DNA of 51,928 bases from Ignavibacteriales bacterium (lineage in GTDB: Bacteria > Bacteroidota > Ignavibacteria > Ignavibacteriales > Melioribacteraceae): NCBI GenBank assembly GCA_016177735.1, contig JACOUS010000005.1:1-51928 (forward strand), given 5' to 3'. The notes under the pieces are model-generated. The model did not search any database and was not told where the DNA came from. It worked only from the letters and a program-made list of their open reading frames with translations. A program made the position numbers and the translations under genes. Every line of letters starts with the position of its first letter. Positions within the stretch are counted from its first letter, which is position 1. This document shows positions 1 through 51,928 of this stretch, piece after piece.

Positions 1-162
1 GGCTCCGCTTTCTCGTTCTCTGATAAATCTTTCTTTATTATCTGTCACTATCGAATTTATTACTGAATCAATTACTCTTACCGGATGATCTGTTTGTATT
101 GTATCATCCAAACTAACCGGCATTTGATATTGATATCGGTCATGTCCTTCAATGAATTGCAT
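1..162 (-). CDS. IS1182-like transposase, N-terminal part (runs off left edge)
   Basis: On the minus strand an open frame starts with ATG at 162 and continues to base 1 without a stop, giving 54 residues. The start reads MQFIEGHDRYQYQMPVSLDD, followed by a TDHPVRVIDSVINSIV-like stretch. That layout (a short IxGxDRxQ lead, then SLDDxIxxDxPVRVIDxxxxS) is typical of the N-terminus of IS1182-family DDE transposases. The catalytic core would lie to the left of the window, so activity cannot be judged. No terminal inverted repeat is obvious between this start and the next gene. Family assignment rests on my recollection of the motif, not on a search. Confidence 0.6.
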   Translation of the reverse strand, partial: MQFIEGHDRYQYQMPVSLDDTIQTDHPVRVIDSVINSIVTDNKERFIRERESGA

Positions 163-279
163 TGTCGCTCAAATTTTTTGTTACATTCTTAATCTTATAT
201 CTACCTTTTTGTTCCTTCCCTTGACAAATATTTTTCACACAGCCTCTAAAGGTCGTGGATTCAAAATAGGAAACCATTT

Positions 280-363
280 CGACTTTAGTCGCACATTGAA
301 AATTAAATTGTGGCTAAAGCCAAATCCTTTGCCCTTTTTATGCCCACGACGTAAACGTCGTGG
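280..363. repeat. REP-like cluster of small palindromes (copy A)
   Basis: Three short palindromes follow one another: CGACTTTAGTCG (280-291), TGGCTAAAGCCA (311-322) and CCACGACGTAAACGTCGTGG (344-363). The last forms a 9-bp stem with a 2-nt loop, followed by CAATTACG. The same building blocks (a TTTAG/CTAAAG-centred hairpin, and a CCACG...CGTGG hairpin next to CAATT or AATTG) recur near 9850-10024 and 42897-43075. The rest of the 163-526 interval holds no credible gene: a 74-codon frame across it has no family resemblance and runs through these hairpins. Confidence 0.6.
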
Positions 364-461
364 CAATTACGTTTGAATAAACGAGTTACGTAATACACAC
401 TAAATACCGAAGCTATTTTAAACAAATTATTAATGATACCTATATCACTTGCAAAGATAAA

Positions 462-489
462 AAAAGGCGAAGGATTAACTTCGCCTTTT
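462..489 (-). terminator. Rho-independent terminator after korB
   Basis: AAAAGGCGAAG (462-472) pairs with CTTCGCCTTTT (479-489) around the loop GATTAA. Read on the minus strand, the stem is followed by a run of seven or more T, about 38 bases past the korB stop codon. This closes the korAB transcript. Confidence 0.85.
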
Positions 490-526
490 CAATAATTATA
501 AATATCAGCTATCAAAAAGCCTGCAT

Positions 527-1567
527 CTATTTTACTTCCCACATATTATTTGAGAGCATCAATTTTTCGTATGTGCCGATTCCCTTCTGTGCTTTAACTG
601 TTTCGATCTGTTTTGCATAATCATCATCATAAGTAGTTTTGTGGTATTGACGGAAAACTCCTATTGGTGCCGGGAAACCCGGAAGATCGGTAAATCTTGC
701 AAGCAAGAAAACACGTGTCGGGTTTTCATCAAATTCATCGTGAACGAAGCAATCGTTAATTGAGTGCACGCCGTCGTTCAAATCAATAATTACCGGGTTA
801 AATCCATCGAGCTTAATTCCTTTGTCTTTGTTGGCACCGAACACAAGCGGCTTGCCGTGTTCGAGAAGAATAACGTTGTCGGATTTGGTTTCCTTTTCGG
901 TTAACGAAGAGAAAGCACCGTCATTAAAGATCGGACAGTTTTGATAAATTTCAATGAATGCCAAACCTTTGTGTTTTGATGCGCGAGTTATCATTTCTTG
1001 CAAATGCTTCGTATCGCGGTCAAGCGAGCGTGCAACAAAAGTTGCACCGGAACTTGTTGCCAATTTAATTGCATTGAAAGGCCAATCAACTGTTCCGTAC
1101 GGAGAAGATTTTGTAACCTTTCCTTTTTCAGATGTCGGTGAATATTGTCCCTTTGTCAATCCATAAATTCTGTTATTGAACATGAGGACTTTGAGGTTAA
1201 CATTTTTTCTGCAAGCATGAATAAAATGATTGCCACCGATTGAAAGCATATCGCCGTCGCCGGTAGCAACCCACACTTGAAGTTTAGGATTCGCAAGCTT
1301 CACACCGGTAGCAATAGCCGCGGCACGCCCGTGAATTGTGTGGAAACCGTAAGTGTTCATGTAATAAGGAAAGCGGCTCGAACATCCGATACCGGAAACC
1401 CAAACAATATTCTCAATCTTTTCACCAAAATCCGGCGATGTTCTTTGAACTTGTGCGAGAATCGAATAATCGCCGCAGCCCGGGCACCATTTAACATCTA
1501 CATCCGATGCAAAATCTTTTGCTGTTAATTTCTTTTCAGGCTCTCCAACATTTATATTAGTTTCCAT
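527..1567 (-). CDS. korB: 2-oxoacid:ferredoxin oxidoreductase, beta subunit (2-oxoglutarate type)
   Basis: This is the thiamine-diphosphate-binding subunit of a CoA-acylating 2-oxoacid:ferredoxin oxidoreductase, which in the cytosol interconverts 2-oxoglutarate (or a similar 2-oxoacid) plus CoA with the acyl-CoA, CO2 and reduced ferredoxin. WCPGCGDY lies at residues 27-34. The ThDP/Mg motif GDGD is at 103-106, with NNRIYGLTKGQ at about 131-141. At 346 residues it is full length for the family. The ATG at 1567 is preceded by a strong AGGAGG. The gene overlaps the end of korA by 11 bp, so the two are translationally coupled. Substrate choice (2-oxoglutarate over pyruvate) is inferred from the two-subunit architecture and motif style. 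Confidence 0.9.
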   Translation of the reverse strand: METNINVGEPEKKLTAKDFASDVDVKWCPGCGDYSILAQVQRTSPDFGEKIENIVWVSGIGCSSRFPYYMNTYGFHTIHGRAAAIATGVKLANPKLQVWVATGDGDMLSIGGNHFIHACRKNVNLKVLMFNNRIYGLTKGQYSPTSEKGKVTKSSPYGTVDWPFNAIKLATSSGATFVARSLDRDTKHLQEMITRASKHKGLAFIEIYQNCPIFNDGAFSSLTEKETKSDNVILLEHGKPLVFGANKDKGIKLDGFNPVIIDLNDGVHSINDCFVHDEFDENPTRVFLLARFTDLPGFPAPIGVFRQYHKTTYDDDYAKQIETVKAQKGIGTYEKLMLSNNMWEVK

Positions 1568-3398
1568 TACTTCCTCCTAGAACTTCGATAATTTTATGTT
1601 CGATCTCGGCAACTTTGAACGGCTGCCCCTGAAGCTTATTAAGCTGAATAACATCTTTCAAAAAGGTACTGCGTACAAGGAATGCAAGTTGACCGGTGTT
1701 CAATTCGGGTAAAAGAATTTTTTTGAAACTACCGAGAAGCTCGCCGAGATTTTTCGGGAAAGGATTTAAGTAGCGCAGATGTGCATGCGAAGCTTTGAAA
1801 CCTTTCTTTCTAATATTGTTAATGGCTTCTGTGGTAGCACCGTAAGTACTTCCCCAAGTAAGAACAAGCAGTTCGCCTTGTTGATCACCGTCCACTCGTA
1901 AATCGGGAATAAGTTTCTGCACATTATCAACTTTTTGTTTTCTGTTTTTAATCATTATTTCATGGTTAGCGGCTTCGTAGCTGATATATCCGTAAACATC
2001 TTTCTTTTCGAGACCACCGAGACGATGTTCCAAGCCGGGTGTTCCGGGAACAGCCCACGGACGAACAAGATTTTCATCGCGCAGATACGGATAGTAACCT
2101 TCTTTCTCGGTTCTAAATTTAATATCAATTTCAGGTAGTTCTTCGAACTTCGGAATTTTCAACGGCTCGGAGCCAAATGCGAGATAACCATCGGTAAGTA
2201 AAATTACCGGAACCATATATTTCAGTGCAATGCGAGCAGCTTCAACCGACATATAAAAACAATCAGCGGGACTTTGAGCCGCAAGAATAACAACGGGTGC
2301 TTCGCCGTGTCTTCCGTACATTGCTTGCAAAAGATCTGCTTGCTCTGTTTTTGTCGGAAGTCCGGTACTCGGTCCTCCGCGTTGAACATCAATAATAACA
2401 AGCGGAAGTTCGGTCATTACGGCTAAGCCGGCGGCTTCCATTTTTAATGAAAGACCCGGACCCGATGTACTTGTAATTGCAAGCGAGCCGGTAAATGCCG
2501 CACCAATTGCGGAACAAATTCCAGAAATTTCGTCTTCAGCTTGAAATGTAATTACACCGTAATCTTTGTATTTGCTCAACTCTTGCAAAATCTCCGATGC
2601 CGGAGTGATTGGATACGAACCGAGGAACAACGGCAATCCGCTTTTCAACGAAGCAGTAATAAATCCCAAAGCAGCAGCTTCATTACCCGAAACATTGCGA
2701 TAAGTTCCGGCTGGAAGTTTTGCCGGTTTAACATCGTAACGTGTCGTAAAAATTTCTGTTGTTTCGCCGTAATTATATCCGGCTTGCAAAGCTTTTTTAT
2801 TTGCAGCTAAAACTTCGGGTTTCTTTTTGAATTTACTTTCGAGCCACTTGTCTGTAATATCTATCGGACGGTTGTACATCCAGTACATTATTCCCAGTGC
2901 AAAAAAGTTTTTGCATTTGTCTTTATCCTTTATCGAGAGATCAATTCCTTCCAACGCTGTCATCGTCAATTTCGTTAACTCAACCGAAATAACGTTGTAA
3001 GCAGAAAGAGAACCGTCTTCGAGAGGATTTGTATCATAGTTTGCGAGTCGCAAATTTTTTGCATCGAAAGCGTTTGTATTAACAATAACGGTAGCGTTCG
3101 GTTTCAAGTCTTTTAGATTTACTTTCAACGCCGCCGGGTTCATTGCAACGAGAACGTCTGGCGAATCGCCGGGCGTTTGAATATCACTGCTGCTGAAATG
3201 AAGTTGATATCCGCTGACACCGGCAAGCGAACCGGCTGGGGCGCGGATCTCTGCCGGGAAATCCGGCAACGTACCTATATCATTACCTAATATAGCGGCA
3301 GTATCTGTAAACTGTGAACCGGTCAACTGCATTCCGTCACCGGAGTCTCCGGCAAATCTTACTGTTACATCTTCAACTACTTGTACTGTTTTTTCCAT
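1557..3398 (-). CDS. korA: 2-oxoacid:ferredoxin oxidoreductase, fused gamma-alpha subunit
   Basis: This is the large subunit of the KorAB complex. The N-terminal gamma domain (about 1-190) opens with RFAGDSGDGMQLTG at 14-27. The alpha, pyrimidine-binding domain follows, with GSYPITPASEIL near residue 260 and EDEISGICSAIGAAFTG after it. Its 613 residues match the gamma-alpha fusion seen in two-subunit 2-oxoglutarate:ferredoxin oxidoreductases. It contains no ferredoxin-like iron-sulfur domain, as expected for this type. It lies upstream of korB and overlaps it by 11 bp. Only a weak purine-rich stretch precedes the ATG. With the citrate synthase encoded at 38333-39643, it would serve a TCA cycle that uses ferredoxin at the 2-oxoglutarate step. 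Confidence 0.9.
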   Translation of the reverse strand: MEKTVQVVEDVTVRFAGDSGDGMQLTGSQFTDTAAILGNDIGTLPDFPAEIRAPAGSLAGVSGYQLHFSSSDIQTPGDSPDVLVAMNPAALKVNLKDLKPNATVIVNTNAFDAKNLRLANYDTNPLEDGSLSAYNVISVELTKLTMTALEGIDLSIKDKDKCKNFFALGIMYWMYNRPIDITDKWLESKFKKKPEVLAANKKALQAGYNYGETTEIFTTRYDVKPAKLPAGTYRNVSGNEAAALGFITASLKSGLPLFLGSYPITPASEILQELSKYKDYGVITFQAEDEISGICSAIGAAFTGSLAITSTSGPGLSLKMEAAGLAVMTELPLVIIDVQRGGPSTGLPTKTEQADLLQAMYGRHGEAPVVILAAQSPADCFYMSVEAARIALKYMVPVILLTDGYLAFGSEPLKIPKFEELPEIDIKFRTEKEGYYPYLRDENLVRPWAVPGTPGLEHRLGGLEKKDVYGYISYEAANHEIMIKNRKQKVDNVQKLIPDLRVDGDQQGELLVLTWGSTYGATTEAINNIRKKGFKASHAHLRYLNPFPKNLGELLGSFKKILLPELNTGQLAFLVRSTFLKDVIQLNKLQGQPFKVAEIEHKIIEVLGGSNGN

Positions 3399-3480
3399 AA
3401 CTTATCTCTTAGTTGTAGAAATTTTTTCTATTTATCAGTATTAAAATAATTATTTCATCAAGAAAAAAGAACGCGCAAAA

Positions 3481-5244
3481 TCAACGCACATCTTTCATCA
3501 TTTTAAGAAAATCATCAGCATTAACAAAGCCAGTAAGGCGTTCTATTTCATTTCCTTTCGAATCGATAAGTAATACTGTTGGCATACCTACAATATTAAA
3601 TTTATTCCTTAATTTTTCATTTTCTTCAGAGAGAGTTTGCGTCATATCAACTTTGTAAAGAGTAAATTTTTTGGATTCTTCAACAACTCTCGTATCTGAA
3701 AAAGTTAATGCATCGAGTTCTTTGCACGGGATACACCAATCAGCATAAAAATCAATTACCATCGCTTCATTATTATTCAACGATTTGGCATACTTTGCCT
3801 CGTTGAAAATTTTCCAATCAGGTGAAATTTCTTTCGCCGGGATTAATGAGTAAATCGAAACCGCCAATACTATAAACGAAAAAACTGTTTTAAAAATTCT
3901 AAATCCCTTTATGTTGTTAGCTGTTTTATCTACAAGTAATAAAATTGAAGCGGTAATAATTCCAAACAACGGCAAAATATATCCGTGGATTGATTTCGGA
4001 AGTATCGGTTCAACAAAATAGAAAGCCATGGCGAGTAGTAAAAATCCGAAGATATGTTTAACTCCTTCCATCCAATCACCGGCGCGGGGAAGTCTTTTAA
4101 TCTTACCCGAAAAAAGAGCAAGCAATAAATACGGGAAACCGAGACCGACGGCGAGCACAAAAAACATTAGAAAGCCAAAAAAAGGATCTGCCTTTGCCGC
4201 AACATAAGTAACTAATCCAAGTACAAAAGGACCGATACACGGAGCGGCTACAATTCCCATCGTCAAGCCCATAAAAAAAGCTCCGAAAGAGCCTCCCTTT
4301 GCACCGCCGGCTTTTGCAACCAAAGTGTCGGGCAACTTGAATTCATAAACTCCGAACTGGCTTAACGAAAGAAGAACAAATAGAAGTGCAATGCCAATAA
4401 TTACAAATGAGTTTTGCAGTAACGTTCCGAACACAGCGCCGCTTAAAGATGTAACAACACCAATTACAGAATATGTTAAAGCCATCCCTAAAACATAAAG
4501 CACACCAAGTAAAAATAGTCTGCTTGTACTTCCTTCGCTCTGCCCGCCAAAATATCCGATTGTTATTGGTATCAATGGATAAACACACGGTGTTAAATTG
4601 AGCGCAAGTCCACCAAGAAAAATAATAAGCAGACTCAAAAACAATCCGCTCGATTCAAAAGTTGCGGCAATTGAATTATCATCTTTGTTTTGAATAGTTG
4701 TCGTTCGCGAAAGATCGATGCCGTTAAAAATATCTTGATTGATTACATGAATAGCTTGAGTTGAATCAACAACAGAAATTGTCAGCGTATCTGTAACGCT
4801 CGTTGGCGGCATACATGTTTGATCGTTGCAAGCCTGATATTTGAGTTGCAAAGGTAATTGATACTCGCCGAGCGGAAGTTGTTTATCAATATTAATCATC
4901 AAAGCGATTACAATATTACCTTGAAAAACAGAAACCGGTTGTTCGGAAAAACCGAGTTCAAGATTTTCTGCTTCGGGATATTTAATTACTGCAATCGGAA
5001 ATTTTTCATTCTTGGAAAGGATTTGCGATGCAATCAAAAAATCTTCATTCGGTTTGTTGGAATTAATATGCCATGTTTCTTTTATGTTTGTTTTAATTGC
5101 AACCTTCAGCAACGTACCGGGATGAATTTTATCCTGGTTACTCAAGGTCTTGATCTTAACTAAACTTTCTTTCGCTCCGAACTGTGCAAAAATAATTTGG
5201 GTTGTTAGAAACAAGCCAATAAAAAAAAGTTTTTTGAGATTCAT
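3481..5244 (-). CDS. dsbD: Thiol:disulfide interchange protein DsbD
   Basis: This inner-membrane reductant conduit passes electrons from cytoplasmic thioredoxin to periplasmic thiol proteins. Residues 1-20 form a signal peptide. The periplasmic alpha domain has the cysteine pair C139/C144 (ACNDQTCMPP). A block of about eight membrane helices (about 195-450) contains TPCVYPL and AAPCIGP, the positions of the two membrane cysteines. The C-terminal thioredoxin domain has CIPC at 504-507. All three redox modules are intact in 587 residues. A GGGGG-type ribosome binding site precedes the ATG. It lies 82 bp downstream of korA's start on the same strand. Confidence 0.93.
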   Translation of the reverse strand: MNLKKLFFIGLFLTTQIIFAQFGAKESLVKIKTLSNQDKIHPGTLLKVAIKTNIKETWHINSNKPNEDFLIASQILSKNEKFPIAVIKYPEAENLELGFSEQPVSVFQGNIVIALMINIDKQLPLGEYQLPLQLKYQACNDQTCMPPTSVTDTLTISVVDSTQAIHVINQDIFNGIDLSRTTTIQNKDDNSIAATFESSGLFLSLLIIFLGGLALNLTPCVYPLIPITIGYFGGQSEGSTSRLFLLGVLYVLGMALTYSVIGVVTSLSGAVFGTLLQNSFVIIGIALLFVLLSLSQFGVYEFKLPDTLVAKAGGAKGGSFGAFFMGLTMGIVAAPCIGPFVLGLVTYVAAKADPFFGFLMFFVLAVGLGFPYLLLALFSGKIKRLPRAGDWMEGVKHIFGFLLLAMAFYFVEPILPKSIHGYILPLFGIITASILLLVDKTANNIKGFRIFKTVFSFIVLAVSIYSLIPAKEISPDWKIFNEAKYAKSLNNNEAMVIDFYADWCIPCKELDALTFSDTRVVEESKKFTLYKVDMTQTLSEENEKLRNKFNIVGMPTVLLIDSKGNEIERLTGFVNADDFLKMMKDVR

Positions 5245-5360
5245 TATTCCCCCTTAATAGTTTTTCTATCCATAATTAATGACGATTTATTAATGAATAG
5301 CTTACATCCCTCTGCAAGCCCGTAATAACATTCGACAAGCTCGATTTGAGCGGAAAAATT

Positions 5361-5439
5361 CCAAAGTACAAATGACAAATCACAAACACACAACTGTGCG
5401 AAAGTACGAGGTACGAAAGACTAAGTACGAATTAAAAAC
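5361..5439. repeat. Degenerate 7-bp-period tract, GTACGAA class
   Basis: The tract can be read in sevens: AAATGAC, AAATCAC, AAACACA, then GTACGAG, GTACGAA, AGACTAA, GTACGAA. The unit changes along the tract but the 7-base spacing holds, apart from one 6-base step. It lies between the 5' end of dsbD and the 3' end of nadE. No coding potential is visible in 5245-5573. Similar GTACGAA/TTCGTAC tracts occur at 15899-15933 and 16331-16371. Confidence 0.6.
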
Positions 5440-5469
5440 AAAAAATTACAACCACAAAACTTGAAGCTA

Positions 5470-5568
<99 letters not shown>

Positions 5569-5573
5569 TTCAC

Positions 5574-7214
5574 TCACCTTCTCCATCCTTGCACAATCGG
5601 GTAACGTCGTCCGTAGCCAAATGCTTTTGTAGAGACACGAAGTACCGGCGCCGATTGCTTGCGCTTAAATTCGTTCATATCAACAAGTCTTAAAACTTTG
5701 CGCACAGTTTCCGGTTCCCGGACGGCTTCGGAAATTTCATCGTATTCTTTTTGTTCTTCGAGGTACATTTTTAGAATTCGATCGAGCAAATCATAAGGCG
5801 GCAAAGAATCTTGATCTGTCTGATTCGGACGTAATTCTGCCGAAGGGACTTTTATAATAATTTCTTTTGGAATAATTTCTTCATTGCGGTTTATATAATT
5901 GCAAATGCCGTAAACTTGTGTTTTGTAAACATCTCCGATAACAGAAACGGCACCGCACATATCACCGTACAAAGTTGCATAGCCGGTTGCAATTTCCGAT
6001 TTGTTGCCGGTAGTGCAGAGAAGATATCCGTGTTTGTTTGCCAGCGACATCAAATATAATCCGCGGATCCTCGACTGCATATTTTCTTCCGTAACATCAT
6101 CGCCTTTTCCGTTAAATGCCGGTCGCAGCATCTCCAACGCTTTATCAACTACAGATTGAATCGAAATTTTATCCGATGAGATGCCGAGATTTTGAATAAG
6201 TTTCCGCGAATCTTCAACACTGCCTTCGCTCGAATATTTTGACGGCATCATTATAACATGTACGTTTTCTTTCCCGAATGCTTGAGCAGCAATGTAAGTC
6301 ACAAGCGCCGAATCAATGCCGCCGCTCAATCCCACTAAAGCTTTTTTGAAACCGGTTTTTACTGCATAATCTTTCAAAGCCATTATCAAAGCTTTTAAGA
6401 CTTCTTCTTCGAAACTTGCTTCAACATTTTCAACCGAGGGATAATTTTTCTTCGTGTCATAAATAAAAAAATCTTCTTCAAAATTTTTGCCGAGCAAGCA
6501 AAGTCCGCCGTCTGAATTAAGACACATACTGCCGCCGTCAAAAATCAATTCTGTTTGTGCACCAACACAACAAGTATAAATGAGCGGAACTTTATCATCT
6601 TTAGTGAGCCGTTTCAGCATTTCATAGCGTTCTTTTCTTTTGCCGTATGCGTACGGGCTTGCGGAAATATTTATCAAAATTTCTGCTTTGTTGTCGATCA
6701 GTTTTTGTATCGGATCAACGGTGTAGCGTCTGTGCTTCCAGTAATCGGCATCGTTCCAAATATCTTCGCAGACGGATATTCCTAATTTTTCACCGTTGAA
6801 TTCATGAACAAAAACGTCTTTCGCAGATTCAAAATATCTTACTTCATCAAATACATCGTAATTCGGAATCAATGTTTTGGATTGTACGAATTGAATTTTA
6901 CCATCGTAACAAAGTACGGCAGAATTGTAAACACCCGTTCCGATGCTGTCTTCGTAATCTTCCGTGATTGTTCCAAACAGAAGAGCAGTGTTGTTTGTTT
7001 GTGTGGCAATTTCGAGTGAGGCTTTGTTTACTGCACCGCGGAATTCTTTCTTCTCAACCAAATCGAGCGGCGGATAACCGCACAAAAACAATTCGGGAAA
7101 AACTACAAGCTCCGCATTTTCGGAAACTGCTCGTTTATATCCGGCTAAAATTTTTTCTTTATTTCCTTTTATATCACCAATAATCGGATTGCTCTGGCAG
7201 ACTGCTATTTTCAT
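5574..7214 (-). CDS. nadE: Glutamine-dependent NAD+ synthase
   Basis: Catalyses the last step of NAD synthesis: deamido-NAD+ plus ATP and glutamine-derived ammonia gives NAD+. The N-terminal nitrilase-type glutaminase has the Glu-Lys-Cys triad visible as E41 (FPELF), K113 (SKTLIPNYD) and C149 (SVCEDIW). The C-terminal synthetase has the PP-loop SGGIDS at 297-302 and a KSEIATGYATLYGD motif further on. At 546 residues it is complete and of the usual two-domain length. It is divergent from the pspC-like gene across a 141-bp gap. Its 3' end abuts the 7-bp tandem array. Confidence 0.95.
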   Translation of the reverse strand: MKIAVCQSNPIIGDIKGNKEKILAGYKRAVSENAELVVFPELFLCGYPPLDLVEKKEFRGAVNKASLEIATQTNNTALLFGTITEDYEDSIGTGVYNSAVLCYDGKIQFVQSKTLIPNYDVFDEVRYFESAKDVFVHEFNGEKLGISVCEDIWNDADYWKHRRYTVDPIQKLIDNKAEILINISASPYAYGKRKERYEMLKRLTKDDKVPLIYTCCVGAQTELIFDGGSMCLNSDGGLCLLGKNFEEDFFIYDTKKNYPSVENVEASFEEEVLKALIMALKDYAVKTGFKKALVGLSGGIDSALVTYIAAQAFGKENVHVIMMPSKYSSEGSVEDSRKLIQNLGISSDKISIQSVVDKALEMLRPAFNGKGDDVTEENMQSRIRGLYLMSLANKHGYLLCTTGNKSEIATGYATLYGDMCGAVSVIGDVYKTQVYGICNYINRNEEIIPKEIIIKVPSAELRPNQTDQDSLPPYDLLDRILKMYLEEQKEYDEISEAVREPETVRKVLRLVDMNEFKRKQSAPVLRVSTKAFGYGRRYPIVQGWRR

Positions 7215-7355
7215 TTCACGTTTTTATTTTGTTATGAAAATTAGCTAAGTGAGTTTGTTTATTCAAACATTTTATCTGAATAGAATAAAAATAACAAAAA
7301 CCTTTTGCACAGTTGCTCGTCTTAATAACCAGAACAACCGTTATAGGAGGCAGTG

Positions 7356-7787
7356 ATGAACAAAAAATTATATCGTTCCCGAAGAGTTCGTGTATTAGGA
7401 GGCGTTGCCGGAGGTCTCGCAGATTATTTCGGTCTGGATTCCATTCTCGTTCGAATTATTTTTGTTATTATAACTTTTGCTACCGGGCTTGGAATTCTGC
7501 TCTATATTATTTTGTGGATTGTTGTTCCCGAAGAACCGTTCGAGCTTGCTTATCCGCCCAATCCAGAAGGAGGAAAAAATTCTTCCGGCGGAGAATTTTC
7601 AACAGAACAATTTCAAACTCAGCCGGGAAAATCTAAAGGAAGAGTTGTTGCCGGAATTATTCTTATTTCTATCGGCGTAATATTTTTTGCAGAACGTTTC
7701 ATACCAAGTTTTGAATTCTGCGATATCTTTCCGTTAGTTTTAGTTTTGATCGGCATTGCATTAATTTGGAACTCAATAAAAAAATAA
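7356..7787 (+). CDS. PspC-domain membrane protein
   Basis: A small membrane protein with an N-terminal PspC domain: KKLYRSRR, then VLGGVAGGLADYFGLD, then a hydrophobic helix ending ILWIVVPEE. A hydrophilic linker and a C-terminal two-helix hydrophobic unit of the LiaI/DUF5668 kind follow. PspC proteins are envelope-stress sensors or modulators in many bacteria, but the partner here is unknown. I chose the ATG at 7356, five bases after AGGAGG (7345-7350), over the in-frame GTG at 7353, which is too close to that site. The next gene starts 13 bp downstream and encodes a protein with the same kind of membrane module, so the two likely form one operon. Confidence 0.85.
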   Translation: MNKKLYRSRRVRVLGGVAGGLADYFGLDSILVRIIFVIITFATGLGILLYIILWIVVPEEPFELAYPPNPEGGKNSSGGEFSTEQFQTQPGKSKGRVVAGIILISIGVIFFAERFIPSFEFCDIFPLVLVLIGIALIWNSIKK

Positions 7788-7800
7788 TAGGGGCAAGAAA

Positions 7801-8706
7801 ATGAAAAGCGGGCAATTGTTTTGGGGATTTTTTCTTTTAACAATCGGTGCATTATTCTTGCTTACAAGATATGATGTAATCTATTGTGACTTCAGTTTCG
7901 TGTGGGATATTTGGCCCTTGATTTTTGTGCTGTGGGGAGCGATGGTTATTTTTAAGGATCCACTTGTAAGACCAATCATCAGTGCACTGTTTGGGTTATT
8001 TATCGCTTTAATTCTATTCGGCATTGCTGCAAATATTTTTGTCTCATTAGATTTCGATCACTTTCACAATGATTATGGTTACTATTCAGAAACTTTTGAA
8101 GAAGATTATAACGACTCTATAAAATATGTGAATTTCGAATTCGGTTCCGGCGCCGGTACTTTTCGAATTGGCGATGAAACAAACAAGTTGCTGGAAGGTA
8201 AAGCATACGGAAGTCTGGCAGAGTATGATTATTATACAAATATCGAAGATTCGCTCGCGATTGTTCATTTCGACTTGCACACTAAAAACTTCGATTTGTT
8301 TGACGGCAAACTCAGAAACCGTGTTGAACTTTCGTTGAACAGAAACCCGGTTTACAATCTCGATTTGAATATCGGCGCGGCAAAAGCGAGATTTGATTTT
8401 TCAAATATCAAGACACGAGAAATAAATTTACACACCGGCGCCGCAAATGTTAGAATGAAACTCGGCGAAAGATACGACTCGACAAATGTTAATGTTGAAA
8501 TGGGTGTCGCAAGTTTAATAATGGAAATTCCCGAAAGCTCCGGCTGCCGTTTAAGAGGAGATATGGTTTTAATGCCGCGCAGTCTCGAAGGATTCATTAA
8601 AAAAGATTCCGGTTTTTATGAAACTCCAAACTTTGAAAAAGCCGGCAAGAAAATTTTCATTAGAATTGACGGCGGTGTTTCTTCATTGAAGGTGAGCAAA
8701 TATTAG
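7801..8706 (+). CDS. LiaF/LiaI-like membrane protein with C-terminal beta domain
   Basis: Residues 1-80 hold three or four hydrophobic helices in the LiaI-LiaF (DUF5668) style, including GQLFWGFFLLTIGALFLL and WDIWPLIFVLWGAMVI. From about 100 onward the protein is hydrophilic and beta-rich, with repeated N-L-x-x-G-A-A and VNVEMGVAS elements like those of LiaF-type beta-helical domains. That domain class belongs to proteins of the cell-wall antibiotic response. It follows the PspC-like gene by 13 bp with an AGGGG ribosome binding site. A role in envelope-stress sensing is inferred from family and context only. Confidence 0.75.
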   Translation: MKSGQLFWGFFLLTIGALFLLTRYDVIYCDFSFVWDIWPLIFVLWGAMVIFKDPLVRPIISALFGLFIALILFGIAANIFVSLDFDHFHNDYGYYSETFEEDYNDSIKYVNFEFGSGAGTFRIGDETNKLLEGKAYGSLAEYDYYTNIEDSLAIVHFDLHTKNFDLFDGKLRNRVELSLNRNPVYNLDLNIGAAKARFDFSNIKTREINLHTGAANVRMKLGERYDSTNVNVEMGVASLIMEIPESSGCRLRGDMVLMPRSLEGFIKKDSGFYETPNFEKAGKKIFIRIDGGVSSLKVSKY

Positions 8707-8709
8707 AAT

Positions 8710-9060
8710 TTACTTTTTCTTCTTATTTGACTTTTTGTTCTTAGAATTTTTTTTCGGGATCCATAAATGATTTTTCATGATCACGTTTCCATCTTTGTCA
8801 AACTCGATGCCTTCGGATCGCAATAATTCTTCCATCAAAAATGGATCCCCGAAATGTACTCTGCCGGTTAATGCGCCTCTGCGGTTCACAACACGATGGC
8901 ACGGCAAACCGGTACTGCTTGCACCGTTCAAAGCCCAACCGACAGTTCTTGCCGCTGAGCGAATTCCGCAAACCTCCGCAATAGCACCGTATGTTGTTAC
9001 TTTACCTTTCGGAATCTTTGCAACAATTTTATAAACACGATCAAAAAAATCTTGTTTCAT
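8710..9060 (-). CDS. Short MGMT-family DNA alkyltransferase-like protein
   Basis: It carries the DNA-binding and active-site domain of O6-alkylguanine-DNA alkyltransferases: [27 protein letters not shown], and the active-site motif GLPCHRVV with C54. The acceptor cysteine is present, so it differs from ATL proteins, which carry tryptophan there. The N-terminal domain of classical Ogt/Ada is absent (116 residues), and the last 15 or so residues are a lysine/asparagine-rich tail. It overlaps the upstream yjbQ gene by 4 bp (ATGA), indicating coupling. It ends 3 bp from the convergent LiaF-like gene. Alkyl transfer is plausible but not certain for this short form. Confidence 0.85.
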
Positions 9061-9470
9061 TCACCCATAACTTTGATGATCAAACGCTTTCTTCTCTGCC
9101 CGTCAAACTCAGCATAATATATTTGCTGCCACGGACCGAAATCAAGTTTGCCGTTTGTTACCGGCACTATAACTTCATGATGAACAAGCAGACTTTTCAA
9201 ATGAGCATCGCCGTTGTCTTCACCGGTGCGGTGGTGCCGGTAGTTCGGATTGAATGGCGCAAGTTTTTCAAGCCACTCATCGATATCTTGTATCAATCCG
9301 CTTTCAGCATCGTTCACATAAACACCGGCAGTAATATGCATTGCAGAAACGAGAATCATTCCTTCTTTGATTCCGCTTTTTTCCAAAACACTTTCAACTT
9401 CGCCGGTTATGTTTATGTAATCTCTCCGCTTCGAAGTGTTGAACCATAAATATTCAGTGTGAGTTTTCAT
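9057..9470 (-). CDS. yjbQ: YjbQ family protein (UPF0047), thiamine-phosphate-synthase-like
   Basis: A single-domain protein of 137 residues with the hallmark run [15 protein letters not shown], a metal-site histidine pair in the [20 protein letters not shown] region, and the tail [16 protein letters not shown]. The family is small and conserved, and some members show weak thiamine-phosphate synthase activity; the physiological role is unsettled. It overlaps the MGMT-like gene downstream by 4 bp. Confidence 0.9.
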
Positions 9471-9484
9471 AACGACTAAAATTA

Positions 9485-9817
9485 TTAATGAATCTCGGAT
9501 GTAATTTTTGATAACCGTTCTGCAAGCGAATGAATTATCTTTTTAGAAATTTCAGGATACTGTCTTGTAATTGTTTCGATATCTCCTTCAACTTCGAGCA
9601 AGCTGGAATCTTCCAATGCTTTAATTGTTGCAGACCTCGGACTTTTTAATATCAAACTCATTTCGCCCACAATAGTTCCTTCTTTAGCAAACTCTATTAT
9701 TTTTCTTTCGTCTTTATAAATCCCAATCTTCCCTTCAACTAATATGAAAAGGCTTTTTGCCCGCTCGCCTTCTTGAGCAATAATTTCCCCCTTCATATAA
9801 CGCCTGAGTTTAGACAT
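9485..9817 (-). CDS. Stand-alone cyclic-nucleotide-binding-domain protein
   Basis: The 110 residues are nearly all one CNB/CAP-type beta-roll: [27 protein letters not shown], then the phosphate-binding-cassette region [18 protein letters not shown], then the hinge helices. There is no DNA-binding helix-turn-helix and no membrane or kinase domain, so it could act only by binding a partner. The cassette keeps GE(M)SL and the R-S-A-T core, so nucleotide binding is possible. It is 14 bp upstream of yjbQ on the same strand. Function unknown. Confidence 0.85.
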
Positions 9818-9848
9818 ATATTTTATTTCCCCGGTCTAATGCAAATTG

Positions 9849-10024
9849 GGACTAAAGTCCATAACTAGAGAGTCTATCATATCCCACTATCTAAAGCTTG
9901 CCCGCCGAAGGTCGGGCTTGCCCGCTGATAAGCGGGATAGTGGCAATTATTTCAGCGTTCTATAGAAATTGCCACGAGCTTTAGCTCGTGGAAGAAACTA
10001 AAGAATAAAAAACGGCTTTAGCCG
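9849..10024. repeat. Long REP-like palindromic repeat (copy B)
   Basis: In order: GGACTAAAGTCC (9849-9860); a stem with outer arms CCACTATC (9884-9891) and GATAGTGG (9936-9943) enclosing GCCCGCC/CGGGC and CCCGCTGATAAGCGGG; CCACGAGCTTTAGCTCGTGG (9972-9991); and CGGCTTTAGCCG (10013-10024). The order and spacing match copy C at 42897-43075. It fills the gap between the CNB gene and prfB and has no coding potential. Confidence 0.85.
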
Positions 10025-10042
10025 CAATTAGCGTGGCTCAAG

Positions 10043-11144
10043 TTAGTTTTGTGAAAACTTCAGCAAAAATTCTTTAATGAAATTATTGAGATCGCCGTCC
10101 ATCACACCTTGCGTATCCGAAGTTTCCCGTCCGGTGCGGTGATCTTTAACCATGTTGTAGGGATGAAAAACATACGATCGGATTTGACTTCCCCATTCAA
10201 TTTTCATTTTACCTTTTTCAATTTCACTCTGCTCGGCTTGCTGTTTTTCCAATTCAATTTGGTATAGCTTTGCTTTGAGAAGTTTCATTGCATTTGTTTT
10301 GTTCTGAATCTGCGAACGTTCCGATTGACAAGCCGCAACAGTGCCGGTAGGTACGTGTGTAATACGAACGGCAGTTTCAACCTTGTTAACGTTCTGCCCG
10401 CCTTTGCCACCGGAACGATAAGTGTCAATTTTCAAATCAACCGGATTAATTTCAATCTGGATTGAATCATCAACTTCAGGAATAACAAACACGGATGCGA
10501 ACGAGGTGTGTCTTCTTTTATTTGCATCGAACGGTGAGATACGCACGAGCCTGTGCACACCGTTTTCGGCTTTCAAATATCCGTATGCAAACGATCCTTC
10601 AACTTCAATTGTTGCACTTTTTATTCCGGCTCCGTCGCCGTCGAGCCAGTCAATCAAAGACATTTTATAGCCGTTCTGTTCGCCCCAACGCAAATACATT
10701 CTCATCAGCATCTGCGCCCAATCTTGCGCTTCTGTTCCGCCGGCACCGGAGTGAATGGTGAGTATGCAATTTTTATCATCGTCTTTGCCGCTTAACATAC
10801 TTCGCAATTCGAGATCAGCGTAAGATTTTTCTACTTCGCCTAATTCCTTTTCAATTTCCTGAAGAAGCGATTCATCTTGCTCGGCTTCAGCAAGCTCGAT
10901 AAACTCTTTAAGGTGTTTCTGACTATTGTAAACATTACTCCATGCATCGATCCATGTCTGCAAAGATTTGGATTTTTGCAGAAGAGACTGTGCTGTTTTT
11001 TGATCGTTCCAAAAATTCGGCGCTTCGGATTGCAAGCGAACTTCTTCTATCTGTTTTTCTTTATCACCTAATTTAAAGATAACCTCGTAGATTAGTAATC
11101 TTCTCGCCGTATTCATTCAGTTTCCGTAATTGCTCTTCGAACAT
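10043..11144 (-). CDS. prfB: Peptide chain release factor 2, with programmed +1 frameshift
   Basis: RF2 recognises UGA and UAA and triggers peptide release. The stop-recognition motif SPF ([16 protein letters not shown]) and catalytic GGQ ([13 protein letters not shown]) are both present. The start is the ATG at 11144, preceded by AGAGGAG. The zero frame encodes 23 residues ending LRGYL and then stops at UAA (11075-11073). Slipping one base forward at CTT TAA A continues into the 343-residue main frame, giving 366 aa, the normal RF2 length. GAGGT sits three bases before CTT, as in E. coli prfB (LRGYL, CUU UGA). The ATG at 11116 in the main frame lacks a good ribosome binding site and would remove the conserved N-terminus. 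The odd point is UAA in place of UGA. Confidence 0.95.
11073..11088 (-). promoter_or_regulatory. prfB autoregulatory frameshift site (SD-like GAGGT, CTT TAA A)
   Basis: On the minus strand the site reads CGAGGTTATCTTTAAA. An internal Shine-Dalgarno-like GAGGT is followed by TAT, the slippery CTT and the in-frame stop TAA. The tRNA-Leu on CUU would re-pair with UUU and the next codon becomes AAA. Established for E. coli and many bacteria: low RF2 slows termination and favours the shift. Here RF1 could also terminate at UAA, so feedback may depend on both factors. Confidence 0.88.
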
Positions 11145-11197
11145 TTTTTCTCCTCTATGTTTTTAGTATGCAGAAGAAATCTGGATACCGGTTTGTA

Positions 11198-11509
11198 TCA
11201 TACCTCAATTTCCATTCTCAGCAGAGCAGCAGCAAGTGTTTTGCCTTGTGCATCATGTTTCAATGATACAGTTCCGCCACCGCCGAGTGTGTTGTGCAAA
11301 ATAAAATTCAATGCTTTGATGTTCGGCATTTCATAACGTTCAACTTCTCCAAAACAAATTCCTTCAAAATGATTTTTCACTTTTTCTTCGGTAAGATGTT
11401 TACAAATTATTTCATAACCTTTATCGTCATAAGCAATAATGCCGATATTTGCGGCATCGCCTTTATCGCCGCTTCTGCCGTGTGCAATATCAATCAATTT
11501 TATCTTCAT
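11198..11509 (-). CDS. AtuA-like C-terminal domain protein (small subunit)
   Basis: A 103-residue protein beginning IKLIDIAHGRSGDKGDAANIGIIAYDD, typical of the small ferredoxin-fold domain that is fused to, or encoded next to, DUF1446/AtuA proteins. It continues with a mid-region ERYEMPNIKALNF and HNTLGGGGTVSLKHDAQGKTL near the C-terminus. Its expected partner, the DUF1446 protein, is encoded upstream at 12058-13422, and the two would form one transcription unit. A GxxExxY gene with inverted-repeat ends now lies between them. AtuA functions in acyclic terpene/branched-chain acyl-CoA catabolism in pseudomonads; the substrate here is unknown. Confidence 0.8.
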   Translation of the reverse strand: MKIKLIDIAHGRSGDKGDAANIGIIAYDDKGYEIICKHLTEEKVKNHFEGICFGEVERYEMPNIKALNFILHNTLGGGGTVSLKHDAQGKTLAAALLRMEIEV

Positions 11510-11546
11510 AATTTCTCCATCTATAAAACCTAAGAAGTTAAAAGCC

Positions 11547-11578
11547 TTAACCGCAAAGAGCGCAGAGAAGGCGCAGAG
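11547..11578 (+). repeat. Left arm of inverted repeat flanking the GxxExxY gene
   Basis: TTAACCGCAAAGAGCGCAGA followed by GAAGGCGCAGAG. This is about 90% identical, inverted, to 11984-12015 on the other side of the GxxExxY gene. The internal pattern is built from CGCARAG-type units. Confidence 0.85.
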
Positions 11579-11587
11579 CCCGCCAAG

Positions 11588-11965
11588 TTATAAATTGTTG
11601 ACGATTCTTTTAATCCCGTCTTTTAAACGGGTTACATTAAAATTTATCAGTAAACCTAACTTACATTCTGATAATTTTAGATATGTTAAAACTTGCGCAA
11701 TAAATAAATCATTCAAGGCTTCTACAGATTTAAGCTCAATTACAACTTTATCTTCTACCAGCAAATCTACTCGATAACCGCAATCCAACTTCACTTCCTC
11801 GTAAATTAACGGTAACGGCTTTTGTTTTACTACTTTCAAACCAGTTTTTTGAATTTCATAGAACAAACATTCTTCATAAGAAGATTCCAATAAACCGGGA
11901 CCAAGTGCTTTATGCACTCTTAATGCACATCCAATAACAATTTCGGAAATTTCATTTTCATGCAT
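11588..11965 (-). CDS. GxxExxY family protein (PD-(D/E)XK-like)
   Basis: A 125-residue protein with the signature GLLESSY inside HKALGPGLLESSYEECL. A PD-(D/E)XK-like core follows: CGYRVDLLVEDKVVIELKS, with D and ExK in the nuclease arrangement, then LLINFNVTRLKDGIKRIV. The family is short, very widespread, often multicopy and apparently exchanged laterally; its function is not established. Here it is bounded on both sides by a roughly 32-bp imperfect inverted repeat (11547-11578 and 11984-12015). The whole 469-bp unit sits between the two genes of an AtuA-type pair, on the same strand as both. It looks like a small mobile cassette. Confidence 0.9.
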   Translation of the reverse strand: MHENEISEIVIGCALRVHKALGPGLLESSYEECLFYEIQKTGLKVVKQKPLPLIYEEVKLDCGYRVDLLVEDKVVIELKSVEALNDLFIAQVLTYLKLSECKLGLLINFNVTRLKDGIKRIVNNL

Positions 11966-11983
11966 GATCTTTCCTCATTTTTT

Positions 11984-12015
11984 CTCTGCGCCTTCTTTGC
12001 GTCCTCTGCGGTTAA
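11984..12015 (-). repeat. Right arm of inverted repeat flanking the GxxExxY gene
   Basis: On the minus strand it reads TTAACCGCAGAGGACGCAAA followed by GAAGGCGCAGAG, the near-identical inverted partner of 11547-11578. A further CCGCAAAAACGCACAAAGG stretch (about 12027-12045) continues toward the DUF1446 gene and may be a decayed extra unit. Confidence 0.85.
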
Positions 12016-12057
12016 AAAGTTTTTACCGCAAAAACGCACAAAGGATCAATATTTAAC

Positions 12058-13422
12058 TCAAGAAAAGAGAATCACTTTTGGTTCAACTAATTTTTTAGGA
12101 ATCAGCGCGGGCCAGTACGCAACAACTTCGCTCGGCTTCGGTCTGCCGCCCGCAAATCCGGTTACACACGGAGGACCGGTTAAAATTAACGGCGCTATTT
12201 CTTTCCCAAATCTCTCAATTGAATTATAATCGTTTCCACGTACCGCAACACGCATCATCACTTCATTAATTTTTTCTTCATCAATATTATCCGCTAATGG
12301 TCCATGACAAGAATTGTATCCAACAAACTCAGTTCGTACCTCATCAAATTTCAGATTAAGTTTGTCCAACCGCTCTCTCAAAATTTTATCTGCCGCTTTC
12401 GCTTTTGTTAATGCCTGGGGCCATGAATAAGTAAGCGAGCCAACCGCAGAGTATCCGCTTGAATATGCGCACGACACTTTATAAAAGTCGGTCGCTTTTG
12501 TTCCCTTCACTCCAAATAATTTTACTCTGTTCGGAGAAAGCTGTTCCAAATGTGCAGTAGTGAAATCGGCAACACAATCCGGGGTGATATAATTTTTCGG
12601 ATCACCGATTTCATAAACAAGTTGTTCGGCAATTGTCTCGAAACTAACTTTACCGCCGAGCGATTCATGTTTAGTAATAATTATCTCCCCGTTTGGATAA
12701 GCCTCTGCAATCGGGAAACCGATGTTTGCCAAATCCGGCACGGATTCCCAATCAGCCAATAAATTTCCGCCGCTCGCTTGTCCGCCGCATTCCAAAATAT
12801 GTCCGGTAATTGTGCCAACGGAAAGTAAATCGTAATCGTTTTCTTTCCATCCGAATTCATAAATCATTGGTGCAAGTGTTAAGCCGGTATCGGTTGTTCT
12901 GCCGGTGATTACAATATCAGCACCTTGTGAAAGACCTTCTACAATCGGGAGAGCGCCAAAGTAAACATTAGCGCTAAGCAGTTTGTCTTTCACCGATAAA
13001 ATTGATTCGCCGGTTTCCATATTATTCAATTCGCATCCGCTTGCAATTACATCATCAATTCTGTCTTTGATGTTATCGCCAAGTACAACTGCAATTTTTA
13101 GATCATTGACCGATAAAGAACGCGCAACATCAAGAATTGCTTCGGCACACGATTCGGGATTAACACCGCCGCCGTTTGTAATGATCTTAATATTTTTTTC
13201 TTTACAAACCGGAAGAATTCTTTTCATCAGTTCGGGAATATCGCTCGCGTATCCAAGTTTCGGATTCTTGTTCTTCTGCTTTTGCAGAATCGACATTGTA
13301 ACTTCCGCGAGGTAATCCATCACAAGGTAATCAATCTGTCCCGATATTACTTGATAATAAGGCGCTTCGATTAGATCACCCCAAAATCCTTGTCCGGATG
13401 CAATTCTGATTTTCTCTTTCAT
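12058..13422 (-). CDS. DUF1446 / AtuA-like large subunit
   Basis: The 454 residues match the acyclic-terpene-utilisation AtuA/DUF1446 family: IRIASGQGFWGDL at the start, DYLVMDYLAEVTMSIL, ITNGGGVNPESCA, DIVITGRTTDTGL, GHILECGGQASGGN, and a C-terminal GPPCVTGFAGGRPKPSE. The C-terminal small domain is not fused but encoded separately at 11198-11509. The two are now 548 bp apart, and removing the GxxExxY cassette would leave about 80 bp. In pseudomonads AtuA is tied to citronellol/geranyl-CoA degradation; the reaction of this subfamily is not settled. Confidence 0.85.
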   Translation of the reverse strand: MKEKIRIASGQGFWGDLIEAPYYQVISGQIDYLVMDYLAEVTMSILQKQKNKNPKLGYASDIPELMKRILPVCKEKNIKIITNGGGVNPESCAEAILDVARSLSVNDLKIAVVLGDNIKDRIDDVIASGCELNNMETGESILSVKDKLLSANVYFGALPIVEGLSQGADIVITGRTTDTGLTLAPMIYEFGWKENDYDLLSVGTITGHILECGGQASGGNLLADWESVPDLANIGFPIAEAYPNGEIIITKHESLGGKVSFETIAEQLVYEIGDPKNYITPDCVADFTTAHLEQLSPNRVKLFGVKGTKATDFYKVSCAYSSGYSAVGSLTYSWPQALTKAKAADKILRERLDKLNLKFDEVRTEFVGYNSCHGPLADNIDEEKINEVMMRVAVRGNDYNSIERFGKEIAPLILTGPPCVTGFAGGRPKPSEVVAYWPALIPKKLVEPKVILFS

Positions 13423-13462
13423 ATTATGATAAGTTTGTTAACGGAAAGATATCCAATATAGA

Positions 13463-14398
13463 CTACTTTTCAAATCGCCCGAATGTTTCCCGAACAAAAG
13501 ATTCTGCCGACGAAAAATCTTTGTCGTTGGTAACATCGATCCAATTAATTCTTTCGTCTTTTCTAAACCATGTCATCTGGCGTTTTGCAAATCTTCTCGT
13601 GTTCCTCTTTATTAATTCTATTGCCCTCTCAAGAGGATATTCGTTATTCAAAAAAGAAATAATTTCTTTGTAGCCGACCGTGTTGAGCGAATTTAATTCT
13701 TTCGAATAACCTTTCGACAAAATTTTTTCCACTTCATCAACAAGCCCGTCACCGATCATTTTATCAACTCTCTTTTCGATGTTCTTGTAAAGAATCTGCC
13801 GCTCCCAATTCAATCCGAATTGCACAAATGAAATATTAACATTATCCCTTTTATATATTTCCTGAAATTGCCGGATCGGCACGCCGGAAAGATGATAAAC
13901 TTCGAGAGCACGCATAACACGTTTCCAATTTTGAGGAAGCATATTTGCGGCGCTAACCGGATCAACTTTTTTCAATTCTTCGTAAAGATGTTCATTGCCG
14001 AACAACTCTCTATTTTTTTTGAGTTCTTCGCGGAATTCTACATCAACATCAATAGTATTAAATATCCCGTCAACAAGTGCTTTGATGTACAAACCGGAAC
14101 CGCCGCAAAGAATAGGAGTTTTATTTTCCGCAAATAATTTTTCGATGATGTTCAACGCATCTGTTTCGAACTTGCTTACGTTGTAATCTCCTTCCGGTTC
14201 AAAACAATCAACAAAATGATGTTTCACTTTTCTCAATTCTTCCGGCAAAGGTTTTGCGGTACCGATGTCCAAATATTTATAGATCTGCCGGCTATCGGCA
14301 GAAATTATTTCGCCGTTCATTTTTTCCGCGAGTGAAATACTTAATTTGGTTTTACCGGAACAGGTTGGACCAACAATAACAATTACTTTTCTTTCCAT
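13463..14398 (-). CDS. miaA: tRNA dimethylallyltransferase
   Basis: Adds an isopentenyl group to N6 of A37 in tRNAs reading UNN codons. P-loop GPTCSGKT at 10-17, then the substrate motif ISADSRQIYKYLDIGTAKP, the tRNA-contact RVMRALEVY, and the late RNTRRFAKRQMTWFR. At 311 residues it is full length. The start lies inside the end of pcm (16-bp overlap), implying translational coupling. Confidence 0.95.
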   Translation of the reverse strand: MERKVIVIVGPTCSGKTKLSISLAEKMNGEIISADSRQIYKYLDIGTAKPLPEELRKVKHHFVDCFEPEGDYNVSKFETDALNIIEKLFAENKTPILCGGSGLYIKALVDGIFNTIDVDVEFREELKKNRELFGNEHLYEELKKVDPVSAANMLPQNWKRVMRALEVYHLSGVPIRQFQEIYKRDNVNISFVQFGLNWERQILYKNIEKRVDKMIGDGLVDEVEKILSKGYSKELNSLNTVGYKEIISFLNNEYPLERAIELIKRNTRRFAKRQMTWFRKDERINWIDVTNDKDFSSAESFVRETFGRFEK

Positions 14399-15021
14399 CC
14401 CTCTTTGCCGATAAGTGGAACAAATGCAAAATACGGTGCTTCTTTGGAAGTGTATTCGCCATCGGAAATTTTGGTTATGATTTTCATTGTCTGTTTGTTG
14501 CGGTCGCCAACCGGAATTACCATTCTGCCGTTTATAGCAAGTTGTTTGATAAGATTTTGCGGAATTGTTGGTCCGCCGGCAGTAACAATAATTCCATCGA
14601 AAGGTGCAAACTCATCCCAGCCAAGTGTACCGTCACTGCAACGGCATGCAATTTTTAATCCGAGTTGATCAAAAATTTTCAACGCTCGGTTATATAATTC
14701 CAAACTTCTCTCAATCGTAAAAACGCGGACACCCATTTGATTAAGTATTGCAGCTTGATAACCGGAACCGGTGCCGACTTCCAAAATTTTTTGTCCCGGT
14801 TTCGGATCGAGTGCTTCTGTCATGAATGCAACAGTGTATGGCTGTGATATAGTTTGACCGTAACCGATTGGAAGCGCAACATCCGTGTAAGCGTGCTGTT
14901 TCATAATATCCGGCACAAATAAATGGCGCTCTACTTTTCTAAAAGCATCGAGTACACGCGGATTGGAAATATCCCGTTTAGCCAAAATCTCTACAAGTTC
15001 GTTTTTTTCTGTCTCGTACAT
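14383..15021 (-). CDS. pcm: Protein-L-isoaspartate O-methyltransferase
   Basis: Uses S-adenosylmethionine to methylate isoaspartyl residues for protein repair. VALPIGYGQTISQPYTVAFM (about 48-67) is the substrate-side signature, and ILEVGTGSGYQAAIL is the SAM-binding motif I. GIIVTAGGPTIPQNL follows. 212 residues, normal length. It is upstream of miaA with a 16-bp overlap and divergent from the UPF0316 gene across 67 bp. Confidence 0.95.
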   Translation of the reverse strand: MYETEKNELVEILAKRDISNPRVLDAFRKVERHLFVPDIMKQHAYTDVALPIGYGQTISQPYTVAFMTEALDPKPGQKILEVGTGSGYQAAILNQMGVRVFTIERSLELYNRALKIFDQLGLKIACRCSDGTLGWDEFAPFDGIIVTAGGPTIPQNLIKQLAINGRMVIPVGDRNKQTMKIITKISDGEYTSKEAPYFAFVPLIGKEGWKEK

Positions 15022-15088
15022 TTTCTAAATAAAAGTTAAATTTGACACGCAAAGATAAAACTAAATTACAACATATATTTTATGAATC

Positions 15089-15610
15089 ATGCCACTTGAA
15101 GTTATAGTTGGTGCAATAGCAATAATGTTCATGCGTATTGCAGATGTTACGTTCGGCACATTCCGCACTCTTCTCGTTGTGCAAGGAAGAAAATATCATG
15201 CTGCAATTGCCGGCTTCTGTGAAGTGTTAATCTGGATTTTCGCAATGCGGTATATTGTTCAGCACATGGACCACACAATTAACTTGATTGGGTACTCACT
15301 TGGTTTCGCTTTGGGAAATATTTTAGGAATCACGGTTGAACAGCGCGTTGCTCTCGGATATGTTCAAATCAATATCGTTTCGCTTCATCACACAGACGAT
15401 ATTGCAGTAAAATTAAGAATGCAAAAATTCGGAGTAACAATTTTACCGGGAGAAGGAAGCGTAGGCGGTGTTTCTATCTTAATAATAATTGCTAAAAGAA
15501 AATTTATGAAAGACATCATAAAAATTGCCGAAGCGATAGACAAGCGCGCATTTATTACTGTTCAGCAATCAATCCCTTACCGCGGATTTACACACGGCTC
15601 ACGAGTTTAG
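15089..15610 (+). CDS. UPF0316 membrane protein (DUF5698/DUF2179)
   Basis: About three membrane helices in the first 80 residues (VGAIAIMFMRIADVTFGTFRT, then GFCEVLIWIFAM and GYSLGFALGNILG) precede a soluble C-terminal DUF2179-like domain with GVTILPGEGSVGG. The layout and 173-residue length match the UPF0316 family, whose function is unknown. No clear ribosome binding site precedes the ATG. The 207 bases after it, up to tRNA-Cys, show no gene. Confidence 0.85.
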   Translation: MPLEVIVGAIAIMFMRIADVTFGTFRTLLVVQGRKYHAAIAGFCEVLIWIFAMRYIVQHMDHTINLIGYSLGFALGNILGITVEQRVALGYVQINIVSLHHTDDIAVKLRMQKFGVTILPGEGSVGGVSILIIIAKRKFMKDIIKIAEAIDKRAFITVQQSIPYRGFTHGSRV

Positions 15611-15817
15611 TAAAAAACTCTATTGCCCCAAACTTTTTAGCATGAACCCCAAAATTCGTAAGACACCTTCTTTGCAAATGTTTTCTCAGCCGAAGAATTA
15701 TATCTCTAAAATTTTTTGCTGGCATAGATGTAGGTCATCGGACAAACATACACCTTCGAATGTTTGATATCTTTTTCATTGGTTAAAGTAAACGAAATAC
15801 ATGGGTGTGATTAGTTG

Positions 15818-15891
15818 AGGCGCCGGTCGGATTCGAACCGACGAATAAAGGTTTTGCAGACCTTCCCCTTAGACCACTTGGGTACAGCGCC
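15818..15891 (-). tRNA. tRNA-Cys (anticodon GCA)
   Basis: Acceptor GGCGCTG pairs with CGGCGCC (one U-G pair). The anticodon arm reads GGTCTGCAAAACC with GCA, and the T arm contains GGTTCGAATCC. Discriminator base U73 agrees with cysteine identity. CCA is not encoded. Confidence 0.96.
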
Positions 15892-15898
15892 ATCTACA

Positions 15899-15933
15899 AG
15901 TACGAAATTCGTGATACGAAGTTCGAATAAGCA
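15899..15933. repeat. 7-bp-period tract between the two tRNA genes
   Basis: Reads in sevens as AGTACGA, AATTCGT, GATACGA, AGTTCGA, ATAAGCA. It belongs to the GTACGAA class seen at 5361-5439 and, in inverted orientation, at 16331-16371. Confidence 0.6.
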
Positions 15934-15946
15934 AACAAAGAAAAAA

Positions 15947-15967
15947 AATCCCGATTTACTCGGGATT
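15947..15967 (-). terminator. Rho-independent terminator after tRNA-Gly
   Basis: AATCCCGA (15947-15954) and TCGGGATT (15960-15967) form an 8-bp stem. On the minus strand it is followed by eight T. It lies four bases past the 3' end of tRNA-Gly and before tRNA-Cys. Confidence 0.85.
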
Positions 15968-15971
15968 GTAG

Positions 15972-16044
<73 letters not shown>

Positions 16045-16090
16045 GTTTGTTTATACCAAAATTTGAAGAACTACCAAAAATTAATGCGTA

Positions 16091-16119
16091 AATATAATAC
16101 GTGTTTGTGTCCATATCAA
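16091..16119 (-). promoter_or_regulatory. Possible sigma70-type promoter for tRNA-Gly
   Basis: On the minus strand TTGATA (16119-16114) and TATATT (16096-16091) are separated by 17 bases, about 45 bases before the tRNA-Gly 5' end. This is a consensus resemblance only. Promoters in this phylum can deviate from the enterobacterial pattern. Confidence 0.35.
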
Positions 16120-16330
16120 CACAAAAAAAAATTTTTACAATCTCTGTCACTGATTTCTCCGGTATTCAAACTAGTTGCTTAAGGACATTCTCCAAAGATA
16201 TTACATACTCTCCCATTGGACATCTTCGGAAATACTAGAAAAAAAACACACCAAATTATATCATCCAATCATGCAGCATGCCGTCATTCGTTTCGTGTCA
16301 ATTCGTAGATACTACTCCCAAAATCATAAT

Positions 16331-16371
16331 TTTTCCATTCGTACTTCGAACTTCGTATTTCGTACTTGCCT
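16331..16371. repeat. 7-bp-period tract joining both repeat classes
   Basis: Reads in exact sevens as TTTTCCA, TTCGTAC, TTCGAAC, TTCGTAT, TTCGTAC, TTGCC. The first unit is of the TTCCAT class and the rest are inverted GTACGAA units, all in one 7-base phase. It ends at the stop codon of the acyl-CoA synthetase gene. The rest of 16045-16330 shows no gene. Confidence 0.7.
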
Positions 16372-18108
16372 TTAGTCTTGCGCTTCCGATTGATTGAAGG
16401 TTTTCCCGTTTACGAGATAGCGTTTGATTTTCTGTGTTGTGGTTTTTTCAAATTCTTTCTGGCGGACAACAAATTTTTTAATCTGTTTGTACGAAGCAAG
16501 CTGATCGTTGGCTTTGTCAATCTCTTCGGAAATTTTTCCTTTCACCAATTCATCTGTAATTCCAACTTTGTTGGTCTCGGAATACTCTATAAATGCTTCA
16601 GCATCCGCAACTATCTGCGCAGCAATTACTTCATCTTGTTTTGAATCTTTTTCGCCGTACACAAGCGATTCCAAAATAAATGGGCTTCTGTTCAAAATGT
16701 CTTCAATTTCTTCGGGGAAAACATTTTTGCCTCCGCGAGAAATAATTACATTCTTTTTTCTTCCGTTGATGTGCAAAAATCCTTCATCATCAACGAAGCC
16801 GATATCTCCGGTTTTAAACCATCCCTCTTCAAAAACATCTGCAGTAGCTTTTTCGTTTTTGTAATAGCCAATCATCACGCTGGGACCTTTAGCCCAAATT
16901 TCGCCGCTGCCGTTCTCATCCGGATTATTAATTTTAATTTGTACTCGCGGCAGTGGCAATCCCGCAGCATCATCTTTAAGAGCATCAATTCTATTTAAAG
17001 CAAGGATTGGCGATGTCTCCGTTAAACCGTAACCTTGCACAAAATTAAATCCGAATTCTCTCAATCCCTTTGCAACAAGCGGATCCGGCGCAGCACCACC
17101 CGCAATAAATAATCTAACGGCGCCGCCGAATTTTTCATGAAGTTCAGAAAAAATTTTTTTCTTCAAATCTTTTAAGCCGACATACGAGAACAAATTTGTC
17201 AGTTTAACAAGCGGAGGCACAATAACGGATTTAACTTTATTCTCTTTTATTCCTTTTATGATTCTTCGGAACATTTTATCGTAAAGAAGCGGAACACCGA
17301 GAAGAATTGTTGCCCTTACTTTTTGAATATCATCAACAACCGTTTTTAGCGATCTCGCATAGTGAACAGATGCGCCGGAATAGAGCGGGCATAACATTCC
17401 GCAAGTGCATTCATAAGTATGATGCATCGGTAGAACCGAAAGGAAACGGTCTTTTTCATTAATCAAAATCATACTCACCATATCAACAAGATTTGATGCC
17501 AAATTTCTTTGTGAAAGCATTACGCCTTTTGCACGACCGAGCGAGCCGGAAGTAAAAATTATTTCTGCAAGATCATCCGGATTTATGTACGGCAATTGCT
17601 CAACTGAAAATTCATCGGCTTTGCGGATTAATTCCGGCATATTCAAAAAAATTTTTTCTTCACTCGTTTCGTCCATACAAATAAAATATTTCAGATTTTT
17701 CAGGAAGTTTCTTCCTTCAGCCATCACTCCGGCATAACTGCCTGAAAAAATAACTGCTTCGGCATCGGATTCATGCAAGATGTTCATGATTTCGTTATTG
17801 GTCAAATTTCTATCAATAGGAACAAGCACATAATTGAAACACATTCCGGTTAAAAATGAAATTGACCACTGCACACGGTTTTCGCCGATGACGGCAATGT
17901 GGCTTCTCTCTTTTATTCCGGCTTTGCGGAGCGCCGAACCAAACTTTAATATATACTCCACTAACTCGCGGTACGTTGCTTTGTTGATAGGCGTTGGATT
18001 CAAATCTTCAAGCGCAATTTTTGTGCTGAACTTTTTTGCCGATGCAAGTACCATTTCCTGAATTGTCTGAATTTTGGGCACATCAAATAATTGTAATTCT
18101 TTTTTCAT
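16372..18108 (-). CDS. Long-chain acyl-CoA synthetase (AMP-binding family)
   Basis: An ANL-superfamily enzyme expected to activate a fatty acid with ATP and CoA. The A3 phosphate loop reads IIFTSGSLGRAKGVML, a variant of the usual SGTTGxPKG. GYGLTETSP is A5, WFKTGDIGFVDDEG is A7 and GRKKNVIISRGGKNVFPEEIE is the A8 hinge. Near the C-terminus FEKTTTQKIKRYLV carries the expected catalytic lysine region. At 578 residues it is full length, near FadD-type ligases. Chain-length preference cannot be told from sequence. It is separated from pepD upstream by a strong terminator. Confidence 0.88.
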   Translation of the reverse strand: MKKELQLFDVPKIQTIQEMVLASAKKFSTKIALEDLNPTPINKATYRELVEYILKFGSALRKAGIKERSHIAVIGENRVQWSISFLTGMCFNYVLVPIDRNLTNNEIMNILHESDAEAVIFSGSYAGVMAEGRNFLKNLKYFICMDETSEEKIFLNMPELIRKADEFSVEQLPYINPDDLAEIIFTSGSLGRAKGVMLSQRNLASNLVDMVSMILINEKDRFLSVLPMHHTYECTCGMLCPLYSGASVHYARSLKTVVDDIQKVRATILLGVPLLYDKMFRRIIKGIKENKVKSVIVPPLVKLTNLFSYVGLKDLKKKIFSELHEKFGGAVRLFIAGGAAPDPLVAKGLREFGFNFVQGYGLTETSPILALNRIDALKDDAAGLPLPRVQIKINNPDENGSGEIWAKGPSVMIGYYKNEKATADVFEEGWFKTGDIGFVDDEGFLHINGRKKNVIISRGGKNVFPEEIEDILNRSPFILESLVYGEKDSKQDEVIAAQIVADAEAFIEYSETNKVGITDELVKGKISEEIDKANDQLASYKQIKKFVVRQKEFEKTTTQKIKRYLVNGKTFNQSEAQD

Positions 18109-18166
18109 AGCTGTTTTTATTTTTGTTAATGTTTACGGATAAACAATCTTTTTTTCTTTAAAACTA

Positions 18167-18191
18167 AAAGCCCCCGAAGTTCGGGGGCTTT
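18167..18191 (-). terminator. Rho-independent terminator after pepD
   Basis: AAAGCCCCCGA (18167-18177) and TCGGGGGCTTT (18181-18191) form an 11-bp GC-rich stem with a 3-nt loop. On the minus strand it is followed by TTAGTTTTAAAG. It lies immediately after the pepD stop and insulates the acyl-CoA synthetase gene. Confidence 0.85.
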
Positions 18192-18193
18192 AA

Positions 18194-19678
18194 TCATTTT
18201 GCTTTTGCAATCTCTGTTATAAGACTTTTTAACAGCCGGTAGAATTTTTCTACATCGGTTATTTTAATTCTTTCATCGGGTGAATGCGCTCCTTCAATTG
18301 TGGGACCGAAAGAAATCATTTCTATTCCGGGATATTTATCGCTGAGTATTCCGCATTCCAATCCGGCATGAACAGCTTTTAATTCTGCTTCGCGATTAAA
18401 AAGCTGCTTGTGAACTTTCTGAGATATCTTCAACAATTTCGAATCAAGATCCGGCTGCCAGCCGGGATAGCCGTCTGTATTCGTTATCTCTGCATCTGCA
18501 AGCTCAAAAACTGCACGCACACTCGATGCAATATTTTTCTTTGCAGATTCGATTGAACTTCGCTGGCTTGTACCGATCATCATTTTTGAAACCGGTGCAT
18601 GATTTTGTTCAACAACAACCGTAGCAAGATTTGTAGAAGTCTCAACCAATCCGCTGATTTTGGGATGCATACTTATCACGCCGTTCGGTAATGAAAGAAT
18701 TACATTAATTATTTTTTTGGAAAACTCGCGCGTATAAACTTTTTGAAACTCTGAGTCATCTTTTTTATCGAGAGTAATTTTAATTGTAGGGTCGGTGTCT
18801 TTGTATTCCAAAATTGTTTCGATAGTAAACTCATTCAAAATTTCTCGGATAGCCGCTTCGGTATCGGGATTGAGATAAATTATTGTTTCTGCTTCGCGTG
18901 GTATTGCATTTCTTTTTGATCCGCCGGTAAGCATTGCAATCTGGAAATCGGTCGTTGATAATTTATCGAGTAGTAAGCCGATGATTTTAATTGCGTTCGC
19001 ACGCCCTTCGTGAATATTAACGCCGGAGTGTCCGCCTTTCAAACCGGAGATAAAAAGTGTGTACGCTTGGTAACCTTCTTTTATTCTTTCAAATTCTATT
19101 TCGAATGTTCCAATTGTATCCATTCCTCCGGCACAGCCGACGTAATAATACCCGTCTTCTTCGGTATCAAGATTGAGCAGATACTTCCCTTCAATAAATC
19201 CTTTTGTTAAAGTATGCGCACCCGTCAATCCGGTTTCTTCATCAACTGTAAAAAGAAGCTCGATTGGTCCGTGTTCAAAAGTATCATCTGTTGCAATTGC
19301 AAGTGCGGCTGCAACACCAATTCCGTTATCGGCACCAAGTGTAGTTTCATCTGCTTTTATCCAATTGCCGTCACGTACTAATTCAATCGGGTCATGCAAA
19401 AAATCATGAACTTTATCTTTATTTTTTTCGCACACCATATCAACGTGGCTTTGCAAAACAACAACCGGAGTTTTTTCGAATCCGGGCTTCGGCGGAATCT
19501 TCATTACAATATTTCCGGTCGCATCTTCACTCATTTCAATACTATTTTGACCGGCAAAATTTCTTAAATAAAGTCTGATTCTTTCTTCATGCTTTGATGG
19601 ACGCGGAATCTGGCTTATCTCAAAAAAACGATTCCACACTTGCGCCGGAGCCAAACCTTCGATTGCTTTTACAGACAT
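18194..19678 (-). CDS. pepD: Aminoacyl-histidine dipeptidase (M20 family)
   Basis: A cytosolic di-zinc dipeptidase that cleaves Xaa-His and other dipeptides. Zinc-site motifs: VVLQSHVDMV with H78 and D80, GADNGIGVAAALAI with the bridging Asp, and TVDEETGLTGA with the catalytic Glu. The lid domain has GLKGGHSGVNIHEGR, and AVHAGLECGIL occurs late. At 494 residues it is of usual length. AGGAGG precedes the ATG. It lies 12 bp after the ychF-like gene, so the two are probably co-transcribed. Confidence 0.93.
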   Translation of the reverse strand: MSVKAIEGLAPAQVWNRFFEISQIPRPSKHEERIRLYLRNFAGQNSIEMSEDATGNIVMKIPPKPGFEKTPVVVLQSHVDMVCEKNKDKVHDFLHDPIELVRDGNWIKADETTLGADNGIGVAAALAIATDDTFEHGPIELLFTVDEETGLTGAHTLTKGFIEGKYLLNLDTEEDGYYYVGCAGGMDTIGTFEIEFERIKEGYQAYTLFISGLKGGHSGVNIHEGRANAIKIIGLLLDKLSTTDFQIAMLTGGSKRNAIPREAETIIYLNPDTEAAIREILNEFTIETILEYKDTDPTIKITLDKKDDSEFQKVYTREFSKKIINVILSLPNGVISMHPKISGLVETSTNLATVVVEQNHAPVSKMMIGTSQRSSIESAKKNIASSVRAVFELADAEITNTDGYPGWQPDLDSKLLKISQKVHKQLFNREAELKAVHAGLECGILSDKYPGIEMISFGPTIEGAHSPDERIKITDVEKFYRLLKSLITEIAKAK

Positions 19679-19690
19679 TTACTGCCTCCT

Positions 19691-20767
19691 TTAACTATGG
19701 CGTATATTTAAAATGTCGCCGTCTTTTACAATGTATTCCTTCCCTTCAAGCCGCCACGTGCCGGCTTCTTTGCATTTATTGAACGAACCGTGAGCAATAA
19801 AATCTTCGTAGTGAACAACTTCTGCACGGATAAATTTATTGAAGAAATCAGTATGGATTACGCCGGCGGCTTGCTGTGCGCTGTATTTTTTTTTGATCGT
19901 CCATGCACGGCATTCATCTTCGCCAACAGTGAAGAACGATTGCAATCCGAGGATTTCGTAACATGTTTTTAAAATCTTACTCAGTGCCGATTCTTTTATT
20001 CCGTAATCTTGCATAAATGCAGCCAGGTCTTCATCACTCAATTTCGAAAGCTCTAGTTCTATTTTGGCAAAGAATGGAATTACAGCCGCATTCAATTTAG
20101 AAAGTTTCGATGAAAGCTCTTTAATCTCTGCCTCAACAGTTGGTATCGATTCTTCATCAAAATTTATTGCAATGGCAAGAGGTTTCAATGTTAATAGCTG
20201 ATAACCCGAAAGTAATTTTATTTCTGCTTCATCTAGTTCAAGTGTTCTAATTGGCAATTCTTTTTCGCAGTGGGCAAAACATTTTTCGATTACCGGCATT
20301 TCCCTTTTTAATCTATCGTCTTTTGATTTGAGAATATCCTTCTTAATTTTTTCCAATCTGCTTTCAAGAAAAGCAAGATCGGAAAGAAGAAATTCAGTCT
20401 CTAAAAATTCGATATCCCGGAACGGATTAACTGTGTTCATCGGATGTGGAACCGATTCATCTTTGAATGCACGAATAATATAAAAGAGTGCATCATTATT
20501 CCGGACACTGTTCAAAAAAGTTGATGTGATTTTCACTTTATTGTCTTCGGACATTCTCAAACCCGGGATGTCGAACACTTCGATTGTAGCGTTCACTTGT
20601 TTCTTCGGGTTAAAAATAGCGGAACATCTATCGAGTCTTTCGTCTGGAATTTTTACGACTTCTATTGCTGTTTCTTCTTTTTGTGCTTGCGAAGGTTCGC
20701 TTTTGGAGAGTGTATTAAAAAGTGTTGTCTTCCCGGAAAATTGTAAACCAACTAACCCAATTTGCAT
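19691..20767 (-). CDS. ychF: YchF/Obg-like P-loop NTPase
   Basis: A cytosolic P-loop NTPase of the YchF group: GLVGLQFSGKTTLFNTL at the start, FDIPGLRMSEDNKVK as the switch region, and the C-terminal TGS-like DUF933 domain ending RAEVVHYEDF...LEGKEYIVKDGDIL. The P-loop reads FSGKTT, whereas typical YchF has NVGKST. The base-recognition motif is NFDE (NxxE), consistent with YchF's ATP preference. 358 residues. It could be a paralogue of the housekeeping YchF and not the main copy. It is upstream of pepD. Confidence 0.85.
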   Translation of the reverse strand: MQIGLVGLQFSGKTTLFNTLSKSEPSQAQKEETAIEVVKIPDERLDRCSAIFNPKKQVNATIEVFDIPGLRMSEDNKVKITSTFLNSVRNNDALFYIIRAFKDESVPHPMNTVNPFRDIEFLETEFLLSDLAFLESRLEKIKKDILKSKDDRLKREMPVIEKCFAHCEKELPIRTLELDEAEIKLLSGYQLLTLKPLAIAINFDEESIPTVEAEIKELSSKLSKLNAAVIPFFAKIELELSKLSDEDLAAFMQDYGIKESALSKILKTCYEILGLQSFFTVGEDECRAWTIKKKYSAQQAAGVIHTDFFNKFIRAEVVHYEDFIAHGSFNKCKEAGTWRLEGKEYIVKDGDILNIRHS

Positions 20768-20861
20768 AAATTATCTCACCAGATTTATTCTTAAAATGGG
20801 GGTGAAATATAAATAATTTCGCCTCAATTATTACTTTGAACTTCGGGACAAATATATTCAA

Positions 20862-21149
20862 TCAAGAAATAATCTGGGTGTGTAATGCAATCTCTTCCAA
20901 AATGGATGAAACTTTTAAGCATTCTGAAATCTCGCCGCCGAACACAACGGCTTTACCTTTCACGTGAGTTTCAAAAGCGAACAAACGCGCTTCTTCAAAA
21001 CTGCATTTTACTGCTTTTATCAGTTGTGCTATTACTTCATCGAAAGAGTGTACATCATCGTTATAAAGCAAAACTTTGTACGGCAAGCCGACGATAGTTT
21101 CTTCTTCAATTTCCGGCTGAATTATTTCGTTAGTTTTTATATCGCTCAT
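20862..21149 (-). CDS. clpS: ATP-dependent Clp protease adaptor ClpS
   Basis: Delivers N-degron substrates to ClpAP/ClpCP. The core YKVLLYNDDVHSFDEVIAQL contains the conserved NDD, and HVKGKAVVFGG is the ClpA-contact strand/turn. 95 residues, normal for the family. It is transcribed away from etfB across a 213-bp gap that likely holds both promoters; I see no gene in that gap. Confidence 0.93.
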   Translation of the reverse strand: MSDIKTNEIIQPEIEEETIVGLPYKVLLYNDDVHSFDEVIAQLIKAVKCSFEEARLFAFETHVKGKAVVFGGEISECLKVSSILEEIALHTQIIS

Positions 21150-21362
21150 AATTAAATATCATCTTTGTAGTTAAATTAAAGAAATGGATAATAAAAATGA
21201 ACATCGAAAAAATTGCTTGCAAAAAGTTTTTTCAATATTTGATGAAAGACAAACACCCGCAATAATAAATAACTTGTTAAACTCGCAAATAATTTTTATT
21301 TATATTGTGAACACAAATTAAGTACCGTATCATTTTCATTAATTATCATTTGAGGAGCATTG

Positions 21363-22109
21363 ATGAAAATTGCTGTTTGTGTAAGTCATGTGCCAGATAC
21401 TGCCACAAAAATAAATATCGGCAGTGACGGAAAAAAGATTGACCCTACCGGGGTAACCTATATCATTAATCCGTACGATGAATTTGCCGTTGAAGAAGCT
21501 CTGAAAACAAAAGAGAAATTCGGAGGAGAAACTGTTGCTATATGTGTTGGTGATGATGCCGTAAAAGAAACTCTTCGTAAAGCACTTGCAATGGGAATCG
21601 ATAATGCAGTTTTGTTGAAAGACAGCATCTACCGCGATTCAATTTCTATCGCCAAGGCTCTCGCAGATGAAATCAAAAATCAAAATGCCGATCTCGTTTT
21701 TTTCGGCAAGCAATCTGTTGATTACGACAACTCAATAACCGGGCAGCTAACAGCGGAACTTCTCGGTTATAATTGCGTTACAGTTGTTGTAGGCTTTCAA
21801 CTCGAAGGCAATAAAATTATTGCAGAGCGTGAAGTTGAAGGCGGAAAAGAAATTGTTGAGACTTCACTTCCGGCTGTAATTACTGCACAAAAAGGATTGA
21901 ACGAACCGCGCTACGCTTCCTTAAAAGGAATTATGGCGGCGAAGAAAAAAGTTATTGAGGAAAAGCCATTGCCGCCGGCTGAAAATTATGTTGAAATAAT
22001 TGCAATGAAGAAACCGGCTCCGAAACAACCGGGGAAAATAATCGGTACAGATTCTTCTGCGGTACCGGAATTAGTTCGTTTGCTACACGAAGAAGCTAAA
22101 GTTATTTAA
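21363..22109 (+). CDS. etfB: Electron transfer flavoprotein, beta subunit
   Basis: Partner of EtfA in carrying electrons from flavin dehydrogenases. It begins MKIAVCVSHVPDTATKINI and has NPYDEFAVEEAL, the AMP-site region GKQSVDYDNSITGQLTAELL, and the C-terminal recognition-loop region ASLKGIMAAKKK. I chose ATG 21363, five bases after GAGGAG, over the TTG at 21360. 248 residues. EtfA starts 11 bp downstream. Confidence 0.95.
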   Translation: MKIAVCVSHVPDTATKINIGSDGKKIDPTGVTYIINPYDEFAVEEALKTKEKFGGETVAICVGDDAVKETLRKALAMGIDNAVLLKDSIYRDSISIAKALADEIKNQNADLVFFGKQSVDYDNSITGQLTAELLGYNCVTVVVGFQLEGNKIIAEREVEGGKEIVETSLPAVITAQKGLNEPRYASLKGIMAAKKKVIEEKPLPPAENYVEIIAMKKPAPKQPGKIIGTDSSAVPELVRLLHEEAKVI

Positions 22110-22120
22110 GGAGACAAACT

Positions 22121-23089
22121 ATGGCGAACAAAATTTTAGTTTTCATCGAACAGAGAAACGGACAAATTAAAAAATCTTCTTCCGAGGCTGTAAAAGCTGC
22201 ATCGAAGCTCGCGGCTCAACTCTCTTTTACTGCTGAAGCAGTTACAGTAGGCGCTGAGATAGAAAATTTTTCCGCAGTCAGCAACTACGGAATACAAAAA
22301 GTTGTTCATTACAAACATTCATCATTAGAAAATTACTCGGCAAGCGCATACACATCTTTAGTTGCCGATTATGCAAAAAATATTGATGCAGATATTTTGT
22401 TCTTTGCAAACACATCGATCGGCAAAGATTTAGCTCCCAAAGTTGCCGTTAAATTGGATGCCGGAATTGCAATGGACTGTGTTTCGTTGAATTATGATAA
22501 TAATATTATCACAGCAACGCGACCCGTATTCGCCGGCAAAGCTTTGATTGACGTGAGAATCAATAAATCGAAAAAAATATTTACATTACGACCGAATGTA
22601 TTCAACACCGGAACTCCTTCTGCAGAAAGCGCCGAAGTGTCAATTGTGAATGTCGAAAATCCGGTTTTATCCGACAAAGTAATTGAGATAAAAAAATCGG
22701 ACGGCAAACTGGATGTTGCTGAAGCAAGTATTATTGTTTCCGGCGGACGCGGATTGAAAGGACCGGAAAATTTCCATCTCGTTGAAGAACTTGCACAAGT
22801 TTTGGGCGGTGCATTCGGCGCATCGCGTGCTGTTGTTGATGCCGGCTGGAGACCGCACAGCGAGCAAGTCGGGCAAACCGGCAAAACTGTATCACCGAAT
22901 TTGTATATTGCACTCGGAATTTCCGGTGCCATCCAACATCTCGCCGGAATGCGATCATCAAAATATATTGTTGCAATAAACAAAGACAAAGACGCGCCTA
23001 TTTTTCAAGCGGCAGACTACGGCATAGTTGGCGATGTCTTTGAAATTGTACCGGCATTGATTGAAGAAATAAAAAAAATTAAATCGTAA
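22121..23089 (+). CDS. etfA: Electron transfer flavoprotein, alpha subunit
   Basis: Binds the FAD of the ETF heterodimer. The C-terminal FAD domain is clear: IIVSGGRGLKGPENF, then GASRAVVDAGWRPHSEQVGQTG, then YIALGISGAIQHLAGM and DKDAPIFQAADYGIVGD. 322 residues, full length. AAGGAG precedes the ATG. It is the middle gene of etfB-etfA-DUF151. Confidence 0.96.
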   Translation: MANKILVFIEQRNGQIKKSSSEAVKAASKLAAQLSFTAEAVTVGAEIENFSAVSNYGIQKVVHYKHSSLENYSASAYTSLVADYAKNIDADILFFANTSIGKDLAPKVAVKLDAGIAMDCVSLNYDNNIITATRPVFAGKALIDVRINKSKKIFTLRPNVFNTGTPSAESAEVSIVNVENPVLSDKVIEIKKSDGKLDVAEASIIVSGGRGLKGPENFHLVEELAQVLGGAFGASRAVVDAGWRPHSEQVGQTGKTVSPNLYIALGISGAIQHLAGMRSSKYIVAINKDKDAPIFQAADYGIVGDVFEIVPALIEEIKKIKS

Positions 23090-23097
23090 TTATAACT

Positions 23098-23700
23098 TTG
23101 AACAAAGTACAAGTAGAAATATTAGGATTATCGGCAAGCCCTTCTTCGGGAGGGGCTTATGCCCTTCTATTAAAAGAAGTTTACGGAGTTAGAAGACTTC
23201 CGATTATCATCGGCTCGTTCGAAGCGCAGTCGATTGCTTTGGAAATGGAAGGCATAAAACCGCCGCGCCCGCTTACTCATGATCTGTTAAAAAGTATAAT
23301 CGATAATCTGGGCGCTTCAATCACCGAAGTGATTATAGACGAATTAAAAGAAAATACTTTTTACGCAAAGATAAAAATTGAGATTGCAACACTCACAAAT
23401 GAAATCGATTCACGCCCGAGTGATGCGATTGCACTTGCAGTCAGAGCCGGTGCTCCATTGTTTGTCGCAGAAGATGTAATGAGACTTGCGGCGTTTGTTC
23501 CTTCAAGCGAAGAAGCTGAAGAATATGAAGCAGATGCGGAAGGACTCGACAAAGAATCAAAAACTCCGAAGAAAAATATTCACGAAACAAAATTGGCACA
23601 GCTTCAGGATCAATTGCGCGAAGCCATCGAAAAAGAAGATTACGAGCGAGCCGCGAAAATTAGAGACGAAATAAATAAATTATCCGGCATACAGAATTAA
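23098..23700 (+). CDS. Bifunctional-nuclease-family protein (DUF151) with UVR motif
   Basis: The N-terminal DUF151 domain contains EVYGVRRLPIIIGSFEAQSIAL and DSRPSDAIALAVR. A charged linker leads to a C-terminal UvrB/UvrC-type motif, LQDQLREAIEKEDYERAAKIRDEINKL. Plant members of the family were reported to have nuclease activity; bacterial roles are poorly known. The start is a TTG at 23098, since no in-frame ATG occurs before residue 44, and no strong ribosome binding site is visible. It lies 8 bp after etfA and is probably coupled to it. Its stop overlaps that of the convergent DUF2851 gene by 4 bp. Confidence 0.85.
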   Translation: MNKVQVEILGLSASPSSGGAYALLLKEVYGVRRLPIIIGSFEAQSIALEMEGIKPPRPLTHDLLKSIIDNLGASITEVIIDELKENTFYAKIKIEIATLTNEIDSRPSDAIALAVRAGAPLFVAEDVMRLAAFVPSSEEAEEYEADAEGLDKESKTPKKNIHETKLAQLQDQLREAIEKEDYERAAKIRDEINKLSGIQN

Positions 23701-25178
23701 TTAAACACATTCTTTCCGATTTCACATTCCAAGCATTTATTCTTCGAGCAGTAATTTCTAAAAAGATCTATTATGCCTTGTGCAATAACTGTTTTATTTA
23801 GTGAACTGCCCATGTTGAGAGCCGTACCAACATCCGTGATGATTTGGTTTTCGGATTTTTGTTCGAAGAGCGTATAAACTTTCAAAATCTTTTTTGCAGC
23901 GTTTTGATTACCGAACATATCGAAATAAACGCTGAAATACGGAAGCAGAACATTCACAACAATTTCATCTGCGCGCGATGCACCGACAAAATATTTTACA
24001 TCGCCGTTTGCCGTTTGATCGAGCACGTAATGTGTTCTCCAAAATCCATCCGATTTAATCACAAAAAGAGAGCGGAGCGAATTTATCAAAACAGCCGGGT
24101 TATGTATCTCATTAATTTTTTTTGCGATGATACTAATCAGGTTCCCGTAAAGCAATTCTTTCAGAATTCTTGCACCGGCGGCAAGCCGTACTGTTGGAAA
24201 GTTCTGTGGTCTCATTCTGAAAAAATGCCACTGCTCTGCCTCTAAAAATTTTCCGTCGTAAAAAGGTTTTATTGCATCCCAGTGCAAAATAATTTTCTCA
24301 GTGTACTCTTTGCTTTGAGCATCAGTTATTTTTTTTTGCGAATCAATAATCCCGCTGATATAAAGCAGTGCCGCTTCATATTTTTCGATCAGAACCCCGT
24401 CACTTGCAATCTGTTTTAAGAAATTAATATTTGCCGATTGAGCAAGATTCATCATCGGAGTTTTATTTTTGGAATAACCGAGAGCCTCAAATATCAGCTC
24501 ATAAAAAAGCTGCTGCCAAATTTCTTTGTTCGCAAAATCCGAATGGTCAAATTCTTTTTCATGGAACTGTGCTGTTAACTCGTAAGCAATCACCGGCTCT
24601 TTTATTTTCAACTGCCTCAGAAATTCAAGCTCTTTGAGTCTTTCATAAACTTTCTTACATTTTTTATGGAATCTTTCGATACCCAAATTAGAAAGATATT
24701 TTTCTTTCAGCTCAGCGGAAACATTCGAATTGAGATCGATGCATTTTATTTTGCCCGGCGCCGGTTCTTTTTCGTTATCGGAATCTTGTTGAAGGCTTTG
24801 TACCAAATGTGTGTCAATAAAATTAGAGAGGCAGACGGACGGCACTTTCCTTCCGTTTCTTGTGTAAACATAAGCATGATTATTTTTATTGAAGAGCGTG
24901 GCGTGAAGAATTACACTGTTGTATTTGTTATTGATGTTGTGTCCGTGAGTTTTCCAATCAGAATAATCGCGGTCAATTTCGATATCACCGACAAAAGTGA
25001 GATTGCCGATTCTAATGCGTGCATTTTTGAAATCGGGTCCGCCGGTACAATCGTTCAGCGTGCCGGCATCAAGAATTGCGACATCATCGCCGGTGAGTGT
25101 ATGAAGAGAACTTTTATAATTCTGTTTCAACCAGAGCTGGTGCAAAGAACTTTCGGGAATCTTGTGTTCATTACTCAT
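23697..25178 (-). CDS. DUF2851 family protein
   Basis: Matches DUF2851, a conserved family of the Bacteroidota/Chlorobiota lineage of unknown function: SSLHQLWLKQNYKS at the start, DAGTLNDCTGGPDFKNARIRIGN, then GDIEIDRDYSDWKTHGHNINNKYN. The C-terminus has CSKNKCLECEIG, a cysteine cluster that could bind metal. 493 residues, typical length. It stands alone between the convergent etf operon and pyrF. Confidence 0.85.
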   Translation of the reverse strand: MSNEHKIPESSLHQLWLKQNYKSSLHTLTGDDVAILDAGTLNDCTGGPDFKNARIRIGNLTFVGDIEIDRDYSDWKTHGHNINNKYNSVILHATLFNKNNHAYVYTRNGRKVPSVCLSNFIDTHLVQSLQQDSDNEKEPAPGKIKCIDLNSNVSAELKEKYLSNLGIERFHKKCKKVYERLKELEFLRQLKIKEPVIAYELTAQFHEKEFDHSDFANKEIWQQLFYELIFEALGYSKNKTPMMNLAQSANINFLKQIASDGVLIEKYEAALLYISGIIDSQKKITDAQSKEYTEKIILHWDAIKPFYDGKFLEAEQWHFFRMRPQNFPTVRLAAGARILKELLYGNLISIIAKKINEIHNPAVLINSLRSLFVIKSDGFWRTHYVLDQTANGDVKYFVGASRADEIVVNVLLPYFSVYFDMFGNQNAAKKILKVYTLFEQKSENQIITDVGTALNMGSSLNKTVIAQGIIDLFRNYCSKNKCLECEIGKNVFN

Positions 25179-25258
25179 TGTTCGTTGAACTCACGAAAAT
25201 GGTTATGCGATAACTAATAGAAAATTAACACATTAATTTTCGAAAAGCTATAAACTTT

Positions 25259-26068
25259 TTATCCTGCTTGTTGTACCGATTTGTTAAATTCTTTGAGTGC
25301 CGAATTAATCTTCGACGCAAAATCTTTTGAACTGTCGCAGTAAATCAGCGCACGGCTTACATTAATAAGAAAGTTTTTATTACTATTTTGTTCGAAAGCG
25401 GAAACGACATCTTCCAAACTTCCGCCTTGCGCACCGATACCCGGAAGTAATACAATCAAATCATCGAATGATTTTATATTTTCTTTCAATTCATCCGCAT
25501 TAGTTGCACCAAAAACAATTCCGCAATTTTTTGCGCCGTTCCAGCACTTAACTTTTTCGATCACTTTTTGATAAAGAAAGCTGCCGTCATCGAGTTTCAG
25601 CTTTTCAAAATCAGCAGAACCTTTGTTTGATGTTAATGCGAGAATAAAATTTAGTTTGTGCGTGTAATTCAAAAACGGTTGGAGCGAATCAAAACCCATG
25701 TACGGGTGAAGTGTGACCGAATCAAAACCGAAGTGCTCGTAAACGGATTGGGCATACATTAATGAGGTATTGCCGATATCTCCGCGCTTCGCATCTGCAA
25801 TTGTTAAAATATTTTTGGGAATCAATTCAAGAGTTTTTTGAATTCCTTCAAATCCTTTTGCGCCGTCCTTTTCATAAAATGCGAAATTGATTTTATAAGC
25901 TGCGGCATCTTCTGCTGTATTTTCAATAACTATCTTATTGAATTCAAAAACCGGATCGCTCAACTTTCTCAAAGGCTCGGGAATTTTTTCAACATCGGTA
26001 TCCAATCCAACACAAATATGCTTGCCTTGATTAACAAGCGATTTAATTTTTTCGTAGCTGTTTATCAT
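25259..26068 (-). CDS. pyrF: Orotidine 5'-phosphate decarboxylase (type 2)
   Basis: Decarboxylates OMP to UMP. CVGLDTDVEKIP opens the barrel. The catalytic Asp-Lys-Asp set is D92, K94 and D97 in ADAKRGDIGNT. VTLHPYMGFDSL and LLPGIGAQGG are typical of the longer type-2 enzymes. 269 residues. It is the last gene of the purN-purH-mre-mrdA-rodA-pyrF series, 50 bp after rodA. That gap carries a fragment resembling the GxxExxY inverted-repeat arm. Confidence 0.94.
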   Translation of the reverse strand: MINSYEKIKSLVNQGKHICVGLDTDVEKIPEPLRKLSDPVFEFNKIVIENTAEDAAAYKINFAFYEKDGAKGFEGIQKTLELIPKNILTIADAKRGDIGNTSLMYAQSVYEHFGFDSVTLHPYMGFDSLQPFLNYTHKLNFILALTSNKGSADFEKLKLDDGSFLYQKVIEKVKCWNGAKNCGIVFGATNADELKENIKSFDDLIVLLPGIGAQGGSLEDVVSAFEQNSNKNFLINVSRALIYCDSSKDFASKINSALKEFNKSVQQAG

Positions 26069-26094
26069 TGAATTATCCTAAAAAGATTTTTTCT

Positions 26095-26112
26095 CGCAGA
26101 GCACGCAAAGAA
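26095..26112. repeat. Solitary fragment of the CGCAGAG...CGCAAAG repeat
   Basis: CGCAGAGCACGCAAAGAA matches all but one base of the minus-strand right arm beside the GxxExxY gene (CGCAGAGGACGCAAAGAA). No GxxExxY gene is present here. It is short, so chance or a shared simple pattern is possible. Confidence 0.45.
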
Positions 26113-26118
26113 TAAATG

Positions 26119-27348
26119 TTACGTGTGCATCTTTCTGTTTTTGTAAATATTCATCGCAATGCCGATCATAATCATATTAACAAGCAACGAACTGCCGCCG
26201 TAACTTAAAAACGGAAGAGGCAGACCAATCACCGGCGTTATGCCAATATTCATTCCGATATTAATTGCAAAATGCGAAAACAACAAACTGAGAATTCCGA
26301 CAACAACGAGAACGCTGAAGCGGTCCTTTGCTAGCGATGAAAGATTCAACAGCCGCATAAAAATAAACATGAAAAGCACGAGAACAAGCACACTGCCGAT
26401 AAACCCGAATTCTTCGCCGATAACACAATAAATAAAATCCGTCCACTGTTCGGGAATAAATCTCAATTGAGTTTGGTTGCCTTGTAAAAATCCTTTGCCG
26501 GATAAACCGCCCGAACCGATTGCAAGTTTTGCTTGCAAAGCATTATAACCAGAACCGAGCGGATCCGCGGTCGGGTCTAAAAATGTTTCTATTCTTTTCT
26601 GTTGATGCGGCTTCAACAATTTAAAAGCATAATCAAAAAAGAAACTCGCACCAAGATTCATTATAAAAACTGTTATGCTGTTGAATAAATCTTTTTTGAA
26701 AAAAAACAAAGCAACGATTACAAGTATCAGTGCAATTATAAAAACATACGCCCCGAAAAGAGAAGCAAACGTAACAACTCCCGGCGATAGTACAACAAAC
26801 AATCCGAAGAGACTGATCCCGCTCCAGTAAATCAATGATAAAGTAATGATGCAGAAAACAATAGCAGTACCGGTATCCGGTTCAAGAAGAATGAGCATGA
26901 TGGGAATAAACCCGATTGCAAGCGCAATGCCGATATCTTTTATATTGTTTATATCCCGATTTTTATATGTGAGCCAGTACGATAAGCAAAGAATTGTGCC
27001 GAGCTTTGCAAGCTCCGAAGGTTGAAAACCCATCGGTCCAAAATTAAGCCAGCTCTTCGATCCGTAAACAGTTTTACCGATTACCAAAACGGCGAGAAGA
27101 AATAACAAAGAAATTAAATACGATGGAATGGCAAACATTTTAAAAATCTGCTGCGGCAAAGAATAAACAATTAAAAAGACTGCGAATGCAAATACAACAG
27201 AAATAAGTTGTTGTAAAAATTTTCCGCTTGCAGTCGGATGGTTAACGGTAGAACTGTAAATTGCAAGCAGACCGACAGCTGTTAAAATAATTACCGGCAG
27301 AAAAATTGCGAGATCAAATCGATCCTGAAGTTTATAATTAATTTGCAT
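26119..27348 (-). CDS. rodA: Rod-shape peptidoglycan polymerase RodA
   Basis: A SEDS-family glycosyltransferase that works with PBP2 in lateral wall synthesis. About ten membrane helices. The motifs [33 protein letters not shown] and [22 protein letters not shown] are present, with [20 protein letters not shown] near the C-terminus. 409 residues. It overlaps the end of mrdA by 11 bp. Confidence 0.96.
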
Positions 27349-29164
27349 TCAACTTCTTCTCCGAAACATTACCGGATTGTGCGAGATCGGTTTTGGTCTG
27401 CTCGACTTTTTTATCTTTTTGAAGATAAGCTTTGATAACATCCCGTGCAATCGGTGCGGCTGCAACGCTTCCAAATCCGGCATTCTCAACAATCACTGCA
27501 ATTGCAATTTTGGGATTATCGTACGGTGCAAATCCAACAAATACAGCATGATCATCACCGTGCGGGTTTTGTGCCGTACCGGTTTTGCCGGCAATTGCAA
27601 TATCCGGCATCCTGATATTTGTTGCAGTACCGGCGCCGTTAACAACTCTGTACATAGCATGACGAATAACATCGAAAGATTTTTTGCTTATCCCGATATC
27701 ATAATATTGCGGCTGCACTTCTGTGTATTTGCCGGTGTTGGTTTCAACATATCCTTTTAAGAAATGAGACTTCGCAGATTTCCCGTAGTTAGCAAATAGT
27801 GCAGCATACTGTGCAAGTTGAATCGGCGTAACACTCAACTCGCCTTGCCCGATTCCCAAACTAACAAGAATCCCTTTAGGCCATCTGTTAAGTCCGAAAG
27901 CTTTATCGTAATATTTTCTCGTGGGCAAAATACCGGCGGCTTCTTCGGGAATATCTAAACCGGGTCTCTGACCGAATCCAAATTTTTTCGAATACTCCGC
28001 CCATTTATCCAAACCGATTTTCAAAATCAATTGGTAGAAAAATGTATTGCAAGATTTTTCGATTGCCGTTTCCAAATCAACAGTTCCATGAACGTGCAGA
28101 CATTTGAAAAACCGATCGCCAAATTGAAAACCGCCTCTGCAATTCACGCGGAAGTTTGTATCAATCACATCTTCTTCAAGTGCTGTTATTGCAGAAAGCA
28201 TTTTAAAAGTTGAGCCGGGTGAATAGATCGACATCGTTGCACGGTTGAACATCGGTTTATCTTTATCTTGATTTAACTTCGCCCACATTTCGTTCGAAGT
28301 TACAGACGCAAAATCTTGAAGATTATATTCCGGCGCACTTAAGAATGCAAGTATTTCGCCGGTAGAAGGTTCAATTGCAACGAGAGCACCTCTTTTATCT
28401 TTGAAAGCAGCTTCGGCAGTCATCTGTGCATCTTTATCAATTGTCAAAACAAGATCGTAACCTTTAACAGCCGGTTTATCTCCGCTTCCGTTTTTATAAC
28501 GTCCGATTGTTTTTTGATGTGAATCCACGAGAACATATTTAATTCCTTTTTGCCCGCGCAGAATATCTTCGTAAGCTTTTTCCAATCCACCGGAACCGAT
28601 TTCATCGCCCATTGCATATTCATTTTTTCTTCTCTGCAGCTGCGCGGCAGAAATTTCTTTTGAATAACCAAACATGTGCGCGCCGGTTACATTGAATGAA
28701 TAGTCGCGCTGTGTTTCGATAACATAATCCACGCCGCTCAATTTCGCAAAATTCTCTTCGTACCATGCAATTACTTTGAAGTCAACATCTTTGGCGATTC
28801 TTCGCGGAATATATTTTGAATAATTCTGATTCTGTATAAGAATTTTATTGATGTATCCCGGTTCGGCACCGAGTATCGCTTCCAGATACGGAGTTAATTT
28901 TTTATCATAATCGGCGGGAGTAATCCGCAAAGTAAACGAAGGTTTGTTGCCAACAAGAACTTGATTGTTGCGGTCGAACAAAACACCTCGCGGAGCGGTT
29001 TGATAGATCGGCTTAACGCTGTTTTCATCAGCCTTCACGGAGTATTTTGTCTTCTCGATTATCTGCATGCTGAACAACTGCATAACCATCACAGCACAGA
29101 AACCGGCAATAACAATAAATACCAATCTCTTCCTGAAAAGCGAACCGAAATTTGTGTCGTTCAT
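27338..29164 (-). CDS. mrdA: Penicillin-binding protein 2 (elongation transpeptidase)
   Basis: Crosslinks peptidoglycan during elongation, in complex with RodA and MreCD. A single N-terminal membrane helix is followed by the pedestal domain ([19 protein letters not shown]). The transpeptidase motifs are intact: SxxK as STFK in [10 protein letters not shown], SxN as SCN in EKSCNTFF, and KTG in [10 protein letters not shown]. 608 residues, normal. It overlaps mreD by 4 bp and rodA by 11 bp. Confidence 0.96.
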
Positions 29165-29649
29165 TCGATCCCCTTCCGTGTATTAAAAATTACAACCGGC
29201 AGACCCAATGCCGTTGTGTACAAACCGGGAAGTATTCCGTCTTCTACCGCCAAATATAAAATTCCTACATCTGAATTTGTATTGGCAACTGCAGAATATA
29301 AGAAAGCATTTATTGCCGCGGCGATAAATAAAATTACAAGATAGAATGAGGAAGCGGTATTAATTTCAATTTTGTTTTCATTATAAAAATAACCGGCAAT
29401 AAAAACAGAAACAGTAAACGAAAACATAAACGCACCGGCTAATCCGCCGGAGATTAAATCAAGTGCAAATCCCAGGACAAAGCCCGTAATCATTCCGTAA
29501 ATTTGTCCGTACTTCAATGTATAGAAAACAATCATAATCAAAATTACGTTCGGCGCAATCTCAGCGATTGAAATCAGCGGAACAATCACAAGCTGAACAA
29601 CTGCAAGCGGAATGAAATACAAAACCGGTCTTAAATAATTTAAAAGCAT
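29161..29649 (-). CDS. mreD: Rod shape-determining protein MreD
   Basis: An inner-membrane protein of 162 residues with about five helices and little hydrophilic sequence. MreD varies greatly in sequence; the assignment rests on the MreD-like topology and GFVLGFALDLISGGLAGAF motif, and on its place between mreC and mrdA. Overlaps of 1 bp and 4 bp with those genes show tight coupling. Confidence 0.92.
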   Translation of the reverse strand: MLLNYLRPVLYFIPLAVVQLVIVPLISIAEIAPNVILIMIVFYTLKYGQIYGMITGFVLGFALDLISGGLAGAFMFSFTVSVFIAGYFYNENKIEINTASSFYLVILFIAAAINAFLYSAVANTNSDVGILYLAVEDGILPGLYTTALGLPVVIFNTRKGIE

Positions 29650-30476
29650 TATCTCATCAAATTCATTTCTAACTGGTTAACTTGTTTACTCGGAAGACTT
29701 TTTATAATAAAAAGATTATCCACCGCTGAAATATCTGCGAAAGGTTTGATCGAAATTGTGTGAAGCAGACCGAGTGAAATTGTTTCGCGTTTGGAAACAA
29801 CACCAACCGGAATATGCGGCGGCAAGATTGAACTAAAATCGGAAGTTTCAACCCGGTCGCCAACACGCACGTTGTATGTAGTCGGAATATTTTTGATTAT
29901 CAATTCATTTCCGTTCCAGCTGAGTATGCCGTCAATATTTATGCTTTGAACAGTAACGGCAATGTTTAAACTGCTGTTGTACAAAGTGCGCACTACGGAA
30001 AAATCTTCGGTAACATCGGCAATTACACCGATGATCCCTTTATCATTAACAGCGGGCATGCCGATTTTTATACCGTCTTTGCTTCCTCTGTTAATTATAA
30101 AATTGCCTTGTATTTTGTTTACAAGTTTGGAAACAACATCCGCATAAACGAGTGGATAACTGCTTGTATCTTTGTAAGAAAGCATACTTCGCAATTCTTG
30201 ATTAACGTATCCGCTCTTTCTCAAACGATTAACTTGCATCATCAGCTCGGCGTTTTCTCTTCTCAATTGTTCTGCCGATTCATCCGCTTCGAAAATAGAA
30301 GCAGCGGAATTAACAACTTGATTCACGACAGCAAAACTGCCAAGCGCAAATGTTCTCAATTTTTTGATCTGCGGTTTCTCGTTGCTCGAAAGTACGGTAA
30401 GGCTTATAATTATAAGAATAGTTAGTAGGAAATACTCTTTGAACTGATTTATAATTCTTGAAATAAATTTTAACAT
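29649..30476 (-). CDS. mreC: Rod shape-determining protein MreC
   Basis: The periplasmic elongasome scaffold. One N-terminal membrane helix (about 15-30), then a coiled coil with ESAEQLRRENAELMMQVNRLR-like heptads (about 65-90), then the beta domain with NFIINRGSKDGIKIGMPAVNDKGIIGVI and GDRVETSDFSSILPPHIPVGVV. 275 residues. It starts at TAATG, overlapping the mreB stop by one base. Confidence 0.95.
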   Translation of the reverse strand: MLKFISRIINQFKEYFLLTILIIISLTVLSSNEKPQIKKLRTFALGSFAVVNQVVNSAASIFEADESAEQLRRENAELMMQVNRLRKSGYVNQELRSMLSYKDTSSYPLVYADVVSKLVNKIQGNFIINRGSKDGIKIGMPAVNDKGIIGVIADVTEDFSVVRTLYNSSLNIAVTVQSINIDGILSWNGNELIIKNIPTTYNVRVGDRVETSDFSSILPPHIPVGVVSKRETISLGLLHTISIKPFADISAVDNLFIIKSLPSKQVNQLEMNLMR

Positions 30477-31501
30477 TAGTACGTTCTTTTACGAATAAAC
30501 ACCTTAGAATATTTATTAAGATTGTCAATCGCTTTGCCGACACCGCGTACAACAGCAGTCAAAGGATCATCTGCGACATGCACGGGCAGATTTGTTTCCA
30601 TTCTGATTCTTTCATCCAAACCTTTTAAGAGCGCACCGCCGCCGGTAATCATAACGCCTCTGTCCAGAATATCCGCAGAAAGCTCCGGCGGAGTTCTTTC
30701 CAAAGTTTGTTTTACTGCTTCAACAATCTGTGCAATATTTTCATTGAGGGCTTCTCTGATTTCAACCGAGCTAACTTCGGAAGTTTTCGGAATACCGCCG
30801 ACAAGATCACGACCCTTCACCTGAATTGTTACTTCTTCTTTCAACGGAACGGCAGAACCAACTTCGCATTTAATTGCTTCGGCAGTTCTTTCGCCGATGA
30901 GCAGATTGTAATTCTTTTTGAAGAACTGCATGATTGCATTGTTCATTTCATCGCCGGCAATTCTAATTGATTCTTCATTAACGATTCCGGCAAGAGCAAT
31001 AACGGCAATTTCAGTAGTGCCGCCGCCGATATCAATAATCATATTTCCAACCGGGGCTTCAACATCAACACCGATACCGATTGCCGCCGCCATCGGTTCA
31101 GCTATCAAATGCACTTCTTTTGCACCGGCATGTTCTGCAGCATCACGTACTGCGCGTTTTTCAACTTCCGTTACTCCGCTTGGAACAGCAATAACAATTC
31201 GCTTGCTTGCAACAGAATTAGGAGAAACTTTTTTAATAAACGCTCTGATCATTCCTTCTGCAATTTCAAAATCTGCAATAACACCGTCACGCATCGGTCT
31301 AGTAACACGAATTTCTCTGTGTTCGCGCCCTTGCATTTCTTTAGCTTTATTTCCGAGTTCAATAATTCTTTTTGTGTTTCTATCAAAAGCAACAATAGAA
31401 GGTTCGTTTAACACAATCCCTTTCCCTCTAATATAAATCAACGTGTTGGCTGTTCCGAGGTCCATCGCAACATCGGTAGCAAATAGATCAAACAATCCCA
31501 T
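30476..31501 (-). CDS. mreB: Rod shape-determining actin homologue MreB
   Basis: A membrane-associated actin-like filament guiding lateral wall synthesis. VAMDLGTANTLIY is phosphate-1, IDIGGGTTEIAVI is phosphate-2, and MITGGGALLKGLDERI is the adenosine motif. I chose the ATG at 31501 (MGLFDLF..., 341 aa) because GGAGG sits just before it; an upstream in-frame ATG at 31519 would include that site in the coding region. The N-terminus then matches MreB. It lies 25 bp after purH. Confidence 0.96.
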   Translation of the reverse strand: MGLFDLFATDVAMDLGTANTLIYIRGKGIVLNEPSIVAFDRNTKRIIELGNKAKEMQGREHREIRVTRPMRDGVIADFEIAEGMIRAFIKKVSPNSVASKRIVIAVPSGVTEVEKRAVRDAAEHAGAKEVHLIAEPMAAAIGIGVDVEAPVGNMIIDIGGGTTEIAVIALAGIVNEESIRIAGDEMNNAIMQFFKKNYNLLIGERTAEAIKCEVGSAVPLKEEVTIQVKGRDLVGGIPKTSEVSSVEIREALNENIAQIVEAVKQTLERTPPELSADILDRGVMITGGGALLKGLDERIRMETNLPVHVADDPLTAVVRGVGKAIDNLNKYSKVFIRKRTY

Positions 31502-31526
31502 GTTTCCTCCAGCACGCATTAGCGTG

Positions 31527-33044
31527 TTAGTGTTTAAAATTTCTAATTCCGGTAAAAATCATTGATATATTTTTTTCATCGGCGGCTTTGATCACTTCGT
31601 CATCGCGCACAGAGCCGCCCGGTTGAATAACAGCAGCTGCACCGTGCAAAACAATTTCGAGAAGCCCGTCGGCAAACGGGAAGAAAGCATCCGATGCCGC
31701 AACCGATCCTCTCAAATCATGACCGAACTGTGCGGCTTTGCTTGCTGCAATCTTTGCAGAATCAACGCGCGACATTTGTCCGGCACCGACTCCAATTGCT
31801 TTCAAATCTTTCACATAAATAATTGCATTTGATTTTGTGTGTTTGCAAACTACCCAGGCAAACTTCAAATTTTTGATCTCATCATCGGTGCATTTTCTTT
31901 CGGTCACGTATTTCAAAATTGAGTCGTCTAGTTTGGAATTATCTTTTTCTTGAACAAGCAATCCGCCCGGGACACTCTTCACTTGCAATTGTCCCGTTTC
32001 GGAATTCTTTTTTATCTTTATCAATCTTCTGTTCTTTTTCGTTATCAACAATTCCAACGCTTTTTCAGAATAAGAAGGAGCGCAGATAATCTCTAAAAAT
32101 ATTTCGTTCAATTTTTCTGCTGTTCTTTCATCAACTTCTTCATTAAAAGCAACGATACCGCCGAAAGCAGAAACCGGATCGCAAGATAAAGCGCGCTCAT
32201 AAGCATCAAAAATATCTTTGCCGAGTGCGGCTCCGCACGGATTCGTATGTTTAATTATTGCACAAGCATTTTTATCGAGATCATTAACAAGTTCAACAGC
32301 GGCAGTCAAATCAACAATATTGTTATATGAAAGTTCTTTGCCGTGCAAAACTTCGAAATAATTTTCAAACTCGCCGAACAAGAAAGCATTTTGATGAGGA
32401 TTCTCTCCGTAACGAAGCGGAAACGACGCCTTGTAATTTAACCTGATGTGAGTTTTCGGCTCGTTAAATTCTTTTTCGAAAAAGTTGGCAATCAAAGTGT
32501 CGTAATAAGATGTGTACGAGAAAGCATCGTAAGCAAGCCGCTTGCGTGTTTTCAAACTTACGCCGCCGCTTTTTAGTTCTTCGAGAAAGCCGTCATATTG
32601 TTCATGATTTGTAAGCACAGAAACGTAATTGTAATTCTTTGCCGAAGCTCTTATTAAACTTGGTCCGCCGATATCGATGTTTTCAATTTTTTCATCGAGA
32701 CCGATATCGGTTCTGCCAACCACTTGCGGAAACGGGTAAAGATTTACACATATAATATCAATGGGCAGAATATTGTTCTGCTCTGCTTGCTCGATATCAT
32801 TTGAATTGTCCCGGCGCATCAATATGCCGCCGAATATTTTCGGATTGAGTGTTTTAACTCTTCCCGAAAAAATTTCAGGGAACGATGTGTAATCGCTTAT
32901 TTCAATGCAGTCGATTTTATTTTCAAGAAGCAGTCTTGCGGTATTTCCAGTTGCTAATATTTGGTAGTTATACTGATTTAATGTCTGTGCAAATTCAACA
33001 ATGTTTCTTTTATCGGAAACACTGATTAAAGCAAATTTCTTCAA
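31527..33044 (-). CDS. purH: Bifunctional AICAR transformylase / IMP cyclohydrolase
   Basis: Catalyses the last two steps of IMP synthesis. The N-terminal MGS-like cyclohydrolase domain starts KKFALISVSDKRNIVEFA, with LATGNTARLL and KTLNPKIFGGIL. The C-terminal transformylase has LRYGENPHQNAFLF, the Lys-His motif in CAIIKHTNPCGAALG, and GSVRDDEVIKAADE near the end. 505 residues. The start codon is TTG (33044) with GGAG six bases upstream. It follows purN by 17 bp. Confidence 0.96.
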   Translation of the reverse strand: MKKFALISVSDKRNIVEFAQTLNQYNYQILATGNTARLLLENKIDCIEISDYTSFPEIFSGRVKTLNPKIFGGILMRRDNSNDIEQAEQNNILPIDIICVNLYPFPQVVGRTDIGLDEKIENIDIGGPSLIRASAKNYNYVSVLTNHEQYDGFLEELKSGGVSLKTRKRLAYDAFSYTSYYDTLIANFFEKEFNEPKTHIRLNYKASFPLRYGENPHQNAFLFGEFENYFEVLHGKELSYNNIVDLTAAVELVNDLDKNACAIIKHTNPCGAALGKDIFDAYERALSCDPVSAFGGIVAFNEEVDERTAEKLNEIFLEIICAPSYSEKALELLITKKNRRLIKIKKNSETGQLQVKSVPGGLLVQEKDNSKLDDSILKYVTERKCTDDEIKNLKFAWVVCKHTKSNAIIYVKDLKAIGVGAGQMSRVDSAKIAASKAAQFGHDLRGSVAASDAFFPFADGLLEIVLHGAAAVIQPGGSVRDDEVIKAADEKNISMIFTGIRNFKH

Positions 33045-33061
33045 AGAAAACTCCGTCCGTT

Positions 33062-33673
33062 TTAATCGAGAATAACCACACCATTATTCTCACACACAAT
33101 TTTATTATCGGCAAATTTTTCGACAACAAAAGGAAGCAGCTCGTGTTCAATCTTCAAAACTTCTTCTGCAATTTCTTCGGCACTCTTCGCATCGCTAATA
33201 TCAACTTTTCTTTGTGCAATAATTTTTCCGTGATCGTAAATCTTATCAACAAAATGAACGGTAGCGCCTGAAAATTTCTCCGATGATTCGAAAACAGCTT
33301 TGTGAACATTCAATCCGTACATTCCTTTGCCGCCGTATTCCGGAAGCAGTGCCGGATGAATATTTATGATTTTGTTTTCGAACGCATCGATAAAAAAATC
33401 GGGAATCTTTTTAAGAAATCCCGCCAGCAAAACAATGTTTACAAATTTTTTATTAAACAGTTCGATTAAAAAATCGTAGCTAACAAATCCATCTTTTGCG
33501 GTATTGCTTACAAAATAAACCGGAATGTTGTTCTCTGCTGCAAACTTAACCGCAAGTGCGTCAATTCTATCTGAAACAACCGCACAAAAATTAATTTTTT
33601 CTTTCGGAACCTTTTCAAAAACAGTTCTAAAATTAGAACCTCTGCCTGAAACAAAGACTGCTATGTTTAACAT
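33062..33673 (-). CDS. purN: Phosphoribosylglycinamide formyltransferase 1
   Basis: Transfers formyl from 10-formyl-THF to GAR in purine synthesis. MLNIAVFVSGRGSNFRTV is the N-terminal nucleotide motif, and AGFLKKIP, INIHPALLPEYGG (active-site Asn and His) and KIYDHGKIIAQ (the Asp region) follow. 203 residues, normal. It is the first gene of the purN-purH-mreBCD-mrdA-rodA-pyrF run. Confidence 0.95.
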   Translation of the reverse strand: MLNIAVFVSGRGSNFRTVFEKVPKEKINFCAVVSDRIDALAVKFAAENNIPVYFVSNTAKDGFVSYDFLIELFNKKFVNIVLLAGFLKKIPDFFIDAFENKIINIHPALLPEYGGKGMYGLNVHKAVFESSEKFSGATVHFVDKIYDHGKIIAQRKVDISDAKSAEEIAEEVLKIEHELLPFVVEKFADNKIVCENNGVVILD

Positions 33674-33765
33674 AAATTTTCAAATTTGCGCAAGAAATTA
33701 TCGAAATAGCCGTCAATAATCAATCAAAACACAGTAAAATCAATAAAAATGATAAGATGTAATTA

Positions 33766-36893
<3,128 letters not shown>

Positions 36894-37020
36894 TCATTTA
36901 TAAGTTGGATAAAAATTTCGTGTAAAGATATGAAAAAATATTTATTTGTCTATAAACTTTTACACCAAAAAAAAATTTTTGATGTGGATTTTTTATTTCG
37001 GATGCAACAGAATAGTTGAG

Positions 37021-37293
37021 GTTGTCTCAGAAGTAATTGTTCAAACTTGTCTGCCGAAAGAGGATAAAAAACTTGCTTGCCTATCTACGATAGATAAACT
37101 GCAAGCAAGTCTGCATAAATCTAAATCTCCGTCAGAGCCGGACAAGCTGTTTCAATCGTGGCTTGCCCGCCATCTTTTTGGCGTGGCTTGCCCGCCGCTT
37201 GTTGGCGGGTTATCCACCTAAGGCGGACAAGTCCGCGTGCTATTCTTTCACATAGTGATGGCTATGCCAAAAAAAATTTATTTTTGAGACAAC
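37021..37293. mobile_element. MITE-like non-coding element with terminal inverted repeats
   Basis: The ends match as an inverted pair: GTTGTCTCAGAAGTAATT at 37021 and, on the other strand from 37293, GTTGTCTCAAAAATAAATT. The interior carries no credible gene but has hairpins: CTTGCTTGC...GCAAGCAAG enclosing TATCTACGATAGATA (about 37071-37110), GCCCGCC/GGCGGG near 37190-37210, and CATAG...CTATG near 37252-37266. No clean target-site duplication is visible. It occupies most of the 413-bp gap between pyrG and the lytic transglycosylase. A non-autonomous element moved by a transposase elsewhere is the likeliest reading. Confidence 0.65.
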
Positions 37294-37303
37294 TTAGCAT
37301 TAC

Positions 37304-38257
37304 TTATTCTTCAGCAATCAATGCTTCGCCGTCTTTCGGAATCAGTATTTTATACACCTTTCCGCTTTTGCCCGGCAACGATGTATTTCTCAACCACGGG
37401 TTAAAAATTTTCAAAATTTTATAATTTACATTGTTTTGCTTTGCAAAGAGAGCCAAATCTTTGATCGGCTTTTTAACGGTAACTTCTTCGGTTTCAATTT
37501 TTCTGTACAACTCGTCTTCTTTAAAATCGTAACCGAATTTTTTAGGACCCTTAAAAATTTCTTTCATCGCAAGAAGACGAAAAACAAAGCGGCTTGTTTC
37601 ATCAACAAGATAAAGATTGTAATAATTTTTTGTCCTTTGTTTTTCTATGTGTTTATCGATTCCGTTTATTCCCAAATTATATGAAGCTGCAGCGAGAGTC
37701 CAATTGCCGTACTTCGCATGAGCCTCTTTCAAAAAACTGCACGCGGCTTGAGTTGCCTTTTCAAAATTGTAACGCTCGTCAACAAACTCGTTGATTTCGA
37801 GTCCGTATTTTTTTGCGGTTGGCTCCATTAATTGCCAGAAGCCGGCGGCTCCGGCAGAAGAAACTGCATTTGATAATCCGCTTTCAATAGCCGCAAGATA
37901 TTTGAAATCTTCCGGCACTCCATTCTTTTTTAGGATATCAATAATTTGCGGGAACCAACGATTAGATTTTTTCAAAAGTGTTGCAGTTGAAGATTCCCAA
38001 TGTGCATTTATGAAAAGCTCCCGCTCCATCCGTTCATGAACATCAAATAATTCAAGCGGAACTTTCTCACCGCAAAAATCCATTTCTTCGGGAATTTCAG
38101 GCACAAAGATTTTGTATTCGGGCGCTTCCGTTTTGATAATTATTTTCTGTACGTGTTTTCTTTCTTTGAATGCGAGATAGCTCATTGTTACCGAAAGCAG
38201 AGAAAGAATTACAATTAAAACGATGCCGGCAGCAAAATAAATTTTCTTTTTATCCAT
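37304..38257 (-). CDS. Membrane-anchored lytic murein transglycosylase (SLT domain)
   Basis: One N-terminal membrane helix (about 6-30) anchors a periplasmic SLT domain: FKYLAAIESGLSNAVSSAGAAGFWQLMEPTAKKYG carries the catalytic Glu in IESG and the AGAAGxWQ motif, with AAASYNLGINGIDKHI after it. This is the MltD-type arrangement (GH23), cleaving glycan strands to anhydromuropeptides. There is no clear LysM repeat in the C-terminal 100 residues, though the last 60 could be a degenerate one. 317 residues. Confidence 0.88.
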   Translation of the reverse strand: MDKKKIYFAAGIVLIVILSLLSVTMSYLAFKERKHVQKIIIKTEAPEYKIFVPEIPEEMDFCGEKVPLELFDVHERMERELFINAHWESSTATLLKKSNRWFPQIIDILKKNGVPEDFKYLAAIESGLSNAVSSAGAAGFWQLMEPTAKKYGLEINEFVDERYNFEKATQAACSFLKEAHAKYGNWTLAAASYNLGINGIDKHIEKQRTKNYYNLYLVDETSRFVFRLLAMKEIFKGPKKFGYDFKEDELYRKIETEEVTVKKPIKDLALFAKQNNVNYKILKIFNPWLRNTSLPGKSGKVYKILIPKDGEALIAEE

Positions 38258-38287
38258 GGTGTTAAATTAATGGTTCCGCAAATAAAA

Positions 38288-38312
38288 AAGGCGAACCAAA
38301 TTGATTCGCCTT
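38288..38312 (-). terminator. Rho-independent terminator after citrate synthase
   Basis: AAGGCGAA (38288-38295) and TTCGCCTT (38305-38312) form an 8-bp stem. On the minus strand it is followed by six T. It lies about 20 bases past the citrate synthase stop. Confidence 0.8.
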
Positions 38313-38332
38313 AATTAATGTTCTACTTATCA

Positions 38333-39643
38333 TCAACTCTTTTTATTGTTAGCCGCATCCTCAAGCATTTTTGTTGTGAGCGATTTCGGTCTTTCAAGCG
38401 GATAGCCCAGTGCTCTTGCCCAAATTATATTTGAGCTAACACCGAGTGCACGCCCAATTCCGAATAACACCGTATAGAATTCATATTCTTTAACGCCGTA
38501 ATACCATTGAATAACTCCCGATTGAGCATCAACATTGGGCCACGGATTTTTTGCTTTGCCTTGTTCAAGCAAAATGGGCGGAACAACTTTGTAAAGAAGA
38601 TCAACGTATTTAAATATCAAGTCATCCGGAAGATGTTTTAAGCAGAATTCTCTTTGAGCCATGTATCTCGGATCGGTTTTGCGAAGCACTGCGTGACCAA
38701 AACCCGGAATAACGTGACCGGATTTCAAAGTATCCCAAACAAATTTTTTCATTTCATCTTCTGTTGGAACTTTACCGCCCATCGTTTCCATTACACCGTG
38801 CAGCCATCTGAGCACTTCTTCATTTGCAAGTCCGTGCAGAGGACCGGCTAACCCGTTAAGCATTGCGCTGGTTGCATAATAAATATCGGAGAGAGCACTT
38901 GCAACAAGATGTCCGGTGTGTGCACTCACGTTTCCGCTTTCGTGATCGCTGTGCAGAATAAAATATAATCTCGATACATCATCGTACGGCTTATCGATGC
39001 CCATCATGTGAGCAAAGTTACCGCCGAAATCCAAATGCGGATCGCCCGCGATAATATTGCCGTCTCTGTATTTCAATCTATAAATGAATGCGGCAATCTC
39101 GGGAAGTTTGGCAAGCAGATTCATTGCATCTTCGTAATACGCCGCCCAATAATCATTCTTCTTCAAATCTTTGTGGTATTCTTTTGCAAAGATTGATTCT
39201 CTCTGCATAGACATAATTCCGGTCGCAAACATCGTCATCGGGTGTGAATCGCGCGGCATAGCACGGATAATATCAAACACATATTCGGGTACATCTTTTC
39301 TCGAATTAAATTCTTGATGTACCTCTTCGACCTCTTGTGCCGAAGGAATTTCTCCGGTTAAAAGGAAATGAAAAAATCCTTCTACATAAGGCATTTCGCG
39401 GTTTGGAACTTTCGGAAGTTTTTCCAGAACTTCAGGAATAGTTAATCCCCTGAAACGGATACCTTCAAATGGATCGAGATATGAAATATCTGTTACCAGG
39501 CTTTTAATATCTCTCATCCCGCCAATAATTTGGCTAACAGTAACTTCGTCAACTTTAACATTGCCGAATTCTTTTACCAATCGTTCTGTTCTTGGTCTTT
39601 CAGTTTGAATACGTTCGAATAGTTTTTGTTTCAATCCGGACAT
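38333..39643 (-). CDS. gltA: Citrate synthase, mitochondrial (eukaryotic) type
   Basis: Condenses acetyl-CoA and oxaloacetate. The catalytic set is visible: the first His in GPLHGLANEEVL, the second in PGFGHAVLRKTDPRY, and the Asp in NVDAQSGVIQWYYG. The pattern ALGYPLERPKS and the N-terminal GGMRDIKSLVTDISYLDP follow the mitochondrial si-citrate synthase, not the E. coli type II enzyme. 436 residues. GGAGGG precedes the ATG. The gene has its own terminator and no co-directional partner closer than hpnE (77 bp upstream). Confidence 0.93.
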   Translation of the reverse strand: MSGLKQKLFERIQTERPRTERLVKEFGNVKVDEVTVSQIIGGMRDIKSLVTDISYLDPFEGIRFRGLTIPEVLEKLPKVPNREMPYVEGFFHFLLTGEIPSAQEVEEVHQEFNSRKDVPEYVFDIIRAMPRDSHPMTMFATGIMSMQRESIFAKEYHKDLKKNDYWAAYYEDAMNLLAKLPEIAAFIYRLKYRDGNIIAGDPHLDFGGNFAHMMGIDKPYDDVSRLYFILHSDHESGNVSAHTGHLVASALSDIYYATSAMLNGLAGPLHGLANEEVLRWLHGVMETMGGKVPTEDEMKKFVWDTLKSGHVIPGFGHAVLRKTDPRYMAQREFCLKHLPDDLIFKYVDLLYKVVPPILLEQGKAKNPWPNVDAQSGVIQWYYGVKEYEFYTVLFGIGRALGVSSNIIWARALGYPLERPKSLTTKMLEDAANNKKS

Positions 39644-39720
39644 AATCCCTCCACTGTGAATGATTCTGTTTGGAATTTATTTAGTTGTTAGATGTCCGCT
39701 CGGCTTTCAAAGATTCACTA

Positions 39721-41019
39721 CTAAAAAGCAATCACTCGATCTGCAGCCAGTCTTCCACTTATAACAGCACTTTCAATTGTAGATGGCAAGCCGGTGTTTG
39801 TCCAATCGCCGGCTAATATGAAATTCCAAATTTGGTTTACAACTTTTTCTCTTGCACCTTCGGAATTGGTATCGGGAATAAAAGTTGCGCGTCTCTCTTT
39901 GACTATCTGATAATCAGTCACAAATCCTGTTTCGAAAATAGGAAAATATATCTCTAAATCCGAATATAAATCTTTTAGAATTTTTTCATTCGGTTCATTG
40001 ATAATTTTTTCTGCCGAACTTGTAGTGATAGAGATATGACCTTCGTGATTAAAGAGCCAATGAAATTGCGAGCCGACTAAACCGTAGAACTTTTTGCTGA
40101 AGGGATTCTGTTTGAGCCACAAATGGATATTGAGAATTGGAGAATATTTTAAGGAAGGTAAATTAAAATCGTTGGTTGATATATTTGAGTTATTAAAAAT
40201 TTTCTCGAGTGAATAAACCGGAACTGCCGAAATAACAAAATCGAAATCTTTGTAATGATTTTTATCCGTGGATACTTCCCGGATTTTATTTTGATCCGTC
40301 ACAAATTTGAGCACCCTTTCTGAAGGATTGATTGAACCGCCGCGGCTCAAAATATATTCTGCGGATTTTTGTGCGTAGAGTTCGCTCAAGCCGGTGTTAG
40401 GTACAACAATTGCCGCTGCTTTCGAACCATTTAAAAAAATCTGCTTGAGAATTCCGGCAAAAATTTTTGCAGATGCTTCTTCAACGGTTGTATTTAGTGC
40501 ACCGACCGTAATAATTTTCCACAAAGCTTCGATTGCTTCATCACTTTGTTTCTTTTCTTTGAGCCATTGCAAAACAGTCAAACCGCCGAGATCATCTTCA
40601 TCGCAAAAAATCAGATCAATAAAAAAATCAATCATCTTTAATCTCGATTTCATCGAGACAGCTTTATAATTAATAATTCCGTAGAGCAAATTAAACGGAT
40701 AAAAATGTTTCGGACTTTTCAATTTATATTCTTTGCCGCCGCGTTTTACAAAAGTTACATTCAGTGAGTCCTGAATATCCAATCGATCAAGCGCATTAAT
40801 TTTGCTCAAGAAATTCAATGTATCGTAGTAACAGCCCATCAAAATATGCTGACCGTTATCGTACGGGTTTTTTCCGTTATTATCTAGAATTGAATAGGCT
40901 CTGCCGCCGAGTTTTGGAGAGGCTTCGAGAAGTGTAACTTCAACGTTTTGTTCGGAGAGAAATACAGAGGCGCTCAATCCGGCAAATCCGCCGCCGATTA
41001 CCAAACATTTTTTCATCAA
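39721..41019 (-). CDS. hpnE: Hydroxysqualene dehydroxylase
   Basis: A FAD-dependent amine-oxidase-like enzyme that reduces hydroxysqualene to squalene. KCLVIGGGFAGLSASVFLSE is the dinucleotide-binding motif, LLEASPKLGGRAYS follows, and the C-terminal GDWTNTGLPSTIESAVISGRLAAD is the FAD-closing motif. 432 residues. The last gene of hpnC-hpnD-hpnE, it overlaps hpnD by 4 bp. Confidence 0.92.
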   Translation of the reverse strand: MMKKCLVIGGGFAGLSASVFLSEQNVEVTLLEASPKLGGRAYSILDNNGKNPYDNGQHILMGCYYDTLNFLSKINALDRLDIQDSLNVTFVKRGGKEYKLKSPKHFYPFNLLYGIINYKAVSMKSRLKMIDFFIDLIFCDEDDLGGLTVLQWLKEKKQSDEAIEALWKIITVGALNTTVEEASAKIFAGILKQIFLNGSKAAAIVVPNTGLSELYAQKSAEYILSRGGSINPSERVLKFVTDQNKIREVSTDKNHYKDFDFVISAVPVYSLEKIFNNSNISTNDFNLPSLKYSPILNIHLWLKQNPFSKKFYGLVGSQFHWLFNHEGHISITTSSAEKIINEPNEKILKDLYSDLEIYFPIFETGFVTDYQIVKERRATFIPDTNSEGAREKVVNQIWNFILAGDWTNTGLPSTIESAVISGRLAADRVIAF

Positions 41020-41858
41020 TACACTAAACTATACTTTGCCCATACACCAACCGCGATTGCGGCTTTTTCAAATTTGTTCACGCGGATTTTCTTTTCGAGC
41101 ACGTTGTATTCTTCATCAACAATTTTTTTCAGCAGTTTGGAATAGATGTGTTCCATTGCACGCGCCGGGAACATGGAAAGTTTGTCATCAAAATCAAGCG
41201 ATTGATCGGCTTTAACAAAATACTGCCTTGCGCGCTCGGCTTCAAATCTCATCAGTGCTTTGAAATTATCATTATAAGTTTTTTTGAAAAGTTCCGGCTC
41301 GGAGTAATTGTAATTGAGAATATCCTGCTGGGGAAGATAAATGCGTCCGCTGTCTGCATCGGTACCAACATCGCGCAAAATATTTGTTAACTGCATCGCA
41401 ACGCCAAGATTCACTGCATAATCTTTTGCCGATTTATTTTTGTAGCCGAATATTTCAATGCACATCAATCCAACTGTTGAGGCAACGCGGTAACAATATT
41501 GTGTTAAATCATCAAACGAGACATATCTTTTCCGCTGAAGGTCCATCTCCATTCCGATGATTAATTCAAAGAAAGGTTCTATCGGAATATTGAAGCGCCT
41601 GATAATTTCTGCAAGTCTGTTCAACAACGAATAATCGGATTGCCCGTAAAGAGCTTTTTGAAATTCAACTCTCCATTTGCGCAGCCGTTCATAGCGGATT
41701 TCGTCCGGCAGATTTCCTTCGTCAACAATGTCGTCCGTCTTCCGGCAAAAAGCATAAACAGTATTCATCGCATCTCTTTTTTCCGGCGGAAGAAGGCTGA
41801 ACGCGTAATAGAAACTGCTTCTGCTCTCTTTGCTTATTTGTTTGGATTGATCTATCAT
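41016..41858 (-). CDS. hpnD: Presqualene diphosphate synthase
   Basis: Condenses two farnesyl diphosphates to presqualene diphosphate. The first aspartate-rich motif is RKTDDIVDEG, the second DVGTDADSGRIYLP, and YCYRVASTVGLM lies between. 280 residues. It overlaps both neighbours by 4 bp. Assignment as HpnD over HpnC rests on operon position and closeness to phytoene-synthase-like HpnD; the two can be confused. Confidence 0.9.
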   Translation of the reverse strand: MIDQSKQISKESRSSFYYAFSLLPPEKRDAMNTVYAFCRKTDDIVDEGNLPDEIRYERLRKWRVEFQKALYGQSDYSLLNRLAEIIRRFNIPIEPFFELIIGMEMDLQRKRYVSFDDLTQYCYRVASTVGLMCIEIFGYKNKSAKDYAVNLGVAMQLTNILRDVGTDADSGRIYLPQQDILNYNYSEPELFKKTYNDNFKALMRFEAERARQYFVKADQSLDFDDKLSMFPARAMEHIYSKLLKKIVDEEYNVLEKKIRVNKFEKAAIAVGVWAKYSLVY

Positions 41859-42751
41859 CTAAAAGTAAAAGACTTTAGTAATAAATTAATGAAATCTGCT
41901 TTTGTTAATGCCGGACGAACATTTAAGACATCGTAATTATTTTTTTCGATCTTTCGTAAAATTTCTTTGCCGCCAAGTATCGTCATTTTAATTTGATACT
42001 TGAGCGAAGACGGAAGTTTTACAAGCAATTTTTTGCCGGTATCAAACATGCCGTCAATTCGTCCGATCTGATGCTTCAACAACAACATAAAGTTACTATT
42101 ATTTTCTTTAAGCCGAAATATATTTTCTTCTACACCAAAATTCTTCATCTCGTCGAGCGGCAGATAGATTCTCCCTTTCGAGTAATCAACTGCGGTATCT
42201 TGCAGAAAATTTGTTAACTGCAAAGCGGTGCAAACAGCATCCGAATATTTTATCGCTTCATTATCGCTGATGTTGAAAAGATCCAATATTATTCTGCCGA
42301 CCGGATTAGCAGAGTGCGTGCAATAATTCAAAAGTTCGGAAAAATTATTGTAACGTGTTTTGGTGATATCTTGTTCGAATGCACTCAACAAATCAAAAAA
42401 ATTTTGCGGCGGTAAATTTCTTTCTGTTACTGTGTTGTAAAAAGCAGACCAAAAACCATCATAAAATTTTTGATTGAGCGCATCGCTTAGTTTTTGTTTA
42501 TAATCCGAAAGTTGTTGGATGCGCTGTTCAATTTCATTATTCCCTTCATCGGCAATATCATCTGCTTGCCTTGCGAATTTATAAACAACCGCGATATGTT
42601 TTCTTAATTCTTTCGGGATAAAAAACGAAACGACCGGAAAATTTTCGTAATGAGATTTTGTGAAGCAGAGCGCTTCCCGGTAGGCATTTTCTATTTCTGT
42701 TGTGTTGGTAACTTTATACTCTGTAGTGTTAACACAAATTTTTTGATACAA
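41855..42751 (-). CDS. hpnC: Hydroxysqualene synthase HpnC
   Basis: Converts presqualene diphosphate to hydroxysqualene. SHYENFPVVSFFIPKELR is typical of HpnC near the N-terminus. The aspartate-rich motifs are RQADDIADEGN and DTAVDYSKGRIYLP. 298 residues. The start appears to be TTG (42751), since no in-frame ATG precedes the conserved region. It is first of the three overlapping genes. No squalene-hopene cyclase is in the window, so the end product cannot be deduced. Confidence 0.88.
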   Translation of the reverse strand: MYQKICVNTTEYKVTNTTEIENAYREALCFTKSHYENFPVVSFFIPKELRKHIAVVYKFARQADDIADEGNNEIEQRIQQLSDYKQKLSDALNQKFYDGFWSAFYNTVTERNLPPQNFFDLLSAFEQDITKTRYNNFSELLNYCTHSANPVGRIILDLFNISDNEAIKYSDAVCTALQLTNFLQDTAVDYSKGRIYLPLDEMKNFGVEENIFRLKENNSNFMLLLKHQIGRIDGMFDTGKKLLVKLPSSLKYQIKMTILGGKEILRKIEKNNYDVLNVRPALTKADFINLLLKSFTFR

Positions 42752-42773
42752 GCCGTTAACTTTTTTATTGAAG

Positions 42774-42857
42774 TGCCCAGAACAGGACTCGAACCTGCAC
42801 AGCGTTGCCGCTACTAGCTCCTGAAACTAGCGTGTCTACCAATTCCACCATCCGGGC
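42774..42857 (-). tRNA. tRNA-Leu (anticodon CAG)
   Basis: Acceptor GCCCGGA pairs with TCTGGGC. The anticodon loop TTCAGGA gives CAG, between stems CTAGT and GCTAG. A long variable arm (AGCGGCAACGCT) is typical of Leu, and the T arm has GGTTCGAGTCC. Discriminator A73 fits leucine. CCA is not encoded. Confidence 0.97.
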
Positions 42858-42896
42858 AATTTGTAAAGAGCAAAAACTCTACTAATCAATTATAGT

Positions 42897-43075
42897 TGGA
42901 CTAAAGTCTTTCATTGTATTTAATATCAACATTCCACTATCTAAAACTTGCCCGCCGAAGGTCGGGCTTGCCCGTAGATAGGCGGATAGTGGCAATTTTT
43001 CTCCAGTTATTAAAGAATTGCCACGGCGTTTACGTCGTGAGAACTTTGCAAGAAATTACAAACAGCTTCAGCCGC
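42897..43075. repeat. Long REP-like palindromic repeat (copy C)
   Basis: Same order of parts as copy B: GGACTAAAGTC (42898-42908); outer arms CCACTATC (42934-42941) and GATAGTGG (42985-42992) around TTGCCCGCCGAAGGTCGGGC; CCACGGCGTTTACGTCGTG (about 43021-43039); and CAGCTTCAGCCG near 43063-43074. Changes in one arm are often matched in the other. It fills the 315-bp gap between tRNA-Leu and the PBP1A gene, and I see no gene there. Confidence 0.85.
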
Positions 43076-43172
43076 AATTTGCGTAATAACTGTTCTAAAA
43101 AATATCTGTTTTGCATTAGCAAAAGAACTTGCCGCTCAAAAATACTGAACGCGCAAAACTAAAACAAAAATG

Positions 43173-45470
43173 TTATCGAATTTCTTTTGCTTCGTGCGGC
43201 AATCCTTTGTTTGTAGAGAATCTATTAGATGCTTTTATTGTTGTATCGCGGAATGCATCATAACTATCCGGCATGTCTTTGAGATTTACGATATCGGAAT
43301 AAATGCCGGTGCGGCAGTCGCCGGAATAAAGTTTCGGATCGCCCAATTCAAAAATAGATTCCCGGCAAAAATTTACAGACACAACATTTCCGTTTGCCGG
43401 CGGTTGAAAATCTTCGACGGGCAATTGCAATTGTTCGTAAACATCGTGCATAAAAATTGCCCAGATAGGAAGCGCCGCCCGTGCACCTTGTCCGTAATCT
43501 CCGGAAAAAGAAATTCTGTGATCATCAAAACCAACCCAGGTACCGCCGGTTAACTGCGGCGTAAATCCGATAAACCATGCATCCGCATATTCCTGAGTTG
43601 TGCCGGTCTTGCCGGCAGCCGGTCTTTGAAAATTATATCTGTATCGTGCGGCAACTCCGGTCCCTTCATCAATTGCCGAACGCATCATATCCGTTACAAT
43701 GTACGCAGTCTCTTCGGGGATTGCTTCGCTTGCAAGCGAATTAAATTTATCTATCAAAATTCCGTCTTTGTCTTCAATCTTCATTATCGAAATCGGTTCG
43801 TTGTAAATTCCTTTGTTGGCAAGCGTTGCGAATGCGCTTGTCATTTCAAGCGGAGTAACAAGCGAAGTGCCCAATGAAATTGAAGGATACAATTCAAGTT
43901 TACTTTTGATGCCCATCTTTTCTGCAAACCTTCCGATCTTCCAGAGCGGCGCATAATCATCGACAATCAAACGTGCCGCAATTAAATTGATCGAATACAT
44001 CAATCCTTGCCGGAGTGTTTTAAATCCGCCGGTCGAAAAATCAAAATTTTGCGGACTCCATCCGTTGTAATCAAATCGCTCATTAAGGAGCGGGTACGCC
44101 GGATAAAAGCCGTTATCGATTGCAACAGCGTAAACAATCGGTTTAAACGACGAACCGGGCTGGCGGTGGATTTGTGTAGTGTGATTCAACCCGTACAAAA
44201 ATTTTTGATTGCGCCCGCCGACCATCGCTTTTATCTCGCCGGTTTTAGAATCGAGCACAACAAAGCCAACTTCAATTTTTCCGCCGGTTTTTTTAACGGA
44301 ATCAATAAAAGCACGATTACGCGAGAGGCGGTTATATATTATTTTTTTCTCTTCGGCACCAGCTGCACTTCGGTATTCTTCTCTTCCCTTTATTGCTTTA
44401 TCAACCAAATCTTTCAGCACGGTTTGATAATTATCCCACTTAAAAAATTTATCGAATTGTTTCTGAAATTCGTTTATGTGAAGTTCAACAGCTTTGTTTG
44501 CGATGCGCTGCATGCGGCTGTCGAGACTCGTGTAAATATTTAATCCATCCTGATATAAATCGAATCCGTATTTTGATGAGAGCTTCTCCATCCGCTGACG
44601 GATATATTCAAGGAAGTGCGGTGCAATTGTTCCGCGGATTCCTTCTTCAATTCTTTTGTACGATAATTTTATCGGCTCGAGTTTCAATCTCTCACATTGT
44701 TCTTCGCTTAAATATCCTTCGTCAGCCATATTATTTAGTACAACGTTTCTTCTTCTAAAAGCGTTATCGTATCTTTCAAAAGGATCGTAATAAACCCACG
44801 ATTTGAGAAGAGCCACGAGCACTCCGGCTTCGGTAACTGTAAGGTCTTTCACATCTTTATCGAAATAAATTTTTGCCGCCATCTGAATTCCGTAAGCGCC
44901 GTGCCCGAACCATGATATGTTGAAATACATTTCAAGTATTTCTTGTTTGGTGTAAGTTTTTTCGATCTGTACTGCAGTAATCCACTCTCTAATTTTTCTA
45001 ACAACTGTGTCAAATATTGTTTCGTCTTTGATTTTCAATTCATATAAATTTTTTGCAAGCTGCTGCGTAATTGTGCTTGCGCCTTCGCGCCGGAAAAGGA
45101 AAATATTTTTCAGCATCGCTTTAATAAATCTTTCGACATCAACTCCCCAGTGATCGTAAAATTTTTTGTCTTCGGTAGCAATCAAAGCATTTATAACATG
45201 CGCCGGTATGCTGTCGATACTAACTTCGACGCGGTTCTGTTTGAAGAATTGCCCGATCAGTTCGCCATCCGCACTGTAAACATTGCTTGCCAATTGCGGT
45301 TTGGGATTTTCCAATTGTTCCAATGAAGGAAGTCCTTCAAAAACATAGAGCATGAGAAGTGCGATTGCCGCCGTCGCAATCAAACCTGATATGATCAAAA
45401 AATATCTGAGCGTTTTATTTTTTTTCTTTGGAGTTTTATTCTGCAAAGAAGGAGTTTGATTTTTAATCAT
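43173..45470 (-). CDS. Penicillin-binding protein 1A (bifunctional)
   Basis: Polymerises and crosslinks peptidoglycan. One N-terminal membrane helix; GT51 domain with ATEDKKFYDHWGVD and REGASTITQQLAKNLYE (catalytic Glu in ATEDKKF); transpeptidase domain with SxxK in PGSSFKPIVYA, SxN as SIN in MYSINLIAA, and KTG in AAGKTGTTQEYADAWF. About 765 residues. I prefer ATG 45470 to the upstream TTG at 45485. It overlaps the lpxH end by 8 bp, so expression is coupled to lipid A synthesis genes. Confidence 0.93.
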   Translation of the reverse strand: MIKNQTPSLQNKTPKKKNKTLRYFLIISGLIATAAIALLMLYVFEGLPSLEQLENPKPQLASNVYSADGELIGQFFKQNRVEVSIDSIPAHVINALIATEDKKFYDHWGVDVERFIKAMLKNIFLFRREGASTITQQLAKNLYELKIKDETIFDTVVRKIREWITAVQIEKTYTKQEILEMYFNISWFGHGAYGIQMAAKIYFDKDVKDLTVTEAGVLVALLKSWVYYDPFERYDNAFRRRNVVLNNMADEGYLSEEQCERLKLEPIKLSYKRIEEGIRGTIAPHFLEYIRQRMEKLSSKYGFDLYQDGLNIYTSLDSRMQRIANKAVELHINEFQKQFDKFFKWDNYQTVLKDLVDKAIKGREEYRSAAGAEEKKIIYNRLSRNRAFIDSVKKTGGKIEVGFVVLDSKTGEIKAMVGGRNQKFLYGLNHTTQIHRQPGSSFKPIVYAVAIDNGFYPAYPLLNERFDYNGWSPQNFDFSTGGFKTLRQGLMYSINLIAARLIVDDYAPLWKIGRFAEKMGIKSKLELYPSISLGTSLVTPLEMTSAFATLANKGIYNEPISIMKIEDKDGILIDKFNSLASEAIPEETAYIVTDMMRSAIDEGTGVAARYRYNFQRPAAGKTGTTQEYADAWFIGFTPQLTGGTWVGFDDHRISFSGDYGQGARAALPIWAIFMHDVYEQLQLPVEDFQPPANGNVVSVNFCRESIFELGDPKLYSGDCRTGIYSDIVNLKDMPDSYDAFRDTTIKASNRFSTNKGLPHEAKEIR

Positions 45471-46200
45471 TTTGGTCCCATTCAATAATCTCGAATGATT
45501 CTATAAATTTTCCGTAACAAGGTTTATCGAGCCAGGTTCCGAGGTTTACGTAAAAACCGTCATTGAATTTTTCAAAGCTTCTGATGTGGGAGTGGCCGAA
45601 TATAACGTAATCGTAACCGGAATTAATTTTTTGTTTTGCAGTTTCAAACAGCCCGTCGCCGGTTCCGTAATTTTTGTGTGCCGTATAATCACGACTTTTT
45701 TTGCTTGTGGAACTCGCAATCTTTACACCAATATCGGGATGAATAGTTGAATACAATCTCTGCAAAATTTTATTCCGCATAAATTTTTTCAGAATGTTAT
45801 AACCGGTATCGTTCTGCACAAGTCCGTCGCCATGCCCGATAAAAAAATTTTTGCCGTTCAACAAGAATTCTTCTGCATCGTGATAAAGAAGCACACCGAT
45901 TTCCTTTTCGAAAAAATCTTTGTGAAGAAAATCATGGTTGCCGATGAAGTAGTGAATTTTCTTTCCGCTTTCCGAGAAATAAGCAAGCGCGGCGAGCGTT
46001 TTGAAAAATCCTTTTTGAACTACACGTTTGTATTCGAACCAGTAATCAAAAAGATCACCGATTATAAAAAGTTCATCGCAGTTATCTTTTGCAAACGAAA
46101 GAAAATCCACAAGCCTCTTCTCTTTCACGCTCTCAATTTCTTTGCTTTGCAAACCAAGATGAATATCTGAAATGAAAAAATATGTTTTATTGTTTGTCAT
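45463..46200 (-). CDS. lpxH: UDP-2,3-diacylglucosamine diphosphatase LpxH-like
   Basis: A calcineurin-like phosphoesterase expected to make lipid X for lipid A. Metal motifs: FISDIHLG (DxH), IIGDLFDYW (GD), FIGNHDFLHKDF (GNHD), GHGDG, and IFGHSHIRSF (GHSH). 245 residues. GNHD replaces the GNRD of E. coli LpxH. It overlaps the M1 peptidase upstream (ATGA) and PBP1A downstream. Its presence implies an outer membrane with lipid A, though related phosphoesterases with other substrates exist. Confidence 0.82.
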   Translation of the reverse strand: MTNNKTYFFISDIHLGLQSKEIESVKEKRLVDFLSFAKDNCDELFIIGDLFDYWFEYKRVVQKGFFKTLAALAYFSESGKKIHYFIGNHDFLHKDFFEKEIGVLLYHDAEEFLLNGKNFFIGHGDGLVQNDTGYNILKKFMRNKILQRLYSTIHPDIGVKIASSTSKKSRDYTAHKNYGTGDGLFETAKQKINSGYDYVIFGHSHIRSFEKFNDGFYVNLGTWLDKPCYGKFIESFEIIEWDQND

Positions 46201-47921
46201 CTGTTATCGTTCTTTTTAACAAATTCCGCCAACAGCCATTTATCGGGGTCAAACAGAATTTCAGACGGCTTCTGTTTTGTTATCAGCAAAATCCTTTCTT
46301 CTTTTTGATCTACATAAAAAGTTTTTGCTTCGTTGCCGCCGTCTTGAAAAATTATTTTAATATCGAGCGGAAATTTATAAATATCGTAGCCCTTTTGTAA
46401 CTGTTCGAGAAAAATTTCTACGGTAAAGTTATCACTTTCTTTCTTCACCGACCAATCATAGTCCGCTTCAATAATTCCTTCGCCCTTGTAAATCCACTGA
46501 TCAAAAAAGAATTTCAACTTTTTGCCGGAGATTTTCTCGCAGATGTTTTTGAAATCTTCCGTGTCTGCATTTTTGTACTTATAAGTTTCAAAATAGTTCC
46601 GGATGATTTCAAAGAAAGCAGAATCACCGACTTCTTTGCGAAGCATGTGTAAAACCCACGCACCTTTATCATATACAAGTCTTGTGAAAAGCTGATCGCC
46701 GGGACTGTACAAAGTGCCGCTCGAAAATTTTGCGAACTTTGGAATCAGTGTTGTTTGGAGTGCTTCAAATCCGCTCTGCATTTCCCAGTAGAGCGCTTCC
46801 GAATAAGTAGCAAAGCCTTCATTCAGCCAAATATCTTTCCATGTTTTCGGACTTACGGCATTGCCCCACCAGCTGTGTGCAAGTTCATGAATAATCATAT
46901 CGCGGAAAAGTTTCATGCCGGAAAGATAGCGGGTGCCGATGCCGGTTATTGTTTGATTCTCCATTGCGCCAAGCCGCCAGCCGAATTCCGCAATACTATA
47001 TTTTTCTTTTGCAAAAGGATAACTGCCAAAAAGTTTTTCGAACGTGTTTAAATAATTTTTGTGATCGGAAAAATCTTTCATAGCTTCGTTAAAATTTTCG
47101 GGCAATGCATAGTAAGCTAATTCAACCGAATCTTTACTCATCGAAAAATATTTTTCGCTTTTGGATTTGTACTGCGCAGAATAAACGGCAACCAAATAAG
47201 TAGATATCGGATAAAAAGTTTTCCAGTGAAAGGTTTTTTTATTCCCTTCTATTTTTGTCTCAACAAGTTTTCCGTTCGAAAGAGAAGTGTACATTGAATC
47301 GTTAGTAATAAAAATATCGGTGAGCGCTTTATCATCCGGCAGATCGATGCACGGAAACCACGTTGATGCAAAGACCGGCTCGTTGAGAGTGTAAATCATG
47401 TAACCGTTTTTCACCTTGTCAAAATTGAACGAACCGAATCCAAGACTTTTGGGCTTCCCTTCATATTTTATTTTTACCGTAACTGTTTCGGGTAAAACAG
47501 AAACTGTACTTACACTCAAATTTGTTTCCGTCCTTTTGTAACCGGTTTTTGTTCCATCCATAGTAAGCAAATTAATTTTCATGTTGTCGTAAAAATTCAG
47601 GTCAATATTTCTTTGGCTTTTATCGTTAACTTTTATTTTGATTGCAGCTTCGCCCTTGATTTCCGAGAGTTCGGGCAGTAGTTCAATTTTTATGTCGTAG
47701 TGCAACACATCAAACGCACGCTGCGTCTTCGGGTTGTACTCCTCGATAAATTCTTCGTCAACATCGTTAACAAGCGAATTAATCGAAAACAATTCCGAAG
47801 GTTTATCAATCAGATAAGTCAAATATTTTATGCGCGGATAGATGAAAAGAAATCCGGCGATTAACAGAATCAATAAAACTGCCGATGATACAATTATTAT
47901 TTTTTTTGTTTTGGAAGACAT
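46197..47921 (-). CDS. M1 family zinc aminopeptidase, membrane-anchored
   Basis: An N-terminal membrane helix (about 7-27) is followed by a beta-domain and a gluzincin catalytic domain. The exopeptidase motif GAMEN is in RLGAMENQTITG, HEXXH is in MIIHELAHSWWGN, and the third zinc ligand Glu is in NEGFATYSEALYWE. 574 residues, shorter than the roughly 850-residue enzymes because the large C-terminal helical domain is absent. It is probably periplasmic. It overlaps lpxH by 4 bp and is divergent from glgC. Confidence 0.92.
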   Translation of the reverse strand: MSSKTKKIIIVSSAVLLILLIAGFLFIYPRIKYLTYLIDKPSELFSINSLVNDVDEEFIEEYNPKTQRAFDVLHYDIKIELLPELSEIKGEAAIKIKVNDKSQRNIDLNFYDNMKINLLTMDGTKTGYKRTETNLSVSTVSVLPETVTVKIKYEGKPKSLGFGSFNFDKVKNGYMIYTLNEPVFASTWFPCIDLPDDKALTDIFITNDSMYTSLSNGKLVETKIEGNKKTFHWKTFYPISTYLVAVYSAQYKSKSEKYFSMSKDSVELAYYALPENFNEAMKDFSDHKNYLNTFEKLFGSYPFAKEKYSIAEFGWRLGAMENQTITGIGTRYLSGMKLFRDMIIHELAHSWWGNAVSPKTWKDIWLNEGFATYSEALYWEMQSGFEALQTTLIPKFAKFSSGTLYSPGDQLFTRLVYDKGAWVLHMLRKEVGDSAFFEIIRNYFETYKYKNADTEDFKNICEKISGKKLKFFFDQWIYKGEGIIEADYDWSVKKESDNFTVEIFLEQLQKGYDIYKFPLDIKIIFQDGGNEAKTFYVDQKEERILLITKQKPSEILFDPDKWLLAEFVKKNDNR

Positions 47922-48111
47922 CTACGTTGACCGCTCTATGTTGCATTCAAACTTAATAATTTCATTAATTGCCAATCAATTCATAATTAGATATTTTTCA
48001 ATGTGTTTGTCACAAACTTTACTCCGGCATTTAATAAGTTATTTGAATTTCTTTGCTTACAACAGAAAAGTTTAGGACAGTAATGTTCACAAGAAACAGA
48101 TGAGGATAAAA

Positions 48112-49350
48112 ATGGCATACGCGGGTTCAACGATTCTTAGAAAAACTTTAACGATGATTTTAGCCGGTGGTCAAGGCGAAAGACTTTTTCCATTGACTAA
48201 AGACAGAACAAAACCTTCCGTTCCTTTTGGAGGCAAGTACAGAATTATCGATTTCACTTTATCTAATTGTTTGAATTCAGGATTACGGCGCATTTATGTG
48301 CTTACACAGTACAAATCGGATTCGCTCAACAGACATTTGTACGAAGCGTGGAGTATTTTCAATCCCGAACTCGGCGAATTTATTTATTCGATTCCTCCGC
48401 AGTTGAAGACAAGCAACAATTGGTATCTCGGCACGGCAAATGCAATCCAGCAGAATTTCAACTTGATTGAAGACGATAGTTTCGAATGGCTATTAATTCT
48501 TTCGGGCGATCATATCTACAAAATGGATTACCTGAAGATGATTCAGTACCACATAGAAAAAAAAGCTCACTTAACAATTTCAAGCATCGCGGTTCCAAAG
48601 TCGCAAGCTTCAAGATTCGGCGTAATTGAAATTGATGAGAATTACAAAGTAAAATCATTTATCGAGAAACCTAAAAACCCTCCTTTAATTCCCGGTAAAG
48701 AAGATTTTTCTTTTGTGAATATGGGAATTTATATTTTCAACGTTGCCGCTCTCAAAGAAGCATTCTCAAAAACTGAAGAAGGCAAAACCGGCAATCATGA
48801 TTTCGGAAAAGATATTATTCCTTACATGTTGAAGAACGGATACAGCATTCAAGCATACCGTTTTGTTGATGAAAATAAAAAAGAAGAACCGTACTGGATT
48901 GATGTTGGAACAATAGACAGCTTCTACGCCGCGAGCATGGATTTAATCAAAGTCAGCCCGCACTTTAATTTGTATGATTACAGCTGGCCCCTCCGCACTC
49001 AACAGCGGCAATTTCCGCCGGCAAAAACTGTTTCGCACGAAGGCGAGCGCGTTGGACGCGCATTCAATTCTCTTATCTCCGACGGAACAATTATCTCCGG
49101 CGGTCTCGTTGAAAGATCAATCGTAGGCTTCAACGTAAAAGTGAACAGCTACACTTACATTACAGATTCTATCATTATGGATAACTGCAACATCGGTCGG
49201 CACGCGCGAATTAGAAGAGCTATCATTGATAAAAATGTAACTATCCCTGAAGGTTTTGAAATCGGGTTCGATTCCGAAACAGATAAAAAAAGATTTACGG
49301 TTTCCGATACCGGTATTGTTGTGATTCCGAAGAATTATATTTTTAAATAG
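48112..49350 (+). CDS. glgC: Glucose-1-phosphate adenylyltransferase
   Basis: Makes ADP-glucose for glycogen from glucose-1-phosphate and ATP. MILAGGQGERLFPLTKDRTKPSVPFGGKYRIIDF is the nucleotidyl-transfer signature; LSGDHIYKMDY, VIEIDENYKVKSFIEKP and SFVNMGIYIF follow, with a C-terminal left-handed beta-helix. I chose ATG 48112 because GAGGAT sits just before it (412 aa); an ATG at 48100 is also in frame. The 190-bp gap to the M1 peptidase start likely holds both promoters. No glycogen synthase is in the window. Confidence 0.95.
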   Translation: MAYAGSTILRKTLTMILAGGQGERLFPLTKDRTKPSVPFGGKYRIIDFTLSNCLNSGLRRIYVLTQYKSDSLNRHLYEAWSIFNPELGEFIYSIPPQLKTSNNWYLGTANAIQQNFNLIEDDSFEWLLILSGDHIYKMDYLKMIQYHIEKKAHLTISSIAVPKSQASRFGVIEIDENYKVKSFIEKPKNPPLIPGKEDFSFVNMGIYIFNVAALKEAFSKTEEGKTGNHDFGKDIIPYMLKNGYSIQAYRFVDENKKEEPYWIDVGTIDSFYAASMDLIKVSPHFNLYDYSWPLRTQQRQFPPAKTVSHEGERVGRAFNSLISDGTIISGGLVERSIVGFNVKVNSYTYITDSIIMDNCNIGRHARIRRAIIDKNVTIPEGFEIGFDSETDKKRFTVSDTGIVVIPKNYIFK

Positions 49351-49389
49351 GTCTCATTTCCAGTAACCGAAGTGAGAGAATCTTTACCC

Positions 49390-49445
49390 TTAGTGTCTTT
49401 GTGGCAAGATTTTTTTCTCTGCCGCTAAGACTCGAAGACACAAAG
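49390..49445. repeat. Imperfect inverted repeat between glgC and uvrC
   Basis: TTAGTGTCTTTGTGGC (49390-49405) and, inverted, GCCGCTAAGACTCGAAGACACAAAG (49421-49445). It resembles the GTCTTTGTGGC/GCCACAAAGAC simple repeats of this lineage and loosely the CGCAAAG repeat near the GxxExxY gene. Confidence 0.45.
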
Positions 49446-49477
49446 CAAAAACCACTTTTGAAACAAACATCATTAAC

Positions 49478-51310
49478 ATGAATCCCCTTCTCGAAGACAA
49501 ATTAAATAATCTGCCGGCACTGCCGGGCATTTATCAATTTAAAAATGATAAAGGGAAAGTTATTTATGTCGGCAAGGCAAAGAACTTGCGCAGCCGCGTT
49601 CGTTCGTATTTTCAGAACCGTCTCGATAATGCAAAAACTTCCGCACTCGTTTCAAAAATTGAAGACCTCGAATTAATTGTAACCGACAGCGAGATCGAAG
49701 CGCTCGTTCTCGAAAATAATTTAATCAAAGAACTCAAGCCGCGCTACAATGTAAACCTCAAAGACGATAAATCATTTCCGTACATCAAAGTTACAAACGA
49801 ACCCTTTCCGCAAATTTATCCGACAAGAAATATTGTAAAAGACGGCGCGAGATATTTCGGTCCTTACACAGAAGTAAAAACAATGAAGACTTCTCTCCGT
49901 CTCATCAACAAAATTTTTAAAATCAGAAGCTGCAAACTCGATTTGACGGAAGAATCAATCGAGAAGAAAAAATTTAAAGTCTGTTTGGATTATCACATAA
50001 AAAAATGCGAGGGACCGTGCGAAGGATTGGTTTCGGCGCTTCGCTACAATGAAATGGTAAACCAAGTTGTAAAAGTGCTACGCGGCAAAACTGATGATCT
50101 GATTGAAGAATTAGAAACGGAAATGAACAGTGCTTCCGCAAATCTTGAATTTGAAAAAGCGGCGGAACTGCGCGATAGGATTGAGCAATTGCAAGTCTAT
50201 TCATCGAAACAAAAAATTATTTCGAACGATCTCGAAGACCGTGATATCATCAGCGCGGCATACGAAGGGAAAGATGCGTCAACAACAATTCTTAACATCA
50301 GAAACGGAAAGCTTGTCGGCAAGCGCCAGTTAAATCTTACAACCGAAGAAAACGAAGATGCAAGCCGCATCTATTCTGCAATAATTAGATTTTATTACAA
50401 CGAGTACGTTGAAGTACCGAAAGAAATAGTTATCGAAACGGAGCCTGAAGATTCCGAAACATTAATTGAATGGCTCAACACGAAAGCCGTTAAGAAATGC
50501 AAGTTTGTTATTCCGCAAAAGCAGAGCGAAGCAAAATCACTTTTGATGATGTGCAAACAGAATGCACAGTTACAGTTGAAAGAAATCCAACTGCAGAAGA
50601 TGAAGAAAGAAGGAAACGTGCCGTATGTTTTATCGGCACTGCAAAGAGATTTGCGTTTGAAAAGTCTGCCGCGGAAAATAGAATGTTTTGACAACTCAAA
50701 TCTGCAAGGCACCGATGCGGTTGCCAGCATGGTTGTTTTTGTTGACGGCAAACCGAAAAAAAGTTTGTACAGAAAATTTATAATAAGAACGGTAGAAGGA
50801 CCGGATGACTTTGCAAGCATGCGCGAAATTATTCAGCGGCGCTATTCAAAAGTGATTGAAGAAAATGATACGATGCCCGACTTAATTATGGTTGACGGCG
50901 GCAAAGGTCAGTTATCGAGTGCCATCGAATCGCTCGAATCGCTCGGTCTAAAAAATTTTCAGATCATCGGGTTGGCGAAAAGATTGGAAGAAGTTTTCTT
51001 GCCCGGTGATTCCGAGCCGCAGTCAATTCCGAAAACATCATCGAGCTTAAAACTACTGCAGCATTTGAGAGACGAAGCCCACCGGTTTGCAATTACATTC
51101 CACCGCGAGCGTAGAAGCAAGAGAACTTTTACAACAGAGCTTCTCGAAATAAAAGGGATCGGCGAAAAAGTTGCACTAAAACTTTTGACGGAATTCAAAA
51201 GCCTCGAAGAAATTAAGAAAGCGTCTTTGGAAGATTTGGCGAAAGTAATCGGCGAGGCAAAAGCAAAGCTGGTGGTTGAACATTTTAATGCGGTGCAGAG
51301 CGTTTTATAA
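49478..51310 (+). CDS. uvrC: Excinuclease ABC subunit C
   Basis: Makes both incisions in nucleotide excision repair. N-terminal GIY-YIG domain (PGIYQFKNDKGKVIYVGKAKNLRSRVRSYF, from about 15), UVR motif NLEFEKAAELRDRIEQL (about 215), RNase-H-like domain with CFDNSNLQGTDAVASMVVF and MVDGGKGQLSSA, and C-terminal HhH motifs (LLEIKGIGEKVALKLL). 610 residues, complete. Its last 6 bp overlap the convergent hicA gene. Confidence 0.97.
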   Translation: MNPLLEDKLNNLPALPGIYQFKNDKGKVIYVGKAKNLRSRVRSYFQNRLDNAKTSALVSKIEDLELIVTDSEIEALVLENNLIKELKPRYNVNLKDDKSFPYIKVTNEPFPQIYPTRNIVKDGARYFGPYTEVKTMKTSLRLINKIFKIRSCKLDLTEESIEKKKFKVCLDYHIKKCEGPCEGLVSALRYNEMVNQVVKVLRGKTDDLIEELETEMNSASANLEFEKAAELRDRIEQLQVYSSKQKIISNDLEDRDIISAAYEGKDASTTILNIRNGKLVGKRQLNLTTEENEDASRIYSAIIRFYYNEYVEVPKEIVIETEPEDSETLIEWLNTKAVKKCKFVIPQKQSEAKSLLMMCKQNAQLQLKEIQLQKMKKEGNVPYVLSALQRDLRLKSLPRKIECFDNSNLQGTDAVASMVVFVDGKPKKSLYRKFIIRTVEGPDDFASMREIIQRRYSKVIEENDTMPDLIMVDGGKGQLSSAIESLESLGLKNFQIIGLAKRLEEVFLPGDSEPQSIPKTSSSLKLLQHLRDEAHRFAITFHRERRSKRTFTTELLEIKGIGEKVALKLLTEFKSLEEIKKASLEDLAKVIGEAKAKLVVEHFNAVQSVL

Positions 51311-51532
51311 TTTCATGAACATATCCACAGAAACACCGATCTCTTTGATGATTGCTTTAACAGTGCCTTTGCGAATAGTTTTGCCTCTGTAATGAGGAAC
51401 CGGAATTGCTTTTCCATCTTCATCTCTAACCCATAATTCGTGCGACCCTTTACCTTGACGATAGAATCTAAAGCCACACTTCTTCAATCGTCTTACAATA
51501 TCTTGATACGATAACTCGGTCAGTCTTGGCAT
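51305..51532 (-). CDS. hicA: HicA family mRNA interferase toxin
   Basis: A 75-residue dsRBD-like fold protein with the family's catalytic His in RQGKGSHELWV. It starts with the typical LSYQDIVRRLKKCGFRFYRQ and has PVPHYRGKTIRKGTVKAIIKE. HicA toxins cleave mRNA when free of HicB. It is downstream of hicB with a 1-bp overlap (TAATG), the reverse of the hicA-hicB order of the E. coli locus. Its stop overlaps that of uvrC. Confidence 0.93.
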   Translation of the reverse strand: MPRLTELSYQDIVRRLKKCGFRFYRQGKGSHELWVRDEDGKAIPVPHYRGKTIRKGTVKAIIKEIGVSVDMFMKL

Positions 51533-51786
51533 TACGCCACTCCAATTGGGAACGGGAAAGTCATGCGGATATTTTTTGTTAAATCAAATTCGTTAAAACC
51601 GAGAGATTCATTTCTCTCTTTTCGATATTCAAAAATCATTTTGGCAACATCAATGCAATTAAAAACAGCTTCTTCAACTGTGTCGCCCTCTGCAAAAGCA
51701 CCTTGGATGCCCGGGATTCTTGCTATAAATCCGTCATCATTTTTTTCTATTTCTATTGATGCCATGATCGCTTTTGATTTTTTCAT
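51532..51786 (-). CDS. hicB: HicB family antitoxin
   Basis: The partial RNase-H-like antitoxin fold is visible as IEIEKNDDGFIARIPGIQGAFAEGDTVEEAVFNCIDV. No classical DNA-binding domain follows the core, so any autoregulation would need another mechanism. I chose ATG 51786 (84 aa), preceded by AAGGGG, over the upstream frame start at 51819. The remaining 142 bases to the window edge hold no gene. Confidence 0.88.
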   Translation of the reverse strand: MKKSKAIMASIEIEKNDDGFIARIPGIQGAFAEGDTVEEAVFNCIDVAKMIFEYRKERNESLGFNEFDLTKNIRMTFPFPIGVA

Positions 51787-51928
51787 TTCGTTCCCCTTGC
51801 AGTTCTTCTTTCGGTACAAAGATAATATATTCAGCCCTTCTTAAAAAACTAATTTAACTTACACTTAATAGTTCTGCTTGCATAATTTCTACAAATTAAA
51901 ATGCCAGACTTACTGACCACCCAAGTTA

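Follow-up and report, generated by a model that had tools for sequence, protein, structure and literature searches.

The prfB gene for release factor 2 (RF2) is controlled by a +1 frameshift that is a textbook autoregulatory loop, the specificity of which is thought to rest on an in-frame UGA codon; RF1 reads UAA and UAG, and RF2 reads UAA and UGA. In the UGA C form of Escherichia coli (AGGGGG UAU CUU UGA C), a short leader of the RF2 gene contains an internal Shine-Dalgarno sequence, a spacer, the slippery CUU_U and an RF2-readable stop, beyond which translation continues in the +1 frame. Other stop codons have reportedly been studied at the E. coli prfB site, for example by Poole in 1995. 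In a survey of 8,164 genomes with the motif (Prince, Lin and Feaga 2025, PMC12421855), the UAA form accounted for 1.4%. That work described UAA as poorly tolerated and not broadly fixed in particular clades, and the C after the stop as almost universally conserved; its TGA share is given as 98.6% in the results and > 99% in the discussion. UAG variants of the site are mentioned in PMC5009743. The open-licence literature yielded no paper on a UAA variant of prfB in Ignavibacteria, nor on control of prfB by RF1 through UAA.

We analyzed a stretch of 51,928 nucleotides (the window) from an Ignavibacteriales genome of 3.87 Mb in 44 contigs. Its minus strand carries an RF2 gene with the elements shared by the E. 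coli form, namely a short leader with an in-frame, RF2-readable stop, an internal Shine-Dalgarno sequence, a spacer, CUU_U and a +1 continuation (Table 1). The preliminary description of the locus had reported a 23-codon leader starting at ATG 11144 with a ribosome binding site, a UAA at the frameshift site and the remainder of RF2 in the +1 frame, all of which we read in the sequence. The GAGGAG motif is separated from the leader ATG by 5 nt. The 3′ end of the leader reads CGA GGT TAT CTT TAA A, with the slippery CTT at 11078-11076 preceded by TAT, and skipping of T11075 gives AAA TTA GGT GAT..., in a frame that runs uninterrupted until its stop at 10043. The gene was assigned to RF2 by its SPF and GGQ motifs and by the score of the joined product of 366 aa against the NCBIfam prfB model TIGR00020 (530 bits; cut-off, 370). 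The site departs from the canonical UGA C form in its stop, UAA (11075-11073), which RF1 can read as well, and in its next base, A (11072). It shares with the rare form of PMC12421855 the replacement of CUU UGA by CUU UAA. We found one copy of the motif RGNTATCTTTRA in the window, where shuffled sequences had 0.13 on average; this is weak alone, and the weight of the match comes from its position in RF2 and from the relatives, not from its rarity.

Table 1. Features of the prfB frameshift locus in the window
Feature	Position	Strand	Basis
Leader ribosome binding site GAGGAG	11150..11155	-	sequence; the genome's own 16S tail GGATCACCTCCTTTC
Zero-frame leader ORF, 23 codons + stop UAA	11073..11144	-	ORF reading; length kept across the order
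GAGGU, internal Shine-Dalgarno-like stimulator	11082..11086	-	sequence; predicted 16S pairing
Slippery CUU_U, formed by the P-site Leu codon and the stop's first base	11075..11078	-	sequence; relatives
In-frame stop UAA, in the usual place of UGA	11073..11075	-	sequence; relatives
Base 3′ of the stop, A (usually C); first +1 codon AAA (Lys)	11072	-	
RF2 portion in the +1 frame (343 aa + stop), with SPF and GGQ	10043..11074	-	

The earlier claim that RF1 can also read the prfB stop is right, recognition of UAA being part of the established specificity of this factor (PMC12421855, PMC5373646). An RF1 gene is present in the genome, and its product has a PAT motif. A 150-aa GGQ protein is encoded as well. 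The 16S tail of the genome, GGATCACCTCCTTTC, contains CCTCC, which matches the internal GAGGU. A tRNA-Leu(GAG) that decodes CUU is present (L319), as are two Lys tRNAs with the anticodons CTT and TTT; a UAA-reading anticodon is absent from all 45 tRNA matches of the genome. The best match to RF3 (prfC) was far below the cut-off and is probably EF-G.

The preliminary description had proposed counting UAA against UGA at prfB in related genomes. We examined 91 genomes of the order, which we take to be Ignavibacteriales, with its family f1 presumably Melioribacteraceae, as part of a class sample of 391 genomes. These were searched with fixed-spacing patterns for CTTTAA and CTTTGA, the UAA matches being checked by frame; six genomes of the order without a true pattern match were settled by protein search and reading. 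The order has 45 UAA sites, 44 UGA sites and 2 genes without a frameshift, and the UAA variant thus represents about half of the sampled species. By family, UAA was found in 33 of 47 genomes of f1, 11 of 40 of f2 and 1 of 4 of f3, and UGA in 12, 29 and 3, respectively. CTT T is kept in all 89 frameshifted genes, and a Met codon lies 23 codons 5′ of the stop in 88 of them, the exception being a UGA gene (G355) with Val. UAG was found at prfB in none of the 91 genomes, 89 of which have UAA or UGA and two a single frame. A pattern search for UAG in 96 genomes, including 88 of the 91, gave two matches, neither at prfB; both were discounted, as the prfB site in those genomes is already UAA or UGA.

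UGA is the rule elsewhere, as had been stated: among the 300 genomes of the class outside the order, 226 have a UGA site by pattern match alone, one has a true UAA site and 73 match neither pattern. In a set of 80 named relatives that overlaps with the sample, 73 sites were callable (17 UAA and 56 UGA), and seven genomes, some with a cut locus, had no called site. The UAA pattern matches in 9 of 53 genomes, and 15 outside the class, were dropped after frame translation as not being prfB; those of G176 and G218 were also dropped because prfB sits elsewhere. Outside the class, a search for UAA in 297 genomes of the phylum identified 11 true sites, all from a single genus of Bacteroidota, g202 (family f37, L267-L278), in which 18 of 21 genomes have a site (11 UAA C and 7 UGA C); one of the 11 UAA sites was translated and the others are near-identical by eye. 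This genus resembles the order in having UAA at 11 of 18 prfB sites and differs from it in that the C after UAA, with Asn in the +1 frame, is kept in all 11.

We built a tree of 96 rows from the part of RF2 encoded 3′ of the site. This is a gene tree with an unsettled bootstrap and some weak placements, in which the quick version placed the window in a clade of 20 rows and 7 genera, all with UAA and a purine (SH-aLRT, 97), and the careful version in a starred set of 19 rows, all UAA (bootstrap/SH-aLRT, 99/93). In the quick tree, 25 f2 genomes formed an all-UGA clade (support, 98). The starred branches force at least 7 changes between UAA and UGA, and the best tree has 14, 12 of them within the order. 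A single UAA clade was rejected (AU p 0.00045). The presence of UAA in 45 of the order's 91 sampled genomes and throughout a clade of 19 to 20 species contradicts the statement in PMC12421855 that the form is not fixed in clades; the form found here also differs from the one in that survey by the purine that follows. The site in the window is a clade-level form of a known switch, ordinary in mechanism and unusual in form.

The stop codon and the following base change together. In the order, UAA is followed by G in 23 cases, A in 20 and C in 2 (purine in 43/45), whereas UGA is followed by C in 38, T in 4 and A in 2 (Fisher 2e-20, with kinship ignored). In independent pairs, of which there were 6 on starred branches, a mean of 4.8 went the same way and 0.0 the opposite way, with a median p of 0.0625, which falls short of 0.05. 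Among the named relatives, a purine follows UAA in 16 cases and C in one, and C follows UGA in 48 of 56. Three UAA C sites with Asn in the +1 frame, L191 (G058), L165 (G203) and L202 (G131), look intermediate between the UGA C and the UAA purine form. In contrast to the Asp of the E. coli type, found in 42 of 44 UGA genes of the order, the first +1 residue is Lys in 43 of 45 UAA genes. Both residues show a codon bias relative to codon usage in the fetched loci, in comparisons that count related genomes as independent: GAC encodes 38 of the 42 Asp residues (9.5 expected), and AAG encodes 23 of the 43 Lys residues (9.3 expected, or 9.5 with matching for the next base). At Lys codons a short way downstream in these genes, AAG accounts for 29 of 166. 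Of the 711 terminal UAA stops in the fetched loci, only 10% have G as the next base, arguing that the frequency of G at the prfB UAA does not reflect a general preference for stop context. The excess of GAC and AAG indicates that the prfB site is still under selection, at UAA toward a base other than the C of weak termination. This change of the base after the stop, coupled to UAA, is apparently new.

Because the leader, the CUU_U and the internal Shine-Dalgarno sequence are intact, we read the site as a working switch, and on balance we favor the view that it is a prfB +1 autoregulatory frameshift in which UAA and a purine have taken the place of the weak, RF2-only UGA C. By analogy with E. 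coli, the ribosome would translate the 23-codon leader until CUU occupied the P site and UAA the A site, and the internal GAGGU would then pair with the 16S tail. Binding of a release factor at UAA would release the short peptide; if none bound, tRNA-Leu(GAG) would slip from CUU to UUU, Lys-tRNA would enter at AAA, and RF2 would be made. Since both factors read UAA, frameshifting would track the combined activity of RF1 and RF2. Self-repression by RF2 would persist, with a feedback gain scaled by the share of RF2 in UAA termination, and RF1 would contribute a floor of repression. Such competition by RF1, anticipated in the preliminary description, is plausible and follows from the known stop specificities. 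The absence of UAG from prfB argues that readability of the site by RF2 matters, and it suggests that RF2 feedback has been kept, perhaps diluted by RF1. Tentatively, we also raise the possibility that the order has undergone several shifts, in either direction, between a sensor of RF2 alone (UGA C) and one of RF1 and RF2 together (UAA purine), with simultaneous re-tuning of the next base. If so, UAA species would set RF2 synthesis by their total UAA-terminating capacity, and the level of RF1 would feed into prfB. With a UAA clade established next to UGA relatives, nature offers a comparison that bears on three questions: whether RF2 specificity is essential to the loop, whether the synthesis of RF2 can be controlled by RF1, and how stop and next base are jointly tuned.

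The share of each factor in reading UAA is central to an alternative, in which the UAA loop works exactly as the UGA loop because RF2 carries out nearly all UAA termination, making the change of stop silent. The RF2 of the window has Ser at the position that we tentatively equate with E. coli residue 246. Ser or Ala occupies this position in 89 of 89 genes of the order, independently of the stop type; the absence of the weak Thr form, as well as that of UAG from the site in 91 genomes, is in keeping with a silent change. PMC12421855 also argues that in most taxa UAA is read mainly by RF2, in which case the share of RF1 would be small. However, RF1 is present in the genome, and in E. coli UAA is decoded by both factors when RF2 has Ala246, and mostly by RF1 when RF2 is of the K-12 form (PMC5373646). 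By analogy with the Ala246 data, Ser or Ala at this residue would fit shared reading of UAA. Furthermore, a silent change would not require the shift to a purine, which could, however, stem from a preference for Lys. Altogether, we consider a silent change rather unlikely.

If UAA and a purine have instead replaced UGA C in a loop that still operates, frameshifting should be lowered, because a C after the stop weakens termination (PMC5289835, PMC5009743) and UAA terminates well (PMC5289835). In Pseudomonas fluorescens, fitness suffers when frameshifting is lowered by mutation (PMC13245932). We found no compensation in Shine-Dalgarno pairing, stop usage or RF3. The mean pairing energies in the order were -7.16 kcal/mol for UAA and -7.18 kcal/mol for UGA sites (p 0.91), as calculated with an assumed 13-base 16S tail, with which the genome's own tail agrees over GATCACCTCCTT. 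The fraction of TGA stops among the ORFs of the fetched loci had medians of 0.18 and 0.19 in 39 UAA and 40 UGA genomes, respectively, each with at least 8 ORFs (p 0.52), and GC content differed by stop type within f2 only (p 0.005). RF3 is patchy in the order, being above the cut-off in 38 of 91 genomes. It was found in 13 of 45 UAA and 23 of 44 UGA genomes (Fisher 0.03, with kinship ignored), in the opposite direction within f1 (10/33 UAA versus 2/12 UGA), and with a median p of 0.5 in independent pairs. Stop usage, Shine-Dalgarno strength and loss of RF3 were thus set aside as explanations of UAA, as none showed a consistent difference.

A further alternative is that frameshifting is efficient enough, or the demand for RF2 low enough, for regulation to be relaxed and for the stop to drift between UGA and UAA. 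Such drift could produce the many switches on the tree and the rejection of a single UAA clade, and the loop can be removed without a detectable fitness cost in P. fluorescens (PMC13245932) and without an obvious one in Flavobacterium johnsoniae (PMC8710568). In one f1 genus, the frameshift has been lost altogether, with RF2 in a single frame in G277 (L248) and G218 (L249) (ALKVTLKIDEKE, GLKTNLKIEEKE); the Lys at the former site is typical of UAA sites and hints at loss from a UAA ancestor. Relaxation is nevertheless improbable, given the invariant CTT T, the absence of UAG, the bias to C at UGA and the excess of G at UAA, and given the cost of lowered frameshifting in P. fluorescens.

The two possibilities that could have overturned the preliminary description, an assembly error and production of RF2 from the internal +1-frame ATG at 11116 with the leader as a decoy, are very improbable and largely refuted. 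A sequencing error is excluded by 44 other genomes of the order that share the arrangement. As for an internal start, the open +1 frame contains a start codon 5′ of the site in only 5 of 45 UAA and 5 of 44 UGA genes (as ATG in two UAA genes, those of the window and its genus-mate), and the leader shows zero-frame conservation, with variation peaking at third positions.

Regarding the surroundings of prfB, an imperfect 23-nt inverted repeat with the core CCACGAGC-TAAA-GCTCGTGG lies just 3′ of the gene, at 9958-10005, and is possibly a terminator or a mobile repeat. The upstream neighbors of prfB are the genes for a GxxExxY protein and miaA, at positions 11588-11965 and 13463-14398 of the window.
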